DNA of 64,000 nt from Terriglobia bacterium. Its GTDB lineage: Bacteria; Acidobacteriota; Terriglobia; Bryobacterales; Bryobacteraceae. The first letter of the stretch is position 1, and every line of letters begins with the position of its first letter. Positions 1-64,000 of this stretch are shown piece after piece. The stretch spans positions 62,001 to 126,000 of the forward strand of contig JANYDS010000023.1 of NCBI GenBank assembly GCA_025363475.1, given 5' to 3'. The notes below the pieces were generated by a model. It was not told where the DNA came from and ran no database searches. It saw nothing but the letters and a program-made list of their open reading frames with translations. Made by a program: the position numbers and the translations under genes.

Positions 1-1
1 G

Positions 2-715
2 CTGGTGCCGCATATTGTTCGCGGGCAGGATGTTTCTGAATCGAATATGAAGGGCGTGGCTGCTGGTAATGCTACGCAGATTAAGGTGGGGTATGCGCCG
101 CGTGCGGCTGCTGCTTCGGAGCCGGCTGCGGTGATTGGTGCTCCTCCGGTTACTGCTCCGCCTGTGACTGCACCGGTTACAGTTCCGGTTACTGCTCCAC
201 CGGCTACCGCGCCGCCGATCTTCTTCCCGCCGCCTGGGGTTGCTGTTCCGGGCTCTCCGCCCGCCACTGCGCCGCCTCTTGGCCGGTCTGCGAACGGGCC
301 GGGTCGTCTGGCATTCCAACCGGGTTCGATTGTTACCCAGCTGAGTTCCGCGTTCGCCGTAACGATTTATGGCGATAACATGACGGATCTGGTTTCCGCC
401 TCTGCGCAATTGCGGTTCGATCCTGCAATTTTGCGGATTACCAACATTGCGGCGGGTGAGCTTTCGGTGCGGAATGCGCCGGGTTTGCAGGCTTCGCGCA
501 ATGTCCTGAACGATTCCGGCCAGGCCGATATGAGTTTGGCGCGATCTCCCCAGCAGGGTGGCGTGTCGGGCGGCGGTGGGTTGTTTGTGGTCTATTTCCA
601 GACCATCAGCCGGGGGAATACTACCGTTTCCCTCGTTACCGGCTCAGCGATGTCGGCTGGGGGGCAGGCGATGGATGTCATCACGCCTCCGCCGCTGATC
701 GTCAGCGTAAACTAA
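2..715 (+). CDS. Secretin-like protein with C-terminal cohesin domain (5' end outside window)
   Basis: The reading frame is open from the first complete codon, so the gene begins upstream of the window. The first visible residues (LVPHIVRGQDVSE) match the end of the secretin channel domain of type II/III secretion proteins. A Pro/Thr/Val/Ala-rich linker of about 60 residues follows, then a domain of about 135 residues (from GRLAFQPGS to the end) that reads like a cohesin fold: hydrophobic beta strands with a 'SAQLRFDPAILRITNI' type motif. Secretins form outer-membrane pores for type II secretion or type IV pili. A cohesin tail on such a protein is known in Acidobacteria-like genomes, but its role is not established. 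Two pseudopilin genes follow directly on the same strand, which supports a type II secretion context. I am confident of the architecture and less so of the exact system. Confidence 0.75.
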   Translation: MVPHIVRGQDVSESNMKGVAAGNATQIKVGYAPRAAAASEPAAVIGAPPVTAPPVTAPVTVPVTAPPATAPPIFFPPPGVAVPGSPPATAPPLGRSANGPGRLAFQPGSIVTQLSSAFAVTIYGDNMTDLVSASAQLRFDPAILRITNIAAGELSVRNAPGLQASRNVLNDSGQADMSLARSPQQGGVSGGGGLFVVYFQTISRGNTTVSLVTGSAMSAGGQAMDVITPPPLIVSVN

Positions 716-727
716 CGGATTGTTTTG

Positions 728-1198
728 ATGCCGGGACCGAACCCACGCCAGGGAATGACGCTGGTCGAGCTGATCGTTGCATTTACGATCCTGCTGGTCC
801 TGACGTCTATGGCTGTGCCGCTGGCGCGGTCTAACGTGCGGCGCATGAAGGAACGGCAGTTGCGGGATGCGCTGCATGAGATGCGCTCTGCAATTGACAA
901 ATATAAAGATATGGCCGATGGCGGCAAGCTGGGAATTCAGAAGCTGGATAGTTATGGGTATCCGGAAAAGCTGGATGCGCTGGTGGATGGCGTGAAGGGT
1001 TCCGGCCAGGCGGCTGATACGAAGCTCAAGTTTTTGCGGCGGGTGCCACTTGACCCTATGACGAATTCCCGCGAATGGGGCGTGCGCAGTATGCAGGATG
1101 AGCCGAAGAGTGCGTCATGGGGCGGCCAGAATGTGTTTGATGTGTATTCGAAGAGTACTGATAAGGGGTCGGATGGGGTGCCTTATGCGGAGTGGTAG
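728..1198 (+). CDS. Type II secretion pseudopilin (GspG-like)
   Basis: A pseudopilin of about 156 aa. A short basic leader ends in a prepilin peptidase site G/MTLVE, followed by one long hydrophobic helix (LIVAFTILLVLTSMAVPLA), which is the class III signal of type IV pilins and GspG/GspH proteins. The body is soluble, with a conserved tract around RRVPLDPMTN and a C-terminal YAEW, both common in GspG. It is expected to be processed by PilD/GspO and assembled in the periplasmic pseudopilus. It starts 12 nt after the secretin-like gene. A TTG lies one codon upstream at 725, but the ATG at 728 is the better start. The 3' end overlaps the next pseudopilin by 14 nt, so the two are probably translationally coupled. 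Confidence 0.85.
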   Translation: MPGPNPRQGMTLVELIVAFTILLVLTSMAVPLARSNVRRMKERQLRDALHEMRSAIDKYKDMADGGKLGIQKLDSYGYPEKLDALVDGVKGSGQAADTKLKFLRRVPLDPMTNSREWGVRSMQDEPKSASWGGQNVFDVYSKSTDKGSDGVPYAEW

Positions 1199-1595
1199 GC
1201 TGGCGGGGCGCCTGCGCTGCGGCTTTACGCTGATTGAGATGATGATCGTGATGGCGATCATTGTGATCCTCATTGGCGTGGCGGTTCCGTATTATCAGAA
1301 GGCGATTACACGGGCTAAAGAGACTGTGCTGCATAACAATTTGTTTGCTATGCGGTCGGCGATTGATGAGTATGCGTTTGATAAGCAGAAAGCCCCGCAT
1401 AGCTTGCAGGATTTGGTTTCGGATGGTTATTTGCGGGATGTGCCGAAGGATCCGCTTACTCAGCGTAGTGACAGCTGGAAGCTGGTTATGGAGGATGCCG
1501 GGCAGGCGGTTAGTTCGTCTGAGCCTGGGGTATTTGATGTGCGGAGTGGCTCGGCGCTGAAGAGTTTGGACGGTACGTCTTATTCGGAATGGTGA
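1185..1595 (+). CDS. Type II secretion pseudopilin (second GspG-like)
   Basis: About 136 aa from the ATG at 1185. The frame is open further upstream to 1098, but that part overlaps the preceding gene and would put the signal too far inside. From 1185 the leader is 12 basic or small residues ending in a CG/FTLIEM prepilin peptidase site, followed by the hydrophobic helix IVMAIIVILIGVAVPYYQKA. The body carries DVPKDPLTQR and ends in YSEW, closely paralleling the upstream pseudopilin (VPLDPMTN, YAEW), so the two look like paralogues of one duplication. Role: a subunit of the pseudopilus that drives secretion through the secretin. No terminator is seen before the convergent gene 13 bp downstream. 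Confidence 0.85.
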   Translation: MRSGRLAGRLRCGFTLIEMMIVMAIIVILIGVAVPYYQKAITRAKETVLHNNLFAMRSAIDEYAFDKQKAPHSLQDLVSDGYLRDVPKDPLTQRSDSWKLVMEDAGQAVSSSEPGVFDVRSGSALKSLDGTSYSEW

Positions 1596-1608
1596 AGTCC
1601 GGAGCGCT

Positions 1609-2388
1609 TTATTGTACGTCGGGATAGTGAATCGGAAGGGCGATAATCTGGCCCATCGGTAATATCCGGAGTGTGACCTGACCGGGTCGTTCACTGCTGC
1701 CTGTGAACGTTATAATTGCCACGGTAGATTCGTCAGCGCCAAGATCGGGCTTAGCGATCTCAATTGTGAGAGCTGGTGGGCTATTGATAGATTGTACCGT
1801 GACGGGACCCGGCAGGAAGTTCTTGAGCTTAATGATCTGCACCGCCGGTGGTTTCGCCAGATCTAACTCAATGATCATCGGGTCAGCGTGCACACCATCC
1901 ATGAGGCCGGCAGTGGATATTCTCTCTTTTAGTGTCGCCAAGTCCTGGGTTGCCCCGCTTCCTTTTTCCTTCACTCTGCCGAAGGGAGTATCGAGTAATT
2001 TATCCCGGTCAATATACCAGCACCACTCACCGCGTTCAATCTTCCAATAGCTGGCAAAGGGTATGTTCATAACTTGGGGCGGTGCGCCGGGAATCATGAT
2101 CTGCATTCTCGATGCGAGAGTTACTTTGGCGGTCTGAAAATCGGGTGTGTACTGAATTTCAGTGATCTCTATGGTGCGGAGGTCAGGCTTGCGGGATTCG
2201 TAATAGAAATCTTTGGTATCGGCTGCAACCAACTGCTCTGCTTGCCGGAATTTGCGATCAACCTGAAGCTGATAGAAATCCTCGATTCGCGCACGAAGCG
2301 CAGCGTCCACTTCCGGCGGCGGATCGGCAGCGGAAAGAGTGACAGCGAGGGAAAGACCTACAAGGACGGCAGATCGGAGAAATCGCAT
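1609..2388 (-). CDS. Secreted protein of unknown function, NTF2-like N-terminus plus beta-rich tail
   Basis: A 259-aa protein I do not recognise as a named family. It has a clear signal peptide: a basic start, a hydrophobic stretch ending near LSAADP, with cleavage expected near residue 21. Residues 25-140 look like a small alpha+beta domain of NTF2-like type (RIEDFYQLQVDRKFRQAEQLV, then YWKIERGEWCWYIDRD), a fold used in many periplasmic proteins. Residues 170-259 are beta-rich (KLKNFLPGPVTVQSINS, then a strand-dense tail), somewhat like DUF1573 or ASH-type domains. It is convergent with the pseudopilins and lies downstream of another secreted protein on the same strand, from which it is separated by a strong terminator. 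I make no specific function claim. Confidence 0.65.
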   Translation of the reverse strand: MRFLRSAVLVGLSLAVTLSAADPPPEVDAALRARIEDFYQLQVDRKFRQAEQLVAADTKDFYYESRKPDLRTIEITEIQYTPDFQTAKVTLASRMQIMIPGAPPQVMNIPFASYWKIERGEWCWYIDRDKLLDTPFGRVKEKGSGATQDLATLKERISTAGLMDGVHADPMIIELDLAKPPAVQIIKLKNFLPGPVTVQSINSPPALTIEIAKPDLGADESTVAIITFTGSSERPGQVTLRILPMGQIIALPIHYPDVQ

Positions 2389-2424
2389 AGTGGTCCGAGA
2401 TAAAAGGCAGGGTACAAATGAAAA

Positions 2425-2452
2425 TGGAGGGAGCGCCTAAGCGCTCCCTCCA
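2425..2452 (-). terminator. Rho-independent terminator of the 521-aa secreted protein gene
   Basis: A perfect 12-bp stem (TGGAGGGAGCGC paired with its complement) with a 4-nt loop. On the minus strand it is followed by ATTTTCATTTG. It lies 20 nt past the stop codon of the minus-strand gene that ends at 2473. Confidence 0.85.
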
Positions 2453-2472
2453 GATTGTTGACAGCTTTTAAG

Positions 2473-4038
2473 TTAGTTGGACGCGACGTTCGGAGTTGCT
2501 GCGCCAGCGGTTGAGAGAACAACGGCAAGGTAGTCAGCCGAGAGCCCGCGACCACCACCACCGAAACCGTCGGTAACGAAGGCATAGCCGTGTGCACCCT
2601 GGAAGTTGCAGGTTGCGACGGCATAACCGGCGAGACCAGCCGCTTTATCGGAGACGACGAGAACTGCAACTTTACCGGTCGCAATCGTGCCGGTGCTGTA
2701 GGCAACCGGCGCTGTTGCCGTGCCGTTGTCGCCGTAGAAGGCAACAGAGCAGGAACCAGCCGTTGGGGTCACAGCAGGGAGGCCCGTGCCCGTGGAGGCA
2801 TTGGCAATCGCGATACCTGTGTCATATCCGCCCGAGTTCACCACGTACGGGAACAGGAGGGTGGTGGAGCAAGCGGTAACGAGGCCATTCGTGGCAACAA
2901 CTGCCGGAGCCGTCGTGGTGGCCGGGGTGGCTGTAACGTACTGCGGATAGCCAGAGGTGCCGCCAGCGAGTGAAACCTGAGCCGTAATGCTGGGGGTCAG
3001 AACAGTCGTGACGTTTGAGACGCTCGGGATGTTCTGTTTGAGTGGAATCGAGAACGAATCGATCGCCGCGAGTGAATCCGCCGTGATTTCGTAGTAGATG
3101 GTGGCTGAGGAACCAGTCGGAGTCAGAAGAACCTGACCGGTCACGGCCGGGGTACCAACCGAAACGCCAGAGGCGAGGACAGCACCGGTTGCAGTGAGGG
3201 AGGCAACGGCAGTCACGGTGCCATTCGTGATTGTGAACGGTACGTAGTAGTTGACATTGGCATTGAGATTATTAAACGTAATTGCGAGACGTGTGCCCCG
3301 CGCAGCTGCGTTGGAGCCGACAACGGCCTGTTCAGTCTTCGTCTTAAACGCGGCAGCAAAGTTTTCCTGCACGGTCAAGGTGGTGATGGTGGGGGTGGAG
3401 GTGATGGTCGCGGTGCAAAGCGAAACATCAGCGCCGCTTACCAGCGTGGAAGGAACAACCGACGTCAGGACATATGCAGCGGTGAGGGTATTAACACCCG
3501 TGGTGAGAATTGCTCCACCAGCTACACCTGTCGCGGTTACGGTAACCGTTGAGCTACTGGGAACGCTGGACGCATTAACCCGGGTACCCGAGGCGGTGAT
3601 GCTGTTGAGTTGCAGGCCGTTGAGGCTAAAAACCGCCGTCAGCGATGCGCCGGATTCCGAGACACTCGAGGCAGGAATGGTGCCAGTTGCGGCAGCTAAA
3701 ACGGTTACACCGTTGGCAATGATGGTTGCGCCGGTATTATTGGTTGCATTTGCGGTAACGACCACGTCCAAAATGCCTGAGGTTGCGGTGGTGGTGGTGT
3801 TCGTCAGCGGAACGTTCGCGTTGAGCACCACCGTGGCTGCATTTACTGCGTTAGGGGCGACAGTGTTGCAAGTCAGGGTGATTGCGCCCAGCGCTTCCGT
3901 GGTACCTTCCACGGCGACGATCGGCGTGGTAGCCGTGGAAAGCGTGGTGCAGGTCGCCGTCGGCGTCTGTGCGTTTGCAGCGCCGACGAGTCCAAGACCC
4001 GCGACCGCAAACATTGCTACTTTTTTAAAATCGAACAT
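2473..4038 (-). CDS. Large secreted Ala/Thr/Val-rich surface protein, Solibacter-type C-terminal domain
   Basis: A 521-aa protein with a signal peptide (hydrophobic core FAVAGLGLVGAANA, cut after AQ near residue 24). The mature part is very rich in Ala, Thr, Val, Ser and Asn, with almost no charged residues and alternating hydrophobic/polar strands, as in beta-sandwich adhesins or S-layer-like proteins. The last 130 residues (LLFPYVVNSGGYDTGIAIAN, then GSCSVAFYGDN, then CNFQGAHGYAFVTDG) match, from memory, a domain found in many secreted proteins of Solibacter-like Acidobacteria whose role is unknown. Conserved Cys pairs suggest disulfides. The Shine-Dalgarno AAGGAGA lies about 13 nt before the ATG. 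A strong terminator closes the gene, which appears to be transcribed alone and is probably well expressed. Confidence 0.7.
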   Translation of the reverse strand: MFDFKKVAMFAVAGLGLVGAANAQTPTATCTTLSTATTPIVAVEGTTEALGAITLTCNTVAPNAVNAATVVLNANVPLTNTTTTATSGILDVVVTANATNNTGATIIANGVTVLAAATGTIPASSVSESGASLTAVFSLNGLQLNSITASGTRVNASSVPSSSTVTVTATGVAGGAILTTGVNTLTAAYVLTSVVPSTLVSGADVSLCTATITSTPTITTLTVQENFAAAFKTKTEQAVVGSNAAARGTRLAITFNNLNANVNYYVPFTITNGTVTAVASLTATGAVLASGVSVGTPAVTGQVLLTPTGSSATIYYEITADSLAAIDSFSIPLKQNIPSVSNVTTVLTPSITAQVSLAGGTSGYPQYVTATPATTTAPAVVATNGLVTACSTTLLFPYVVNSGGYDTGIAIANASTGTGLPAVTPTAGSCSVAFYGDNGTATAPVAYSTGTIATGKVAVLVVSDKAAGLAGYAVATCNFQGAHGYAFVTDGFGGGGRGLSADYLAVVLSTAGAATPNVASN

Positions 4039-4379
4039 TCTGTATGTGTTTCTCCTTGAAAGTTTAGTGAATCGGTCGAAGTCCCTGCAACCTGAGCCTC
4101 AACTACAACGATATAGCTTTGTACTGCCCAGTTTGAACTTCTCCGTGTCGGGCGGAGTTTTGAAGCTACCAGCTCTTCCTCAAGTGGTCGAACTAGCGGT
4201 ACATCTTGATCAGTGCGGGCTTTTTATTTTTAGCTGCCACCCGCTACTGGAACTATTAAAACGTTTGACGACTCGGAAACCTCTACTTCAGGGTCTCCGG
4301 AATATTCATCACAGTCTGAACTATACCAGGTCCAGTACCCAAGTGCAAGTTGTTTCGTCCCTGGATGGAAAAAACTTAA
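4039..4379. other. Intergenic stretch of about 340 bp with no gene found
   Basis: This is the leader of the secreted-protein gene (Shine-Dalgarno at 4051-4057, minus strand) and the space below the tRNA gene. The rest is more A+T-rich than its surroundings. A T-run on the minus strand just past the tRNA 3' end (AGTTTTTTCC, about 4368-4377) could assist termination but has no hairpin. I see no convincing promoter, RNA gene or repeat. Confidence 0.5.
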
Positions 4380-4456
4380 TGGTAGGCGCGGCAGGGCTCG
4401 AACCTGCGACCCTTAGCTTAGAAGGCTAATGCTCTATCCAGCTGAGCTACGCGCCC
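4380..4456 (-). tRNA. tRNA-Arg (anticodon TCT)
   Basis: On the minus strand the sequence begins GGGCGCGTAGCTCAGC and folds as a full cloverleaf. It has a 7-bp acceptor stem (one G-U pair at the end), a D-arm with AGCTGGAT, an anticodon arm TTAGC-CTTCTAA-GCTAA with anticodon TCT, a variable loop, and a T-arm with GGTTCGAGCC. The CCA tail is encoded (4380-4382). It reads AGA codons, which are rare in a high-G+C genome. The 5' end overlaps the last 23 nt of fliJ on the same strand, so it is probably transcribed as the tail of the flagellar operon and released by RNase P. Confidence 0.95.
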
Positions 4457-4889
4457 GTCGTTTTAACGATTGTAGCCTGACCAGACTGGCTTCGTCGGCG
4501 AAGATTCCCAGTTCCCGGTCTGATTCCCGCTGCCATTGGTTTCTTGCGCTTTGTTTTAGATTTTCCAGCAACTTCACTCCCCGGTTTGCCTCCACCAGCT
4601 GGCTGATCGTGATATCCGCAGCTTGTTGGGCCTCATTGGCTTCGTTTCGCAGATTTCGTATGTGGCGGTCTGTGCGGAATGCGAAATCTGGCCATGCCGC
4701 CAGTGCCGTCCCGTCCGGTTGGCGGGAAAGATCCTTCGCTCCTTGTTCTTTTTTTTCGGCTTCCGCCCTTAGTTCCACACGCAATGCGGTGACATGCGCG
4801 GCCGCAGCAAGCACCTTCGCCTTTTGCAGCGCCACCTGGGTCTCTCGCCACCGAAGAGCCTGGCCCAGCCGGAAAGAAAACGCCTTCAC
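4434..4889 (-). CDS. fliJ: FliJ-like flagellar export protein
   Basis: 151 aa, nearly all alpha-helical and rich in Ala, Glu, Arg and Gln, with heptad-like spacing of a long coiled coil (ALRWRETQVALQKAKVLAAA near the N-terminus). FliJ is the central stalk-like subunit of the flagellar export ATPase, threading into the FliI ring and contacting FlhA. FliJ proteins are poorly conserved in sequence; the call rests on size, coiled-coil character and position directly after fliI (3 nt gap), where fliJ normally sits. The stop codon TAG at 4434-4436 lies inside the D-arm of the tRNA-Arg gene, so the last residues (KRRARSSAG) are encoded by tRNA sequence. Confidence 0.8.
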   Translation of the reverse strand: MKAFSFRLGQALRWRETQVALQKAKVLAAAAHVTALRVELRAEAEKKEQGAKDLSRQPDGTALAAWPDFAFRTDRHIRNLRNEANEAQQAADITISQLVEANRGVKLLENLKQSARNQWQRESDRELGIFADEASLVRLQSLKRRARSSAG

Positions 4890-4892
4890 CGC

Positions 4893-6230
4893 CTAAACCA
4901 TACCGGCCAGCGCACCCATCTGTCGCAAGGTCTCATCCATGCATGCCACATCGGAGGGAGCCTGTCTCAAGAACCGCATCACTTCATCGCGGGACCGCAG
5001 TACGGTGTCCAGTTTGGGATTTGAGCCCGAGACATACGCCCCCAGATTGATCAGGTCTTCCGAATGGCGGTAGAGTGCGAGCGCTTCCCGGATTCTCCGC
5101 GCGTGATCTGACTGCGCCGGAGTGGCAAGGCGTGACTGCAATCTGCTCACGGAATCCAACACCTGAATCGCTGGATAGTGTCCAGCCGCGCCCAGTTCCC
5201 TGGCCAGTGTGATGTGGCCGTCCAGAATGGCCCGGACGGCATCGCAGATCGGTTCATTGAAATCATCGCCTTCCACCAGGACGGTAAAGAACGCGGTAAT
5301 CGACCCGTGGTGAAAATTCCCCGCCCGCTCGCAGACTTTGGGCAACAGGTTGAAGACCGAGGGCGTATAGCCCTTCTGACTAGGCGGCTCCCCCGCCGCA
5401 AGACCAATCTCGCGCTGCGCCATGGCAAGTCGCGTAATGGAATCCATGACAAGCAGAACATCTTCACCCTGATCGCGGAAATACTCCGCAATCGCCAGCG
5501 CCACGAAACAAGCACGAACCCTTAACGGAGCGGGCCGGTCAGAAGTCGCCACCACTACCACCGAACGCCGCATCCCCTCCGGCCCCAGATCATGTTCCAG
5601 AAATGATGGCACCTCGCGATTTCGTTCCCCAATCAACGCAATCACATTGACGCCCGCCGCACTCGAGCGAGCCATGGACCCCAGCAGCGTACTTTTACCC
5701 ACACCGCTGCCGCCGAAAATACCAATCCGCTGACCTTTGCCGCAGGTAAGCAGTCCATCAATCACGCGGATCCCTGTGGCCAGGGGTTCGTCGATTTGTT
5801 TACGGTCGAGCGGTCCCGGTGGTTGCGCGTAGAGGGAACGGGTCTCCTTTGCATGAAGGGGCGGGCCGTTGTCGATCGGATTGCCGAAACCGTCGAGTAC
5901 GCGCCCCAGCAGTTCGGGGCAAACACCCACGTCGCCCTCGCCGCCGCGCGCCAGAACGCGGTCGCCCAGACACAAACCGCCGGTTTCTTCGAGCGGCATG
6001 GAGAGCACACGGCCATCACGGAACCCAATCACCTGGGTACGAATCGCCCGGCCATCGCGCGTGTGGACTTCGCAGAAGTCGCCGATGGCGGCGGCGGGAC
6101 CACGCGATTCCACAATCAGTCCCACAAGTTCTACAACCTCGCCTTCCATGCGCATCGGCTGAATGCGACTGAGCGCCATTTCGTAACGACTCAGGTCAAG
6201 ATCGGGTTCGTATGCAAGGCTGGTGGTCAT
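4893..6230 (-). CDS. fliI: Flagellar export ATPase FliI
   Basis: 445 aa, the normal length. It resembles the F1 beta subunit: an N-terminal beta-barrel (1-100), a P-loop GGSGVGKST at about 173-181, Walker B VLLVMDS at about 258-264 followed by ITRLAMAQREIGLAAGEPP, and a C-terminal helical domain. FliI is a hexameric cytoplasmic ATPase that, with FliH and FliJ, unloads export substrates and their chaperones at the export gate. It lies between fliH (2 nt gap upstream) and fliJ in the usual fliFGHIJ order. All catalytic motifs are intact. Confidence 0.97.
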   Translation of the reverse strand: MTTSLAYEPDLDLSRYEMALSRIQPMRMEGEVVELVGLIVESRGPAAAIGDFCEVHTRDGRAIRTQVIGFRDGRVLSMPLEETGGLCLGDRVLARGGEGDVGVCPELLGRVLDGFGNPIDNGPPLHAKETRSLYAQPPGPLDRKQIDEPLATGIRVIDGLLTCGKGQRIGIFGGSGVGKSTLLGSMARSSAAGVNVIALIGERNREVPSFLEHDLGPEGMRRSVVVVATSDRPAPLRVRACFVALAIAEYFRDQGEDVLLVMDSITRLAMAQREIGLAAGEPPSQKGYTPSVFNLLPKVCERAGNFHHGSITAFFTVLVEGDDFNEPICDAVRAILDGHITLARELGAAGHYPAIQVLDSVSRLQSRLATPAQSDHARRIREALALYRHSEDLINLGAYVSGSNPKLDTVLRSRDEVMRFLRQAPSDVACMDETLRQMGALAGMV

Positions 6231-6232
6231 AG

Positions 6233-6886
6233 TTAGCTAGACACGGCGATTCGGTCGGTCAGTCCCCGTGTGATTTCCTCCAGCTGGGCCTCAACAGAGG
6301 CATCGATAATCCCTTCGGGTGAACGAATCGTCAAAGTACCAGGCGCGCAAGTCACATCACCCTCAATACGGACACGCGTCATCTGGCTGGCCGGCAGTGC
6401 GGCGGTGATGGCCGCGGCAAAGCGCGGATGTACGGTCACTTCATAAGATTCCGACCGGGTGAGTCGCTCAAAAGCTACGCGCGCGATGGCGGTGAGTGCC
6501 CCCTCATCCACTGTCAGTTCGCGGTGCAGGACCCGTTTCGCAATCATCAGCGCGAGGCGTACTACGTCTTTTTCGGCTCTGCTGCGGAGGTCAGACCGGA
6601 GCCCTATTAAGTCGCTCAATGCCGCGTTCATGCGCTCGATTACCGGTTGCAGTTCCGCATGAGCTTGCTGCAGACCCTGCTGCAGGCCCGATTCCAGAGC
6701 TTCACCGCAGGCGACAAGCTGTTCATGCTCCATGCGGAGCACGGTCTCCCGGAACTCGGTGCGCAGTTCATCGTCTCCTGTCCCCATGCCCCGGTCCGCG
6801 TGCGGGTGGCTTGTTCCGTTCAGAACAGGAAACACGACGGCCGTAGCGCTGGTTACCGCGCGGCCTGAGATGACCTTAGACAACAT
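6233..6886 (-). CDS. fliH: Flagellar export ATPase regulator FliH
   Basis: 217 aa. The centre is a long helical stretch (EHEQLVACGEALESGLQQGL), followed by a C-terminal FliH/VPS domain with the typical VVRLALMIAKRVLHRELTVD motif and a beta-rich end (VRIEGDVTCAPGTLTIRSP). FliH dimerises, binds FliI, and links it to FliN at the C ring and to FlhA. The start overlaps the end of fliG by 11 nt, suggesting translational coupling. The first 40 residues are not conserved and a later start is possible. Confidence 0.93.
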   Translation of the reverse strand: MLSKVISGRAVTSATAVVFPVLNGTSHPHADRGMGTGDDELRTEFRETVLRMEHEQLVACGEALESGLQQGLQQAHAELQPVIERMNAALSDLIGLRSDLRSRAEKDVVRLALMIAKRVLHRELTVDEGALTAIARVAFERLTRSESYEVTVHPRFAAAITAALPASQMTRVRIEGDVTCAPGTLTIRSPEGIIDASVEAQLEEITRGLTDRIAVSS

Positions 6887-7907
6887 ATTGTTCGCCCACG
6901 GTGCCCTTCAGTGAAATGGTGCCTTCGGTTTCCAGGTGCCGCACTACAGAAATAATTTGCTGCTGCGCGCCTTGCACTTCTTTGATCCGGACGGGCCCTA
7001 GTGATTCCATTTCTTCCTTCATCATTTCCTGCGCGCGGGCGGACATGGTGCCGAGGAAGTGATCGCGAAGTTGTTCGCTGGTGCCTTTGAGAGCCAGGGT
7101 CAGGACTTTGCGGTCGACCTTGTCCATGACCAGTTTGAGTTGATTGACGTCAATCAACAGCAGATCTTCAAACACGAACATCAGGTGCCGGATGGTTTCC
7201 ACCAGGTTCGGATTCTGGGGTTCGATGACGTCGAGAATCTCCCGGCTGGTAACGGAATCGAGCCGGTTGAACATTTCAGCCACGGCGCGAATACCGCCAT
7301 ACGATTCGCGACTAAACTCGCCGATGGCTTGCAGCTTTTGCCCGATGACGGAGGCAATCTTGTTGACGATTTCGGGTGAAATCTGGTCGAGATTTCCCAT
7401 GCGCAATGCTACGTCCGCGCGGATTTGCGCAGGCAGGGAAACCAGCAGGGCCGCAGCCTGCGAAGCGTTGAGATGCGAAAGCACCAGGGCGATGGTTTGG
7501 GGGTGTTCGTTGTGGATGAATTTGGCGAGTTGCTGGGGGTCAACCTTTTGCAGCAGCTCAAGGCTGGCATATTCGCCGCCCATGGCTTTTGAAAGGCGGC
7601 CGATCAGCTTCTTTGAAACTTCCGGGCTAAAGGCATGGATCAGCATTTTTTTTGCATATTCCATGCCACCGCGCACAACATAGTCGTGCGCCATGTTCAT
7701 CTGGTAGAACTCTTCCAGCAGGTAGTCGGCGTTCTCTGTAGAGATGGATTCGATCCGCGCAATTTCACGGCTCACCATCTGCACTTCGTCTTCAGACAAC
7801 TGTTTGATGATTTCGGCGCTGCACTTATCTCCCAGGAGCACCAGCATCATGGCAGCTTTGCGGATGCCCGTCAGATTCTCAGCAGGCGGGGCTGCGTTGG
7901 CAATCAC
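6876..7907 (-). CDS. fliG: Flagellar motor switch protein FliG
   Basis: 343 aa. It has the three FliG domains: N-terminal FliF-binding (about 10-110, KAAMMLVLLG), middle domain with the EHPQ motif at about 134-137 that binds FliM, and a C-terminal torque domain with MFVFEDL at about 243-249 and the charged helix QLRDHFLGTMSARAQEMMKE. FliG sits on the MS ring and couples stator force to rotation. It is flanked by fliF (40 bp gap) and fliH (overlap) in the standard order. Nothing is missing from the switch residues I can see. Confidence 0.97.
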   Translation of the reverse strand: MIANAAPPAENLTGIRKAAMMLVLLGDKCSAEIIKQLSEDEVQMVSREIARIESISTENADYLLEEFYQMNMAHDYVVRGGMEYAKKMLIHAFSPEVSKKLIGRLSKAMGGEYASLELLQKVDPQQLAKFIHNEHPQTIALVLSHLNASQAAALLVSLPAQIRADVALRMGNLDQISPEIVNKIASVIGQKLQAIGEFSRESYGGIRAVAEMFNRLDSVTSREILDVIEPQNPNLVETIRHLMFVFEDLLLIDVNQLKLVMDKVDRKVLTLALKGTSEQLRDHFLGTMSARAQEMMKEEMESLGPVRIKEVQGAQQQIISVVRHLETEGTISLKGTVGEQYVV

Positions 7908-7947
7908 TCGATCTTCCCCGTCAACTTTGATATACCGCGCCTGGCTA

Positions 7948-9636
7948 TCAACCGCGCCTCGATTCCGTGTCGGCTATCCAGGTACGGAGCACGTTGGTCG
8001 CATTGGTGGCATCACTGGCAACCGATTCGCGGAGGTGTTTCACCAGTACATCGGATTTGCGCGAACCCTCGGGCATCTTGATGCGGCTGAGTGTTTCGGC
8101 TTCCAGCCTTGACTGGCGGCTCTCATTGGCGGCAAGCTGATCTTCAACAGTCCCCAAAACGGAGCCCTCGATCGTTTGCCCCGCCTTTACCAGTGCGCCT
8201 GCGGCAAGGGCCGGAGGTGCTGTATTCACGGCAGTGGCTGGGGGGGCCTGCTTGCCCAATCGCAGGAATACAAACACAAGAGCTGCGAGTAAAAATACGG
8301 CAGCCGCCCCGCCCGCGATCACTCCGGGTTGCTTGAAGTTGAAAGGCACAGCCACCGGTTTGCCCGGCGGCACAACCGCCGAGGGAGGTTCCGCAGCAAC
8401 GGTGCTTTCAAATGGCAGAGTTTCGACGGTGATCTGGTCACCACGCTGTTCGGTAAAGCCCGTGATGCCGGCAATGATGTCGTGAACGCCCTTCAGCGTT
8501 TCGGCCCCGGGGGGGACAAGAGTCTTTTTTGCGGCGGGCCCTATGCCTTGCCAGAGAACGGTCTGGTCGAGCAAAATCGCGGTGGAAATGCGGCGAACCG
8601 AACCCTTGGGCTGGACTGTTTTGCGAACGGTGCGGCTGGGCTGATACGCAGTATTTTCGGTGCGCCGTACAAGGCCGGTTCCTGTGCCAGCGGTGCGGAC
8701 GGGCGGGCGGGGCAGGTTGGATGCTGCACCCGGCGCACCCCCGGCGGAGAGGCCTCCGCTCGATTCTTCGGTGGATTGCGTGGTGAGAATCGCGACTTTA
8801 TCGCCATCGACAATTTCTTCGCTTTGCTCCGAGCTGGAGAAATCGCAATCCACATTGACACTGGCCCGAAAACGGTCCGGACCGAGCAACGGCCCGAGTG
8901 CGAGGTTGATCTTGGTCAGCAGTTCGGATTCGACCTGGCGGCGGTATTCAAGATTGGTTTCCGCCAGAGCGGCGTCGTTGTCTCCGGCGGCGCGGGGGCG
9001 ATTGAGCAGATGTCCGCCGGAATCGATAATGGCGACGGATTCGGGACCCAGTCCATCCACGGCACCGGCTACAAGGTTTGCTACCGCGTTGACGCTTCCC
9101 TGCCTGAGTTCGGCGTTGCGTTTAAGTTTGAGAACGACTGTGGCTTTCGATGGCTGACGAGCGTCGAGGAAGACGGATTCTTTGGCGAAGGTAATGTGAA
9201 TGCGCGCTTGTTCCACCTCAGACAGCGTGGCTACGGTGCGTTCCAGTTCACCCTCAAGCGCACGGCGGTAATTTACCTGCTCGGCGAAATCGCTGGCCCC
9301 GAGATTGTTGCGGTCGAAAATCTCAAACCCGATACGCCCGGTTTTGGGCAGGCCGGCACCTGCCAGGGCGAGACGCGCGTCGGCAATCCGGTCGGCGGGG
9401 ACGAGGACGCTGGCGCCTGTTTCATCGAGCTTGTATTCGATTCCTGCCTCGCGAATTTTCTGCACCACAACTGACGCGTCTTCCGGGGCGAGGCCGCTGT
9501 ACAGTGTCCGGAACCCGCTGTCATGCTTCCACCGGGCGAAGCCATACGCGGCGGCGATGAGCAGCGCGGGGATGAGGACGAGGGATATCTGCTGAGCGCG
9601 ACTGAGGGACGCCCAGATTCTTGCAATTTGATGCAT
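7948..9636 (-). CDS. fliF: Flagellar MS-ring protein FliF
   Basis: 562 aa, typical length. The N-terminal membrane helix is at about 18-36 (SLVLIPALLIAAAYGFA), followed by a YscJ-like ring-building domain (LYSGLAPEDASVVVQKIREA). A long periplasmic region includes EYRRQVESELLTKINLALGPLLG and a low-complexity loop, then a second membrane helix at about 440-460 (VIAGGAAAVFLLAALVFVFL). The cytoplasmic C-terminal FliG-binding tail ends in VLRTWIADTESRRG. It forms the MS ring that houses the export gate. A 20-bp perfect palindrome lies about 34 bp upstream of the start. Confidence 0.97.
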   Translation of the reverse strand: MHQIARIWASLSRAQQISLVLIPALLIAAAYGFARWKHDSGFRTLYSGLAPEDASVVVQKIREAGIEYKLDETGASVLVPADRIADARLALAGAGLPKTGRIGFEIFDRNNLGASDFAEQVNYRRALEGELERTVATLSEVEQARIHITFAKESVFLDARQPSKATVVLKLKRNAELRQGSVNAVANLVAGAVDGLGPESVAIIDSGGHLLNRPRAAGDNDAALAETNLEYRRQVESELLTKINLALGPLLGPDRFRASVNVDCDFSSSEQSEEIVDGDKVAILTTQSTEESSGGLSAGGAPGAASNLPRPPVRTAGTGTGLVRRTENTAYQPSRTVRKTVQPKGSVRRISTAILLDQTVLWQGIGPAAKKTLVPPGAETLKGVHDIIAGITGFTEQRGDQITVETLPFESTVAAEPPSAVVPPGKPVAVPFNFKQPGVIAGGAAAVFLLAALVFVFLRLGKQAPPATAVNTAPPALAAGALVKAGQTIEGSVLGTVEDQLAANESRQSRLEAETLSRIKMPEGSRKSDVLVKHLRESVASDATNATNVLRTWIADTESRRG

Positions 9637-9669
9637 GATTATTATGCCGGAGGGCTGGCTTCTTTTGGC

Positions 9670-9689
9670 GAACCAATAGCTATTGGTTC
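9670..9689. promoter_or_regulatory. 20-bp perfect palindrome between fliE and fliF
   Basis: GAACCAATAG followed directly by its complement CTATTGGTTC, with no loop and 20 of 20 bases symmetrical. The lack of a loop favours a DNA-binding site over an RNA hairpin. It lies in the 58-bp fliE-fliF gap. The binding factor is unknown. Confidence 0.5.
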
Positions 9690-9694
9690 TTGCG

Positions 9695-9991
9695 CTACAT
9701 CGGCATCTTCATAATTTCCTGGTAGGCCTGGACGAACTTATTTCTCACCTGCTGGAATAATTCCATGGAAAGTTCGGCACGCTGCGAGGCGAGCGCCACG
9801 TCGTGAACGTCGCCTTTGCCACCGCCAAGCAGGTCGAGGGCTGCGGAATGCGCACTGCTTTGCAGGGTTTGTACCTGATTGATGGCAGAGCCGAGCGCAT
9901 CGGCGAAGCCTCCGGTGGCAGGGGGGCCGGCGATGACGGGTGACGCGAGTTCGGGGATCTGGATGGGTCGGGGGGCCAGGTTTACGTGCAT
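9695..9991 (-). CDS. fliE: Flagellar hook-basal body protein FliE
   Basis: 98 aa. The C-terminal half has the FliE signature (FADALGSAINQVQTLQSSAH and then DVHDVALASQRAELSMELFQ ... RNKFVQAYQEIMKMPM). FliE joins the MS ring to the proximal rod and is the first rod protein exported. It lies 3 nt after flgC in a flgB-flgC-fliE-fliF order that matches many bacteria. Length is normal. Confidence 0.95.
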   Translation of the reverse strand: MHVNLAPRPIQIPELASPVIAGPPATGGFADALGSAINQVQTLQSSAHSAALDLLGGGKGDVHDVALASQRAELSMELFQQVRNKFVQAYQEIMKMPM

Positions 9992-9994
9992 GGC

Positions 9995-10429
9995 TTATCT
10001 GAAAATTTCGATGGATTTGGCGATCATTTCTTTGACTGCGGTGATGGCTGCGACGTTGGCCTGGTAGCCGCGCGATGCACTCATGAGATCCACCATTTCT
10101 TCGGCGGGATTGATGCGGGGGAAGCCGACGTAACCCTGAGGGTCCGCATCGGGATGGCCGGGCAGATAGCGCCGCTCGGGGTCACGTTCATCGACGGCGA
10201 TTTCAGAGATGGAAACACCTTCATGCTGCCCGGCGGCGAGTGACATGAAATCCGCGAACGAATTGCCGGCGGGCGCGGTGGTGAAGACGGTATCTTTTCG
10301 TTTATAGGGGCCGCCAGCCGGGGTGCGGGTGGTGTCAGCATTGGCGAGGTTTTCGGTGATGATTTCGGCGCGCGTTCGCTGGGCCCGCATACCGGTGGCA
10401 CTGACTGCGATAGCGCTGAATAAGCTCAT
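9995..10429 (-). CDS. flgC: Flagellar proximal rod protein FlgC
   Basis: 144 aa from the ATG at 10429. The frame extends further upstream, but MSLFSAIAVSATGMRAQRTR is the canonical FlgC start and overlaps the flgB stop by 4 nt (ATGA). It has the N-terminal rod motif (ENLANADTTRTPAGGPYKRK) and the C-terminal motif (VDLMSASRGYQANVAAITAV) shared by all axial rod and hook proteins. It is exported without a cleaved signal and builds the proximal rod with FlgB and FlgF. Confidence 0.96.
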   Translation of the reverse strand: MSLFSAIAVSATGMRAQRTRAEIITENLANADTTRTPAGGPYKRKDTVFTTAPAGNSFADFMSLAAGQHEGVSISEIAVDERDPERRYLPGHPDADPQGYVGFPRINPAEEMVDLMSASRGYQANVAAITAVKEMIAKSIEIFR

Positions 10430-10776
10430 GCACGTCCTTCTTCGATGGCGGAACGAATGCCTTTGATTTCGCCGCGAATCATCTGGCTGGCGAGGGTGAA
10501 TTTGAGGGTGGTCTCCGCGAGCATGCGTGCTTCGCGGTCCATGCTGACGTTGTTGCCGTCGTTGCGGACGACAAGATCGGGGGAATCCACCTGATCTGTC
10601 TGGAAGAGGGTCTGAGCGCGCCCGAAGGCATCGGAGAAACTGCCCGGAGTTGAGATGTCGCGGGTTTTGTAGCCGGGTGTATCCGCATTGGCGATGTTGG
10701 AGGCGATTATTTCCTGGCGCCGGGAGAGGAAACCGAGAACGCGTCCGAATTCGAGGCCGACCTGATCGAGAGCCAT
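10426..10776 (-). CDS. flgB: Flagellar proximal rod protein FlgB
   Basis: 116 aa. It has the rod-protein motif ASNIANADTPGYKTRDI near residues 25-41 and a conserved C-terminal helix (LAETTLKFTLASQMIRGEIK). It is the first gene of the flgB-flgC-fliE-fliF-fliG-fliH-fliI-fliJ run. No good Shine-Dalgarno is visible before the ATG (an A-run stands there). A possible sigma-54 site lies about 20 nt upstream, which would give a very short leader. Confidence 0.95.
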   Translation of the reverse strand: MALDQVGLEFGRVLGFLSRRQEIIASNIANADTPGYKTRDISTPGSFSDAFGRAQTLFQTDQVDSPDLVVRNDGNNVSMDREARMLAETTLKFTLASQMIRGEIKGIRSAIEEGRA

Positions 10777-10796
10777 ATGTTTTTTTGAAAATCCGG

Positions 10797-10812
10797 TGCA
10801 ATCTTATCGCCG
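10797..10812 (-). promoter_or_regulatory. Possible sigma-54 promoter of the flgB operon
   Basis: The minus strand reads CGGCGATAAGATTGCA: GG and GC have the exact 10-nt gap of -24/-12 promoters, with a good TTGCA at -12. A start near 10786 leaves only about 10 nt of leader before flgB. The site overlaps one arm of the flagellin 1 downstream inverted repeat. Confidence 0.45.
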
Positions 10813-10868
10813 CATGACGGTCACGGCTCTTAGCAAGCAACTGCTTATCGGGCTGTGAACGTCATGCG
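10811..10868 (-). terminator. Long inverted repeat downstream of flagellin 1, possible terminator
   Basis: Arms 10811-10824 and 10855-10868 pair at 13 of 14 positions (CGCATGACG as the outer part), and a smaller hairpin is nested in the loop. It lies 10 nt past the flagellin 1 stop on the minus strand. There is no U-run, so it may act as a transcript-stabilising structure rather than a terminator. Confidence 0.5.
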
Positions 10869-10878
10869 ACGGCGCCTG

Positions 10879-12405
10879 CTAACCCTTGAGCAGGGAGAGC
10901 ACGGCCTGGGGAGCTGAATTTGCCTGTGCGAGTGCGGCCAGCGACGCCTGCTGGAGCACCTGAGCTTTCGTGAGATTCGCCGCTTCGGCGGCGACATCCG
11001 CGTCGCGGATTCCCGCCTGAGCCGCTGAATAGTTAGTGATCTGCGACTGGGCGAGATTGACGGCGTAGTTCAGTTTGTTGATGCCGGCGCCGACGGTACC
11101 CTGCACCAGGCCGATGTTGTTGACGGCGGTCGCAAGCAGCGCCAGTGCCGAAATCGCACTGCCCGTGTTTGAGGCCCCGGCGGCAGGGGCGGTTACGGTG
11201 AGTGCACCCGTGGCACCGAACAGGTTACCCGCGCCGCCGCCGGAACCAGCCGTGAAGGCAGTTTCATTGACGCTAAAGACGTTGGAACTCTGGAAAGAAA
11301 TATTGGCACCGGCTGGGTTTTTGACGGCGCTAATACCGGTGCCGGCCAGGGCGGTGTTCAGCGTCGCGAGCGCTTGGGTCAGCGTGCCGGCATTCGTGTC
11401 GTTGAGCGTTATGGTTTTGGTAGCACCGGCGTTTTGGAAAACGATGCTTTCCGTGGTCGCCACGCCACCGCCGAGTGTGAAGGGTACGAACGCACCACCT
11501 GCAGCGGTTGAGCTGTCGAGGTTGTAGTTTGCCGTGTTAACCGCAGTGGCAGCGGCTGTTGCTGCTGCGTTGCCTGCGCTGGCAGCCCCGGCCGTGAGGG
11601 TAAAGGCAGTACTGCCGCCGAACTGCAGGACTCCGGCACTCGAAATGGAGGCGCTGATGCCATAGGCGGAGAGGGAATTGTTGAGACTGCTGATGACCTG
11701 CGTCCCGCTCAGGCCGCTGCTGCCGCCGGTTACACCCACCGCAACATCCGTATTACCGGTACTGGTGGCGATATGGAATGTGAAGGTTTGCGTGCCGCTG
11801 ACCAGGAAGGAAATAGCGGAGTCGTCGAGGCGTACCGTGTTGCCTGCGAGTGCCGCACCTCCGCCCTGCACGCTGGTGGTGCTGATGCCCAGACCCGCGG
11901 TATCGACAGCGTTGTTGGAACCACCAAGATCGACCGAAACTTGGGCGTTGGCGGAATTGCTGCCACCTCCCGTATACGTGACGAGGGTGGTATTGAAAGT
12001 GCCGCCTGTGTTCAGCAGGACGTTCGATGCCTGCCGGTTGACCTCTGTCAGCAGACCCTGGTATTCGTTGTTGAGTGTGGTGCGATTTCCGGTGAAAGTT
12101 GAAGAGGCCGATTCGGTGGCCAGCGTGCGCAGGCGGTCTATAATGTGGGAAATATTATTTAGTCCGCCATCAATAATTTGCAGCGCGCTGACACCGTTGT
12201 TGGCGTTGAGCACGCCTTGTGTCAGCTCGGCCGTGTCGCCCCTGTATTTGTTGGCGACGGCTAGGCCGGCGGCGTCGTCGGCCGAGGAATTGATCCGATA
12301 ACCCGACGAAAGCTGATTGATTGTGTTGCTTTGAAATGCCGTGTTCGTGCGGATATTGTTTTGGGCGACGAGCGAGGCGACGTTGGTTTGGATTGAGAGC
12401 GACAT
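10879..12405 (-). CDS. fliC: Flagellin 1
   Basis: 508 aa. The N-terminal D0/D1 domain has the flagellin signature (SIQTNVASLVAQNNIRTN, then INSSADDAAGLAVANKYRGD), as does the C-terminal D1/D0 helix (YSAAQAGIRDADVAAEAANL, ending QANSAPQAVLSLLKG). The middle (about 140-400) is Ala/Thr/Ser/Gly-rich and exposed in the filament. It is a close paralogue of flagellin 2, with the same length and highly similar ends. The leader ends in AAGGACGCAAAGAATG, identical to flagellin 2. The upstream sigma-54-type promoter differs from the sigma-28 type of flagellin 2, suggesting different timing or amount. It is exported by the flagellar gate with FliS as chaperone. Confidence 0.97.
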   Translation of the reverse strand: MSLSIQTNVASLVAQNNIRTNTAFQSNTINQLSSGYRINSSADDAAGLAVANKYRGDTAELTQGVLNANNGVSALQIIDGGLNNISHIIDRLRTLATESASSTFTGNRTTLNNEYQGLLTEVNRQASNVLLNTGGTFNTTLVTYTGGGSNSANAQVSVDLGGSNNAVDTAGLGISTTSVQGGGAALAGNTVRLDDSAISFLVSGTQTFTFHIATSTGNTDVAVGVTGGSSGLSGTQVISSLNNSLSAYGISASISSAGVLQFGGSTAFTLTAGAASAGNAAATAAATAVNTANYNLDSSTAAGGAFVPFTLGGGVATTESIVFQNAGATKTITLNDTNAGTLTQALATLNTALAGTGISAVKNPAGANISFQSSNVFSVNETAFTAGSGGGAGNLFGATGALTVTAPAAGASNTGSAISALALLATAVNNIGLVQGTVGAGINKLNYAVNLAQSQITNYSAAQAGIRDADVAAEAANLTKAQVLQQASLAALAQANSAPQAVLSLLKG

Positions 12406-12480
12406 TCTTTGCGTCCTTTTATGTGAAGCCGGCCAGTCACCGTTTAACGGCTGCCGGATTCAGCGACATAAAAGAAGAGA

Positions 12481-12496
12481 TGCAAGGAATGTTCCA
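12481..12496 (-). promoter_or_regulatory. Sigma-54 promoter of flagellin 1
   Basis: The minus strand reads TGGAACATTCCTTGCA, one base from the consensus TGGCAC-N5-TTGCW, with correct GG-GC spacing. The predicted start near 12470 gives a 5' leader of about 65 nt. Confidence 0.7.
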
Positions 12497-12541
12497 AACG
12501 CAAGTTGTTGGCAGGATTGAAGTGCACAACAAGGGAGGGTG

Positions 12542-12844
12542 TCAGGATTCTGGCGGATCGCCAAAATTGTGGCGATCCCTCCGGGTTTCGCTGCCGGAGG
12601 CATTGAATATTGAGGCGGCACGCACCCGGCCGAGCCTTGCTGCTGCATGATTTCGTGCGCTTCTGGCAAGAATCAGGGTGAGCTCGAGCTGGTCGAGATG
12701 GACGGCGATTTCGCCCCGGTCCGCGGGTGTCTCTGAAGAGGCAAGAGCGGCAGCCATCTCCTGCACGACGCTCCAGTCGCCTCGTTGCAGCGCTTCGCGA
12801 AGAGTTGCGACAAGTTCCGAACATTCGGCCAGAGGCGACGGCAT
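12542..12844 (-). CDS. Small helical protein, probable FliT-like FliD chaperone
   Basis: 100 aa. The first 75 residues are predicted helical (AECSELVATLREALQRGDWS ... EIAVHLDQLELTLILARS ... NHAAARLG), the size and helix pattern of the FliT/FlgN class of export chaperones. Sequence similarity in that class is too low for a firm call. The gene begins 21 nt after fliD on the same strand, the usual place for fliT. FliT binds FliD and, in enteric bacteria, also acts on flagellar gene control. Other overlapping frames here lack such features. Confidence 0.6.
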   Translation of the reverse strand: MPSPLAECSELVATLREALQRGDWSVVQEMAAALASSETPADRGEIAVHLDQLELTLILARSARNHAAARLGRVRAASIFNASGSETRRDRHNFGDPPES

Positions 12845-12865
12845 GATGTGCTGGTCCGTTGCTAA

Positions 12866-14239
12866 CTATTTGGAAGTGCTGGAATAGCCAGTAAAGGACG
12901 CGAAAAGCCCTTTCACGTATGTGACCTGACTTTCGAGGAGGGCGATGGCCGCATCGGCTTTCGCGACTTGCGCGGTCAGATTGGTCTGGAGCTGGGTAAT
13001 GGTTTCCTGCTGGTTGGCGATTTTGGCTTTTTGCGAAGTCAGCTGCGTTGCAATGGAACTCTCGCGGGTAGGCAAGAGGCCAGTGACTGAATTTTCGACG
13101 CCGGCAATTAAATCGGTTGCTGTTTTGAGAAAGCCGCTGGTGCTGGAACCGCCGAGAGTGGTGAGAAAACCCGCGAAATCAGCGGCCGCAGCGGTTGAAA
13201 GCGCGGTTGTGTCAACGGACAAATGGCCGTTCCGTTCGACCGTGATTCCGAAGTTCGCAAGTGCATTGGCCGCCGATCCGCCGCTGTAGTTACCCAGTTG
13301 TCCCAGGACTCCAGACAGCGCTTGCAAAACACTGTCACCTTGCAGCGCGCCGGCATTCTTACCCCGCTGCGCAACAATGGCATCGCTCGCCGAATTGAAA
13401 GCCTGGGCAAAGCCACTAAATGCGGAAGCAAGCGAGGAAGAATCATGACTTATGGTGACGTTGGCCGTGCTGCCGGAAACGCTTTGACCGAGGAGCGTAA
13501 CGGTCAGCCCGGGTGAAAGCGTGACGGTGCGGGAATCGCTGCTAATGACGTTGGTTCGGTCAATTTTGTACGTGGCCAGCGACCCGGCTGTGGAGTTGTA
13601 GATCAGATCCGCGCCCAGGGAATCTGTCAAAGTGATGGCGTCAGAGCCGAGCTTGACCGCGCGAAGAGACAGACGATAGTCCGGGGCTGCAGTGGACCCG
13701 ACATTGAGAACGGTAGCCTGGGTCTGGCCGCTCAACTGCGTATTGATGGCGCTCACCAGATCCTGCAGTGAGCCCGAAGCCGGAGTCAGTGTGGTCACAG
13801 AACTTCCGATCGTCAGTGTCACGGATGGTGCACTGGTAATCCCCTGTGTTGTCACATCGGTAACTGCGGAACTACCTGGCTTGCTGAGCGCTGCGGAGAA
13901 GGAGCCGAGGCTCGTGACTTCAATGGGATAGACGCCGGGCGCAGCCGTCGATTGAATATTGGCGCTGATCACCGAGCCATCCGAAATGGAGGAACTCAGG
14001 ATTTTGGTACTAACCGCGTCCTGCAGAGAACTGACCGCGATCTGGAGTGCAGAGAAGTTTGTATCGAGACCCTGCAGCGCTGCTGAAGTCCGACTGAGGG
14101 CGTTGTATCCATTTGTCAGCGAAGTAAGCGGGAGGGAGGCAATGCCTACTGACCGGTTGAGCACCTGCTGCAGGCCGGCGGCATAGGTGCTGGTTCCCGC
14201 GAAACCCAGCGGAGCGATTGTTGATACCAAATCTGCCAT
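12866..14239 (-). CDS. fliD: Flagellar filament cap protein FliD
   Basis: 457 aa. The N-terminal FliD domain (GTSTYAAGLQQVLNRSVGIA, LTSLTNGYNALSRTSAALQG) is followed by beta-rich outer domains, and the C-terminal coiled coil (SSIATQLTSQKAKIANQQET ... ITQLQTNLTAQVAKADAAIA) ends in VTYVKGLFASFTGY. FliD forms the cap at the filament tip under which flagellin folds. It lies between the two flagellin genes, with the fliT-like gene downstream. A G+C-rich hairpin sits in its leader. Confidence 0.94.
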   Translation of the reverse strand: MADLVSTIAPLGFAGTSTYAAGLQQVLNRSVGIASLPLTSLTNGYNALSRTSAALQGLDTNFSALQIAVSSLQDAVSTKILSSSISDGSVISANIQSTAAPGVYPIEVTSLGSFSAALSKPGSSAVTDVTTQGITSAPSVTLTIGSSVTTLTPASGSLQDLVSAINTQLSGQTQATVLNVGSTAAPDYRLSLRAVKLGSDAITLTDSLGADLIYNSTAGSLATYKIDRTNVISSDSRTVTLSPGLTVTLLGQSVSGSTANVTISHDSSSLASAFSGFAQAFNSASDAIVAQRGKNAGALQGDSVLQALSGVLGQLGNYSGGSAANALANFGITVERNGHLSVDTTALSTAAAADFAGFLTTLGGSSTSGFLKTATDLIAGVENSVTGLLPTRESSIATQLTSQKAKIANQQETITQLQTNLTAQVAKADAAIALLESQVTYVKGLFASFTGYSSTSK

Positions 14240-14252
14240 TTAATTTGTGATT

Positions 14253-14279
14253 CGGGGGAACCGGCTGCCCGGCCCCCCG
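14253..14279 (-). terminator. G+C-rich hairpin between flagellin 2 and fliD
   Basis: Six G-C/C-G pairs, a small bulge, then four more pairs (CCGG with CCGG) around a CTGC loop. It follows the flagellin 2 stop by about 50 nt and precedes the fliD ATG by about 13 nt. There is no U-run, so it may reduce read-through or restrict fliD translation. Confidence 0.4.
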
Positions 14280-14329
14280 TTTGCTGCCTCTATTTAGTTA
14301 CGGCTGCCAGGTTACCCCGGCGGGTTTCG

Positions 14330-15856
14330 TTATCCTCTCAGGAGCGCAAGTACCGCCTGCGGAGCGGAATTTGCCTGTGCCAGCGCAGCGAGTGAAGCCT
14401 GCTGGAGCACCTGCGCTTTGGTAAGGTTCGCCGCTTGTGCCGCCACATCAGCATCGCGAATACCTGCTTGCGCCGCTGAATAGTTGGTGATCTGCGACTG
14501 AGCCAGATTGGAGGCGTAGTTGAGTTTGTTAATGCCACCACCGACCGTGCCCTGAACAAGACCAAGGTTGGTAACTGCCGCAGCAAGCAGCGCCAGCGCT
14601 GAAATCGCGCTTCCGGTATTGGACGCACCTGCAGCCGGCCCGGCCACCGTGACTGCGCCGGTTGCACCGAACAGGTTCCCGGCACCACCACCAGAGCCGG
14701 CGGTAAATGCCGTTTCGTTGACACTAAATGCATTGGAGCTTTGAAACGAAATATTGTTTCCGTTAGCAGTCTTCACCGCGTTGATTCCAGTTCCAGCCAG
14801 CGCCGTGTTCAATGTAGAGAGCGCCTGGGTCAAACTGCCGGCGTTCGTATCATTCAACGAAATGGTCTTGGTTGCTCCGGCGTTTTGGAACACAACCGTC
14901 TCCGCTGTCGCCACACCACCACCCAGGGTGAAGGCAACAAACGCACCACCTGCTCCTATGGAACTGTCCAGATTGTGGTTCGCTGTATTTACGGCCGTCG
15001 AAGCATTCGTTGCCACGGCATTGCCCGCGCTGGCGGCACCGACCGTAGCGGTGAAGGCTGTACTGCCACCAAACTGGAGGACACCCGCACTCGAAATGGA
15101 TGAACTGATACCGTAAGCCGAGAGAGAGTTATTGAGACTGCTGATCGCCTGTGTCCCGGTCAATCCGCTGCTGCCACCCGTGACGGCAACAGTCACATCC
15201 GAATTGCCGGTGCTGGTTGCGATGTGAAACGTAAAGTTCTGCGTACCGCTCGTCACGAATGAAGTCGCTGTGTTGTCCAGACGCACGATGTTACCGGTTA
15301 AGCCGGTTCCGCCGCCCTGCACACTGGTCGTGCTGATGCCAAGCCCCGCCGAATCAACCGCGTTGTTCGCCCCGCTCAAATCCACCGAGACCTGCGCATT
15401 GGCAGTATTGCTGCCGCCGCCCGTATAGGTAACCAGGTTGGTGTTGTAGGTGCCACCAGTATCGAGATGGACGTTGGACGCCTGGCGGTTGATTTCCGTC
15501 AACAACCCCTGGTATTCATTATTTAGAGTGGTTCTGTTCCCCGTGAAGGTCGAGGACGCGGATTCCGTCGCAAGTGTCCGGAGACGGTCAACGATGTTGG
15601 AGATGTTATTCAGTCCGCCATCAATGATCTGGAGTGCCGCGACACCGTTGCCAGCGTTTTGCACGCCCTGCGTGAGTTCTGCGGTATCACCCCGGTACTT
15701 GTTGGCAACGGCGAGGCCCGCCGCGTCGTCCGCAGACGAATTGATCCGGAAGCCTGAAGAAAGCTGCTGAATCGTATTGGCCTGAAATGCACTGTTGGTG
15801 CGGATGTTGTTCTGTGCGACAAGTGAAGCTACGTTGGTTTGAATCGATAACGACAT
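14330..15856 (-). CDS. fliC: Flagellin 2
   Basis: 508 aa, the same length as flagellin 1. The N-terminal D0/D1 (INSSADDAAGLAVANKYRGD) and C-terminal D0 motifs (QANSAPQAVLALLRG) are nearly identical to flagellin 1, with many substitutions in the central surface domain. A filament built from two flagellins is likely. The gene lies directly downstream of fliW-csrA. Its leader carries AAGGACGCAAAGAATG, in which the Shine-Dalgarno includes a GGA that CsrA could bind. A sigma-28-type promoter overlaps the end of csrA. Codon use is smoother and richer in C/G third positions than in flagellin 1. Confidence 0.97.
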   Translation of the reverse strand: MSLSIQTNVASLVAQNNIRTNSAFQANTIQQLSSGFRINSSADDAAGLAVANKYRGDTAELTQGVQNAGNGVAALQIIDGGLNNISNIVDRLRTLATESASSTFTGNRTTLNNEYQGLLTEINRQASNVHLDTGGTYNTNLVTYTGGGSNTANAQVSVDLSGANNAVDSAGLGISTTSVQGGGTGLTGNIVRLDNTATSFVTSGTQNFTFHIATSTGNSDVTVAVTGGSSGLTGTQAISSLNNSLSAYGISSSISSAGVLQFGGSTAFTATVGAASAGNAVATNASTAVNTANHNLDSSIGAGGAFVAFTLGGGVATAETVVFQNAGATKTISLNDTNAGSLTQALSTLNTALAGTGINAVKTANGNNISFQSSNAFSVNETAFTAGSGGGAGNLFGATGAVTVAGPAAGASNTGSAISALALLAAAVTNLGLVQGTVGGGINKLNYASNLAQSQITNYSAAQAGIRDADVAAQAANLTKAQVLQQASLAALAQANSAPQAVLALLRG

Positions 15857-15950
15857 TCTTTGCGTCCTTAGCCTGATACGTACCCGTCATCATGCCGGGC
15901 CTGGGTTCTCGCGATCACTCGCAATGCCCTGTGTATCTTTCTCACTTGTC

Positions 15951-15978
15951 TTATCGGCTGCTTGGCCGGGTAGCTTTA
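15951..15978 (-). promoter_or_regulatory. Sigma-28 (FliA-type) promoter of flagellin 2
   Basis: On the minus strand, CCTAAA, a 16-nt spacer, then a perfect GCCGATAA. The predicted leader is about 88 nt. The -35 element overlaps the csrA stop codon. The same TAAA-N16-GCCGATAN layout occurs before cheX and the second cheY. Confidence 0.8.
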
Positions 15979-16230
15979 GGAGGCCTCTGAAGAATGTATA
16001 CGCAACGCCCGTAATATGTTGTCCAAACCGCCCGTTCCGCTGGTGCTGGCAAAATCCGCGGCCCGGCGGTTGTCCTCAGCCACTCCCATCATTTCCTTCC
16101 GCGCCACGGCAACGGCCCGGGGCGCGCTCACGCCCAGCTTCACACGCGTTGGCGAAATCTCCATGACTGCGATTTCAATTCCGTCGCCAATCAGAATCGC
16201 TTCGCCCGCACGTCTTCGCACCACTAACAT
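15976..16230 (-). CDS. csrA: Translational regulator CsrA
   Basis: 84 aa from the ATG at 16230 (MLVVRRRAGEAILIGDGIEI). The frame runs further upstream, but this is the canonical CsrA start and overlaps the fliW stop by 7 nt. The five-strand core with the RNA-binding edges (first strand LVVRRRAGE and the fourth/fifth region VKLGVSAPRAVAVARKE) is intact in residues 1-60. About 24 extra residues form a C-terminal extension beyond the usual 61. CsrA binds GGA motifs over ribosome-binding sites. With FliW encoded next door and flagellin 2 directly downstream, a FliW-CsrA-flagellin feedback as in Bacillus is likely. Confidence 0.93.
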   Translation of the reverse strand: MLVVRRRAGEAILIGDGIEIAVMEISPTRVKLGVSAPRAVAVARKEMMGVAEDNRRAADFASTSGTGGLDNILRALRIHSSEAS

Positions 16231-16697
16231 GGCGCTTCCCAGCATCCGTTTTCTTCCAGCCGGAGGAACTTCCTGGTCTGGCCGGAGGAAACGCACTGCA
16301 CGCCGCGCGAAGTATGCAGATTAATAACGATCGGCGTACCAAGATTCGACTCCACCGTTAGACCGGACGGGACGAGAAGCCCGAGACACAGTACGTCGGG
16401 CCCAATGGCGGGCTGGCTATCCTCCTCCAGCAGAATCATCGCCTTTTCGTCCTCTGAAAGGTTCAGTTCATAGCCTGGGTCAATCGCACGAATGGGCAGA
16501 CACAGGAAACAGACCGCCTCATGTTCCAGACTTTGCAGATAGACGAGCGGCCTTTGCGCAGGAATCTCCACGGGGATCATCCGGTGTTCCTGTTCAAACC
16601 CCGGCAGACCGCCGGGGAAAAAAAGTTCGCGCTGGCGGTCCCATTTGACATTTCCCAGCCATGGCGAACGAATCACTCCGCTATCCCGCATCTTCAA
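16224..16697 (-). CDS. fliW: Flagellar assembly factor FliW
   Basis: 157 aa. It has the FliW signature: ELFFPGGLPGFEQEHRM near residues 25-41, VYLQSLEHEAVCFLCLPIRA in the middle, and GTPIVINLHTSRGVQCV near the end. FliW binds flagellin and CsrA in turn; when flagellin is exported, freed FliW binds CsrA and relieves repression of flagellin mRNA. It overlaps csrA by 7 nt, the usual fliW-csrA pair. It follows fliM by 31 nt. Confidence 0.94.
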   Translation of the reverse strand: MKMRDSGVIRSPWLGNVKWDRQRELFFPGGLPGFEQEHRMIPVEIPAQRPLVYLQSLEHEAVCFLCLPIRAIDPGYELNLSEDEKAMILLEEDSQPAIGPDVLCLGLLVPSGLTVESNLGTPIVINLHTSRGVQCVSSGQTRKFLRLEENGCWEAPC

Positions 16698-16728
16698 ATT
16701 CCGGCATATTCACAACCTTTCTCTGGTT

Positions 16729-17697
16729 TCATTGCGGCTGAAGGTTCCTGAATTGTTCCCGAATCCGAAAGACTGCCCGGCGGCCCGCGTTAACAATTTC
16801 ACCTTCATATTTCTTTTGCCCGTTCACCTTCAGATCGAGTGGCCGGCTTGTGGGAAATTCAAAACTCAGAATGTCCCCCTCTTTCAGGTTCATCAGGTCG
16901 CGCAACAGCAACTGTGGACCTGAGAGCAGCACTTCTGAAGGCAGCCGGGCGGTCTGGATCAGCTGCAGCATTCGCGTTTGCTCTTCATCAGTGGATGCAC
17001 TCTTGCGCAGAGACCACTGCTGATCGAACTTCTGCCGCATCATCTTGATGATGATGGAAGGCATGGCGATATTCATCATGCCGATGGAGTCACCAATCCT
17101 GATTTCAATGGCGACCGCAACTACTGCTTCGGTAGGCGCCAGAATCTGCAGAAACTGCGGTTCCGTTTCAATTGTTTCGATGGAAAAATCGATATTCGTG
17201 ACAAAGGTCCAGGCCTCATGAAGGTCACGAAGGATAAGCCGAAACAGACCGTCGAGAAGAACCTGCTCGATCTCTGTGACTTCACGCTGCGAGTTGAACT
17301 GCAACTTGCCATCGCCCCCCAGCAGAATTTCAAGGATGGGGAAAATGAGCGATGAATTGAGCTCCAGAACTGCGTTACCGTCGTAGGGTTTGAGTCCCAG
17401 CGAGGCGATGCAAGTCGGCGAGGGCAGGCACTCAAGGAACTCCGAGTAAGAGAGTTGCTCAACGCTTACCAGATTGATGATGAGGTAGGAGCGCAGATAC
17501 GCCGACAGGCTCGAAGCCAGATTGCGGACGAAGTTGTCGTGCAGCTGATGAATGGCCCGCAATTGCGACTTGGCGATCCTGTCCGGCCGGCGGAAATCGA
17601 ACGGAATTGCACGCCGTGTACCTTTACTTTGGGCCTGGCGACCCGGCGTAGTCTGAAATACTGCATCGATTTCCTGCTGAGTAAGTTGTCTGCTCAT
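16729..17697 (-). CDS. fliM: Flagellar motor switch protein FliM
   Basis: 322 aa. The N-terminal LTQQEIDAVFQ segment is the CheY-P-binding EIDALF-type motif (residues 5-14). The CheC-like middle domain follows (LSAYLRSYLIINLVSVEQLS ... SLIFPILEILLGGDG), then the C-terminal SpoA/FliN domain (LRDLMNLKEGDILSFEFPTS). FliM links FliG to FliN in the C ring and receives the CheY signal. It lies 6 nt after flgL and upstream of fliW. Confidence 0.95.
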   Translation of the reverse strand: MSRQLTQQEIDAVFQTTPGRQAQSKGTRRAIPFDFRRPDRIAKSQLRAIHQLHDNFVRNLASSLSAYLRSYLIINLVSVEQLSYSEFLECLPSPTCIASLGLKPYDGNAVLELNSSLIFPILEILLGGDGKLQFNSQREVTEIEQVLLDGLFRLILRDLHEAWTFVTNIDFSIETIETEPQFLQILAPTEAVVAVAIEIRIGDSIGMMNIAMPSIIIKMMRQKFDQQWSLRKSASTDEEQTRMLQLIQTARLPSEVLLSGPQLLLRDLMNLKEGDILSFEFPTSRPLDLKVNGQKKYEGEIVNAGRRAVFRIREQFRNLQPQ

Positions 17698-17703
17698 ATT
17701 TGG

Positions 17704-18630
17704 TTAACCGATGTAGTCGAAAAGACTTTTGCGCGGTATCGCCGCCTGAGCGCCAAGCGCCGCCTGCTGGCTGGTGTTCTCGAGGGTCAGATCCGTTGCG
17801 GCTTTGACGGTATCCGCATCGCGAATGTTGCCAATCTGGACGCGAAGGGCTGTGACCTGATTCGCCGCATCATTCTGTTCCCGGTTAATGCGCTGCTCGG
17901 AGGCGCCGTAGGATGACTGCTGCCTGATCAGGTAATCGGACGAGGATTTCAACAGATCAATGGCGGCTGTAACTCCCGTCAGGTCGTTGGCAAGCAGTGC
18001 CGTTCGCAGAGACTGTAGTGCAACAAAAGTATTGCCGCTCAACGGAACCCCGGCCTGGTCTGTCGGATTGAAGATACTGGTCGCTGACAGCGACTGAAAT
18101 ATTGTCTGGCCAATGGGATTGACAATGACGCGGGTTGCGGTCGCGACGCTCAGGCTGTCGGCGCCGGCGGCACTCGCGGTATTGAAGCGGTAGGGCGCGG
18201 TCTGGTCCTGATCCCCGCCGAAAATGTACCGTCCGGCGGAAGCGGAATTCGCGATGGTCACCAGTTGTTCCTGAATCCCCTGAATCTGCGCCGCCAGGGA
18301 TTGCCTCTGCGCTGCCGTGGTCAGGGTGTTCGCTCCCTCTGCTGCCAGAGAACGCGCGCTGTCGATCAGAGAAGTGGCATTGCCGAGTGCGGTGTCGGCC
18401 AGTTGCGCTTCAGCCTGCACACTGCCGAGGTTTGTCTGGTACGACTGTACGGAAGAGAGCGTGGCTTCGAGCGCCACTAGTTCCGATGTTTGCGAGGGAG
18501 AATCCGCAGCGGTGGTCACCTGAAAGCCGGTGGAAAGTTGCTTCTGCGTTTGGGTCTGCCTTTGCTGCAAATGTGCCAGGCCGTCGAGGAACCAGGCGGT
18601 ACCGATTGTGGATGCTCCAGTGGGTATCAT
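17704..18630 (-). CDS. flgL: Flagellar hook-filament junction protein FlgL
   Basis: 308 aa. The N-terminal flagellin-like helix (LDGLAHLQQRQTQTQKQLST) with the TAADSPSQTSEL motif and the C-terminal helix (QQAALGAQAAIPRKSLFDYI) are typical of FlgL/HAP3. It joins the hook to the filament, above FlgK. The gene lies between flgK (18 nt gap) and fliM (6 nt gap) in one operon. Confidence 0.93.
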   Translation of the reverse strand: MIPTGASTIGTAWFLDGLAHLQQRQTQTQKQLSTGFQVTTAADSPSQTSELVALEATLSSVQSYQTNLGSVQAEAQLADTALGNATSLIDSARSLAAEGANTLTTAAQRQSLAAQIQGIQEQLVTIANSASAGRYIFGGDQDQTAPYRFNTASAAGADSLSVATATRVIVNPIGQTIFQSLSATSIFNPTDQAGVPLSGNTFVALQSLRTALLANDLTGVTAAIDLLKSSSDYLIRQQSSYGASEQRINREQNDAANQVTALRVQIGNIRDADTVKAATDLTLENTSQQAALGAQAAIPRKSLFDYIG

Positions 18631-18648
18631 TTTTTATCTCTGGTGGCA

Positions 18649-20043
18649 CTAGCCCGAAGTGGGACCCACCAGATTTACAGCGGTAAGCGTTAGCTTGTCG
18701 ATTACCGTGACGATCTGCGCATTGGCCTGGTAGGCGCGCTGAAAAGCAGTAATGGCCACAGCTTCCGCATCCAGAGAAACGCCCGATTCACTCTGCCGGT
18801 TCGTTTGGGCAAGGGTCAGGCTGGTCTGATCGGATGACGCGGCGGTGCTGGCGTCGGACAGTTGCTGCCCAAGGGAGGCGGCAATGGAACCGAACAGACC
18901 CAGCGCAGGGAAGCCCGAGATTTGATCGCCCGTCTGAGTCGATGACGGGAGCGCCGCCAGATGGTTGGCAACTCCGTTCGCCTGGCCCGTCGCGCCCGTA
19001 GTCGCCAGCCCGAGTTGACTGGCCGTTACGAGCGGGTCAAGAGCCAGCGTGCGTGCTGCGTTGCCTGGAGTTACAGAATCGAAGGTGAAGATGGGGGAGC
19101 CTGAAACGCCTGCGGAATTCACGCCGCCGCTCAGCAGGGTGTTGACCCTGCTCGCGAAACCGGCAGCCAGTGTGTTCAGGCTGCCTGGAACTCCATTGCC
19201 GCCGAGAACCTGACCGATAGCTACGTTGCGTGTCTCTAACAAGCCGCCCAACTGCCCTGAAAACGCTCCCGGGGAGTTTCCGCCTGCGGAAGAACTCACC
19301 TGAGATCCCACAGCGGCGGCAGGGTCGACGCCCAGCTTGTAGGCCTGGTCTCCGATCACCAGCGGCAACTGACCGCCCGCCAGCACAACCACGCTGCCGT
19401 TCGGATTTCGCGATACGGTGATATCCACCAGCGACGACAGCTTGTCGAGGCTGTTTCGCAACTCGGCGTCGGTTGCGGCGTCAAGCTGCGAACTTTGATT
19501 GGCCCGGACATTCAGGTCGCGAATGCGGGAGGCGAGGCCGTTAATTTGAGTGGTTGTATCGCCAATACGGGCGTCCACCTGGGCGCGCTGGTTGTCGAGA
19601 CCGGTGGCAACTGTATTGAACGCGCTGGCGACATTACCAGCAGCTGAGAGTGCAAGCGCCCCCAGCGAAGAATCGTTGGGGCTGACGCTCAGGTGGGCAA
19701 ATGCCGAGGCAAATTTTTGCAGCGCTGCCTGAATGCCTGTCGCGCCGGTGATGTCGAACAAGTCGTTAACGGGGGTAAGGTGCCGGGTATGGGTTTGACT
19801 CTCTGAAGCGCGCGAATTTGCGGCGCGAACGCTGGCATCAGAAAACGAACTGGCGTTGGAAGTGAGTTGCACAACGTCGCCGCCGCTCTCGCCCAGTGCG
19901 CCCAGGGACTGGATGGAGACGGTTTGCGAGGCAAACCCCGCAGTCGAAATATTTGCCACATTGCGCTGGTTGGCCGAAAGAGCCTGACTGAACACCTCGA
20001 GCGCAGATGAAGCCGTACGCAAAGATGAAAAGAGTCCGCTCAT
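18649..20043 (-). CDS. flgK: Flagellar hook-associated protein FlgK
   Basis: 464 aa. N-terminal SSLRTASSALEVFSQALSAN and NQRNVANISTAGFASQTVSI, a DLFDITGATGIQAALQKFAS segment, and the C-terminal axial motif (AITAFQRAYQANAQIVTVI) identify FlgK/HAP1, the first hook-filament junction protein. Length is within range. It starts 19 nt after flgM, so the anti-sigma gene is co-transcribed with a protein exported at the same stage. Confidence 0.94.
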   Translation of the reverse strand: MSGLFSSLRTASSALEVFSQALSANQRNVANISTAGFASQTVSIQSLGALGESGGDVVQLTSNASSFSDASVRAANSRASESQTHTRHLTPVNDLFDITGATGIQAALQKFASAFAHLSVSPNDSSLGALALSAAGNVASAFNTVATGLDNQRAQVDARIGDTTTQINGLASRIRDLNVRANQSSQLDAATDAELRNSLDKLSSLVDITVSRNPNGSVVVLAGGQLPLVIGDQAYKLGVDPAAAVGSQVSSSAGGNSPGAFSGQLGGLLETRNVAIGQVLGGNGVPGSLNTLAAGFASRVNTLLSGGVNSAGVSGSPIFTFDSVTPGNAARTLALDPLVTASQLGLATTGATGQANGVANHLAALPSSTQTGDQISGFPALGLFGSIAASLGQQLSDASTAASSDQTSLTLAQTNRQSESGVSLDAEAVAITAFQRAYQANAQIVTVIDKLTLTAVNLVGPTSG

Positions 20044-20062
20044 GGTTTAGGACGACATCCCT

Positions 20063-20341
20063 CTACTGGAACGACTGATCCACAATCGCGCGGCTCACTG
20101 CGGCGGCCGGGACGTCATAGATTCCGCTCTGGATCAAGCCTGCCAGTTGTTGCAAGCGATCTGCCCGGTCAGCGGCAAAGCGGTTTAAGATGCCCGATGG
20201 CCCGGATACGTAGCTACTATCCTGTCCTCCTGCGTCCGCCTGCGCCCGATTGCCGCTGGCACTGGTTCCGGGCCGCGCGGTTGCTTCCGTACCTGCGAGT
20301 TCAGCGGTACGTGACAAAAGTGAATCCAGCTGGAGTCTCAT
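20063..20341 (-). CDS. flgM: FlgM-like anti-sigma factor
   Basis: 92 aa. The first 60 residues are polar and probably disordered, as expected for FlgM. The C-terminal third (ADRADRLQQLAGLIQSGIYD followed by VPAAAVSRAIVDQ) matches the FlgM sigma-28-binding motif (R..RL..L...I..G.Y.V....VA.AI). FlgM holds sigma-28 inactive until the hook is complete, then is exported. Its place between a sigma-28-like gene (22 nt upstream) and flgK supports the call. Which of the two sigma-28-family factors in this window it binds is open. Confidence 0.8.
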   Translation of the reverse strand: MRLQLDSLLSRTAELAGTEATARPGTSASGNRAQADAGGQDSSYVSGPSGILNRFAADRADRLQQLAGLIQSGIYDVPAAAVSRAIVDQSFQ

Positions 20342-20363
20342 GTGATAGCCATTTCGATGCGCA

Positions 20364-20981
20364 CTAGATCAGGTGCGAGAGTCCCCTGACACCGCGTCGG
20401 CTGAGAGCCTTTTTGAGGCGTCCCAAAGCGTTTTGGTGGATTTGGCAAGCCCGGCTTTCGTTCACCTGGAGCACCGCGCCAATCTGCCGAAGGCTGTACT
20501 CACCGGAATAACGCATTCGAACTACAGTGCGGTATTTGGCTGGGAGGCGGTTCACTTCTTCATCAAGAATTTCCGCTCGCTGGCTCGATGCCAGGATGCG
20601 TAGCGGCGAAAGTTCGGCGCTTGCGGGAAGAGTATCTTCAAGCGACGTAACTTCTTCACCGGAAAATGATGAAACGGGCTGGGAACACGCCCCGCGGCCA
20701 GAATACCGCCTGACGGTATCGAGCATTTCGCCGCGGATCCGATATCTGGCGTAACCAGCCAGTGGCGCACCGTTTTGCAGCTCGAATGTGCGGGCAGCCT
20801 GAATCCAGCCGAGGTTCCCGGCCTGGATCAGATCTGACATTTCCACACCTGAACCACGCGGAAGGCCAGCCAGCAAACGTCCGGCAAGTGAGCGGACAAG
20901 ACGGCCCATCTCAAATGCAGTCGTGTCTCCGGCCAGAGTAGTTTCGCTGCTCCGGGGATTTTGTGCCACTGCTTGTGTCAT
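20364..20981 (-). CDS. Compact sigma-70-family factor, FliA/WhiG-like, without region 3
   Basis: 205 aa. Region 2 is at about 25-95 (MSDLIQAGNLGWIQAARTFE, GYARYRIRGEMLDTVRRY), the pattern of group 3 sigma factors such as FliA, WhiG and SigD. After a linker of about 45 residues (SFSGEEVTSLEDTLPASAEL), region 4 is at about 140-200 (RLPAKYRTVVRMRYSGEYSL, then a helix-turn-helix). Region 3 is missing, so the protein is shorter than FliA (about 240). It heads the flgM-flgK-flgL-fliM-fliW-csrA operon. A full-length FliA is encoded at 28620-29399, so the cell has two members of this group. Confidence 0.85.
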   Translation of the reverse strand: MTQAVAQNPRSSETTLAGDTTAFEMGRLVRSLAGRLLAGLPRGSGVEMSDLIQAGNLGWIQAARTFELQNGAPLAGYARYRIRGEMLDTVRRYSGRGACSQPVSSFSGEEVTSLEDTLPASAELSPLRILASSQRAEILDEEVNRLPAKYRTVVRMRYSGEYSLRQIGAVLQVNESRACQIHQNALGRLKKALSRRGVRGLSHLI

Positions 20982-21052
20982 CCGTACCGATACAGTGTCC
21001 GGTCAGACGAAAGTTCTCACGCGGCGGCAGAGAGTGCCTGGCCTGAACCGGG

Positions 21053-21583
21053 CTACATGTGAGCGAGGTCCAGAATTGGAGCGCGGTGGTGACTGCTGGT
21101 GCCCTCTCCCATGGGCGCCAGCGACACGCGAACCTCAAATTGCTCTCCTTCAGTGACAAACGTAAGGGCTGCGCCCCGCAACCCGGTCGTATTCCGGAAC
21201 TGGAAATTTTTCCCGTGAATCACGGTGGGTACGCTGATCGCGAGCGGTCCGGTCACTTCTTCCAAACCGTTTTTTACATTGCCGATCATCATATTGGTCA
21301 CTTCGGCCACTACATCGAGAACTTCTTCGTCGATCGTCGGGTTTTCCGCCGGCGGACTACCCAGCATCCGACAGCAAATTACGCTGGCCAGAGTCGGCGA
21401 GCAGCAAAATACACCTGACCCTCCCCATTCGCCCGTTATTCCAACCAGGGAAATCAGCCCGGTATTGGAAGGGTGCGCCTCGGCTGCCAAGCCTGTAAAC
21501 TTTACCTCCATGTCCAACATGGTTTGGAATACCTCTGCCGTGGCCTCCGTTACGCATCGAACCAGAAGGTCTTGATCTATCAT
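21053..21583 (-). CDS. cheX: CheX-type CheY-phosphatase
   Basis: 176 aa. It has the CheC/CheX/FliY phosphatase fold with a single catalytic ExxN motif: AEVTNMMIGNVKNGLE near residues 93-108 (E94, N97), plus the preceding strand-rich region (LVGITGEWGGSGVFCCSP). CheX removes the phosphate from CheY and shortens the motility signal. A good Shine-Dalgarno (GAGGAG) precedes the ATG. It is divergent from the sigma-54 activator gene and has a sigma-28-type promoter. The stop lies 71 bp before the compact sigma gene. Confidence 0.85.
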   Translation of the reverse strand: MIDQDLLVRCVTEATAEVFQTMLDMEVKFTGLAAEAHPSNTGLISLVGITGEWGGSGVFCCSPTLASVICCRMLGSPPAENPTIDEEVLDVVAEVTNMMIGNVKNGLEEVTGPLAISVPTVIHGKNFQFRNTTGLRGAALTFVTEGEQFEVRVSLAPMGEGTSSHHRAPILDLAHM

Positions 21584-21672
21584 TTAGTCTCCTCGTAGTT
21601 AACCAGGGCGGCGCCAGCTTAAAGAATCCGGCAGCAAAGGCACCAGCGTTGCACTCCACCCGCTCAAAAGCT

Positions 21673-21700
21673 CTATCGGCAGTGTGCCCCTCCGGGTTTA
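21673..21700 (-). promoter_or_regulatory. Sigma-28-type promoter of cheX
   Basis: On the minus strand, CCTAAA, 16 nt, GCCGATAG: the -10 differs from consensus in the last base only and the spacing equals that of the flagellin 2 promoter. It is about 90 nt upstream of cheX. Confidence 0.65.
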
Positions 21701-21703
21701 GGT

Positions 21704-21720
21704 TGAAATATTTTATTTCA
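21704..21720. promoter_or_regulatory. A+T-rich inverted repeat in the cheX / sigma-54 activator gap
   Basis: TGAAATA, TTT, TATTTCA: a perfect 7-bp inverted repeat with a 3-nt centre, followed at 21723 by a related TGAAAATATTTC. This A+T-rich block stands in an otherwise G+C-rich divergent promoter region and is a likely operator or activator site. Confidence 0.45.
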
Positions 21721-21774
21721 GTTGAAAATATTTCCTAAAGTTTTCGCAGTTCGAGTCGATATACGAGCAGGCAC

Positions 21775-23151
21775 ATGGAATTTTTCTGGTATACCTCTAC
21801 TCCCCGGAACCTCGCGGACGATCTTCCCTCGCTCCGCGGACTGGTGGTAATGGACCTCGGCAGCGCAGTTTCGCAGGGCCCGGTCCGGACCGACAGCTCT
21901 GCCGTGAGCATCATTGAATTGACCAACCCCGATGACACGGGGCAGGTATTTGAGCTCCTTGAGTCGCTCCAGGGCGGAGGGCCAGTGTGGATTTTCCAGC
22001 CGGACGCGACCGTTGCGACATCCGTCTCACTGATGAAGGCCGGCGCCAGCCACGTTGCCGCCAGCTTTGACGCGCTTGAACGTGCTGCACACTTTCTTCC
22101 CGGCGAACCGGTGGCTGAACGCCAGGTCGCAAAGGGCCTGATCGGCGTTAGTCGTTCTATTCAAGCTGTCGCAACGAGCATTGGGCTGGTGGCTAACCGC
22201 CGCTGTAACGTTTTGATTGAAGGTGAAACCGGGACCGGCAAGGAAGTAGTTGCCCGCGAGATTCACACTTCCGGTTCGCGCAGCCGCGGACCCTGGGTCG
22301 CGGTTAACTGCGGCGCCATTCCTGATGCGCTGCTCGAAGCGGAACTGTTTGGACACGTCAAGGGAGCCTTTACCGGAGCCGTACAGTCGCGCCCCGGCAA
22401 GTTTGAAAGCGCCAATCACGGCACAATTTTTCTCGACGAAATCGGCGATATGCCCTTTCCGGTTCAGGCCAAACTGCTGCGCGTTCTCCAGGAGAAAGAG
22501 GTTGAGCGACTAGGCGGCAATGAACGTATCCGGCTTGATGTGCGGGTGATAGCAGCTACCAATTTGAACCTCGCCGAACGCGTCAAAGACGGTCTCTTCC
22601 GGCAGGATCTGTTCTATCGACTGAATGTCTTCCGTATCGCGCTCGAACCATTGCGGGACCGTCCGGAGGACATTCCGGATCTCGCCCGCCATTTTGCTGC
22701 AAGGATTTGCGCGGGCGAAAATTCACGTTCCAAGCTGATCGACTCATCTGCAATCGATCAACTGCTTTCGCACGACTGGCCCGGCAATGCGCGTGAACTG
22801 GAGAATGTCATGGAAATGGCCATCATCCTGAGTGGACCGCGTTCGACAATTTATGCGTCTGACATTCGGCTGGCCCGGTCACAGCACCCCGCCGCTCATG
22901 GGTCGCAAGCGCACGCACTGCAACCACACGGACTGCGTGCCCTCTCCCCCCCGTCGGGAACCAACCTTCCACTGGAGGGTCTCGACTACCAGCAGGCGCT
23001 CGAAGCGTTCGAGCACGACCTGCTCACCCAGGCGATCGCCCGAACCCGCGGCAACAAGACTGCAGCCGCCGATCTGCTCCGTCTAAAACGGACCACGCTA
23101 TCGGCACGCATGCGCGTTCTGGAATCCCGGCTGCCGAGACTGGTCGCTTAA
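21775..23151 (+). CDS. Sigma-54-dependent flagellar transcription activator (FleQ/FlrC-like)
   Basis: 458 aa. Residues 1-115 resemble a receiver-like domain without the phosphoacceptor Asp arrangement, as in FleQ/FlrA. Then comes an AAA+ sigma-54-interaction domain: Walker A GETGTGKE (150-157), the GAFTGA loop (197-202), Walker B TIFLDE (217-222), and an R-finger region (VIAATNLNL, LFYRLNVF). The Fis-type helix-turn-helix is at about 415-450 (AIARTRGNKTAAADLLRLKR). The intact GAFTGA loop means it can open sigma-54 promoters, of which good candidates precede flagellin 1 and flgF in this window. It diverges from cheX, and its 3' end overlaps the convergent cheC-like gene by 4 nt. Most likely it is the master regulator of the middle flagellar genes. 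Confidence 0.9.
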   Translation: MEFFWYTSTPRNLADDLPSLRGLVVMDLGSAVSQGPVRTDSSAVSIIELTNPDDTGQVFELLESLQGGGPVWIFQPDATVATSVSLMKAGASHVAASFDALERAAHFLPGEPVAERQVAKGLIGVSRSIQAVATSIGLVANRRCNVLIEGETGTGKEVVAREIHTSGSRSRGPWVAVNCGAIPDALLEAELFGHVKGAFTGAVQSRPGKFESANHGTIFLDEIGDMPFPVQAKLLRVLQEKEVERLGGNERIRLDVRVIAATNLNLAERVKDGLFRQDLFYRLNVFRIALEPLRDRPEDIPDLARHFAARICAGENSRSKLIDSSAIDQLLSHDWPGNARELENVMEMAIILSGPRSTIYASDIRLARSQHPAAHGSQAHALQPHGLRALSPPSGTNLPLEGLDYQQALEAFEHDLLTQAIARTRGNKTAAADLLRLKRTTLSARMRVLESRLPRLVA

Positions 23152-23591
23152 TCGGCCAGAATCAGATCGACGCCCAGTTCAGCCGCTCCGCCGTCCAGGT
23201 GAAAGCGGCTGGGCCAGTCTGCGGTGAGGACAGCAGAATCAAGGTGACCGGGAGGTGCCAGGTTGAAATTTCCTTCCGGCATCCATGCAGCCAGCGTCGC
23301 GCCACATGCCACATTGGCTAACTCGCTCACCATCGCTTCCGCCTGAGGGACATCGATCTCGTCTGGTTCAACGGCAAGAAAATCGGCCGCCAGCTGTTTT
23401 GCGAGCCGCACGGAGACCGTGATCCTGAGTTCTCCGGCAAATGTGCCGGAGAACCTGATTATGGACCCGATTGAGTCCATCGGCGCAGGTCCCTGGCCGT
23501 CCCATTCCCCGGCGCAAAAATACATTTCTTCCAGTAACTGGCCTACCACCGACTGGATGATCTCAGCCGGAACTACCGCGCAGTCTGTCAT
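23148..23591 (-). CDS. CheC/CheX-like phosphatase
   Basis: 147 aa from the ATG at 23591. The frame is open further upstream, but that would run into the cheY gene; the chosen start overlaps the cheY stop by 4 nt (ATGA). It has the strand-rich core (IIRFSGTFAGELRITVSVRL) and one ExxN motif (SELANVACGATLAAW, E90 and N93), with DFLAVEPDEIDVPQAEAMVS between. This is the CheX/CheC family, which dephosphorylates CheY. It is the last gene of the cheA-cheR-cheD-cheY operon, and a second family member lies at 21053-21583. The residues of a second active site seen in CheC are not apparent, so it is closer to CheX. Confidence 0.75.
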   Translation of the reverse strand: MTDCAVVPAEIIQSVVGQLLEEMYFCAGEWDGQGPAPMDSIGSIIRFSGTFAGELRITVSVRLAKQLAADFLAVEPDEIDVPQAEAMVSELANVACGATLAAWMPEGNFNLAPPGHLDSAVLTADWPSRFHLDGGAAELGVDLILAD

Positions 23592-23962
23592 GTCTGGCTC
23601 CCCATGATTTCCAGCAACTGAACCCGCAGCGCTTCGGGCGAAACAGGCTTGGTCATATAAGCGACAGCTCCGGCGTGAATGAGTTGTTCCGGCCGGCATG
23701 GTGACCGGTCGGAGGAAAGCACCAGAATGGGGGTCCGCCCCAGCACCGGATCTTTCGCCACGCACGCCACCAGTTCGTCCCCGCTCATTTCCGGCATGTT
23801 CAAATCCGTAATGATCAGGTCAGGCCGAACCTCGGCGGCGATCCGCATCGCCTCTACGCCATTGCCGGCTTCCTCAATGGAACATTCCATTCCTGTCATC
23901 CGCAGCGTGCGCGCCACATACCGGCGCATCGTTGGCGAATCGTCAACGAGCAGCACTAACAT
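23588..23962 (-). CDS. cheY: CheY-like response regulator (cheA operon)
   Basis: 124 aa, a single receiver domain. Acidic pocket D7-D8, phosphoacceptor D53 (LIITDLNMPEMSG), the Ser/Thr position in VLSSD (about 83), and K105 (MTKPVS) are all present. It has no output domain, so it acts by binding FliM or other proteins. It overlaps cheD by 20 nt and the CheC-like gene by 4 nt. The operon position points to it as a direct CheA partner. A second CheY is at 43822-44205. Confidence 0.92.
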   Translation of the reverse strand: MLVLLVDDSPTMRRYVARTLRMTGMECSIEEAGNGVEAMRIAAEVRPDLIITDLNMPEMSGDELVACVAKDPVLGRTPILVLSSDRSPCRPEQLIHAGAVAYMTKPVSPEALRVQLLEIMGSQT

Positions 23963-24563
23963 GGTCTGGTCTCCCTTTCATAAACCGCATGGCACCGTGT
24001 GCCAGAATTTGTTCGCCACTGCAACCCTTGCGCACGATAACCTGTCCGGTTTCCAGATCAAGCCGTACGGACCTCGATTCGGTTCCCCCCACATCTTCTT
24101 TTTCAATAAAGACCCCCAGCCGCCAGAGAACTTTCTTGAGGGCAAGGTGGTTCCGCTTACCGATTTCAAAATGCGCGGAATCGGTCATCATCGCCGCGCC
24201 GCCAATCAGACACCAGCGAAGCTGCGTCTTAACGCTTCCACCGTCGATAAGCGCTTTCAGCAAAGCAGGCACACCGGTATTCGCACAAATCCATGGATTT
24301 ACTCTCGCCCGGACCGGGTCGATGGAGGAGTCAGGCAACATCACATGCAGCAGCCCGCCCAGTTTCAATTTCCAGTCCCATGCAACCACTGCGATGCACG
24401 AACCCAGCGCGTAGGTGGCAAGCGAATTCACCGGAGTACGCCCGATTTTGCAGTCGCCAACACCGGCGACAAGTTGCGCACCACCAGCGGTCAGAGCCAT
24501 TGCAGCCTCTCGGTGTCCGGGCTCATTGTGACCTTCTATAGGTCGCGGGCTGAACATACTCAA
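23943..24563 (-). CDS. cheD: Chemoreceptor glutamine deamidase CheD
   Basis: 206 aa as drawn. Conserved catalytic region LATYALGSCIAVVAWDWKLK with Cys56, then GGLLHVMLPDS with His73, as in the CheD papain-like fold. CheD deamidates receptor glutamines and can bind CheC/CheX-type phosphatases, whose gene lies two genes downstream. The start is uncertain: the ATG at 24563 overlaps cheR by 41 nt, while the ATG at 24500 (MALTAGGAQL) has a better Shine-Dalgarno (GAGAGG) and gives 185 aa. No receptor gene is in the window. Confidence 0.92.
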   Translation of the reverse strand: MSMFSPRPIEGHNEPGHREAAMALTAGGAQLVAGVGDCKIGRTPVNSLATYALGSCIAVVAWDWKLKLGGLLHVMLPDSSIDPVRARVNPWICANTGVPALLKALIDGGSVKTQLRWCLIGGAAMMTDSAHFEIGKRNHLALKKVLWRLGVFIEKEDVGGTESRSVRLDLETGQVIVRKGCSGEQILAHGAMRFMKGRPDHVSAAR

Positions 24564-25329
24564 GGCCAGGCGGAAGCTTGAGCAGGCTTTCAGAATGCGC
24601 GGTGAACAAATACCCGCCGGGCGCCAGTTGCGAGACCAGTTGCGATACCAGCCGGTCTCGCGTGCTTTGTTCGAAATAGATCATGACGTTGCGGCAGAAG
24701 ATGACGTCGAACGTTCCCAGATGCTGGAACGGTTCCAGCAGATTCAGGGAACCGAAGTCCACCATGCTCCGCAATGCTGCCGATACCGGACGCGCGTTTG
24801 CTGATGAGTGACCAAAGTAACGCTCGGTCCAGCCTGGCGGCAAGTCGCGCAGCCGGGCAGCATCGTAAGTTCCCGCCATCGCATTATTCAGCGCACTGCG
24901 CGAAATGTCGGAGGCAACAATACGGCAATTCGCCAGGCCCGCTTCAAGCGCACACATACCGATGGTGTAAGGCTCTTCTCCTGTTGCACAGGCTGCCGAC
25001 CAAACACGTAAACGACTCGTGTGCCGGGGCAGGATCGTTTTCATAAGAAACAAAAAGTGCTCCGGCTCACGCCAGAAGCTGGTGTGATTGGTCGTCAGCG
25101 TATCAATGAATTCGGTAAATTCCGCCCCCGGCCGCCGGCGCGACACCATCGTCAGATAAGTAGTAAACGAATCACACTCATGACGCCGTACAAGACTTTC
25201 AAGCCGCGAAGAGACCAGTGCCCGTTTTCCCTGCTGCAGATTGATCCCGCAGAAACCTCGTGCAATGTCACTGGCGCACTGAAAATCGAGATCGGTCATG
25301 GGGGCAATACTTGTCCGGGAAAAAGACAT
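24523..25329 (-). CDS. cheR: Chemotaxis methyltransferase CheR
   Basis: 268 aa. The N-terminal CheR helical domain (GFCGINLQQGKRALVSSRLE) is followed by a Rossmann methyltransferase domain with the SAM-binding LRVWSAACATGEEPYTIGMC and the later FDVIFCRNVMIYFEQSTRDR. It methylates receptor glutamates using S-adenosylmethionine for adaptation. The start at 25329 has an AGGAA Shine-Dalgarno near the end of cheA; an ATG ten codons later is less well placed. No cheB is found beside it, so the demethylase must be elsewhere. Confidence 0.95.
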   Translation of the reverse strand: MSFSRTSIAPMTDLDFQCASDIARGFCGINLQQGKRALVSSRLESLVRRHECDSFTTYLTMVSRRRPGAEFTEFIDTLTTNHTSFWREPEHFLFLMKTILPRHTSRLRVWSAACATGEEPYTIGMCALEAGLANCRIVASDISRSALNNAMAGTYDAARLRDLPPGWTERYFGHSSANARPVSAALRSMVDFGSLNLLEPFQHLGTFDVIFCRNVMIYFEQSTRDRLVSQLVSQLAPGGYLFTAHSESLLKLPPGLEYVQPATYRRSQ

Positions 25330-25334
25330 CGTGC

Positions 25335-27317
25335 TTAATTCCTGTATCTCAGAGCATTGACATCAATGATGAGCCCCACGCGGCCATCACCGAGAATCGC
25401 CCCGCCCGAAATCGCAGGCACATCCCGATAAGTCTTGCCCAGAGACTTGATCACAACCTCCTGCTTTCCAATCAGTTGGTCGACGGCGATACACATAAGC
25501 TGATCGCGTGCCTCCACAACGATCAACACACCACCATCGCTGTCTTCAGATTCCGGCATGCCAAACATTCGGGAGAGCCGAATCACAGGCAGCAAATGCT
25601 CCCGGAACAAGGCCGCCTCAACGCGGTTCTCCAGCGTGACCAGCGTCCCGGGTTTGGGTGAAAACATTTCCCTGACGGCAAACATGGGCAGGATGTAACG
25701 TTGGGAACCAACGCCTACAACCAGCCCGTCAATGATCGCCAGCGTCAAAGGCAGACGCAAAACAAAAGTGGTTCCTTTGCCCAATACAGACCGGATCGCC
25801 ACCCGACCCCGCAGCTTCTGGATCTGCTTCTTCACCACGTCCATACCCACGCCGCGCCCGGAAAGGTCTGTGACCTTTTCCACCGTCGAAAACCCGGGTT
25901 CAAAAATCAACTTCAGGATAGATTCTTCATCCAGCTGGTCCTGTTCGCCCACCAGACCCTGCTTTCGTGCCTTGGCCAAAATCCGTGCGGGGTCCATACC
26001 GCGCCCGTCATCAGAGAGTTCGATGACAATATCGCCAGCATCGTGCATGGCGCTCAGCCGTACAGTTCCCTGTTCATCCTTACCCGCCTTGCGGCGTTCA
26101 TCCGGAGTTTCAAGGCCGTGGTCCACCGCATTGCGGATCATATGGACCATCGGGTCCGCCAGTTCTTCCACAATCGTGCGGTCTAATTCCACCTCGTCAC
26201 CGACCGTGGTCAGGTCCACAACTTTGCCCGATTTCCGGCTCAAGTCCCGCACCAGACGGTTCATCTTGCGGAACAACGCAGTAACCGCCACCATGCGCAT
26301 CGACATTGAAGTCTTCTGCACTTCCTGAACAACTCGGACCAGTTGCGCCAGATTGCGCGATAAAACAGGGTCTTCAGACCCTGCAATCAGCGGGTCGTGC
26401 CGGACCACCGACTCTGAGATCACCAGTTCGCCTACCATGTCGACCAGGTATTCCAGCTTCAAAGCGTCAACCTTGATTACATTGCCCGACGGTGCCTTGA
26501 CCATGCTCGTCTGGTCTTCCCCAGCAGTTGGCAGCTGGACGGATGCGGCCGCCACAGCATTTGACAAAACCGCAGTATTTGACACAACCGCAGGGGTGTC
26601 CCCAGCCTCACCCCGCGAAAATGCAGCCAGACTCGCAAGCAACTCCACATTGCAGCGCGGGAGCTGATCCAACGGTTTCGTATCCGCTGCCGCCAGACAC
26701 CGCAGCAACTCATCGGCAGAGCGCAGTATCAGATCAGTCAGTTCTGAGGAAACCGCCAGTTGCCCGGAGCGGGCGAGGTCCAGCACATTTTCGGTCTCGT
26801 GCGCCAGTTCCTGAATCGCCGAGGCCCCGAGGAATCCTGCCAGACCTTTTACCGTGTGGAACGACCGGAATACCGAGTGAAGCGGCTCAACTACATCTGG
26901 AGCACGCTCCAGACTCAAAATCGCTGCTTCGACACTGACCAGATGGTCCCGGGCTTCCACGAGGAACTCGTGGACCAGTTCCGGATCATTCGCGAACTGA
27001 TTTGCCGATGCCGCCAGCTCCTTCTCAGAAGCCAGCACTTTGCGCAAATTTTCCAGCGCCGCGCGAAATTTCTGCTCGACCTCCCCATCCACCTTGCCGG
27101 ACAGCGCGGCCAGTTCGGATGCCGCAGACCGCACCTGCTCCGGTACCGCCTGGGTAAGACAGTCATTCGCCAGCGCGAAAAGCTGACTCAGCGTTTCGCC
27201 GGATCCGGCCAGCGAGCCGTCCAGGGATTCCAGTCCCAGAACGCATTCGATCTGGTGCGCCAGTTGCTCGTCAAGTCCCGTCATTCTTCCTGTCCCCGAA
27301 CGACTCACTTCCAACAT
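25335..27317 (-). CDS. cheA: Chemotaxis histidine kinase CheA
   Basis: 660 aa as drawn. Residues 1-110 are a helical region not typical of CheA. The Hpt domain (about 112-220) has phospho-His154 in FRSFHTVKGLAGF. No clear P2 CheY-binding domain is seen. Dimerisation P3 starts at about 275 (LEYLVDMVGELVISESVV). The ATPase domain has the N box (HMIRNAVDHGLE), G1 (DDGRGMDPARIL) and G2 (DLSGRGVGMDVVKKQIQKLR), followed by a C-terminal CheW-like domain. CheA phosphorylates CheY in response to receptors. The ATG at 27284 (MTGLDEQ), preceded by GGACAGGA, is a plausible alternative start. It leads the cheA-R-D-Y-C operon. Confidence 0.95.
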   Translation of the reverse strand: MLEVSRSGTGRMTGLDEQLAHQIECVLGLESLDGSLAGSGETLSQLFALANDCLTQAVPEQVRSAASELAALSGKVDGEVEQKFRAALENLRKVLASEKELAASANQFANDPELVHEFLVEARDHLVSVEAAILSLERAPDVVEPLHSVFRSFHTVKGLAGFLGASAIQELAHETENVLDLARSGQLAVSSELTDLILRSADELLRCLAAADTKPLDQLPRCNVELLASLAAFSRGEAGDTPAVVSNTAVLSNAVAAASVQLPTAGEDQTSMVKAPSGNVIKVDALKLEYLVDMVGELVISESVVRHDPLIAGSEDPVLSRNLAQLVRVVQEVQKTSMSMRMVAVTALFRKMNRLVRDLSRKSGKVVDLTTVGDEVELDRTIVEELADPMVHMIRNAVDHGLETPDERRKAGKDEQGTVRLSAMHDAGDIVIELSDDGRGMDPARILAKARKQGLVGEQDQLDEESILKLIFEPGFSTVEKVTDLSGRGVGMDVVKKQIQKLRGRVAIRSVLGKGTTFVLRLPLTLAIIDGLVVGVGSQRYILPMFAVREMFSPKPGTLVTLENRVEAALFREHLLPVIRLSRMFGMPESEDSDGGVLIVVEARDQLMCIAVDQLIGKQEVVIKSLGKTYRDVPAISGGAILGDGRVGLIIDVNALRYRN

Positions 27318-27358
27318 CCAGAGAGCCGTAAGCCGGTCTAGCCAGCCATTCAGGAATT

Positions 27359-27386
27359 AGATCGGCAAAGAAACCTGAACACTGTA
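27359..27386 (-). promoter_or_regulatory. Possible sigma-28-type promoter of the cheA operon
   Basis: On the minus strand, CCTACA, 16 nt, GCCGATCT. It has the same geometry as the flagellin 2 and cheX promoters but with mismatches in both boxes. It lies in the 96-bp gap before cheA. Confidence 0.4.
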
Positions 27387-27413
27387 GGTCTACGACGGGC
27401 AAAACGAGAGAAA

Positions 27414-27791
27414 CTACTGTGCGGATAAAATTCTGGAAACGCGGGCAATCAAACGCATCTCGCCCTTTCCCAGTCCCAGCGTCACGGCGGCCTTATCGGG
27501 AGGTATTCCCGCACGCAGCAGTTGCATTGCCTGTGAGCGCACTGAGCTGGTCAACCGGCCTTTTACCGCATCTTCAATGCTCCGGGCGCTCTGTTCAAGA
27601 AATGCTACGGACCGGCGTACTTCCCCCAAACCGTCGCGATACTCCGTTTGCTGCTGACGCATCATGATCAGAAACTCTTCACGCGCCTGGTCCAGCCTGG
27701 TTCTGCACCGGCGCAGCGCAACCAGCGAAGATGCCCCGGCAGCCAGGCCGCCCGCGCTTGCAAGAAGCCCGACGCCGGTTAGCAGATTCAC
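27414..27791 (-). CDS. Membrane-anchored coiled-coil protein with C-terminal helix-turn-helix-like motif (DUF2802/SwrB-like)
   Basis: 125 aa. One N-terminal membrane helix (GVGLLASAGGLAAGASSLVA, about 6-25) is followed by a coiled coil (about 30-80) and a conserved-looking C-terminal segment (RSQAMQLLRAGIPPDKAAVT, then LGLGKGEMRLIARV). The same layout is known for SwrB of Bacillus, the DUF6115 proteins of Firmicutes flagellar operons and the DUF2802 proteins of Gammaproteobacteria. These sit near flagellar or chemotaxis genes and, for SwrB, promote assembly of the basal body and export apparatus. It overlaps the FliY-like gene by 4 nt and ends the flagellar operon. The family match is from pattern memory and not firm. 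Confidence 0.6.
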   Translation of the reverse strand: MNLLTGVGLLASAGGLAAGASSLVALRRCRTRLDQAREEFLIMMRQQQTEYRDGLGEVRRSVAFLEQSARSIEDAVKGRLTSSVRSQAMQLLRAGIPPDKAAVTLGLGKGEMRLIARVSRILSAQ

Positions 27792-28612
27792 GGGCGCAGC
27801 CCTATCCGGGTTGAATCCGCCATCCCCGTGCGCAGCCGGTCTTCCCTGCTGGCGAGTTGCTGAATGCGCACTCCGTAGTTGCCATCCACCACCACAACTT
27901 CGCCCCTCGCAATGACGCAGTCATTGACAATCACCTCCACGGGATCAGTAACCAGACGGTCCAGCTCCACAATCGAACCCGTGTTGAGTTTCAGCACCTC
28001 CCTGATCTGAAGCGACGTTTTTCCGAAAGAAACGCTCACCGGGAGGGCAACATCGAGCAACAAGTCGAACGTTTTGGAAACAGCGCTTTCGCGCCCCGCT
28101 ATACTCCTCGGTTCCAGTTGCTTCGGTTCGTACAGCCCGGCAAGGCTCGCCGACCAGGCTGCCTTAAAGACAGGCTCCGGCTCCTCACCGGTATTTACCG
28201 TGAACTCCAGCCAGTCAAGGGCCGCAGGCTCCTCACCAATTTCTTCGCCCACCGTAGTGCTGATTTCCTGCTGGATATCCGCAGTAATCCCCGCTGCGAC
28301 CCCGGCAATGGTCTGGCTGTTGATTTCCTGCCACGTGGAACGGCAATCCTCTTCCGTTGCCTCATCGATGCCAGCTGCGGCGAGGACCGCGCGCCCCATC
28401 ACTTCCCAAAGATCACGCCCCGCAGCCACCCAAAACGCCGGCCCTTCCGTCGCCGAAAATGACTGCTGCCAGATAACCGGGTTTAAGAGAACAGCCGGTT
28501 CAGTCGTTTTTCCCCGCAGGGAAACGAGATACTCCTTGCCCGTGAGCGCGTTGAGCGCCTGGCGTAGTGACGCCCCGGCATGACCGGCGATCTTGACCCC
28601 GGCGTCGCTCAT
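27788..28612 (-). CDS. FliY-like switch protein: divergent CheC-like N-terminus plus FliN domain
   Basis: 274 aa. The C-terminal 85 residues are a FliN/SpoA domain (TFDLLLDVALPVSVSFGKTS, LQIREVLKLNTGSIVELDRL, GEVVVVDGNYGVRI). The N-terminal 190 residues contain STWQEINSQTIAGVAAGITA, reminiscent of the ExxN phosphatase motif of CheC/FliY (E and N three apart) but in divergent context. In Bacillus FliY is both a C-ring part and a CheY-P phosphatase. A stand-alone 82-aa FliN is encoded at 35701-35949, so the C ring probably contains two SpoA-type proteins besides FliM. It lies 7 nt after fliA and overlaps the next gene by 4 nt. Confidence 0.8.
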   Translation of the reverse strand: MSDAGVKIAGHAGASLRQALNALTGKEYLVSLRGKTTEPAVLLNPVIWQQSFSATEGPAFWVAAGRDLWEVMGRAVLAAAGIDEATEEDCRSTWQEINSQTIAGVAAGITADIQQEISTTVGEEIGEEPAALDWLEFTVNTGEEPEPVFKAAWSASLAGLYEPKQLEPRSIAGRESAVSKTFDLLLDVALPVSVSFGKTSLQIREVLKLNTGSIVELDRLVTDPVEVIVNDCVIARGEVVVVDGNYGVRIQQLASREDRLRTGMADSTRIGLRP

Positions 28613-28619
28613 AATTTAG

Positions 28620-29399
28620 TCAACACCGGGAACCCGGCCAGTGCCGGACCAGCGACGTGCGCAAACGAAGAATGGCCTGCGATTTGATTTGCGAAACCCG
28701 CGACAGATGTAAACCCATAATTTCGGCAATCTCACGAAGAGTCAGCTCTTCATAGAAGTAGAGACTGAGCACAGTTTTCTCAACTTTCGGAATCCGGTCG
28801 ATCGAATTGGCAATCAGACGCTCCAGTTCGGCCCTTTCCAGCGAAACCGCAGGGGAATCCTCTTCTGTCGACGCAGCATACTTGAGCACCAGCGGCGAGT
28901 CGCCTTCATCCCGCGAGTACTCCAGTTCACCAATGTTCAACGCTGCCATATCAGTAAGCTTCTGCCGATAGTCCTCAATCGGCAGATTGAGTTCCGCTGC
29001 AATCTCGGCCTCTTCAGGAACCCTGCCCAGCCGTTGTTCCACCCGCGCGATCGCGGCCTCAAAATCCCGTGCCTGCCGCCGTTTCAGCCGGGGAGCCCAG
29101 TCCGTTTCCCGTAAGCTGTCCAGAATCGCCCCGCGAATCCGGAATTCCGCAAACGTCTTCAGTTTTACGTTTTGCCCCGGGTCAAAATGATCAATTGCCT
29201 GAATCAGCCCCAGCACGCCGGCGGAAAGCAAATCGTCGAGGCACACGGAATCAGGCAGGCGTTCGTGAATTTTGCGCGCAATGAGACGCACCTGGGGAAT
29301 ATGCTCCAGAATGAGCCTCTCGCGATCATCCCCGGATAACATGCTGTCTTGCGCGCTGACCACCGCGTTCCCGGGATAGGAATATGCCGCTGCCGCCAC
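28620..29399 (-). CDS. fliA: Flagellar RNA polymerase sigma factor FliA (sigma-28)
   Basis: 259 aa. Full set of regions: region 2 (DDLLSAGVLGLIQAIDHFDP, KLKTFAEFRIRGAILDSLRE, TDWAPR), region 3 (about 110-150, AIARVEQRLGRVPEEAEIAA) and region 4 (SIDRIPKVEKTVLSLYFYEE, then LTLREIAEIMGLHLSRVSQI). FliA reads promoters like TAAA-N15-GCCGATAA, which fit the sites before flagellin 2, cheX and cheY. The gene follows flhF as in many bacteria, but flhG, usually between them, is not here. FlgM is encoded 8 kb away, next to the second sigma factor. Confidence 0.96.
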   Translation of the reverse strand: MAAAAYSYPGNAVVSAQDSMLSGDDRERLILEHIPQVRLIARKIHERLPDSVCLDDLLSAGVLGLIQAIDHFDPGQNVKLKTFAEFRIRGAILDSLRETDWAPRLKRRQARDFEAAIARVEQRLGRVPEEAEIAAELNLPIEDYRQKLTDMAALNIGELEYSRDEGDSPLVLKYAASTEEDSPAVSLERAELERLIANSIDRIPKVEKTVLSLYFYEELTLREIAEIMGLHLSRVSQIKSQAILRLRTSLVRHWPGSRC

Positions 29400-29432
29400 T
29401 TGCTTCCTTTTTCGCCTCTTTTGCCGCCCGGC

Positions 29433-30560
29433 TTAAGCCGCCGCCCGGACGTATTTCGTACTCGGTTCCGTGCCGCCTGTGCCGTTCCAGACGGACCGGG
29501 CCAGTTTCGTCGCTCCCGCTTCTTCCAGATCTTCCGGAATTTGCGGACCGGTTCCGAGGAAGGTAGCTGCAATCCGCGTCCGGATCAGCACATCCACAAT
29601 TGACCCCGCCCCGGTGGCCTCATCCGTCCCCGTAAACAGCAGACGCGAAGGATTCAGCCCGCGAAAACGCGAGATCATCTGCAGGCTATCGGCACTTCGT
29701 GCGTCAGACCTTAGCACCAAATGTTTCTCAATATCCTGCCGCAGGGCGAAGAAACGGTTCATCTCCGTCAATTCCGCTTCATCCCGTGGCGAAAAACCGG
29801 GTGTGTCAATCAGCACAAGGCCCTTCCAGGAGTCTCCATTGAGAGCCAGATTCAGGTACTCCACACCGTCGCAGGAGTGAAACGGTGCGCCTAAAATTGC
29901 GGCAAAACGGGCAATCTGCTCATGCCCGCCCACACCGTGTGCGCCCACGCTATAAATTCGCACCGGAATCTTCCGCGCCAACCCATAGTTGATTGCAACT
30001 TTCACCAGCGACGTCGTCTTGCCACGCCCGGGCGGCCCGAAAAATGCCAGAGTCCGGGTCTCGCCCGCCTTCATCTCTGCAAATGCGGCCACCGGAATCC
30101 TGCGCGTCAATTCCTCCAGCGCAGCCTGTGGATCGCCGCTTGCCGCCTGGCCGATTTCACGGGCAGTTTCCAAACTCAAACCGGCCGCCAGCAGCCGCTC
30201 CGCCACCGGGCTTTCACTGATGCCCACGCCCGAAGCCATCACGTCCGAGCCTTCATCGGCGGCCTGCCCTACCGCGAGCGAGAGAGCCGTAAGCTGCCGC
30301 CTGATTTGGTCCAGATCGGAAACCCGCCCCGCCCCGCCCGGATTCGCAGCAAATGGTTCAAGCCTGGCCTTTCGAGCCTCGAATCCCACGCTCGCAGCTT
30401 CTGGCGGATCCCACGCAAAAGTCACTTCCAGCCGCCCGAAGTGCCGCGCATGGGCTGGCGCAGGCCGTGAATTCACCAGTAGCGCGTCAGCTCCCAGTTC
30501 CTGCCGTGCCACTTCGAGGGCCGACGGTACGTTGTTCGCAAAATATGTTTTGGTTTGCAT
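29433..30560 (-). CDS. flhF: SRP-like GTPase FlhF
   Basis: 375 aa. The N-terminal B domain (MQTKTYFANNVPSALEVARQ ... LGADALLVNSR) is followed by a basic/Ala-rich N domain and a G domain with the P-loop GPPGRGKTTS (175-184), LVLIDTPGFSPRDEAEL (G3) and a GTDEATGAG-type G4/G5 region. FlhF places the new flagellum at the cell pole and recruits FliF in polar flagellates. The usual partner gene flhG is not found next to it. It lies 15 nt after flhA. Confidence 0.94.
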   Translation of the reverse strand: MQTKTYFANNVPSALEVARQELGADALLVNSRPAPAHARHFGRLEVTFAWDPPEAASVGFEARKARLEPFAANPGGAGRVSDLDQIRRQLTALSLAVGQAADEGSDVMASGVGISESPVAERLLAAGLSLETAREIGQAASGDPQAALEELTRRIPVAAFAEMKAGETRTLAFFGPPGRGKTTSLVKVAINYGLARKIPVRIYSVGAHGVGGHEQIARFAAILGAPFHSCDGVEYLNLALNGDSWKGLVLIDTPGFSPRDEAELTEMNRFFALRQDIEKHLVLRSDARSADSLQMISRFRGLNPSRLLFTGTDEATGAGSIVDVLIRTRIAATFLGTGPQIPEDLEEAGATKLARSVWNGTGGTEPSTKYVRAAA

Positions 30561-30575
30561 CCTGCTGCCTCGTTC

Positions 30576-32675
30576 CTACTGAATGGTTCCCAACGAAACC
30601 ACCCTGGTTCCTGCGGGAATTTCACTATGCGAAAGAAAGAAAAGATTGGGTGATGACGATTCCACCGCCTGCCGCAGAAAATACCGGCACGCCGAACTGG
30701 TAATCACCGCCGTGGGTGATTCCAGCGATCCCACGGCACGCCCCACCCGGTCCAGTACATCCCGCAGCGCATTCGGTGCCAGCGCCAGCGAACTGTTCGT
30801 TTCCCCATGCTCAACACCGCTCTCAACGATGCGTTCCAGCTGCGAATCAATAAACCAAACTGGCAGATCGCCGTTCGCATTTACATACGGCTGCACCACC
30901 ACGCGCCGGATCGCCTGCCGCACATAGTCCGTCAGCAACACCGGGTTACGGGAGGAAGGGGCAGCCTCGCCCAAAGCTTCCAGAATGGACACTGCATCGC
31001 GAATGGAAACCCTCTCCCGCAACAGATTCTGCACAACCCGCTGCACCGTCGCCAGGGACAGCAGTTTCGGCACCAGATCTTCAACAACTTTGGCGTTGTC
31101 AACACTCACCCGGTCCAGCAGTTTTTTGGCTTCCTGCCGCGAGAACAGCTCATGCGCAAAACGCTTGATCAGCTCCGCCAGATGAGTACTCATCACACTC
31201 AGCGGATCAATCACCGTGTATCCCATCAACCGCACAGCTTCCGTCTGCGAAGCCTGCACCCACCACGCGGCGACGCCAAAAGCCGGGTCTTTTGTGGGGC
31301 GCCCGTCCGGCGGTTTTTCCGTCGCCGTGATGGCAATCGCCAACTCGCAACCCTGCGGCAGTTCAAAACGCGCAATCTCCACGCCCTTCAAGCTGATGGT
31401 GTATTCGCGGGCCCGCAGACTCAGGTTATCCGTTACGCGCACCGCCGGAATGATGTAACCCAGCTCACCCGCCAGTTGCTTGCGAATCCCGCCGATTCTC
31501 CGCAGCAGGGGCGAATTCGGCCCGTCGGAAATGAAGGAAACAAGACTCACGCCCACTTCAATCGAAAGCGGCTCTACCCTGAGCAGTTCGTCCAAATTTT
31601 CTTTGACTGGCCGCGCAGGCCCTGCGTAAGTTTCCGGCAGCGTCTTTTCTGCGCGCTTCTTCATCTGCCAGGCCATCGTCCCCAGCCCGGTACCAAAGAG
31701 CAGAAATGGAATCCGCGGCAACCCCGGAAATGCTGCCAGCGCGAACAGAATTCCACTGGCCAGCAGCAGCGGCTGAGGCGAACCGAATACCTGTTTCTGA
31801 AACTCCACACCCAGCCGGTTTTCGGAACTGGCGCGAGTTGTAATCATGCCGCCCGAAATGGAAATCATCAGCGCCGGAATCACCGTCACCAAACCATCGC
31901 CGATGGTCAGCACCGTATAGGTCTGCAGCGCCTTCATCACATCCACACCGTGCTGCAGCACGCCGATCAGCAGCCCAGCCACAATATTGATGCCAGTGAT
32001 CAGAACCCCGGCTACCGCATCTCTCTGCGTGAAGCGGCTGGCTCCATCCATCGCGCCATAAAATTCGGCTTCGCTCGCCAGCTCTTTGCGACGACGACGC
32101 GCTTCCGTTTCGTCAATCAGCCCGGCATTCAAATCGGAATCGATGGACATCTGCTTGCCCGGCATCGCATCCAAAGTGAACCGCGCCGTCACTTCCGAAA
32201 TACGGACCGCGCCATGGTTGATCACCACATATTGAATTGCAATCAGGACGAGAAAAATCACCGCGCCGATGATGTAATTGCCGCCGACAACAAAATTGCC
32301 AAACGCCTCGATTACATCCCCTGCGGCCGACGTTCCCGTATGTCCGTTCAGCAAAATCAGCCGGGACGACGAAACGTTCAAAGCCAGCCGGAACAGCGTA
32401 AGCAACAAGAGAGTGGTGGGAAAGACATTGAAATCCACTGGCTTGGTAATGTACATCGCCACCATCAGTACAATCACCGACATCATGATGTCGGCCACAA
32501 TCAGCAGATCCAGCAGAAACGCCGGCATCGGCGCAATCAGCGCCACCAGAATGCAGAGCACCGCAGCCGGAACCGCAAATTCACTGGCCGCCTGCAGCGA
32601 AATGCGCGATCCGCCTGGGGCGTTCGCGCTGGCCGAGGCCTTCACCGGTTGCGTAATTGTTTGTGCCGTGCTCAT
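30576..32675 (-). CDS. flhA: Flagellar export gate protein FlhA
   Basis: 699 aa. About eight membrane helices in the first 330 residues (FAVPAAVLCILVALIAPMPA onward), the conserved FHIPEP-type region (ARFTLDAMPGKQMSIDSDLN), and a large cytoplasmic domain (from about 350) that docks chaperone-substrate complexes. FlhA forms the nonameric ring of the export gate. It overlaps flhB by 4 nt. The length is normal and no motif is missing. Confidence 0.97.
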   Translation of the reverse strand: MSTAQTITQPVKASASANAPGGSRISLQAASEFAVPAAVLCILVALIAPMPAFLLDLLIVADIMMSVIVLMVAMYITKPVDFNVFPTTLLLLTLFRLALNVSSSRLILLNGHTGTSAAGDVIEAFGNFVVGGNYIIGAVIFLVLIAIQYVVINHGAVRISEVTARFTLDAMPGKQMSIDSDLNAGLIDETEARRRRKELASEAEFYGAMDGASRFTQRDAVAGVLITGINIVAGLLIGVLQHGVDVMKALQTYTVLTIGDGLVTVIPALMISISGGMITTRASSENRLGVEFQKQVFGSPQPLLLASGILFALAAFPGLPRIPFLLFGTGLGTMAWQMKKRAEKTLPETYAGPARPVKENLDELLRVEPLSIEVGVSLVSFISDGPNSPLLRRIGGIRKQLAGELGYIIPAVRVTDNLSLRAREYTISLKGVEIARFELPQGCELAIAITATEKPPDGRPTKDPAFGVAAWWVQASQTEAVRLMGYTVIDPLSVMSTHLAELIKRFAHELFSRQEAKKLLDRVSVDNAKVVEDLVPKLLSLATVQRVVQNLLRERVSIRDAVSILEALGEAAPSSRNPVLLTDYVRQAIRRVVVQPYVNANGDLPVWFIDSQLERIVESGVEHGETNSSLALAPNALRDVLDRVGRAVGSLESPTAVITSSACRYFLRQAVESSSPNLFFLSHSEIPAGTRVVSLGTIQ

Positions 32676-33727
32676 TTTCTGGCCATCAGCTTGAAGATGT
32701 AAGCCAGGATCTCTGCCACCGCGCGGTACAAATGCGCGGGAATTTCCTGACCCACATCCACAGATTTGTACAGTGTCTGGGCAAGGGGAGGATTCTCAAT
32801 AATTGGTATCAGATTTTCAAGCGCCCGCTTGCGGATGCGCGCCGCCAGGAAATTCTTGCCTTTCGCCACAACCGTCGGAGCCGCCATTGACCCCTGTTCG
32901 TACTTGATCGCAACGGCGTAATGCGTCGGATTCACAATGATGGCCGTCGCGGTGGCAACGTTCTTCATCATGTTCTTGCGCCGCATATCGCGCTGCAGGC
33001 GCTTAACCCGCGCCTTGGTCTGGGGACTGCCGTCTGATTCCCTGGCCTCGTCGCGGATCTCCTGCTTGCTCATCCGCAGCCGTTTGCTGTAGCGCGCCCG
33101 CTCACGTACCAGCAACAGAAGGCCCAGCATCACCAGCACGTACGACGCCCGCCGCAGTGCGTCGCTCAGTAAATGCCCCGTGGTGGCCGCAGCGCCCGCG
33201 ATCGACATAATGGGCAGGCGCAGCAGCTCTGCCATGTGGTCGCGCACGATAGTCCAGGTCAGCCAGAACATCACGGGGATCAGCGCAACGGCCTGCATGA
33301 AGGTGCCGAAATTATTACCCGGCAGGTCTTTTAGTTTGCGGATTCCGTTCAGCCGTTCGAATTTGGGTGCGAGGTGCGAGAGGCTGAAACCAAGATTTGT
33401 GGAAACTGCCTGAAAGAAGATCGTGATCACCATCAGAAACAACCCAAGGATGGCGAGGGGCCGCAGCATCGCAATCGAAAGGCGCTGGAAAATCACCATC
33501 AGTTCGCCGGCCGTTAGAGGGTCCGAAAACGCCTGTCGCAAACCGGAACGAAGCGCGTTCTCAACACCTTGCATCCACTCCGGAAACCAGGCGGCACCCA
33601 GCACCACAAAGGCCAGAAACTGCACCGCCGAAACAAACTCGCGCGCATGAGGAAAGTTGCCCTCTTTGCGCGCTTTTTCAAGTCTCTTGACTGTGGGTTT
33701 TTCTGTCTGTTGCGAAGAGTCGGCCAT
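32672..33727 (-). CDS. flhB: Flagellar export gate/switch protein FlhB
   Basis: 351 aa. Opening EKPTVKRLEKARKEGNF is typical. Four membrane helices lie between about 35 and 210, followed by a cytoplasmic domain with the self-cleaving NPTH motif at 266-269 (IIVNPTHYAVAIKYE). Cleavage there changes export from rod/hook to filament substrates, in concert with FliK, encoded at the start of the same operon. It lies between fliR (15 nt gap) and flhA (4 nt overlap). Confidence 0.97.
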   Translation of the reverse strand: MADSSQQTEKPTVKRLEKARKEGNFPHAREFVSAVQFLAFVVLGAAWFPEWMQGVENALRSGLRQAFSDPLTAGELMVIFQRLSIAMLRPLAILGLFLMVITIFFQAVSTNLGFSLSHLAPKFERLNGIRKLKDLPGNNFGTFMQAVALIPVMFWLTWTIVRDHMAELLRLPIMSIAGAAATTGHLLSDALRRASYVLVMLGLLLLVRERARYSKRLRMSKQEIRDEARESDGSPQTKARVKRLQRDMRRKNMMKNVATATAIIVNPTHYAVAIKYEQGSMAAPTVVAKGKNFLAARIRKRALENLIPIIENPPLAQTLYKSVDVGQEIPAHLYRAVAEILAYIFKLMARK

Positions 33728-33742
33728 CTGTCAGTCTTAGTC

Positions 33743-34522
33743 TCAATGCCCTGTCCGCAGCAAACCTTCCACCAGGCGCGCCCATTCCGTCATCCTCGTT
33801 TCAAAGAAACCCGGCTGCAGTGCCAGCGTTACAGCGAGCAGGGCCATGGTTGCGGCCAGTTTTACCGGCATCGTGAGGCTGACCAGATGCAACTGCGTCT
33901 GCACCCGCCCCAGCACGGCGAGTGACATATCGGCCAGCAGCAGCAGCGCCACCACCGGGGCCGCCAGGCGCAGGCCCGCACCGAATATTGAGCCTGCAAA
34001 CTGGATCATGGCCGCTGCCCAGGTTCGGTGTAACGTGAAGGATTCCGGCGGGCAAAGTCGCAAACTTTCCACCAATGCTTTCACCAGCAGCCGGTCTGCG
34101 CCAGAGACGAAAAACAACAGACCGGCAGTCAGCTGCGCGGTGGTTTGCAGCACTGTTGAATCCGCGCCACTTGTCGGATCGATGGTTGATGCATAGCCCA
34201 AACCGGCCGACAAACTCACTGCCTGTGCCGCCACCGAAAACACTTCCAGAGCCAGTGCCAGTGCCAGCCCGATCGCCAGACCCAGCGCTGCTTCGCCTGC
34301 CACGCCGGACGCGATTCTGCCCACCGTAGCCGCCGAGTCAACCGGTGTCTTCCACTCGGGCCACAACAGCAGCGTTGCGGAAAGCGCGAGTACAATTCGC
34401 GCCGTTTCAGGTGCAGCGCGGAACGCAGCTAAAGGCAGAAACGCGAAGACGCCGGAGACGCGGGCCAGCGTATACAGAAAGCCAAACAGCGTCCCGTAAG
34501 AGAATATCGAATCAATGCCCAT
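33743..34522 (-). CDS. fliR: Flagellar export gate protein FliR
   Basis: 259 aa with six predicted membrane helices, for example SGVFAFLPLAAFRAAP, GVAGEAALGLAIGLALALAL and VVALLLLADMSLAVLGRV, which is the FliR/SpaR pattern. It joins FliP and FliQ in the export gate core. It overlaps fliQ by 11 nt. Normal length. Confidence 0.94.
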   Translation of the reverse strand: MGIDSIFSYGTLFGFLYTLARVSGVFAFLPLAAFRAAPETARIVLALSATLLLWPEWKTPVDSAATVGRIASGVAGEAALGLAIGLALALALEVFSVAAQAVSLSAGLGYASTIDPTSGADSTVLQTTAQLTAGLLFFVSGADRLLVKALVESLRLCPPESFTLHRTWAAAMIQFAGSIFGAGLRLAAPVVALLLLADMSLAVLGRVQTQLHLVSLTMPVKLAATMALLAVTLALQPGFFETRMTEWARLVEGLLRTGH

Positions 34523-34781
34523 ACCGGCTCAGGTTGCCCAGAATGTCAATCGTGTAGGCCATGCTTTTGTGAACCATCCACGGCATTAACAGCAGGCATC
34601 CGCCGAGGAATGCAATCAGCCGGGGGATTGAGTTAAACCCGCTGTCCTGAATCGACGTCACCACCTGCAGCAGGCTGATCACAATCCCCGAAATGAAGCC
34701 AATCGCCAGCAGCGGCGCACTGATCCAGAAGGCCGCCATGAACATTTGTCCCACCATATGGGCCACGCCATCGGGGGTCAT
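34512..34781 (-). CDS. fliQ: Flagellar export gate protein FliQ
   Basis: 89 aa from the ATG at 34781 (MTPDGVAHMVGQMFMAAFWI), which overlaps the fliP stop by 4 nt (ATGA); the frame is open a little further upstream but that adds residues foreign to FliQ. Two membrane helices: APLLAIGFISGIVISLLQVV with the conserved TSIQD after it, and RLIAFLGGCLLLMPWMV. It is part of the FliPQR gate core. Confidence 0.95.
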   Translation of the reverse strand: MTPDGVAHMVGQMFMAAFWISAPLLAIGFISGIVISLLQVVTSIQDSGFNSIPRLIAFLGGCLLLMPWMVHKSMAYTIDILGNLSRYGH

Positions 34782-35440
34782 GCGAAGAAGCCTTTCATTA
34801 GCGAACCGATAGTCAGATTCCACCCGTCCACCAGCACAAACAGCAGGATCTTGAAGGGTGCCGAAACCATCGCCGGCGGCAACTGCACCATGCCGATGGA
34901 AAGCGTTACCGAAGCCACCACAATGTCAATCAGCAGGAAGGGCAGAAAAATCACCGCGCCGATCTGAAAGCCCGCCCTCATCTCCGAAAGGATGTACGCC
35001 GGAGCCAGCACCTGCAAATCCAGATCTCCGGGCGAATGCGGAGCCGGAGCATGAGTCAGGTCCAGAAACAGCTTCACGTCCTTCTCGCGTACGAACCGCG
35101 CCAGATGTTTCTTCAGCGGTTGTGAAGCGGCGTCATAAGCCTGAGCGGCAGTCATGTCGCCCTTCTCCATTGGCGTCCAGGCATCGCGGTAAATCTCGGT
35201 GCCGATCGGCTGCACAACCACCAGCGTCAAAAAGAGAGCGAGGCCTGTCAGAACCTGATTCGACGGTGTACTCTGCGTGCCCAGCGCCTGCCGTAAAAAG
35301 TGCAGCACAATCGAAATGCGCAGGAACGGAGTGACCGACATGATGATCGCCGGCAGCAGCGTGAGCGCGGTCATTAGCAGAAGAATCTGCATCGGCGTAC
35401 TCAGATTATTGGCCCCGGCGGGCACCAGTGCGGGAGTCAT
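34778..35440 (-). CDS. fliP: Flagellar export gate protein FliP
   Basis: 220 aa. Conserved LLLMTALTLLPAIIMSVTPF, RISIVLHFLRQALGTQSTPS and the C-terminal PAYILSEMRAGFQIGAVIFL, LPFLLIDIVVASVTLSIGMV, LPPAMVSAPFKILLFVLVDG. The N-terminus is short: there is no long cleavable signal as in enteric FliP, a variant seen in many phyla. It overlaps fliO and fliQ by 4 nt each. Confidence 0.96.
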   Translation of the reverse strand: MTPALVPAGANNLSTPMQILLLMTALTLLPAIIMSVTPFLRISIVLHFLRQALGTQSTPSNQVLTGLALFLTLVVVQPIGTEIYRDAWTPMEKGDMTAAQAYDAASQPLKKHLARFVREKDVKLFLDLTHAPAPHSPGDLDLQVLAPAYILSEMRAGFQIGAVIFLPFLLIDIVVASVTLSIGMVQLPPAMVSAPFKILLFVLVDGWNLTIGSLMKGFFA

Positions 35441-35685
35441 ATTTCCAGTACCTGACAGGACGCGGGTCCGGTGGCAATCAATACCCGCCGCTCACCCATC
35501 CGCACCAGATGGAGCGCATGTTGCGGCCCCAGCGAAACCCGCTCCACCACTTCCAGTTGCCGTGTTCCAACCGAAATCCCTGGCAATCGAAACGACGCAG
35601 CGCCGCGCTTCTTCAGCAGGAACAGCGCGCCCCCCAGCAGTGCCATCACCAGAATAATTGCCGCGAACGGCTGTAGAAGATCCAT
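35437..35685 (-). CDS. fliO: Flagellar biosynthesis protein FliO
   Basis: 82 aa. One N-terminal membrane helix (FAAIILVMALLGGALFLLKK) and a small cytoplasmic domain (VGTRQLEVVERVSLGPQHAL, HLVRMGERRVLIATGP), the typical FliO pattern. FliO helps assemble the FliP ring. It is shorter than many homologues but sits in the standard fliN-fliO-fliP order. Confidence 0.9.
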   Translation of the reverse strand: MDLLQPFAAIILVMALLGGALFLLKKRGAASFRLPGISVGTRQLEVVERVSLGPQHALHLVRMGERRVLIATGPASCQVLEI

Positions 35686-35700
35686 AATGTCCTGTTCGCC

Positions 35701-35949
35701 TCAGCGGTTAATATTGAAATCTGTAATGCGAACGCCCATTGATGTTTCGATGATGACGATTTCGCCAAACGCCGCCAGTTCGCCGCCGATGAAAATGTCG
35801 ATGTTTTCGCCCGCTGAACGTGTAAGTTCCACGATGCTGTCTTCTTCGAGGGCAAGAAGTTCCGACAGCTTCATCCAGCGCCGGTCCAGTTGAACTTCAA
35901 CCTGGACCGGCACTTCTGCGATATGGGCCACTTTTTCCTGAGCAGTCAT
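35701..35949 (-). CDS. fliN: Flagellar motor switch protein FliN
   Basis: 82 aa, a single SpoA domain: VPVQVEVQLDRRWMKLSELL, EDSIVELTRSAGENIDIFIG, GELAAFGEIVIIETSMGVRI. This is the usual C-terminal part of FliN with almost no N-terminal extension. It forms the base of the C ring with FliM and binds FliH. It lies 16 nt after flgE. A second FliN domain is at the end of the 274-aa FliY-like protein. Confidence 0.94.
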   Translation of the reverse strand: MTAQEKVAHIAEVPVQVEVQLDRRWMKLSELLALEEDSIVELTRSAGENIDIFIGGELAAFGEIVIIETSMGVRITDFNINR

Positions 35950-35965
35950 ACCTGGTCTGCAGTCA

Positions 35966-37225
35966 TTAGCGGCCTGAAATCAAAGCGATGGTTTCCTGGA
36001 CGATCTGATCCTGCGTCGTGATCACCTTGGAGTTCGCCTGATAGCCTCGTTCGTACTGCAACAGGTTCGTAAACTCCGTCGCGATATCCACGGTCGAACT
36101 CTCCAGCGCCCCTCCCGAAATCTGGCCTCGGGCACCGCTTGACGGCACGCCCACCACAGGTGTTGCCGTCGAATTGGTTGGGACCCAGAAATTACCGCCC
36201 AGTTGCTGCATCGAACCAGGATTTGCCACCGAAGCCAAAGCAATTTGTGCGACGTTCTGCGAGGCTCCATTCGAGAACTTAGCGATGATTACACCGCCCT
36301 CACCAATACTGAAACTGTTCAACTGACCTGAACTATATCCGTCCTGTTTGGTGGAAAGATTTGCTGATTGGGCAGTATTCTGAGTAATGGTTGAATTTCC
36401 CGCCGCATCGTAAAGTTTCCAGGTAACAGCCATGTCGGTCGCACCCGTTGCCAGTCCCGTGATGGTAAGGGGAACCGTCCCCCCCGCCAGCGCAGGCGTA
36501 AGCATTTTTCCCGCACCGTCGAATGTCACATTGCCACTGCCCACGCTAGTAGTCGTGCCCGTACCGGCGGTAAGATCCGCCGAGGGAATAGTAATGTCGA
36601 ATGACCAGGCATTGACCGCAGATTCCGTATAAGTGATGGTGAGCGTATGCGGGTTGCCCTGCGCATCAAACACCTGAATCGGCGAACTGAACTTGCCCGT
36701 CGTCGAACCCACTACGGCATTGGAATTGAGATTTACACTGAGCGCAATCTCGGTAGTCGCTTTTGGGGCCAGGGCGAGACCTGTTGGAATTGTGATGTCG
36801 CTCGCGGCACCGGCCGTTTTAAGCACGGCATTCTGTGAATTCCAGCCTTGCACAAATTGCCCGCCGGAGGTCACCAGGTGTCCGGTCGAATCCACCTTGA
36901 AGTTGCCCTGGCGTGTCAGCAGTTCCTGCCCGGTCACACCTCGCAGGACAAAGAACCCGCCGCCCTGAATCGCCGCATCGAACGGGTTATTCGTCGTTTG
37001 CAGGGTGCCCTGCGTAAATTCCTGCACACCCTTCGAGGTGGTCGAGCCGCTCACCGATGTCGAATTCGTGAAGCCTGACAGAGTTTCGTTCACCAGATCC
37101 TCAAACGAGACCTGCTGATTTTTGTAACCCGTCGTATTCAAGTTCGCAAGGTTGTTACTCACAATGTTGATGGCGGTCGCATTGGATGTAAGTCCTGAAA
37201 GCGCGTTTGCAAAAGCAACAGACAT
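35966..37225 (-). CDS. flgE: Flagellar hook protein FlgE
   Basis: 419 aa. N-terminal axial motif (NIVSNNLANLNTTGYKNQQV, near 20-40) and FAQGTLQTT-like segment (EFTQGTLQTTNNPFDAAIQG, GGGFFVLR), D1/D2 beta domains, and C-terminal motif (LLQYERGYQANSKVITTQDQ). It polymerises into the universal joint. It follows flgD by 5 nt; flgD encodes the hook scaffold. Confidence 0.96.
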   Translation of the reverse strand: MSVAFANALSGLTSNATAINIVSNNLANLNTTGYKNQQVSFEDLVNETLSGFTNSTSVSGSTTSKGVQEFTQGTLQTTNNPFDAAIQGGGFFVLRGVTGQELLTRQGNFKVDSTGHLVTSGGQFVQGWNSQNAVLKTAGAASDITIPTGLALAPKATTEIALSVNLNSNAVVGSTTGKFSSPIQVFDAQGNPHTLTITYTESAVNAWSFDITIPSADLTAGTGTTTSVGSGNVTFDGAGKMLTPALAGGTVPLTITGLATGATDMAVTWKLYDAAGNSTITQNTAQSANLSTKQDGYSSGQLNSFSIGEGGVIIAKFSNGASQNVAQIALASVANPGSMQQLGGNFWVPTNSTATPVVGVPSSGARGQISGGALESSTVDIATEFTNLLQYERGYQANSKVITTQDQIVQETIALISGR

Positions 37226-37230
37226 TTTAT

Positions 37231-37512
37231 TTAGCTCCCTGTAACTGCATTGTTGGTTCCGTTGGCTGGCGGTGTTGTAGTTGCCGTATTCTTGTTAATC
37301 CCGATCAGTTGTTCCAGCTGACTGTATGCCGTAAGTTGCGAGACAAACTGCGTACTGTCGGTCGGGTTCAGCGGGTCCTGATTTTTAAGCTGCGAGACCA
37401 GCAGCGTAAGGAATGTGGACTCATCCGCGAGCGGATTGCTCCTGCTCGATGCTGGCGTAGTCGCCTGTGTCGCCAGATCTGTTGCGGCTGTTAGTGGACT
37501 GATCATACTCAT
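37231..37512 (-). CDS. flgD: Short FlgD hook-cap scaffold protein
   Basis: 93 aa from the ATG at 37512, which has a strong Shine-Dalgarno (AAAGGAG) 5 nt upstream; the frame is open to 37569 but without such a signal. The FlgD N-terminal motif is clear: STFLTLLVSQLKNQDPLNPT, DSTQFVSQLTAYSQLEQLI. The Ig-like and Tudor-like domains of full-length FlgD (about 230 aa) are absent, a short form seen in some phyla. The first 92 nt overlap the end of fliK in another frame. Confidence 0.92.
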   Translation of the reverse strand: MSMISPLTAATDLATQATTPASSRSNPLADESTFLTLLVSQLKNQDPLNPTDSTQFVSQLTAYSQLEQLIGINKNTATTTPPANGTNNAVTGS

Positions 37513-38608
37513 AAAATCTCCTTTGTCTTTGCTGTTCTCTGCCATCGTCTGGCGTCCAGGCCTGTGCATCGTAACCCGCCGCAGCCAGTGACTGCACCAG
37601 ATCTCCTACCCCCGCGTGAAGGCTACCCGAAAGCACCCCGTCTGCCGAATGCAGCGAAACATGAACGTCGCCTGCCCGTTCTGAAAGCCGGAGGCGAACA
37701 TCCTGCGCGCCATCCGCACTGAAATCAATTGAGACCGTCCGCAGCGGCGCACCGGACTTCGGCTGCTCCGCTGCTTCCGCCTCTGCCCCTGCGGGCTGTT
37801 GCGCCACAGGCACTTCCGGCTTCCCGACGGGATGCTGCGTTTGCGGATGATGCTGCGGCATTATATGGACGTTCGCGGGGCTGGCCGCAGCTTCCACAGG
37901 CTTCATCTCAATTGCCGAGTCGACAGTCTGTTTGCGCTTGGGCGTTTCCGGTACTTCGACACTCGCGCGGATACCGGCCTCAGGTTTCAACTGCGGACCT
38001 GGAGTTGTCGCAGCGTCAGCTATTGCAGGCGCGGCAGCATTAAAGGATTCTGGCGTTTCCTTAGACGTCTGTTCACGAAGCTTGAGCTGAACTGCAGGAT
38101 TCGGCAGCAGCGCGGCAGTGGGCGGTTCCACCGGCGCAGGCTCCTGCGGAACTACCCTCACAGCCGCTGCTTCGTGCTCCTGGCGCGGCGCGATATGCAA
38201 CCGCAGAGGCTCTGGAATTACGACCTGAGGAACCACTACCGCAAACGCAACAGGCTGCTGCGGATGTTCCGCCCGGAGCGGCTTCAAGACAGGGGCGTCC
38301 GCCTTGCGCGGCAGATTAGGTGCTACAGGCAGGGCCGGTTTCTGGCCTTCCGGTACCGGGATCGTCGGCTTCAGCGTGATCTGGTCAGGCACTTGCGGCG
38401 CCGGCACCTGAGGCACTGGCAACTGCGCACCAAACAACTCTTCCACCAGAGCCGCAAAATTCAGACCGGGGTTCACAACTACCGGCTGACCCGAAATTGC
38501 CTGACCGGGAACCGCCGTATCCGGAAATCCCACCATCGCGGGCATTGCTGCAAGCTGGCAATTCACGCCGTCCGTAGGGCAGGCGCAGAGCCAAACACTA
38601 ACTACCAC
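37421..38608 (-). CDS. fliK: FliK-like hook-length control protein
   Basis: 395 aa as drawn. The first 280 residues are Pro/Ala/Val/Gln-rich and probably extended, as expected for the ruler part. The C-terminal domain (VSIDFSADGAQDVRLRLSER, AGDVHVSLHSADGVLSGSLH, DLVQSLAAAGYDAQAW) matches the FliK C-terminal core that binds FlhB. After it a charged tail of about 40 residues runs into the flgD gene in another frame. The start is uncertain: a GTG at 38608 or ATGs at 38545 and 38536. It leads the 11-kb flagellar operon. The call rests on domain pattern and place. Confidence 0.8.
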   Translation of the reverse strand: MVVSVWLCACPTDGVNCQLAAMPAMVGFPDTAVPGQAISGQPVVVNPGLNFAALVEELFGAQLPVPQVPAPQVPDQITLKPTIPVPEGQKPALPVAPNLPRKADAPVLKPLRAEHPQQPVAFAVVVPQVVIPEPLRLHIAPRQEHEAAAVRVVPQEPAPVEPPTAALLPNPAVQLKLREQTSKETPESFNAAAPAIADAATTPGPQLKPEAGIRASVEVPETPKRKQTVDSAIEMKPVEAAASPANVHIMPQHHPQTQHPVGKPEVPVAQQPAGAEAEAAEQPKSGAPLRTVSIDFSADGAQDVRLRLSERAGDVHVSLHSADGVLSGSLHAGVGDLVQSLAAAGYDAQAWTPDDGREQQRQRRFYEYDQSTNSRNRSGDTGDYASIEQEQSARG

Positions 38609-38705
38609 TTTTCAAGCTCTTAGCGGCCGGCTCCCCGCCAGGAACATGCCGCTTTGCCGAAAACCGACCAAAATTTGCCGATTCCCGCACTGCTCCTTAT
38701 ATGCT

Positions 38706-38732
38706 TTATCGGCGCTTCCCGCCGCGTTTTGA
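38706..38732 (-). promoter_or_regulatory. Possible sigma-28-type promoter of the fliK operon
   Basis: Minus strand: TCAA, 15 nt, then a perfect GCCGATAA -10. The -35 box is one base off TAAA and the spacing is one less than in the other sites of this window. It is about 100 nt upstream of the fliK start. Confidence 0.45.
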
Positions 38733-38766
38733 GGACTTTATCGTGGTTTCCACCGCCCTTCGGCTT

Positions 38767-38782
38767 CGGCATCCCGGCTGCA
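38767..38782 (+). promoter_or_regulatory. Sigma-54-type promoter of the flgF operon
   Basis: CGGCATCCCGGCTGCA: GGCA at -24 and TGCA at -12 with exact spacing. The expected start near 38793 leaves a 14-nt leader that contains the GAGGAA Shine-Dalgarno of flgF. Confidence 0.55.
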
Positions 38783-38806
38783 CTATGGCGATCGAGGAAA
38801 CGACTC

Positions 38807-39541
38807 ATGGACAGCATCTCAATCTCAGCCGCCAGCGGAATGCGCGCCCGCATGGAATCCCTCGAAATGCTTGCAAACAACCTGGCCAACGCTGAAACCG
38901 GAGGCTACAAAGCCGACCGTGAATTTTACAGCATCTATACAGGTGAAGAAGCCACAATCGACCCACAGACCGGCGTCGTCAGCACCCTGCCCGTCATCGA
39001 ATCCCAATGGACTGACCATTCGCAGGGCAACCTCCGCAACACCTCCAGCCCCCTTGACTTCGCCATCGACGGAGCCGGTTTTTTCAGCGTGCAAACTCCC
39101 GTTGGCACGCGCTATACACGCAACGGCAGTTTCCGCGTTTCTCCCGGCGGCGCGGTTACCGCACTTGACGGCAATCCAGTCCTTGCGAAAGCCGGTGGGC
39201 CGATTACGCTTCAGCCTAACCTGCCCGTCGAACTGTCACCCGATGGCTCGCTCACGCAGGGCGGCCAGCTCGTCGGACAGTTTGCCCTGGCGTCTTTCGA
39301 CACCGGGGCTCTCGGCAAAGCCGGTCTCAACTATTTTGCTCCTCTCGAAGGAGCCACACCGAAGCCCGCCACCGGAACTGTCCTGCAGGGAACAATCGAA
39401 CAATCGAATGTCGGTACCGCCGAATCCGCAGTCCGCCTGGTGGCTATCATGCGCCAGTTCGAAATGCTGCAGAAGGCGATGAATCTGGGCAATGAAATGA
39501 ACCGCCGCGCCATTGAAGAAGTGGCTCGCGTGGCAGCCTGA
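38807..39541 (+). CDS. flgF: Flagellar rod protein FlgF
   Basis: 244 aa from the ATG at 38807; the open frame reaches further upstream but MDSISISAASGMRARMESLE is the typical start and has GAGGAA before it. N-terminal axial motif (LANNLANAETGGYKADREFY), FlgF-type SPLDFAIDGAGFFSVQTP, and C-terminal motif (ESAVRLVAIMRQFEMLQKAM). It is part of the proximal rod. It is the first gene of the plus-strand flgF-G-A-H-I-J operon. Confidence 0.94.
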   Translation: MDSISISAASGMRARMESLEMLANNLANAETGGYKADREFYSIYTGEEATIDPQTGVVSTLPVIESQWTDHSQGNLRNTSSPLDFAIDGAGFFSVQTPVGTRYTRNGSFRVSPGGAVTALDGNPVLAKAGGPITLQPNLPVELSPDGSLTQGGQLVGQFALASFDTGALGKAGLNYFAPLEGATPKPATGTVLQGTIEQSNVGTAESAVRLVAIMRQFEMLQKAMNLGNEMNRRAIEEVARVAA

Positions 39542-39569
39542 TCCCGCAATTTTACTGGAGCCATCAATT

Positions 39570-40361
39570 ATGATTAGAGCCTTATACAGCGCCGCCAGCG
39601 GCATGACTGCCGAGCAGCTAAACGTGGATAACATCGCCAATAATCTGGCCAACGCCAACACGGTTGGGTATAAAAGCCGCCGTGCCCAGTTTCAGGATTT
39701 GCTCTATCAGAGCATGGTCCAGCCTGGGTCTCAGTCGGGGCAGTCCACCGTTGTTCCGTCCGGCCTGCAACTGGGTCTGGGTACCCGCGCTTCCTCGAAC
39801 GAAATCATCTTTGCACAGGGCGCTTTTTCCAGCACCAGCAATCCCCTCGACATGGTCATCCAGGGCCGCGGTTTCTTTCAGGTCAAGCAAGCTACGGGGG
39901 CCACAGCCTACACGCGTGCCGGCACTTTTCAACTGGACGCTACCGGCAACATTGTGACCTCAAACGGTGACCAGCTCATCCCCCAGATTACGCTTCCGGC
40001 AGCTGCGCAAAACATCAGCATCGCCAGCGATGGCACAGTCAGTTTCGTACTTGCCGGACAGAATGCCGCCCAGGTGGCTGGCCAGATTACCCTCGCCAAT
40101 TTCCAGAATCCGGCAGGCTTGAATACCATCGGCCAAAGCCTGTACCTGCCTACTGATGCCTCAGGCGATGCCATCGTCGGGACCCCGGGCGGTACCGAGG
40201 GCCACGGTTCGCTGCTTCAGGGCTATGTGGAACAGTCCAACGTCAGCGTGGTGGATGAGTTCATCAATCTGATCACCAGCCAGCGCGCTTATGAGGCGAA
40301 TTCCAAAGTCGTGAAGGCCGCCGATGAAATGTACCAGCAGGTCAACAACCTCACCAGGTAG
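39570..40361 (+). CDS. flgG: Flagellar distal rod protein FlgG
   Basis: 263 aa from the ATG at 39570 (MIRALYSAASGMTAEQLNVD), with a CTGGAG Shine-Dalgarno. NIANNLANANTVGYKSRRAQ and FQDLLYQ are nearly invariant FlgG motifs; the C-terminal VVDEFINLITSQRAYEANSK completes the axial signature. It is the major distal rod subunit, continuous with the hook. It follows flgF by 28 nt. Confidence 0.97.
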   Translation: MIRALYSAASGMTAEQLNVDNIANNLANANTVGYKSRRAQFQDLLYQSMVQPGSQSGQSTVVPSGLQLGLGTRASSNEIIFAQGAFSSTSNPLDMVIQGRGFFQVKQATGATAYTRAGTFQLDATGNIVTSNGDQLIPQITLPAAAQNISIASDGTVSFVLAGQNAAQVAGQITLANFQNPAGLNTIGQSLYLPTDASGDAIVGTPGGTEGHGSLLQGYVEQSNVSVVDEFINLITSQRAYEANSKVVKAADEMYQQVNNLTR

Positions 40362-40363
40362 CC

Positions 40364-41251
40364 ATGTTCACGAGCCTGTTTCTGATTTCGCTTCTCGCCG
40401 CCTGCCAGACCGTTACCGGCAGCAAGATCCTGGGCAGCGACCTTGCCCGCGCAGACGCCCGGCTCTCCGCCCTCCCGGCCACTCTGATCGCGGGTTTCAC
40501 TACGGCGCCAGGCAGCAGTCGCGTTTTCAAGGCCACCGAAATCCAGCGGCTTGCCCGGGCAAACGGCCTCGACCTGGCTAACCCTCCCGAACTGTGTTTT
40601 ACGATCCCTCTCAGGCAACCTGATGCCGCTGAAGTTAGGGCGGCCGTGCAACGTTCACTCCCCGCCGGGGCATCGCTCGAAGTGGTTGAAATGGCCAGTA
40701 CCCCGGTCCCGCCGGGCGAGTTGCATTTCCCTGTCGGCAACCTCGAACCTCCGTCTGCCGGCAGCGCTGGAGTGCAACTCTGGCGCGGGTATGTCGGGTA
40801 CGCGGAAAACCGAAAGGCCCCCTTCTGGGTCCGTGTCCGTGTTGCGGTCACCTTCACCGCAGTCGTGGCCACTTCCGATCTTGAACCCGGCCAGACTATT
40901 TCCGCGGCATCCGTTCACCTTGAAGCCCGCACCGGTCTTATCAATCGTGAACAAGTAGTAACCCGAGTCGAAGATGTAGTGGGCCGCGCGGCCCGTCGTA
41001 TACTCCACGCCGGGTCGGTTATCCCGGCCACCGCCCTTGCCGATGCTCCAGCCGTCCGTCGTGGCGACACTGTAACCGTTGAAGTGCGCAGCGGTGAAGC
41101 TCGTGTTCATTTCGACGCTATTGCCGAAGCCGCAGCGCGTGCCGGTGATCTGGTCGAACTCCGCAACCCCTCTACCGGCAAGACATTCCGTGCCCGGCTT
41201 GAATCCCCCTCCTCCGCCGTCATCCAGCTCGTTACCAGTCCGAAATTATGA
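40364..41251 (+). CDS. flgA: P-ring assembly chaperone FlgA
   Basis: 295 aa. A hydrophobic N-terminus (LFLISLLAACQTVTGSKILG) acts as a secretion signal. The C-terminal 120 residues are the SAF/FlgA domain (ATSDLEPGQTISAASVHLEA, then DVVGRAARRILHAGSVI ... VRRGDTVTVEVRSGEARVHF). FlgA is a periplasmic chaperone for FlgI. It starts 2 nt after flgG and overlaps flgH by 4 nt. Confidence 0.92.
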   Translation: MFTSLFLISLLAACQTVTGSKILGSDLARADARLSALPATLIAGFTTAPGSSRVFKATEIQRLARANGLDLANPPELCFTIPLRQPDAAEVRAAVQRSLPAGASLEVVEMASTPVPPGELHFPVGNLEPPSAGSAGVQLWRGYVGYAENRKAPFWVRVRVAVTFTAVVATSDLEPGQTISAASVHLEARTGLINREQVVTRVEDVVGRAARRILHAGSVIPATALADAPAVRRGDTVTVEVRSGEARVHFDAIAEAAARAGDLVELRNPSTGKTFRARLESPSSAVIQLVTSPKL

Positions 41252-41946
41252 AAACCACAGTGATCGCGATGCTCCTGCTCGGCACGTTGCATGCGGGCGT
41301 AATCCCCAAAAAATTGAAGAAGGCTCCACCGGAACCGTCGATGCTCGATAAATACGTGGCCAGCGCTACCGCCGAACATGTGGATCTTGCCCCTGCTTCC
41401 CCCGGTGCCATCTGGTCCCCCAACGCGCGTCTCAATGACCTCGCCCGTGACCCGCGGGCAGGTCAGGTGGACGATATCGTAACTGTAATCGTGAGCGAAA
41501 CAGTGAACGCCGTGGCGGGCGGAGCCAGCAGTTCAGCAAGAGACTCCAGCGCCAATGCCGGGGTCACCTCGCTCGCCGGTCCGAAGCTCGCCACCAGTTC
41601 CCTGGCCAGCCTGCTCAATGCCACTTCCAGTCAGAAGCTCAATGGCACCGGCACCACCAGCCGCAATGCCGTTTTGAATGCAACCCTCACCGCACGAGTG
41701 GTCGCGGTACTGCCGGGCGGGCTTTTGTTGATTGAGGGCGCGAAAAATCTGCAGGTCAATTCTGAGCAGCAGGCCATTTCGGTGCGCGGCATCATCCGTA
41801 CGGCGGATATCAGCACCAACAACACCATCACCTCGACTCAAATTGCCGATGTTGAGGTTCGCGTGAACGGCAAGGGCGTTGTGGGCGATGCCGTCCGGCG
41901 TCCCAATTTTCTCTACCGTCTGATCCTGGGCCTGCTCCCGTTCTAG
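41248..41946 (+). CDS. flgH: Flagellar L-ring protein FlgH without lipobox cysteine
   Basis: 232 aa. FlgH motifs are present: ARLNDLARDPRAGQVDDIVT, VIVSETVNAVAGG, NATLTARVVAVLPGGLLLIE, GAKNLQVNSEQQAISVRGII, TADISTNNTITSTQIADVEV. A short signal peptide (about 16 residues) ends at HAG. FlgH is normally a lipoprotein, but there is no Cys at the signal cleavage site, nor elsewhere in the protein. It forms the outer-membrane ring around the rod. It overlaps flgA by 4 nt. Confidence 0.95.
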   Translation: MKTTVIAMLLLGTLHAGVIPKKLKKAPPEPSMLDKYVASATAEHVDLAPASPGAIWSPNARLNDLARDPRAGQVDDIVTVIVSETVNAVAGGASSSARDSSANAGVTSLAGPKLATSSLASLLNATSSQKLNGTGTTSRNAVLNATLTARVVAVLPGGLLLIEGAKNLQVNSEQQAISVRGIIRTADISTNNTITSTQIADVEVRVNGKGVVGDAVRRPNFLYRLILGLLPF

Positions 41947-41948
41947 CC

Positions 41949-43043
41949 ATGCTTAAATTCCTGGTCGCCTTGATTTGTTCGGCACTCGCTGCGGACCTTC
42001 GCGCCGCGTCGCGATTGAAAGATCTGGTCTCGATTGAAGGCGTACGTGACAACCAGCTGGTCGGCTATGGCCTTGTCGTGGGACTCAACCGGACCGGGGA
42101 CAAACAGCAAACGGTCTTTAGTACCCAGAGCCTCGCCGCCCTGCTGGAGAAGATGGGCGTGGCGATTTCTGCTACCGCGATTAAAGTTTCCAATACGGCG
42201 GCAGTCATGGTGACCGCTACGTTGCCACCGTTCGCCCAGCCGGGCATGAAGATCGACGTCACGGCGGCAGCCATGGGCGATGCCACCAACCTGCAGGGCG
42301 GGCTGCTGCTCATGACTTCGCTGCGTGGCGCCAACGGTCAGGTTTATGCCGTTGCGCAGGGCCCGGTGGTAACGGGTGGTTTCGTCGCGGGCCGCGGTGG
42401 CAGCAGTCAGACGGTTAACCATCCCACAGTCGGGCGCTCCCCGGGTGGTGCTATCGTGGAACGCCTCGCGCCTTCTGTCGAGCCGGGTGCCCGCGTGCAT
42501 CTTCAGCTTCGTAATTCTGATTTCGCGACTTCATCCCGAATTGCCGAAGTGATTAACAAGCAGTTTTCTGCCCAGCCGCCCATCGCGCAGGCTGAGAATG
42601 CCGGCCTGATCGGCATTGATACGCCGCCTGCCTGGAAAGCCCGCATGACGGAATTTATTGCCGCGATTGAAGAATTGCGGGTTGAGGTGGACGCTCCGGC
42701 AAAAATCGTCGTAAACGAACGCACCGGCACCATCGTGATGGGCAAAGAGGTGCGTATTTCTCCCGTCGCTATTCTGCACGGTAATTTGTCCGTTGAGATT
42801 CAGACTACCTTCGCCGTCTCGCAGCCCGGGCCATTTTCCCAGGGAAAGACCGAAGTAGTCCCTCAGCAGACAGTCACCGCGAAAGACGAGCCGACAAAGA
42901 ATATTGTGCTCAAACAGGGCGCGACGGTGGACGAGTTGATCCGGGCTCTCACCGCTATCGGATCTTCGGCGCGCGATATTATCGCCATCCTGCAGAACTT
43001 GCGCGCAGCCGGGGCCCTTGATGCCGAACTTGAGGTGATCTGA
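41949..43043 (+). CDS. flgI: Flagellar P-ring protein FlgI
   Basis: 364 aa. Signal peptide of about 20 residues (LVALICSALAADLRA), then the strongly conserved RLKDLVSIEGVRDNQLVGYG and LVVGLNRTGDKQQTVFS. The C-terminal TVDELIRALTAIGSSARDII and AILQNLRAAGALDAELEVI are typical. It forms the peptidoglycan-layer ring with FlgA's help. It lies 2 nt after flgH; its stop overlaps the flgJ start by 1 nt. Confidence 0.97.
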   Translation: MLKFLVALICSALAADLRAASRLKDLVSIEGVRDNQLVGYGLVVGLNRTGDKQQTVFSTQSLAALLEKMGVAISATAIKVSNTAAVMVTATLPPFAQPGMKIDVTAAAMGDATNLQGGLLLMTSLRGANGQVYAVAQGPVVTGGFVAGRGGSSQTVNHPTVGRSPGGAIVERLAPSVEPGARVHLQLRNSDFATSSRIAEVINKQFSAQPPIAQAENAGLIGIDTPPAWKARMTEFIAAIEELRVEVDAPAKIVVNERTGTIVMGKEVRISPVAILHGNLSVEIQTTFAVSQPGPFSQGKTEVVPQQTVTAKDEPTKNIVLKQGATVDELIRALTAIGSSARDIIAILQNLRAAGALDAELEVI

Positions 43044-43321
43044 TGAATATCGCGACCGTTTCGTCTGTTGCAGCTGGCACCGCGGGTAACCAGGACAAAG
43101 AGACGCTGAAGCGCACGGGGGCCGCCAGTGATTTTGAAGCGCTCCTGATTGCGCAGATGTTGAAGTCGATGCGTGAGAGCGGTTCGGGCTGGCTCGGTAC
43201 CGGCGAGGATGACCAGGCAGGGGAAGCTGCCATGGGTATAGCCGAGGAGAGCCTGGCGAAGGTGCTCGCCAAATCGGGCGGCCTGGGTCTTGCGAATGCG
43301 ATCCAGAAGAATATCGTATAG
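43043..43321 (+). CDS. flgJ: FlgJ-type rod-binding protein (no muramidase domain)
   Basis: 92 aa. It matches the N-terminal rod-binding half of FlgJ: AASDFEALLIAQMLKSMRES, then AGEAAMGIAEESLAKVLAKS, GGLGLANAI. The peptidoglycan-cutting domain of enteric FlgJ is missing, as in many bacteria that use a separate enzyme. It acts as rod-cap scaffold. It is the last gene of the operon; the convergent fliS ends 19 bp away and no terminator separates them. Confidence 0.9.
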   Translation: MNIATVSSVAAGTAGNQDKETLKRTGAASDFEALLIAQMLKSMRESGSGWLGTGEDDQAGEAAMGIAEESLAKVLAKSGGLGLANAIQKNIV

Positions 43322-43340
43322 ATCGCGTCCGCATTAAGCG

Positions 43341-43712
43341 CTAACTAACCGCCATCTGAGTTTCGCGCACAACTGCGCCCCAGGCTTCGCTGAGCAGACC
43401 CAGCAGTGCCTGCACCTCAGCAAGTGGAGCGTCCAGTTGTTGGAATTGGGCCACCACCAGGCGCTCCTGCATGTAGTCGTAAAGACTTCCCATCCGCGCC
43501 GCCAGTTCAGGAGCCGCTTCCGGCCTTAATGAACCCTGTAGCTCAGCCAGTGCCGCATAGGCGCGGCTCACCTCTAGGGTCCGCTCGGGAATACGGCCCT
43601 CACGCAGGTGCCGCCTCGCGTCCCGGACACAGTCTATGGCTCTCTGGTAAACCATGCGGATGAGTTCCGCCGGCTCGGCATCAAGGATCGTGCGTTCATA
43701 GTAAGCGTTCAT
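43341..43712 (-). CDS. fliS: Flagellin chaperone FliS
   Basis: 123 aa. Opening NAYYERTILDAEPAELIRMV, YQRAIDCVRDARRHL and the later MGSLYDYMQERLVVAQFQ are the FliS motifs. FliS binds the flagellin C-terminus and stops it polymerising in the cytoplasm. It is unusual that it lies 28 kb from the flagellin/fliD genes. A perfect GCCGATAA box stands 34 nt upstream. Confidence 0.93.
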   Translation of the reverse strand: MNAYYERTILDAEPAELIRMVYQRAIDCVRDARRHLREGRIPERTLEVSRAYAALAELQGSLRPEAAPELAARMGSLYDYMQERLVVAQFQQLDAPLAEVQALLGLLSEAWGAVVRETQMAVS

Positions 43713-43745
43713 GGGTTGTTTACGGAAAATCCCTACCTGAATTCC

Positions 43746-43773
43746 TTATCGGCACAAACAATCAATCCATACA
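43746..43773 (-). promoter_or_regulatory. Sigma-28-type promoter of fliS
   Basis: Perfect GCCGATAA -10 (43746-43753, minus strand). At 16-nt spacing the -35 reads TGTA, a poor match, so recognition would rely on the -10. It is back to back with the cheY promoter. Confidence 0.5.
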
Positions 43774-43776
43774 CAC

Positions 43777-43804
43777 TAAACTCCGAACGCGTTCAAGCCG
43801 ATAT
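43777..43804 (+). promoter_or_regulatory. Sigma-28-type promoter of the second cheY
   Basis: TAAA (43777-43780), 16 nt, GCCGATAT (43797-43804). The start near 43811 gives a leader of about 11 nt holding the AGAGGGAA Shine-Dalgarno. It has the same geometry as the flagellin 2 and cheX sites. Confidence 0.65.
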
Positions 43805-43821
43805 TGCTTTCAGAGGGAAAT

Positions 43822-44205
43822 ATGACAGCCACTGCGCTTATGGACGTTCTTATCGTGGATGACTCCGCAGCAATCCGGAAGATCCTGCAACGGGTGCTCC
43901 GCCAAACGGACCTGCCGCTGGGCGAAATCCGCGAGGCGGGGGATGGAGCGGAGGCGGTTGAAATCCTCAAGGACCGAACGTTCGGCCTGATCCTGTCTGA
44001 CATCAATATGCCAAATATGGACGGACTTCAGCTCCTCGCGCGCATTAAAGAAATGCCGCACCTGAAGAATGTGCCGGTGATCATGATTACCACTGAGGGT
44101 GGGCAGGGCAAGGTGATGGAGGCTGTCCAGCTCGGTGCCACCGGGTACGTACGCAAACCATTCACCGCAGACCAGATCAAAGAGAAGTTGACCGGTATCA
44201 TGTAG
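43822..44205 (+). CDS. cheY: CheY response regulator (stand-alone)
   Basis: 127 aa from the ATG at 43822; a TTG at 43804 in the same frame lies inside the promoter. Receiver residues: D13-D14, phosphoacceptor D60 (LILSDINMPNMDG), T90/T91 (IMITTEGG), K112 (VRKPF). The EGGQ..V.EA..LGA.GYVRKPF pattern is close to CheY proteins that act on the flagellar switch. It is transcribed alone from a sigma-28-type promoter and ends at a strong bidirectional hairpin. It is a better candidate for the motor-binding CheY than the one in the cheA operon. Confidence 0.93.
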   Translation: MTATALMDVLIVDDSAAIRKILQRVLRQTDLPLGEIREAGDGAEAVEILKDRTFGLILSDINMPNMDGLQLLARIKEMPHLKNVPVIMITTEGGQGKVMEAVQLGATGYVRKPFTADQIKEKLTGIM

Positions 44206-44227
44206 TCCATCCGGACACTGTGGAAAT

Positions 44228-44261
44228 GCAAAATGGCAGCCATCGCTGGCTGCCATTTTGC
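44228..44261. terminator. Bidirectional terminator between cheY and the oxidase operon
   Basis: A perfect 14-bp stem (outer part GCAAAATGGCAG) with a 6-nt loop. The stem carries AAAA on the left and TTTT on the right, so it can work for both cheY (+) and the convergent cox operon (-). It ends the flagellar region. Confidence 0.85.
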
Positions 44262-44287
44262 TGTTTGAGAACTGAGGTGGAGGAAGC

Positions 44288-44635
44288 CTATCTGCCGGGA
44301 ACGCCCATCCAGTTACGCGTCCAGAAGTCCATCATTACGATGAATAACAAGAGAATCAGCCAATAGATTCCCGACATGATAATCATCTTCGTCAAGCGCG
44401 TACCATACTTGACGTGCATAAAGAAGAAGAGCACCATCGTGGCCTTGAATACTGCAATCGAAAGGGCAACATAGATATTGAACGGCCCCAGATCGACGGT
44501 TGCGATCCATGATGTAACCCACGTCAGGACAATCAGGGTCGCGAAGACGGCATAATAGACGCCTTTCGACGGCCCGTGGTGTGCGGCATGGCCTTCCGTT
44601 GTTTGGTCGTGAGAACTTTCCTTAAGCGCTGACAT
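44288..44635 (-). CDS. coxD: Cytochrome c oxidase subunit IV
   Basis: 115 aa with three membrane helices (YYAVFATLIVLTWVTSWIAT, YVALSIAVFKATMVLFFFMH, MIIMSGIYWLILLLFIVMMD). The conserved ATMVLFFFMHVKYGTRLT is the signature of the COX4 prokaryotic family. It is a small stabilising subunit of the aa3/caa3 oxidase. It starts 1 nt after coxC and is the last gene of the operon. Confidence 0.9.
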   Translation of the reverse strand: MSALKESSHDQTTEGHAAHHGPSKGVYYAVFATLIVLTWVTSWIATVDLGPFNIYVALSIAVFKATMVLFFFMHVKYGTRLTKMIIMSGIYWLILLLFIVMMDFWTRNWMGVPGR

Positions 44636-44636
44636 A

Positions 44637-45296
44637 TTACTTGTGTACCCTGTCGATGAGATAGAGAAGCGGGAACAGGAAAATCCAGACTATGTCGATG
44701 AAATGCCAGTAAAGACCGAACATCTCAACCGGCGTGTGCCACGCTGGCGTAAACTTCCCCTTCTTAGCCTGAATAATCAGGAAGATCAGGTAGCCGGCGC
44801 CGATAATCATGTGCGATGCATGTAATCCGGTCATCGCAAAGTACAACGAGAAGAACAATGAAGCGTGGCCGGAATCTTTGCAGCCTTCGCATTCAAAATG
44901 CTGCCCGGGGATTTCATGGTGCACCCACTTGTCGTGATATTCGTAGGTCTTCACACCAAGGAACGCGCTGCCGAGAAGCAGGGTTGCAACCAGAAACATG
45001 ATCAGCAGGGCTTTCTTGCCGACTGCGGCTGCGTTCACTGCCAGCGCCATCGTTAAACTGCTGCAAATCAGAACGGTGGTGTTGAAGGCACCGATCAGCA
45101 GATCGGTTTTGTTGCTCGCTGAGGCAAACGCATCGGGATATGCCTGGCGATAAACGAAATAAGCCATGAACAAGCCACCGAAGAACATGAGTTCGGTGAC
45201 CAGAAAGATCCACATGCCGATGGTTGAGGCATCCTTCTGCTGTTCGGCGTTCTCAAAATGATGGCGGACATTCGCCGCCGCTGCCGGGCTAGACAA
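44637..45296 (-). CDS. coxC: Cytochrome c oxidase subunit III
   Basis: 219 aa. Five membrane helices, starting with [20 protein letters not shown], and typical motifs ([40 protein letters not shown]). It is a non-catalytic subunit that stabilises subunit I during turnover. It overlaps coxA by 8 nt. The short five-helix form is common in bacterial caa3 oxidases. Confidence 0.95.
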
Positions 45297-46914
45297 CGTG
45301 TAAAACCTCCTCAGCGGAATATGTATAAACTTCCTGCGTAATCACAGGTGTCACTTCAAAGTTCTCTGCGATCGGAGGTGAATCTGTCATCCATTCCAGC
45401 GTGGTCGCGCCCCAGGGGTTCGGCGGAGCGATAGCACCAAACTTCAGGCTGTACAGCAGATAGATAATCGCAATCAGATAACCGAGGCCCAGAATGGAAG
45501 CGCCAGCGGACGACAGCACGTTCAGCACCTGCCATTCGGCGGGATACGCATGATACCGGCGCGGCATCCCCATATATCCGAGGATGAATTGCGGAAAGAA
45601 GGTCAGATTAAACCCGGTAAAGATGATAATCGCCGCAACCTTGGACCAGACTTGCGAGTACATACGACCGAACATCTTCGGCCACCAGTAATGGATGCCG
45701 CCCATGAAGCCCATGATCGCCCCGCCAACCATCACATAGTGAAAGTGCGCGATGACAAAGTAGGTATCTGTCAGGTGAACGTTCATGCCAAGTGAGGCCA
45801 GGAACAGACCCGTAAGGCCGCCCACGGTAAATAGCCCGATGAACCCGATGGCATACAGCATCGGAGTTTCCAGCCGGACTGAACCCTTATACATGGTCGC
45901 CGTCCAGTTAAACACTTTGATTGCGGATGGAATGGCCACGATGTAGCTCAGAACGGAGAACACCAGACCAGCGTAAATCGACTGGCTGCTGACGAAAAGG
46001 TGATGGCCCCAAACCAGGAAGCCGAAGACCGCGATCGCTACGCTCGAAAACGCGATAAACGTATAGCCAAAAGGCTTCTTTGAGCAGAACGTCGTAATGA
46101 TTTCGGTAACCACGCCCATCGACGGCAGAATCATGATATATACGGCCGGATGTGAGTAGAACCAGAACAGATGCTGATAGAGCACCGGATCTCCGCCATA
46201 TGCGGGATCAAAGAATCCAATATGCAGGCCGCGTTCCAGCACCAGCAGGAAGAGAGTGACCGCGATCACCGGCGTACCCAGAATCTGGATCATGCTTGTG
46301 GCATAGTGCGCCCAGACAAATAGAGGCATGCGGAACCAAGTCATACCTGGAGCACGCATTCTATGGACCGTGACGATAAAATTTAGCCCCGTCAGAATCG
46401 CCGAGAAACCGTTGATAAAGATGCCCAGACCAGCGGCGATCACGTAGCCATTTGAATAAGAGGTGCTGAAAGGCGTGTAGAACGTCCAGCCGGTATCGAC
46501 ACCGCCCGAAAGCAGCACATAGAGGGTAAAGACCCCGCCGACCATGTAGATGTACCAGCTTAGAAGGTTGATCTTGGGGAACGCCAGATCCTTCGCACCG
46601 ATCATCATCGGAAGAAAGAAATTACCAAGCACCGCAGGAATAGACGGGATCAGGAAGAAGAACACCATGATCACGCCATGCATCGTGAAGAACTTGTTGT
46701 AGACGTTTGATTCGACCAGATCGCCTGCGGGAGTCGCAAGTTCCAGCCGGATCAAAGCCGCATACATTCCGCCCAGGGCGAAAAAGAACGTTACCGAAAT
46801 CAGATATAAAATCGCAATGCGTTTGTGATCTGAAGTCAGAAGCCAGCTCTTGAGCCCTTCCTCAGCGTTCAGGTAGTTCTTTTTAGTTTCAACGGGATGA
46901 GTCGCCGTAATCAT
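45289..46914 (-). CDS. coxA: Cytochrome c oxidase subunit I (A2-type caa3 oxidase)
   Basis: 541 aa, twelve-helix haem-copper oxidase core. Haem a ligand H79 ([12 protein letters not shown]), CuB ligand H255 and cross-linked Y259 in [14 protein letters not shown] (251-264), CuB H304-H305 ([10 protein letters not shown]), and the haem a3/a pair in [13 protein letters not shown]. In the D channel the usual HPE Glu is Ala257 and the preceding pair is Tyr-Ser: the YS motif of the A2 subclass, where these residues replace the Glu. It reduces O2 to water and pumps protons. It is encoded with coxB and ACIII. Confidence 0.97.
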
Positions 46915-46932
46915 ACAAATTTTCCTTGCAAC

Positions 46933-48024
46933 CTATTGATTCCCTGGGCGGTTAACGTTGACCGCCGGGGCGGCAGACGTTTTGGCGGCCCCAGCCTTGG
47001 CCGGAGTACCGGTTTTTGCATCAGTTGCGGACGTCTCAGTCGCGAGCGGCGGAGCGGACATTTGCGCACCGTTCTTCGTCCCCATCGACTTGACATATTC
47101 CACAAGTTTCAGCAGCCCGTCTTCCGTGACCAGACCTTTAAAAGTCGGCATGATGTCGTCATAACCAGCGACGATCTTCGATTGCGGATAGAGGACAGAT
47201 TCCCGGATGTAAGTCTCGTCCATCCGCGTTTTTGTACCGTCTTTGAGGTCCACCGTTGTGCCGAAAAGACCATTCAGGTTCGGGCAGCGGCCCAGATTTT
47301 TGTTAAAAGCGCTGGCATGGCAGTTACCACAGCCCAGCTGGTTGAACAGTGCCTGACCCTGCTCAGCCATTGAACCTTCACCACTGCCGGCCGCGAGCCA
47401 CTTGTTGTAATCCGGCTCGGTCATCACATACACGGTTCCGATCATGCCGGAATGCTTGGTGCCGCAATACTCCGCACAGAAAATGTGATATTCGCCCACC
47501 TTGGTCGGGCGGAACCATTCAGTCGTATATTTACCGGGCAGCACATCCGCTTTGGTGCGGAATGCCGGCACATAGAAATCGTGGATGACATCTTCCGAAG
47601 TCATTGTGAGCTTGATGTCGCGGTTAATCGGGATGTGCAGTTCGTTAATCTCCCGCGCACCTTCATTGTGCTGAATCTTCCACATCCACTGCTTGCCCGT
47701 CACGAAGACTTCCATGGCATCAGCTGGCGGCTTCGATTCGGTAAAGAAAATACTTGCGCCCCAGGCGAACATGACTAGCGACAAACCTAACGGAATCACA
47801 GACCACACGATTTCAAGGATCATGCCTCCGATGCTGTGTTCATCCACAGGCAGCGGCACGTGATCGTCCTTGCGGCGATACTTAACTGCAAAATAAATGA
47901 TCAGAACGGCGATCAGCAGCGAGAAGAATGCGCTGACCAGCACCATGTATGCGTAGAGTCCGTCTACACTGCCGGCAATACTCGACGCCGCGTCCGGAAA
48001 GAGTTCAAAAGGCTTGGCTTGCAT
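46933..48024 (-). CDS. coxB: Cytochrome c oxidase subunit II with fused cytochrome c (caa3)
   Basis: 363 aa. Two membrane helices (about 25-48 and 68-90), then the CuA cupredoxin domain with ligands H149, C183, E185, C187, H191 and M194 (HIFCAEYCGTKHSGM). A C-terminal cytochrome c domain has CGNCH (232-236) and a later Met region (DDIMPTFKGL). The tail of about 40 residues is Ala/Thr/Pro-rich. The fusion makes this a caa3 oxidase that can take electrons directly from ACIII or its cytochromes. Confidence 0.96.
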   Translation of the reverse strand: MQAKPFELFPDAASSIAGSVDGLYAYMVLVSAFFSLLIAVLIIYFAVKYRRKDDHVPLPVDEHSIGGMILEIVWSVIPLGLSLVMFAWGASIFFTESKPPADAMEVFVTGKQWMWKIQHNEGAREINELHIPINRDIKLTMTSEDVIHDFYVPAFRTKADVLPGKYTTEWFRPTKVGEYHIFCAEYCGTKHSGMIGTVYVMTEPDYNKWLAAGSGEGSMAEQGQALFNQLGCGNCHASAFNKNLGRCPNLNGLFGTTVDLKDGTKTRMDETYIRESVLYPQSKIVAGYDDIMPTFKGLVTEDGLLKLVEYVKSMGTKNGAQMSAPPLATETSATDAKTGTPAKAGAAKTSAAPAVNVNRPGNQ

Positions 48025-48029
48025 AGCGG

Positions 48030-48941
48030 TTAACTGGCCCTGTTCCCTTTCTGCATGTGTTCTCTTCGCAGCATAATCACTACAAATCCCCCCAGTGTCA
48101 ACAACGTTGCCGCACCTGCCACGCGTAAAATGCCCAGCGCTACCGGTGTGTATTTGGCCGACGTCGGATCGAAGTGATAGCAGAAGAGGAGTATCTGGTC
48201 CGAAACATTGCCAATCTTGTTGTGCGATGCCTCAACCAGCCCCAGCCGCATATCCTTCGGTGAATATTCAATTCCGTAAAAATACTTTGAAAGTTTGCCC
48301 TGCGGCGTGATCACGTAGATCGCGCTGGCATGAGCAAACTGCGCTGTGTGCGCGTCCCACTTGTAGCGAAAGCCTACCTGATCGGTAACAGCTTTGATTG
48401 ATTCCGGGGTGCCCGTAAGAAAATGCCAGCCATTGGCCGTTTCCGGGTGCCCGTAATCTTTCATGTAGACAGCTTTTTTGGCCATCGCGTTTTTCGCCGT
48501 TTCGCGAGCGTCAAAACTGAGAGCAACCACGTCGTAGTCAACGCCCGGCGTGAGCCCAATCACTTTTGCCGACCGGACCATCCCGTTCAGAATTTGCGTA
48601 CACAACATCGGGCATTCGTAATAAACCAGCGCCAGTACCACCGGTCGCTTGCCGAAATAGTCGCCGAGCTTAACTGCCGCGCCGTGTTCGTCCACGAATG
48701 GCATATCGAGCGGAAGCTGCGAATTGAGCCTCTGCTCAATTGTGATTTCTTTGAGAGAAACCGGACGGTCACCGCCTTTCATGTTGAGTAAATCCTGCAC
48801 AGGCAAATTGGACGGCCTGCTGAAACGCGGCCCTTCCACGTTCCCGGCTGCCGGGACGGAAGAGGGTATCCCTGCCGGCCCCTGCGCGAACAATGCAGTG
48901 GCGGCAAATAAAGCTGCGCTAATGGATTTACACGGAAACAT
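48030..48941 (-). CDS. SCO1/SenC copper-delivery protein
   Basis: 303 aa. Signal peptide (LFAATALFAQG), a thioredoxin-like domain with the copper-binding YYECPMLCTQI (CxxxC), and the conserved His further on. A C-terminal membrane helix (LGILRVAGAATLLTLGGFVV) anchors it. SCO proteins load copper into the CuA site of CoxB, encoded just downstream (5 nt). The location in the oxidase operon agrees. Confidence 0.93.
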   Translation of the reverse strand: MFPCKSISAALFAATALFAQGPAGIPSSVPAAGNVEGPRFSRPSNLPVQDLLNMKGGDRPVSLKEITIEQRLNSQLPLDMPFVDEHGAAVKLGDYFGKRPVVLALVYYECPMLCTQILNGMVRSAKVIGLTPGVDYDVVALSFDARETAKNAMAKKAVYMKDYGHPETANGWHFLTGTPESIKAVTDQVGFRYKWDAHTAQFAHASAIYVITPQGKLSKYFYGIEYSPKDMRLGLVEASHNKIGNVSDQILLFCYHFDPTSAKYTPVALGILRVAGAATLLTLGGFVVIMLRREHMQKGNRAS

Positions 48942-48943
48942 GA

Positions 48944-49447
48944 CTATTGAGAAATCTTCTCCAGAGTCCGCCCGCTGCTGGAATCAGCCGGGATCATACG
49001 ATAGCCTTCGTTGTCGGAACCAGCCGGACTCGGCTTGGACGGAAGACCTTTTTTCGCCACAAGATCGATAGCTTCGTCGATGGGAATGCGAACTGTACCC
49101 TTCGCGGGGTCAAGCCAGCCATAGCTGGTAAGAATTGTTGTTTCATCCGCCCGCAGATCTTTGATTTCCTGCTTCGGATTACCCTGCAAACGTGGCTCTG
49201 GCGGCAGCGCGGGACGTTCCTTGCGCATCAATTCCGTCGCCGTTCCCACGTTCTTCTTTTCTTCCTGCGCGAACATGAAATTGAATAGTCCCCACACTGC
49301 GAAGACCACCACCAGACAGCTCAGTAACAGCCCGATTCCAAATGCCGAGACCTGAAAGATGTTGATATCTTTCCGCTCCCACGCCACTTGGGAATCGTGT
49401 TCGCCGTGCTTCTTTTCGTGATCGTGCGGGTTAGTGATCTCTGCCAT
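48944..49447 (-). CDS. Single-span membrane protein of unknown function in the ACIII-oxidase operon
   Basis: 167 aa. A hydrophilic, His-rich N-terminus (DHEKKHGEHDSQVAWERKDI), one membrane helix (FGIGLLLSCLVVVFAVWGLF, about 34-53), and a periplasmic domain of about 105 residues with LPPEPRLQGNPKQEIKDLRA and LTSYGWLDPAKGTVRIPIDE AIDLV in sequence. The 'YGW.D...G.V.IPI..A..L' pattern occurs in small proteins near oxidase or ACIII genes in several phyla. It overlaps actF by 17 nt and lies 2 nt before sco. It may be an accessory subunit or assembly factor joining ACIII and the oxidase. It has no haem or copper motif. Confidence 0.8.
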   Translation of the reverse strand: MAEITNPHDHEKKHGEHDSQVAWERKDINIFQVSAFGIGLLLSCLVVVFAVWGLFNFMFAQEEKKNVGTATELMRKERPALPPEPRLQGNPKQEIKDLRADETTILTSYGWLDPAKGTVRIPIDEAIDLVAKKGLPSKPSPAGSDNEGYRMIPADSSSGRTLEKISQ

Positions 49448-50642
49448 GATTCAAAGCCTTCTGGAAATCCGGTGCGCCGATGGGCAGCAGTCTTGTCTGT
49501 GAGAGATTGCGGAAGAACAGCGCCAGCCACAAGCCGCCGAAACCGATGGGGGCGATAATGTCGAGCCAGTGCGCGTTGAACTGCACATTGCGCGCATCTG
49601 TAAAGTTAGGCTCCACAAGGAAACAATAATCCAGTGCGCGGACAACAAGGATAAATGCTGAGATTCCCGCAATTTTGGCCGGACTCTTCTTGTTCGTCTG
49701 GGAAAGCAGGAGGCCAAAAGGCACGAAGAACTGAAAAACCCAGAGGAGGGTTGCCACTGAACCCCAGCCACCGTTCCAGCGTTTGATATACCAGACCACT
49801 TCGTCAGGCAAGTTTGCCGACCAGGTGATGAGCAGCTGCGAGAAGTTCAGGTACGCCCAGAGCATCACAAATGCGAGCGTCAGTTTGCCAAGGTCATGCC
49901 GATGCTTGTCGGTAATCAGGTGATTGAACGGTTCGTGCTTCGCCAGTAGCGCCATTACGATGTTAATTAGACAGAAGGCGGTCAGCCCTTCGCCGATGAT
50001 GGTCAGAAAACCATAGATCGTCGAAAACCAGTGCGGTTCCAGCACCATCAGATAGTCCACTGATGCGAACGTCATGGTGAAGAAGAACGCAATTACACCC
50101 GGCGCGCTGAGCGATTCCAGCTTTTTCGAATAGTCTGTCGATTTCGTCTCGTCTTCGAGCGCCGACCACTTATTCAAAAGGTAAGTCAGCCCGAGCCAAA
50201 TAACGCCATAGATGACCCATCGAATCCAAAGAAATTCCACGTTCAGGTAAAGTACCTTCTCGTGAATGCGTTTGTCGGCAAGACCGGCGGGTGTTGTCCA
50301 CCAGTAGATCTGCTGGGCACCCAACAGCAAAGGCAGGAAGCCGAACCACATTACATAAAGCGTCTTTGCCCCGGCTTCGAGCAGGCGGCGGATCATCACA
50401 CCCCACGCGCCACCGGTCAGGTACTGGGTCATCAGCAGGGCCAGACACCCGGCACCTGCCCCAAACCACATAAAAAATCCAGCAAGGTAAGAGCGCAGGA
50501 ATTGCTGCTCTCCTGCCATGAAATACCCGGCCACCAGTAAACCCAGGAAGACCAGCCCGACGAAGGCAGAAGTATTCTGATACTTCTTGAGGCTCTCAGT
50601 CAACTGAGGCGGGGTTGTGTAACTCTGTTCAGTCGTCGTCAT
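49431..50642 (-). CDS. actF: Alternative complex III subunit ActF (quinol-binding membrane subunit)
   Basis: 403 aa with about ten membrane helices (FVGLVFLGLLVAGYFMAGEQ, APGVIAFFFTMTFASVDYLM, VMLWAYLNFSQLLITWSANL). The W.GG..SV..LLW.FQFF...LL pattern and the last helices match ActF, which resembles the NrfD-like subunit ActC but without an obvious quinone site. It overlaps actE by 4 nt. ACIII oxidises quinol and passes electrons to cytochrome c or directly to the oxidase. Confidence 0.92.
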   Translation of the reverse strand: MTTTEQSYTTPPQLTESLKKYQNTSAFVGLVFLGLLVAGYFMAGEQQFLRSYLAGFFMWFGAGAGCLALLMTQYLTGGAWGVMIRRLLEAGAKTLYVMWFGFLPLLLGAQQIYWWTTPAGLADKRIHEKVLYLNVEFLWIRWVIYGVIWLGLTYLLNKWSALEDETKSTDYSKKLESLSAPGVIAFFFTMTFASVDYLMVLEPHWFSTIYGFLTIIGEGLTAFCLINIVMALLAKHEPFNHLITDKHRHDLGKLTLAFVMLWAYLNFSQLLITWSANLPDEVVWYIKRWNGGWGSVATLLWVFQFFVPFGLLLSQTNKKSPAKIAGISAFILVVRALDYCFLVEPNFTDARNVQFNAHWLDIIAPIGFGGLWLALFFRNLSQTRLLPIGAPDFQKALNHGRDH

Positions 50643-51376
50643 TTTCTCTCAGGTTGTTTGCCAGGCCGGGCCCCTGCGCCACTGGCGCCGGGAACACCGC
50701 TCGGAGTGGCGGGCTGGTGCGGGAAGTCGATTACGTCGGAATCCGGGGGCGCGATGGGCTGATTCTTTTCAGCCGCGCTCTGTCCGGGTGCCGGACCCTG
50801 GCCTGCCGCGGGAAGCTTGTTGCGCGCTTCCACTGGCAGGTCGTTGATATTTGCGTTTTCGCTGTATTGCAACGCGCGGATGTAGGCAACAATCGCCCAG
50901 CGATCACGCGGCTGTACCTGCGCGGAATAATTCAGCATCGCGCCGTAACCATTGGTGATCACGTCATACATGTGACCCACCGGAGCTTCACGCAACCGGT
51001 CAATGTGATACGACGGGGGTTGCTTGAAACCACGGCGCACAACCATGCCGAGGCCGTTACCAATCGCTCCGTGGCAAGGTGCGCAGTAGACATCAAAGCG
51101 GGTTCGTCCGCGCTCAATCACTGCCTTGTCGACAGCGATGGGGAACTCTTCGACATCATTCCCATCGGCATCTTTGCCTTCATAAAAGGCAGTATCTTCA
51201 TTCAGGGCACCGCGGGCAATTGCCCCTTCCACTGGCTGGCGCTCACTGCGGCCATCGGCGAAAAATGCGCTCGGGCGCTGCGGCCGGTACTTCGGCTGGT
51301 CCTGCATGTCGAGTCGCGAGCAGCCGGTGAGTGCAATTCCAGACAACACCAGTGCTGATAAAGCAGTTAACTTCAT
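50639..51376 (-). CDS. actE: Alternative complex III monohaem cytochrome c subunit ActE
   Basis: 245 aa lipoprotein: the signal ends in LTGC (lipobox, Cys19). One haem-binding CAPCH (VYCAPCHGAIGNGLGMVV) and a distal Met in the MLNYSAQV region. The C-terminal 60 residues are Pro/Gly/Ala-rich. It carries electrons out of ACIII. It overlaps actD and actF by 4 nt each. Confidence 0.93.
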   Translation of the reverse strand: MKLTALSALVLSGIALTGCSRLDMQDQPKYRPQRPSAFFADGRSERQPVEGAIARGALNEDTAFYEGKDADGNDVEEFPIAVDKAVIERGRTRFDVYCAPCHGAIGNGLGMVVRRGFKQPPSYHIDRLREAPVGHMYDVITNGYGAMLNYSAQVQPRDRWAIVAYIRALQYSENANINDLPVEARNKLPAAGQGPAPGQSAAEKNQPIAPPDSDVIDFPHQPATPSGVPGASGAGARPGKQPERK

Positions 51377-51927
51377 CGGGCCACTTCCGCGATTTCCACT
51401 GGATTCAGACTTTCCAGAAAACTCACCGTGTTGTCCCGGTCAAACTTCGCATCCGCTGATTCGATACACAGGAAGAATTTGCTGCGCGAAGCATCCACAA
51501 ACCGGTCCACATTAAAGACCGGATGATAAGGCAACGGCAAGCCGTTCAAAAGCAGCATGCTGATGGCAGCGGTCAGGCCCCCGATCAGAATAGTGCACTC
51601 GAATGTCACCGGAATAAACATCGGCACACTGATCAGCGGACGACCGCCGATATTCAGCGGCAGGGCCACCGATTGTACCCATGATGCGAGACTGAACCCA
51701 CCGATTCCGCCCAGACACCCGCCAATCAGAGTGTAGAGTGAGACTCGGTTGTCATGCAGGTCCATAGCTTCGTCCAGTTCATGAATGGGATACGGTGTGT
51801 AGGCATCAAATTTCTTAAACCCGGCCAGTCGAACCTTGCGCGCCGCGGCAACCAAATGCCCAGGCGTTTCAAATTCGGCCATAATGCCGTAAAGAGTATG
51901 CACCGTTTCGAGTGCTTGTACGCTCAT
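51373..51927 (-). CDS. actD: Alternative complex III subunit ActD (DUF3341)
   Basis: 184 aa. Conserved IMAEFETPGHLVAAARKVRL and FKKFDAYTPYPIHELDEAMD are the DUF3341 start; two membrane helices follow (LIGGCLGGIGGFSLASWVQS; FECTILIGGLTAAISMLLLN) and a cytoplasmic tail. It is a structural subunit. It overlaps actC and actE by 4 nt each. Confidence 0.95.
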   Translation of the reverse strand: MSVQALETVHTLYGIMAEFETPGHLVAAARKVRLAGFKKFDAYTPYPIHELDEAMDLHDNRVSLYTLIGGCLGGIGGFSLASWVQSVALPLNIGGRPLISVPMFIPVTFECTILIGGLTAAISMLLLNGLPLPYHPVFNVDRFVDASRSKFFLCIESADAKFDRDNTVSFLESLNPVEIAEVAR

Positions 51928-53309
51928 TGCGCGACCGGCTCCTTAACGCGTGCCCCAGGCAGGAGCATACGCAATTCGAAGATCGTGATCATCGGCAAAG
52001 CCCGTACGAACAGGAAAATCAGGAAGAGGAAAAGACCGATGGTTCCGAAGAAGACACCGAAGTCCCAGATCGTAGGCGCGTACATTCCCCAGCTTGATGG
52101 CAGGAAGTCACGATGCAGACTCGTAACTACGATTACGAACCGCTCCAGCCACATACCAATGTTGACGATAATCGAGATGATCCACAGGATTCCCGGGCTG
52201 GTACGGATTCGTTTCGCCCAGAGGAACTGCGGAGTAATGATGTTACAGAAAATCAGCGTGTAGTAGAAAACCGCGTAAGGTCCGGTCATGCGGTTCCAGA
52301 CCATGAACCGCTCATACACATCAGCACTGAAGTATCCGAAGAACGCTTCCATGATGTAGCCGTAGCCAACAATCAAGGCCGTGGCCAGGGTAACTTTCGC
52401 CATGTTGTTCAAATGGCGCATCGTGATGATGTCTTCCAGACCGTAGAACTTGCGTACCGGAATCATCAGCGTCAACACCATCGCGAAGCCGGAGTAGATA
52501 GCGCCAGCGACGAAGTAAGGCGGGAAAATTGTCGTATGCCAGCCCGGAATCATCGAAACAGCAAAGTCGAAACTAACGACTGTGTGGACCGAGACAACCA
52601 GTGGTGTGGCCATACCTGCCAGCAGCAATGATGCTTTTTCGTAGCGTTGCCAATGGCGGGCCGAACCGCGCCAACCCATCGACAACATGCCGAAAACCTT
52701 CTGCTGCCAGGGCTTTCTGGTGCTGTCCCGCAGCGTTGCAAGATCGGGAATCAGACCGACAAACCAGAACACAGCGGAGATAGTGAGGTAAGTGGTAACC
52801 GCGAACACATCCCAAAGCAGCGGGCTGCGGAACTGCGGCCAGAGCGCCATCGTGTTGGGATACGGCAGCAGCCAGTACGCCAGCCAGGGGCGGCCGGTAT
52901 GCAGCACCGGGAACATACCGGCGCACATAACCGCAAAAAGTGTCATGGCTTCGGCGAACCGGTTGATCGCATTGCGCCAACTCTGATTGAGCAGCAGGAG
53001 AATGGCTGAAATCAGCGTACCGGCATGGCCGATACCGATCCACCAGACGAAGTTGATGATGGCGAAACCCCAGCCGACCGGGATATTGATACCCCAGACG
53101 CCGACGCCTTTGATCAGGAGCCAGGTGGCCGAAGCCATTAGCGCCTGTAGCAAACCGAACGCGACAATCAGGCCAAAGACCCAGCCGAGCGTGGTTTTCC
53201 GCTTTAAAACAATGCCGCCGACTTTGTCCGAAACTGACGCAAGGCTATGCCCTTCGTCAATGACGGGTCCGACGTAAATTTGATCTGGCAGCTCAACCGG
53301 CTGTGACAT
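51924..53309 (-). CDS. actC: Alternative complex III subunit ActC (NrfD-like, quinol site)
   Basis: 461 aa with about ten membrane helices. NrfD/PsrC family motifs: WGFAIINFVWWIGIGHAGTL, ISAILLLLNQSWRNAINRFA, and DFAVSMIPGWHTTIFPPYFV. The His in GIGHAG and nearby acidic residues belong to the proposed quinol site and proton path. It starts 1 nt after actB. Confidence 0.96.
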   Translation of the reverse strand: MSQPVELPDQIYVGPVIDEGHSLASVSDKVGGIVLKRKTTLGWVFGLIVAFGLLQALMASATWLLIKGVGVWGINIPVGWGFAIINFVWWIGIGHAGTLISAILLLLNQSWRNAINRFAEAMTLFAVMCAGMFPVLHTGRPWLAYWLLPYPNTMALWPQFRSPLLWDVFAVTTYLTISAVFWFVGLIPDLATLRDSTRKPWQQKVFGMLSMGWRGSARHWQRYEKASLLLAGMATPLVVSVHTVVSFDFAVSMIPGWHTTIFPPYFVAGAIYSGFAMVLTLMIPVRKFYGLEDIITMRHLNNMAKVTLATALIVGYGYIMEAFFGYFSADVYERFMVWNRMTGPYAVFYYTLIFCNIITPQFLWAKRIRTSPGILWIISIIVNIGMWLERFVIVVTSLHRDFLPSSWGMYAPTIWDFGVFFGTIGLFLFLIFLFVRALPMITIFELRMLLPGARVKEPVAQ

Positions 53310-53310
53310 A

Positions 53311-56286
53311 TTAAAGTTCCTTCAGCTCCGGATTGGGGTTGCGGATGTCCGTGAGATACGTCGTCCGAGGCCGCGTGTTGAGCTCGCCCAGCAGAGAGTA
53401 ATTCAGGCTATCGGCTTTCCACTGCGAAACCCGGCTCTTCGGATCGTTGAGATCTCCGAACATGATTGCTTGTGACGGGCAGGTGGCCGCGCACGCCGGA
53501 ACAATTTCTCCGTCGCGAACCTTGCGGTCATCTTTTTCCGCCGAGATCTTGGCGTAATTGATGCGCTGTACACAGTACGAGCACTTTTCCATCACACCGC
53601 GGCTGCGAACCGTGACGTCCGGGTTGCGCTGCAGTTTGAGGCTTTCCGATTCCCAGTCCGTATAGAGCAGGAAGTTGAATCGGCGCACTTTGTACGGGCA
53701 GTTGTTCGAGCAGTAGCGGGTACCAACGCAACGGTTATAAACCATGTTGTTGAGCCCTTCCGAATCGGTTTCCGTGGCAGCGACCGGGCAAACGATTTCG
53801 CAGGGCGCGTCTTCGCATTGCACACAGGCAACCGGCTGGAAGTACGTTTCCGGGTTATCCGCAGGACCGCTATAGTAACGATCAATGCGGATCCAGTGCA
53901 TTTCGCGGGTGTTGAGGACCTGCTCTTTACCTACGACCGCAATGTTGTTTTCCGACTGGCAGGCAACCACGCAGGCATTACAGCCAGTGCAGGATGTCAG
54001 ATCAATCGCCATCCCCCACGCGTAACCTTCGTATTTGAAGGTTGTCGGCAGAATCGTCAGGCCCGTGTTCGGGGTCTCACTCTTGCGCTGCGCGAAATAG
54101 GGGTCCTGCTTGAATTCGTCGAGCGAGCCGGTACGAACCGGATCACGGCCTTCCATCTGGAAGTGATGCTGCACGGCCGCGAGCTTGAACGTATCGCCAA
54201 GCTTCGTGACTTTCGCACCCTGGCCGAAATAGGGATTCGACGCGGAACGTAGCGGATAGACATTGAAACCTGCGCCGTTCCCTGCCCGGCCTGACCGCGT
54301 GCGACCAAAACCCAGAGTCAAACCAGCAACGCCATCGGGCTGACCCGGCACACGCCACACTGCGCCGTGTACGGTCATGCCGTTATGCGTAATCGAAACT
54401 TTGTCTTCGTCTTTGACGCCGAGGTCAGCAGCCGTCTTCTCACTAAGAATGACTGCGTTGTCCCAAGTCAGTCGCGAAATGGGCCGCGGCAATTCCTGCA
54501 GCCAGGCATTGTTCGAGTAGCGGCCATCAAGGATGTAAGGGTCAGAGTGGAACGAGAGTTCAAGACCGGACGTATCTGATGACGTGGCGCCGGCCGCGAT
54601 CAACTTCGCCGTCGCCGTTACTGCCGGAAGAGCCGAACCTTTAACGTAGCCATCGTGAATTGCGTGACGCCAGAACGTTTCAAAATCAGCGCCCGTGTGC
54701 TTCGCAGTCCAGTATTGCCGCACCACCTGATAGCTCGAAAGCTCAGGCGTTTCCGTAAAGGCTGCCAGCAGATCATGAGGCGACTTGCCTCCATAAAGAG
54801 GAGCAATCAGCGGCTGGATGATCGAGATGGTGCCGTCATACGCCGGCGCGTCACTCCAATATTCGTAGGTGTGAGCTTCCGGCAGATTCCACTGGCAGAC
54901 TTCAGAAGTCTCGTCTTCATGCGAACCGAGACGAACCCGCATCTTCGCCATTTGCAGCGCGCCGCGCAGATTCAGTTCATGCGGAGCATTGAAAGCCGGA
55001 TTGCCGCCCAGAATCATGAGCAGGTCAACCTGACCGCTATGCAGATCGGCGAGCAGGGCATTCAGATCGGCCCACTGATCAACCGGCTTCGCTTCGAGGG
55101 AAGCGGTCAGCATGACCGTAGTGCCGATGTTGCCAAGAGTTTGATTGATGAAGTGAACCAGCGCGTGAACTTCAGGCGACTGATCTTCACCAGCTATGAC
55201 GATCGACTTGCCCTTGTTCGCCAGCAGATCCTTCGCGAGGGCGTTAAAGAACTTCTGTGCAGCAGGAGGAGGCGGGGTTGCCGCCGAAGGAGTTCCACCG
55301 CTGAGAACTGCCGCGAGATTACGCGCAAAACCTTCCACATGAGAAGGCTGAATACCGTGCCGATGGTCGGCTTTAGAACCGGTCGACGTTGGCGTGGTCT
55401 CCACCGCGTAGAAGCGGCTCTGAGTTTTCTTGCCGCCGCGAACCGAACGCTTTTCAGCCCAATCACGCGCATACCGCACGCCGCCGGGGCCGTTCGCGAG
55501 GAAATTGCTGTCGATCGAGAGGATTACATCAGCCTGATCGAACTTGTATACCGTGTTCAGGAACTGGCCGTAGGCAAGCTGCGCACCCATGCGGCTACCG
55601 TGCCCGGTCGGTTCCCACTGGTACCATTTCGCACCCGGATAGAGCTTCAGAACTTCCTGAATCTGCGCGTAGAGGGAAGGCGAAGTGACCGTTTCCGTCA
55701 GGAGCCGGATACCCGAACCGGTCTTGGCGCGCTGTTTTTCGAGGATGCCGATCAGGTTCGAGAGGAACGACGCGTAGGAGCGAACTTCACCAATAAAATC
55801 GACCGTCTGCTGGCGATCCGGATCGTAGAGACCGAGAATGGAAGCTTGGGTCGGAACGTCGGCGGAACCCATGCTGGCCGGATGTTCCGGATTGCCCTCC
55901 ACCTTGGTCGGGCGGAATTCATGAGCTTCAATCAGGACCGGATTCGCAATTCCCCTGACAGGGAAGGCGGTCGCGTAGAAAAGGGGCTTGCCGGGGAGCG
56001 CCTGTTCAGGCGCATCCACGTAGGGCATGATGAATTCGGTGGGCTGCTTGGTACAGGCAGACAAACCGGCGAGGGCAAGTGACGCCCCCATGATTTTCAG
56101 AAAGTTGCGGCGACCTTCGTCATCTATCCATTCGGATGCCTGACGGGGGAATTCGCGGTGGAGAAATTCTTTGAATCCGTCTCCGGCAGCGAGTTCGTCA
56201 AGGCTGCGCCAGTAGGTCGCGCCCTTTGCCTTATCGAGTTTCGTTCGGATGGATTCGAGATTCAAAGACGGGTTCAATTCACTCAT
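53311..56286 (-). CDS. actB: Alternative complex III iron-sulfur subunit ActB
   Basis: 991 aa from the ATG at 56286, which overlaps the actA stop by 4 nt (ATGA). The N-terminal Tat signal has RRNFLK and a lipobox LAGLSAC, so it is exported folded and lipid-anchored. The first 700 residues are a molybdopterin-oxidoreductase-like domain with no cofactor ligands evident. The C-terminal 250 residues form a PsrB-like ferredoxin domain with four Cys clusters (CTGCNACVVAC, CVQCEDAPCEIVC, CVGTRYCSNNC, CSYC...CAATC) that carry one [3Fe-4S] and three [4Fe-4S] centres in known ACIII. Confidence 0.96.
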   Translation of the reverse strand: MSELNPSLNLESIRTKLDKAKGATYWRSLDELAAGDGFKEFLHREFPRQASEWIDDEGRRNFLKIMGASLALAGLSACTKQPTEFIMPYVDAPEQALPGKPLFYATAFPVRGIANPVLIEAHEFRPTKVEGNPEHPASMGSADVPTQASILGLYDPDRQQTVDFIGEVRSYASFLSNLIGILEKQRAKTGSGIRLLTETVTSPSLYAQIQEVLKLYPGAKWYQWEPTGHGSRMGAQLAYGQFLNTVYKFDQADVILSIDSNFLANGPGGVRYARDWAEKRSVRGGKKTQSRFYAVETTPTSTGSKADHRHGIQPSHVEGFARNLAAVLSGGTPSAATPPPPAAQKFFNALAKDLLANKGKSIVIAGEDQSPEVHALVHFINQTLGNIGTTVMLTASLEAKPVDQWADLNALLADLHSGQVDLLMILGGNPAFNAPHELNLRGALQMAKMRVRLGSHEDETSEVCQWNLPEAHTYEYWSDAPAYDGTISIIQPLIAPLYGGKSPHDLLAAFTETPELSSYQVVRQYWTAKHTGADFETFWRHAIHDGYVKGSALPAVTATAKLIAAGATSSDTSGLELSFHSDPYILDGRYSNNAWLQELPRPISRLTWDNAVILSEKTAADLGVKDEDKVSITHNGMTVHGAVWRVPGQPDGVAGLTLGFGRTRSGRAGNGAGFNVYPLRSASNPYFGQGAKVTKLGDTFKLAAVQHHFQMEGRDPVRTGSLDEFKQDPYFAQRKSETPNTGLTILPTTFKYEGYAWGMAIDLTSCTGCNACVVACQSENNIAVVGKEQVLNTREMHWIRIDRYYSGPADNPETYFQPVACVQCEDAPCEIVCPVAATETDSEGLNNMVYNRCVGTRYCSNNCPYKVRRFNFLLYTDWESESLKLQRNPDVTVRSRGVMEKCSYCVQRINYAKISAEKDDRKVRDGEIVPACAATCPSQAIMFGDLNDPKSRVSQWKADSLNYSLLGELNTRPRTTYLTDIRNPNPELKEL

Positions 56287-56936
56287 CGGTGGCACGTCCA
56301 GCATGTTTCCAGTTTTTGAACGTTGTATTCTTTCACCAGCCGGGCTCCGATCACTTCCTGCGGTTCGGACGGCTCATAGCCCATTTTGGTGACCTGATCG
56401 CGCGGCCGGAGGTATTGTTCCGGATTGCGGTGGCAGTCCAGACACCAGCGCATTTCGAGGGTGGGTGCCTGGTAGGTCAGGGCCATCTGATCGACGCGAC
56501 CGTGGCAGGTTTCGCAACCGACGCCTTTTTTCACGTGGATGCTGTGATTGAAATAGACGTAGTCGGGAAGATCGTAGACCTTCGTCCATTTGATGGAAGT
56601 GTTGGTACGGTAGCTCTCGCGAACGGGTTCAAGCGTCGGGCTGTCGATCCAGATCTGCGAGTGACAGTTCATGCAGGTCTTGGTGGGCGGGATCGCGCTC
56701 CAGTCGGAGTTTTCCACAGAGTTGTGACAGTAGCGGCAGTCGATACCCATAGACCCGTTGTGGTGAGCGTGACTGAACGGGATTGGTTGTTCCCGCGCAT
56801 CACCCTGACGGGTCGCATAAGTGGAGTCCGCAATTAATTCGAACAGCGCACCGCCCGTTCCGCCCAGAACGACGAGGGCGAGAACGATACTCGTGCGGGC
56901 TAGTGAGTTCGTGCTGGATTTAAAGATCTGTGCCAT
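56283..56936 (-). CDS. actA: Alternative complex III pentahaem cytochrome ActA
   Basis: 217 aa. An N-terminal membrane anchor (TSIVLALVVLGGTGGALFEL) and five haem c motifs: CRYCH (67), CMNCH (88), CETCH (141), CLDCH (165) and CWTCH (212), with several distal His. It is the electron-transfer arm of ACIII on the periplasmic face. It is the first gene of a 12-gene operon. A vegetative-type promoter lies about 50 nt upstream. Confidence 0.96.
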   Translation of the reverse strand: MAQIFKSSTNSLARTSIVLALVVLGGTGGALFELIADSTYATRQGDAREQPIPFSHAHHNGSMGIDCRYCHNSVENSDWSAIPPTKTCMNCHSQIWIDSPTLEPVRESYRTNTSIKWTKVYDLPDYVYFNHSIHVKKGVGCETCHGRVDQMALTYQAPTLEMRWCLDCHRNPEQYLRPRDQVTKMGYEPSEPQEVIGARLVKEYNVQKLETCWTCHR

Positions 56937-56985
56937 TGCATTCTAACGTTCGGGGTTGTGCCAACTGATGTGCGGCCAAGAGGTT

Positions 56986-57015
56986 ATTATGCGACACTCT
57001 GCCGCTGTTTCCCAA
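56986..57015 (-). promoter_or_regulatory. Sigma-70-type promoter of the act-cox operon
   Basis: On the minus strand, TTGGGA, 18 nt, CATAAT. The expected start near 56978 leaves a leader of about 42 nt. The region is shared with the divergent aroA. Confidence 0.5.
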
Positions 57016-57103
57016 GTGTTCCGCCAAAATTCTTTTATGCAGTGAATCCTGCAGGTATTTCTCTCCATCAAACTTTGAATCCACAAGTCTACAATGGACG
57101 TTC

Positions 57104-58387
57104 ATGCGACAGACGATTCGCCCCTCGGGGTCCCTTTCCGGCGTAGTGGCATTACCGGGCGATAAATCCATCTCCCACCGCTTTGCGATGATTGCGTCGC
57201 TGGCTGAAGGTACATCAAAGCTTCTCAACTATTCGACTGGTGCGGATTGCCACTCGACTTTAAAATGCGTTGAGGATCTTGGGATTGAGGTATCTGAAGA
57301 AGGGACGACTGTCACGATTGAGGGCCGCGGACTTTCCGGCTGGCTTAAGCCCGATCATGCGCTGGACGCTGGTAATTCCGGTTCCACGATCCGGATGTTG
57401 GCTGGACTGCTGGCCGGGCAACCTTTTGACAGTGAAATTTTTGGCGATGAGTCGCTGACGAAACGGCCCATGGGGCGTGTGATGATTCCGCTGGCGCAAA
57501 TGGGCGCGGCGATTGAGGCGAGGGAAGGCAAGTTTCCTCCGTTGAAGATTCATGGCGGGGTGCTGCGACCGATTGATTACACGCTGCCGGTGGCGAGTGC
57601 CCAGGTGAAGACCTGCGTTTTGTTTGGCGGGTTGTTTGCTGACGGCGAGACGATTGTGCGGGAGCCGATGATGTCGCGCGATCACACGGAGATTGCGCTG
57701 CGGGAGTTTGGGGCGGACATTCAGGTTCGGCAGCGGGTGATTACGATGCAGGGGCGTCCGAAGCTGGCGGGCCGGGAGATGGTGGTGCCTGCGGATTTGT
57801 CTTCGGCTGCGTTTTTTCTGGTGGCTGGTTTGTTAGTGCCCGGGTCTCACTTAGTCATCCAGGATGTGGGATTGAACCCGACGCGGTCCGCGCTGCTGGA
57901 CTTCTTACTTTCGATTGGTGCGAATATACGGGTACTTAAGATTGAGTCAGTCAACGGGGAGCCGATCGGGGATATTGAGGTGCGTTATGCGCCGGTTCGC
58001 GGGGGCGTGATTGAGAAAGATCTGACTGCGGCTTTGATTGATGAAATTCCCGTTTTAGCGGTGCTGGGCGCGGCTTCGGAGGATGGTCTAGTGATTCGTG
58101 ATGCGCAGGAATTGCGGATCAAGGAGACGGACCGGATTGCTACTGTGGCGGATAACTTCAAGCGGATGGGGATTGAGATTGAAGTTACTCCGGATGGGAT
58201 GAAGATACCGGGGAAACAGAAGTTCAAGGCTGCGGAGTTTGATTCATTTGGCGATCACCGGATCGCTATGGCGTTCGCGGTGGCTGCGTTGCGGGGCGAT
58301 GGTGAGTCGGTGGTTGAGAACGCGGAAGCGGCTTCGGTTTCGTTCCCTGAGTTCTGGAAAATTCTGGGGAGTCTAGCCCAGAGCTGA
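57104..58387 (+). CDS. aroA: EPSP synthase (3-phosphoshikimate 1-carboxyvinyltransferase)
   Basis: 427 aa. Motifs: LPGDKSISHR (phosphate/PEP binding), LDAGNSGSTIRMLAGLLAGQ (GNSGT-type), KETDRIATVADNFKRMG, and SFGDHRIAMAFAVA. It joins shikimate-3-phosphate and PEP in the step before chorismate, in the cytoplasm. The G and A residues of the first and second loops suggest a normal or class II type; LAGNAGT is replaced by DAGNSGS. Its end overlaps the convergent ypdA by 15 nt. Confidence 0.96.
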   Translation: MRQTIRPSGSLSGVVALPGDKSISHRFAMIASLAEGTSKLLNYSTGADCHSTLKCVEDLGIEVSEEGTTVTIEGRGLSGWLKPDHALDAGNSGSTIRMLAGLLAGQPFDSEIFGDESLTKRPMGRVMIPLAQMGAAIEAREGKFPPLKIHGGVLRPIDYTLPVASAQVKTCVLFGGLFADGETIVREPMMSRDHTEIALREFGADIQVRQRVITMQGRPKLAGREMVVPADLSSAAFFLVAGLLVPGSHLVIQDVGLNPTRSALLDFLLSIGANIRVLKIESVNGEPIGDIEVRYAPVRGGVIEKDLTAALIDEIPVLAVLGAASEDGLVIRDAQELRIKETDRIATVADNFKRMGIEIEVTPDGMKIPGKQKFKAAEFDSFGDHRIAMAFAVAALRGDGESVVENAEAASVSFPEFWKILGSLAQS

Positions 58388-59329
58388 GGCGACGGCTTCG
58401 GCTATCTGGCGGCCGTGGAAGCGCCCGTTTTCTATGAAGATTTCGTTGGTGTGCATGCCCGCTACGATTACTCCTGCGAGGTAGACTCCCTTGCGTTCGC
58501 TTTCGAGGGTTTCGTGGTTGATGGTCGGTTTTTTTGTGTCCGGCTGGAAAATGATTCCGTGGGCGTTCAGGAAGGTTAAGTCCGGGCGGTAGCCCGTCAT
58601 GGCGAAGACGAACTGGTTGGGGATTTCGAGCAGGCCTTCGGGTGTGTTCAGAACTACGGAATCGGGTTTGATTTCTTTCACCGTCGAATTGAAATATGCC
58701 TTGACTTCATTGGCTTTGATGCGGTTTTCGATGTCGGGCTTGATCCAGTATTTAACGTGGCGGTGGATCTCCGGGCCTCGGTGTACCAGCGTCACGCGGG
58801 CACCCGTTCGGTAGAGTTCGAGCGCGATGATCGCGGCTGAGTTTTTGGCACCTACGACGAGCACATCATGGTCAAAATACGGGTGGGCCTCTGTGTAATA
58901 GTGCACCACTTTGGGCAGATCTTCGCCGGGGACGTTGAGAAGGCTGGGAACATCGTAATAACCGCTGGCGATGATGATTTTTTTGGCGCTGTAAGTGGCT
59001 TTGGTGGTGCGGACGGTGAAGTTACCATCCTCTCCGCTGAATGACTCTACGCCTTCGTACTGGTGGATGTTGAGCTTGTAATGTTCGGCCACGCGGCGGT
59101 AGTATTTGAGCGCTTCGCCGCGGGTGGGCTTGTCGTTCAAAGCCGTCATGGGGATGTCACCAATCTCCAATAATTCCGGAGTGGTAAAGAACGTCATATG
59201 CGTGGGGTAGTTGTAGAGTGAGTTCACTACACAACCCTTGTCGAGGATGATGTTCTCGACTCCCCGGCGTTTGAGTTCGATGCCACAGGCGAGGCCCGTG
59301 GGGCCTGCGCCTATGATGACAACGCTCAC
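58373..59329 (-). CDS. ypdA: YpdA-type FAD/NAD(P)-dependent disulfide reductase
   Basis: 318 aa. FAD-binding GAGPTG (7-12), second nucleotide-binding region (VLVVGAKNSAAIIALELYRT), and VFAMTGYRPDLTFLNAHGI near the end; PTHMTFFTTPELLEIGDIPM is typical of YpdA. The family reduces bacillithiol disulfide in Firmicutes; some Acidobacteria also have bacillithiol genes, so this role is plausible but not shown here. It overlaps alaS by 4 nt and aroA (convergent) by 15 nt. Confidence 0.88.
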   Translation of the reverse strand: MSVVIIGAGPTGLACGIELKRRGVENIILDKGCVVNSLYNYPTHMTFFTTPELLEIGDIPMTALNDKPTRGEALKYYRRVAEHYKLNIHQYEGVESFSGEDGNFTVRTTKATYSAKKIIIASGYYDVPSLLNVPGEDLPKVVHYYTEAHPYFDHDVLVVGAKNSAAIIALELYRTGARVTLVHRGPEIHRHVKYWIKPDIENRIKANEVKAYFNSTVKEIKPDSVVLNTPEGLLEIPNQFVFAMTGYRPDLTFLNAHGIIFQPDTKKPTINHETLESERKGVYLAGVIVAGMHTNEIFIENGRFHGRQIAEAVASALG

Positions 59330-61968
59330 AGTTTGCTCTCGATCTCCGTGGCGATCGCAGCGAGCGCGCGGGGCAAGGCGGACGTATCTTTACCGCCGCC
59401 TTCGGCCATGTCGGGTCGGCCTCCGCCCTTGCCGCCGACTGCCTGCGCGACTGCGCTGACGAGCTTGCCAGCCTGGATTTTGGAGGTGAGATCCTTTGTC
59501 ACGGCAGAGACTACTGCTACGGCCCCGTCTTCGATTGAGGCGAGTACGATCACCGCTGACTGGAGCTTATTGCGCAGGGTATCGGCGAGGGATCGCATCT
59601 GGGTTCGGTCAAGATCATCCACCTGAGCGACCAGGTATTTCACACCGTTGTGAACCTTGACGCGGGCATCCAGATCGCGGGCGGCGGACTGGGCGATTTT
59701 GGTTTTCAGATCGCTGATGAGGCGTTCATTGGCACGCTTCTCTTCAATGAGGCGACCGACCTGTTCCACGACTTCGGGTTCGGCAATCCTGAGGATGCCG
59801 GCGATGCGGTGGAGCGAGTCACTGGTCTCGCGGAAATAGTGCGCCGCGCCTTCGCCGGTGATGGCTTCAATGCGTCGGACGCCTGCCGAAATGCTGCTTT
59901 CGGAAACTACCTTGCAGAGGCCGATGTCGCCGGTGCGGGTAACGTGGGTTCCGCCGCAGAGTTCCTTACTGAAATCGGTGATGGAGACGACCCGCACTTC
60001 ATCACCATACTTTTCGCCAAACAAAGCCATTGCTCCGGTGGAGATGGCCTGATCGATGGGCATGACATTGGTGGTGACAGGCGTGTTGCGCAGGATTTCG
60101 GCGTTGACGAGGCGTTCAATCTCAGCCATTTCGACTGGATCTACCTGGGCGTAATGCGTGAAATCGAAACGAAGCCGAGGTGGCTCGACAACGCTGCCTG
60201 CCTGCTTAACGTGCGGCCCGAGGACCTGACGCAGCGCGGCGTGGAGCAGGTGTGTAGCGGTGTGATTGCGCATGGTGGCCCAGCGTTCGGGCGCGCCGAC
60301 TTCCGCTTTCAATTCCTCGCCGATGACGAGCGGCGCGACGGTGCGGATGCGATGGATTGTCAGGCCGGGGCGGCCCGGAAAAGTATCTTCAACGACTGCG
60401 ACACGTTCGCCGGTATGGGCGTTATAGAGCGTGCCGCGGTCACCCACCTGGCCGCCGGTCTGGGCATAGAACGGGGTTTGATCGAGCGCCAGTTCGGCTT
60501 CGATACCGGCTTCGAGACTGGTTACGGGCTGCTGGTTGACCAGGAGCGCGGTGACGGTTGAAGTGGCATCCAGATAGTGGTAACCGAGGAATTTCGTCTT
60601 GCCTTTTTCGGCCAGTAATTGCTGGTAGGCGGGGACGACAGCACCCTTCTCGGCACCTTTCCATGACGCGCGGGCGCGTTCGCGCTGCCCCTGCATTTCG
60701 GCGTCGAAACCTTCGCGATCAATGGATACGCCGCGCTCGCGGGCGATGTCTTCCTGTTCATCGAGAGCGAGGCCAAAGGTGTCGTAGAGCTTGAACGAAA
60801 CGGAGCCGGGAACGGTGTTGCCTGTGAGTTTGGAAATCTCATCATTGAAGACGCGCTCGGCGACGACGAAGGTGGACGCGTAGCGGTGTTCCTCATCCTT
60901 AACGACACGGGCGACGCGCGGGACGGACTCCATCATTTCGGGATACGCGCCGCGCATGTGTTCGGCGACGAAACCGGCGAGTTGATAAAGATACGGGTCC
61001 TGACGGCCGATCAGGCGGGCGTTGCGCATGGCGCGGCGCATGATTTTCCGAAGCACGTAGCCGCGGCCTTCATTGGAGGGAAGCACGCCATCGTTAATAA
61101 GGAAGGCGGTGGCGCGGGCATGGTCGGCATTGATGCGGAGGGCGGTATCGGTTTTCGGGTCGGCACCGTATTCGACGCCGCAGAGCTCACCGGCTTTGTG
61201 GACGACGGGCAGAATGAGGTCAGTTTCGTAATTGGTGAGCTTGCCCTGCATGACGGCGGCGATGCGTTCGAGGCCCATGCCGGTATCGATGGAGGGCTTG
61301 GGCAGAGGGGTCATGAGGCCGGACGCGTCGCGGTTGTACTGCATGAAAACCAGGTTCCAGATTTCGACGAAACGGCCGCCGCCATCGAGGGGGAACTGTT
61401 CGGCTTCGCGGCCGGGCTCGGCACCTTCGGGACCGAGGTCGTAGTGGATTTCGGAGCAGGGTCCGCAGGGGCCGGTGTCGCCCATTTGCCAGAAGTTGTC
61501 TTTTTCGTCGAGGCGGAAGATGCGGTCCTTCGAGATGCCGGTAATCTGCTGCCAGAGGCGTTCGGCTTCGTCATCTTCGCGGAAGACGGTGACGTAGAGC
61601 TTGTCTTTGGGGAGGCCGTAATCCTTCGTGATGAGGTCCCAGGCGAATTCGATGGCTTCGGCTTTGAAGTAGTCGCCGAAGGAGAAGTTGCCGAGCATTT
61701 CGAAGAACGTGTGGTGGCGGCGGGTGTAGCCGACGTTTTCGAGGTCGTTGTGTTTGCCGCCGGCGCGGACGCATTTCTGGGAGGTGGCGGCGCGGGTGTA
61801 ATCGCGTGTTTCCTGGCCGAGGAAAACGTCTTTGAACTGGTTCATGCCCGCGTTGGTGAAGAGCAGTGTGGGGTCGTTGGCGGGCAGGAGGGAGCCGCTG
61901 CGGACAACGCGGTGGTTGCGGGCCTGGAAAAAGTCGAGAAAACGCTGGCGGACGTCGTTACCGGTCAC
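59326..61968 (-). CDS. alaS: Alanyl-tRNA synthetase
   Basis: 880 aa from a GTG start with AAAGGACC Shine-Dalgarno. The aminoacylation domain (TLLFTNAGMNQFKDVFLGQE, GMGLERIAAVMQGKLTNYET), the editing domain with HTATHLLH and CGGTHVTRTGDIG (zinc/editing His and Cys), and the C-terminal C-Ala domain (GGGRPDMAEGGGKDTSALPR) are all complete. It charges tRNA-Ala and removes mischarged Ser and Gly. A perfect TATAAT stands upstream. Confidence 0.98.
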   Translation of the reverse strand: MTGNDVRQRFLDFFQARNHRVVRSGSLLPANDPTLLFTNAGMNQFKDVFLGQETRDYTRAATSQKCVRAGGKHNDLENVGYTRRHHTFFEMLGNFSFGDYFKAEAIEFAWDLITKDYGLPKDKLYVTVFREDDEAERLWQQITGISKDRIFRLDEKDNFWQMGDTGPCGPCSEIHYDLGPEGAEPGREAEQFPLDGGGRFVEIWNLVFMQYNRDASGLMTPLPKPSIDTGMGLERIAAVMQGKLTNYETDLILPVVHKAGELCGVEYGADPKTDTALRINADHARATAFLINDGVLPSNEGRGYVLRKIMRRAMRNARLIGRQDPYLYQLAGFVAEHMRGAYPEMMESVPRVARVVKDEEHRYASTFVVAERVFNDEISKLTGNTVPGSVSFKLYDTFGLALDEQEDIARERGVSIDREGFDAEMQGQRERARASWKGAEKGAVVPAYQQLLAEKGKTKFLGYHYLDATSTVTALLVNQQPVTSLEAGIEAELALDQTPFYAQTGGQVGDRGTLYNAHTGERVAVVEDTFPGRPGLTIHRIRTVAPLVIGEELKAEVGAPERWATMRNHTATHLLHAALRQVLGPHVKQAGSVVEPPRLRFDFTHYAQVDPVEMAEIERLVNAEILRNTPVTTNVMPIDQAISTGAMALFGEKYGDEVRVVSITDFSKELCGGTHVTRTGDIGLCKVVSESSISAGVRRIEAITGEGAAHYFRETSDSLHRIAGILRIAEPEVVEQVGRLIEEKRANERLISDLKTKIAQSAARDLDARVKVHNGVKYLVAQVDDLDRTQMRSLADTLRNKLQSAVIVLASIEDGAVAVVSAVTKDLTSKIQAGKLVSAVAQAVGGKGGGRPDMAEGGGKDTSALPRALAAIATEIESKL

Positions 61969-61997
61969 TTTGGTCCTTTGAAATCGGGGATAGATTG

Positions 61998-62003
61998 ATT
62001 ATA
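61998..62003 (-). promoter_or_regulatory. Probable -10 element of alaS
   Basis: A perfect TATAAT on the minus strand about 30 nt before the alaS GTG. No good -35 element is seen at 16-18 nt. Confidence 0.4.
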
Positions 62004-62046
62004 GGTTCCTGTGGTGGATGCGGTTTTGGTTGAGTTGGTTTTTAGA

Positions 62047-62724
62047 TCATGCTGCGCGGCGGAATTCTGGGGTTTTGAAGCGGTTGAAAGCTTGGGTTTG
62101 AGCGACGCGGGCGGCGCCGAGGCGGTCCTGGCGGTGTTGGGCGCGGGTGATTTCGGCGGTTGAAAAAACGAACCCATAGGCGGCTGGGTTGAAGGTACGT
62201 TGTTCCATTTCGTCGAATCGTTTCAGTAAGATGGCTTCTTCCATGGCGGTATTGTGGTTGGTTTTGCGGGTGGTTTGGACATCCTGAAGCTGGCGGAGGG
62301 CTTTTTCCTGGGCGCGGTGGAGGCGGTGTTCGTAGATGCTTAGGTTGGCGAAGGCTCGGGAGTTGTCTATGAAGGTTTGGGCCTGGGCGAGGGCGTTTTG
62401 GAGCAGGTCGCCTTCGGATTCGGTGAGGGGGAGGGCCAGCATGGCGTCTTCGAGGGATTTGATGCGGTTGAGACGCCATTGAGCGTCGGCGGCGGTTTGG
62501 GCGAACTGGCGTTCGAGGGTGCCTTCGGGGTTTAGTGCCTGGAAGTATTCGTTCGTGAAGGTCAGGTAGATTTGTTCGTCTTCGGCTGGCAGGAGGATGG
62601 TTTGGCCGGTCAGGCCGTGGCGCAGGGCGTTCAGGCTGGATTTTCTTTTGCCGGCCTGGGTTCTTGGGCCTCCTTTTAGATTCGGGATCGGGCGGTTATC
62701 TTCGGTTAGTTTGGGTGCTGACAT
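62047..62724 (-). CDS. Protein of an unnamed Acidobacteria-rich family, function unknown
   Basis: 225 aa, soluble, no signal or membrane segment. The N-terminal tract (NLKGGPRTQAGKRKSSLNAL, RHGLTGQTI) is a strongly conserved-looking GP.T..GK..SS.NALRHGLT motif. The rest is helical and rich in Ala, Gln, Arg and Glu (LERQFAQTAADAQWRLNRIK). From memory, such proteins occur in many copies in Solibacter-like genomes, often alone in accessory stretches, with no known role. It is flanked by an intergenic repeat and mobile-element debris. Other open frames on the same DNA look like shadows. Confidence 0.75.
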   Translation of the reverse strand: MSAPKLTEDNRPIPNLKGGPRTQAGKRKSSLNALRHGLTGQTILLPAEDEQIYLTFTNEYFQALNPEGTLERQFAQTAADAQWRLNRIKSLEDAMLALPLTESEGDLLQNALAQAQTFIDNSRAFANLSIYEHRLHRAQEKALRQLQDVQTTRKTNHNTAMEEAILLKRFDEMEQRTFNPAAYGFVFSTAEITRAQHRQDRLGAARVAQTQAFNRFKTPEFRRAA

Positions 62725-62822
62725 TTTTCGGGTTCTCCCGTGGATGTTGTACCACCCTGGCGCAAGGGTTCAGGGTCGTTTTTGGGTTTGTTTGTTGATC
62801 CTAATGGAGTTATAAATGTGCA

Positions 62823-62875
62823 CCGGCGTGAACCGCGGTCACGGATGAACGCGGATTTCACGCGGATCGGCACGG
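62823..62875. repeat. Intergenic repeat of ACGGAT/GCGGAT units
   Basis: A run of short imperfect units: GAACCGCGG, CACGGATGAAC, GCGGATTTCAC, GCGGATCGG, CACGGATGATG. Similar GCGGAT-rich intergenic elements are known, from general experience, in Acidobacteria and Verrucomicrobia. No protein or obvious fold is encoded. Confidence 0.5.
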
Positions 62876-62917
62876 ATGATGCGTTGGTCTGGCGGACGCT
62901 GTAATATGACGTGAACG

Positions 62918-63127
62918 GTGACCGGACGGAATTTTCACTTCGAATGGGATGACAACAAGGCGCATGCCAATATCCAAAAGCATGGAATTTCGTTTGAGTC
63001 AGCACAGACGGTTTTCAATGACTCGCGGCTTCTGACTGTCGCGGATTTTGAGCATAGCGATATAGAGGACAGATGGTTCTCGAATCGGCTGTGGCAGCGA
63101 CGGCAGGCTTATGGCAACGGCGACTGA
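62918..63127 (+). pseudogene. brnT toxin remnant (3' truncated)
   Basis: The first 50 residues (FHFEWDDNKAHANIQKHGIS, FESAQTVFNDSRLLTVADFE HSDIEDRW in sequence) match the N-terminal half of BrnT, a RelE-like ribonuclease toxin. After EDRW the frame runs into unrelated sequence (SNRLWQRRQAYG) and stops; the catalytic C-terminal strands are lost, and no brnA antitoxin gene follows. The break coincides with the start of an IstA fragment in another frame, so insertion followed by decay is likely. It uses a GTG start with no clear Shine-Dalgarno. Confidence 0.65.
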
Positions 63128-63345
63128 AGCACTGGCGCGCGACAGCGGGGCCGGAACAACGGGAAGTCTTCTTCGGGCAACAACACGTGGCGGGGCGGCT
63201 GGGGCAGAGCGACTTCACGCGCATGGGCGAGTTGAATATCACCATCGGCGGACAGAGTTTCCCGCATCGGCTCTATCACTTCGTGCTGACGTATTCGAAC
63301 TGGGAGGACGTGTCTCTGTGCTATTCGGAGATTCCGGAAATCTGA
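63073..63345 (+). pseudogene. IS21-family transposase IstA fragment
   Basis: About 85 residues of an internal IstA segment: LWQRRLKHWRATAGPEQREV, FFGQQHVAGRLGQSDFTRMG, ELNITIGGQSFPHRLYHFVL, TYSNWEDVSLCYSE. This corresponds to the start of the DDE catalytic domain (the first Asp in QSDFTRM). Both ends are missing and the frame stops soon after CYSE, so it cannot transpose. No istB and no inverted repeats are seen. It overlaps the brnT remnant in another frame. Confidence 0.7.
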
Positions 63346-63391
63346 CGGCGCAAAATATCAAGCACGCCGAAACAGGGCAGTATTCGACGTT

Positions 63392-63622
63392 ATGATTTAT
63401 TACTTCACACGTGACGACATCCGCTTGGGAGCTATTGCCAAGAACGAACAAGTTGAGGGAGCCTTTCGAACGCTTTGTCTCAATCCAGAATTCGTCAGAT
63501 CACTGGAGACGACAACGAAAAGTATTTCCGCAGTTGATCCCAGAAGCGATTTTGATACAGTTTCGCGGAAAATCTTGCCCGGCCTAAAAGATCTGGACGA
63601 GTTGATGGCGAAAATCCGATAG
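63392..63622 (+). CDS. Small protein of unknown function
   Basis: 76 aa, soluble. I recognise no family. The N-terminus is YYFTRDDIRLGAIAKNEQVE and the C-terminus KILPGLKDLDELMAKIR. No clear Shine-Dalgarno precedes the ATG. It lies in a stretch of element debris and may be a degraded or spurious gene. Confidence 0.35.
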   Translation: MIYYFTRDDIRLGAIAKNEQVEGAFRTLCLNPEFVRSLETTTKSISAVDPRSDFDTVSRKILPGLKDLDELMAKIR

Positions 63623-63654
63623 GCTGTGGGACGTTCCACATCGGGTTGAGACAA

Positions 63655-63993
63655 TTACCCGCGGCCAAACAGACCCGCTCCAAGCAGCGCCAGCACTACC
63701 AGGCTCACTCCCACGAATCGCCAGTCCTTCAATCTTGCGAAGCCCAGCACGGAGAACGCCACCCGCGCTACCGGGGTGGCGATCATAGCCAGCGCGGCAA
63801 GCTGAATAATTCCGGCGGCAGAGCCGTCGAGAGCCAGGCGCACGACGCCGGTGACACTGCGGAGCATCGCCGGTTCTCCCGTAAAGCCAGTATGTAAAGC
63901 CGCTTCACCGCCGTGACGCCACAGGAACAGAATCGCTCCGGCAGTCATGATGCCGCAGCAGACGATTACGCCCACGCGCAGCAGTTTGCCCAT
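63655..63993 (-). CDS. DUF1634 family membrane protein
   Basis: 112 aa with three membrane helices: VGVIVCCGIMTAGAILFLWR (about 8-27), AGIIQLAALAMIATPVARVA (about 59-78) and WRFVGVSLVVLALLGAGLFG (about 90-110). The 'L.L..L.LIATPV.RV..S...F....D..F' pattern is that of DUF1634. Such proteins are often encoded next to TauE/SafE anion exporters, here perhaps just outside the window, since the ATG lies 7 bp from its end. Function is not known. Confidence 0.75.
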   Translation of the reverse strand: MGKLLRVGVIVCCGIMTAGAILFLWRHGGEAALHTGFTGEPAMLRSVTGVVRLALDGSAAGIIQLAALAMIATPVARVAFSVLGFARLKDWRFVGVSLVVLALLGAGLFGRG

Positions 63994-64000
63994 AGTGATT

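Follow-up and report, generated by a model that had tools for sequence, protein, structure and literature searches.

The closest described system is the overlap of selB with selC, the gene for tRNA-Sec: in Dyella and Luteibacter the selB stop codon lies inside tRNA-Sec, at nucleotides 46-48, and in closely related strains a stop that has arisen further upstream does away with the overlap (Mukai 2021, PMC8124441). Formation of non-stop mRNA by tRNA processing has been raised there as a hypothesis only, and among the literature matches listed this was the one direct precedent (PMC8124441). A second relevant pattern is that of type I 3' UTR-derived RNAs such as DapZ: they have a promoter separate from that of the upstream gene, lying within the end of that gene or immediately behind it, and are transcribed independently of it (PMC8383071). 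Overlaps of tRNA genes with protein genes are also described, as reported at second hand, for animal mitochondria (Doublet 2015, cited in PMC8124441).

The junction between the flagellar gene fliJ and the gene for tRNA-Arg(TCT) examined here combines two of these known patterns, the overlap of the selB-selC type and the promoter of the type I 3' RNAs, the latter as a prediction. Like selB, fliJ enters a downstream tRNA gene on the same strand and has its stop inside it, and the overlap is lost in relatives. Gene and tRNA serve one pathway in the selB-selC case and the tRNA frequently lies wholly within the gene, whereas fliJ and tRNA-Arg(TCT) are unrelated and overlap by 10 or 23 nt; unlike at selB-selC, a tRNA promoter within the protein gene is indicated. 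tRNA-Arg(TCT) resembles DapZ and other type I RNAs in having a putative promoter of its own in the end of the upstream gene, but differs in that the RNA is a tRNA and contains the stop codon of the protein gene. Mitochondrial overlaps are like the fliJ junction in that excision of the tRNA competes with an intact message. We know of no separate promoters for the mitochondrial tRNAs that overlap protein genes.

The window, that is, the whole stretch analysed, comprises 64,000 nt of contig JANYDS010000023.1 from a Terriglobia bacterium (assembly GCA_025363475.1). On its minus strand, fliF, fliG, fliH, fliI and fliJ follow one another at tight spacing, and tRNA-Arg(TCT) comes next (Table 1). The original prediction placed the fliJ stop in the D-arm of this tRNA, with a 23-nt same-strand overlap, and ARAGORN, Rfam and the ORF coordinates confirm both points: the TAG corresponds to tRNA nucleotides 21-23, in the D loop, and the overlap encodes the FliJ tail R-A-R-S-S-A-G plus the stop, with the first of these codons partly outside it. 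The Pfam FliJ match is weak and under the curated cut-off (E 0.0028; 18.3 bits against 28.4), and the ORF after fliI is identified as a divergent fliJ by its position in the fliFGHI run, its similar length in relatives and this weak match. Among 45 tRNA genes identified in the draft assembly (96 contigs, 96% complete), tRNA-Arg(TCT) is the sole one with a TCT anticodon, and its earlier description as a rare-codon tRNA suits the codon usage of fliF-fliI, in which AGA accounts for 5 of 119 arginine codons. The folding of the junction was not more stable than that of shuffled sequences (z 0.55). Elsewhere in the window, a filament-cap-like gene (12866-14239) lies between two flagellin-like genes that closely resemble each other and encode 508 aa each (10879-12405 and 14330-15856), all three named by eye.

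Table 1 Features at the fliJ-tRNA junction (window coordinates)
Feature	Position	Strand	Details
fliI	4893..6230	-	3 nt upstream of fliJ; bait for syntenic loci
fliJ	4434..4889	-	151 aa; GTG start; TAG stop 4436-4434 inside tRNA-Arg(TCT)
TACAAT, predicted -10 of the tRNA promoter	4469..4474	-	starts 18 nt before tRNA nucleotide 1
fliJ/tRNA-Arg(TCT) overlap	4434..4456	-	23 nt, same strand
tRNA-Arg(TCT)	4380..4456	-	CCA encoded; ARAGORN; Rfam RF00005, 69.8 bits, exceeds gathering score

To place the junction among relatives, we merged two sets of loci: a FliJ query matched 28 of 61 genomes, its own included, and a FliI query gave 367 confirmed loci, of which the best 80 were taken; the record titles assign all of these to Acidobacteriota but for one, which reads Nevskia. 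With the FliI set limited to those best 80 of 367, tRNA-Arg(TCT) adjoins fliJ on the same strand at 14 loci (the window, G001-G010, G015, G032 and L078), and at a 15th, in G012, it adjoins fliJ but is inverted. Through G032, the adjacency extends to another genus of the same family. The overlap varies in size, being 23 nt at five of the 14 same-strand loci (the window, G003, G004, G008 and G015) and 10 nt at six (G002, G005, G006, G009, G010 and L078), and the remaining three have no overlap and gaps of 8, 15 and 18 nt (G001, G007 and G032). These loci are related by descent, and the counts are therefore not independent. The fliJ tail itself differs in both length and sequence among relatives. 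Since the junction is common to relatives, it is not a local assembly error.

The original prediction had treated a conserved fliJ stop further upstream in relatives as evidence against it, and on this point the loci divide: four members of the genus (G013, G014, G017 and G018) have a fliJ without an adjacent tRNA that ends at its own stop, and three of the same-strand loci have the gaps just described, but 11 of the 14, from separate genomes, have the in-frame stop within the tRNA. No FliJ match (E 0.001) and no FliI match (E 1e-60) was obtained in G011 (83% complete) or G016 (96%), and ARAGORN found no tRNA in loci L025-L032 and L034. On a midpoint-rooted FliI tree of 42 rows (one of them, L074, from a contig that ends directly after fliI), a single well-supported group of 21 contains the adjacent loci together with six rows not scored as adjacent; overlap and gap states are interleaved, and the tree gives no single origin of the overlap. 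From these sequences the adjacency looks old in the clade, with an overlap that comes and goes. The same tree groups L078 (NZ_CAJCHS010000134.1), a record titled Nevskia soli, with Bryobacterales (99/96 support with L076), and the record name is thus probably wrong.

A promoter-like hexamer precedes the tRNA with far greater regularity than the overlap. TACAAT or TAGAAT occurs 15-31 nt before the tRNA at all 14 loci of the genus (12 with same-strand adjacency plus G012 and G018), starting at -18 in nine, at -19 in three and at -15 and -31 in one each, and the base two positions ahead of it is G in every case (14/14). As a control, we searched a wider stretch (-90 to +60 around the stop) of 58 fliJ ends without a tRNA, which are the 67 no-tRNA loci of the 80 minus nine dropped for ORF length or flank, and found the hexamer in two. 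In G032 and L078, the adjacent loci that lie outside the genus or lack a genus assignment, the hexamer is TAGACT, at -21 and -24, and similar hexamers occupy nearly the same position before other tRNA-Arg(TCT) copies outside the genus, for example TACGAT at -17 (G041, G042, G043, G045 and G046). There are exceptions: G013, of the same genus, G048 and G050 have no TA...T hexamer that begins in the 35 nt before the tRNA, and a second tRNA-Arg(TCT) copy in G007 has only TAACTT upstream.

The position of the hexamer relative to the fliJ reading frame varies. Read as (C)TA-CAA-T in the window, it takes the form xTA-CAA-T at nine loci (first residue Leu, Ile or Val) and xxT-ACA-AT at two, lies outside fliJ at two and forms the stop codon at one (G007), all by eye; the TAG of the hexamer is the fliJ stop in both G007 (TAGAAT) and G032 (TAGACT). 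Because the word stays constant across these phases, selection apparently acts on the DNA and not on the peptide. Codon choice points the same way, with the aligned codon being Leu CTA in 7 of 11 tRNA-adjacent genes (the inverted G012 included) versus none of seven others. CTA makes up 1 of 168 leucine codons in fliF-fliI of the window versus 46 of 1,185 in fliJ genes without the tRNA, and fliJ of the window carries a second CTA elsewhere; since fliJ genes use CTA at an appreciable rate, we regard the codon evidence as supportive only.

Similar hexamers precede other tRNA genes of this genome: TA.A[ACT]T starts at -35 to -11 in 18 of 45 and at -60 to -36 in 5 of 45, compared with 9 of the 357 windows between -61 and -260 that served as controls, and it is missing at -35 to -11 in 27 of the 45. 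In the same genome, a tRNA-Gln(TTG) and a predicted tRNA-Sec(TCA) on opposite strands have a short upstream region in common (L175, G000:C81), as judged from the reverse complementarity of their upstream strings. The main weakness of reading the hexamer before tRNA-Arg(TCT) as a promoter is the missing -35 match, with hexamers at 16-19 nt spacing agreeing with TTGACA at three of six positions at most, together with a consensus scan for promoters that found none on either strand between 3900 and 5000. By the extended -10 rule, the conserved G ahead of the hexamer could be part of an extended -10 element.

In two genomes tRNA and fliJ have been parted naturally. In G012 (L017, tRNA at 1356-1432) the tRNA is inverted, convergent with fliJ and placed behind a different ORF, and it keeps CTACAAT with the hexamer at -18. 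In G018 (L188) it is on the fliJ strand, some 5.2 kb further on, beside a divergent ORF, and keeps ATACAAT, again with the hexamer at -18; fliJ there has CTG-CAT, not CTA-CAA. The G018 interval (about 2187-7388) contains a short gene pair, which we take to be BrnT/BrnA-like, and two opposite-strand ORFs; a long TonB-receptor-like ORF was also noticed in it by eye. A third genome, G016, has tRNA-Arg(TCT) at 95% identity and no detectable fliI or fliJ, and no match to the tRNA was obtained at E 1e-18 in G011, G014 and G017. The hexamer is thus conserved independently of the reading phase and of fliJ itself, it survives inversion and separation, and the tRNA persists in G016, leaving the proposed coupling of tRNA release to flagellar transcription unsupported.

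The location of the fliJ stop follows from the tRNA sequence. In all 33 copies of tRNA-Arg(TCT) examined, TAG at nucleotides 8-10, TAG at 21-23 and TAA at 37-39 close all three frames, so that any ORF entering this tRNA must end within it and the D-arm location of the fliJ stop carries no extra meaning. Nor is fliJ alone in this genome: a gene for an X-Pro dipeptidyl-peptidase-like protein (Pfam PF02129 and PF08530) ends 10 nt into a same-strand tRNA-Cys(GCA) (locus L051, G000:C52 near 139638-139709), bringing the tRNA genes entered by a recognisable same-strand gene to at least 2 of 45. A mechanically defined ORF of at least 60 aa enters 19 of the 45, fliJ included; Pfam was applied to three such ORFs besides fliJ, of which the peptidase was matched and the other two had no match.

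Taken together, these comparisons make it very likely that the fliJ tail contains a dedicated promoter for tRNA-Arg(TCT) and that the overlap is a drifting by-product of tight packing, in which the fliJ stop slides to the next stop. Under this explanation, the tRNA directly after the fliFGHIJ run would be transcribed from a promoter whose -10 element, TACAAT, lies within the 3' end of fliJ, and the precursor would start with a short leader, which we infer to be about 5-7 nt and which RNase P would remove, as is known from tRNA biology. The variable fliJ tail among relatives indicates that loss of fliJ's own stop is tolerated, the end then falling in the tRNA; the stop would drift, lying before the tRNA in some species, and elsewhere fliJ would end at the first in-frame tRNA stop, at nucleotides 8-10 or 21-23. 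From known tRNA processing, RNase P would also remove the fliJ stop from any transcript reading into the tRNA: flagellar read-through transcripts would be cut at 4457/4456, leaving fliJ ends without a stop, and tmRNA, which is present, would rescue the ribosomes stalled on them. Such non-stop fliJ is probably a minor cost and not a regulatory circuit. A switch built from the same parts, in which read-through from active flagellar genes occludes the tRNA promoter, RNase P removes the fliJ stop, FliJ yield depends on a contest between tRNA folding and ribosomes that terminate in the D-arm, and tmRNA destroys the rest, is in our estimate very unlikely.

The original prediction amounts to a tRNA that comes mainly from the flagellar transcript, its excision cutting off the fliJ stop so that tRNA supply is tied to flagellar transcription and fliJ messages are non-stop. 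The tight spacing of fliF to fliJ on one strand is compatible with it, as are the presence of tmRNA and an intrinsic terminator search of 3900-5000 that returned no site on the minus strand and a single one on the plus strand, and a closely similar model, not backed by experiment, has been put forward for a tRNA-Sec gene lying within selB (PMC8124441). However, the promoter-like hexamer stays with the tRNA when it is parted from fliJ, the overlap is missing at three of the 14 same-strand loci, and G016, at 96% completeness, keeps the tRNA with neither a FliJ nor a FliI match at the thresholds given above. Since a single TCT gene was detected in the genome, its dependence on a conditionally expressed gene run also seems unlikely. 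A separate tRNA promoter, named in the original prediction as a finding that would count against it, is represented at the level of sequence by the conserved hexamer, and we consider supply mainly from the flagellar transcript highly improbable.

Between these positions stands a mixed supply, with the internal promoter providing the bulk of the tRNA and read-through either adding to it or interfering through occlusion and some non-stop fliJ, to small selected effect. The geometry would carry RNA polymerase from fliJ over the tRNA promoter, and the adjacency has outlasted divergence of the genus and reaches the second genus of the family; yet neither the size nor the presence of the overlap is conserved, G013, G014, G017 and G018 lack the adjacency, and nothing pointed to selection for the overlap as such, which together make a mixed supply unlikely. 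A true fliJ end upstream of the tRNA, with an overlap created only by ORF calling or by a frameshift in the assembly, can be dismissed almost entirely: some relatives do have stops upstream of the tRNA, but the frame is open across the junction at 11 of 14 same-strand loci, in separate genomes and with two discrete overlap sizes.

An internal promoter with a drifting overlap, the explanation that we favour, reveals no new regulatory system. What the junction offers is a neat case from nature in which a promoter-like element, the predicted -10 of a tRNA, is written in the tail of a protein gene, where it survives different reading phases of fliJ and even the departure of the tRNA from the gene. 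It also illustrates how neighbouring genes whose ends drift are caught by a tRNA through the stop codons of its D-arm and anticodon loop; gene-calling software that shortens or disallows ORFs overlapping a tRNA would misplace the C-termini concerned.
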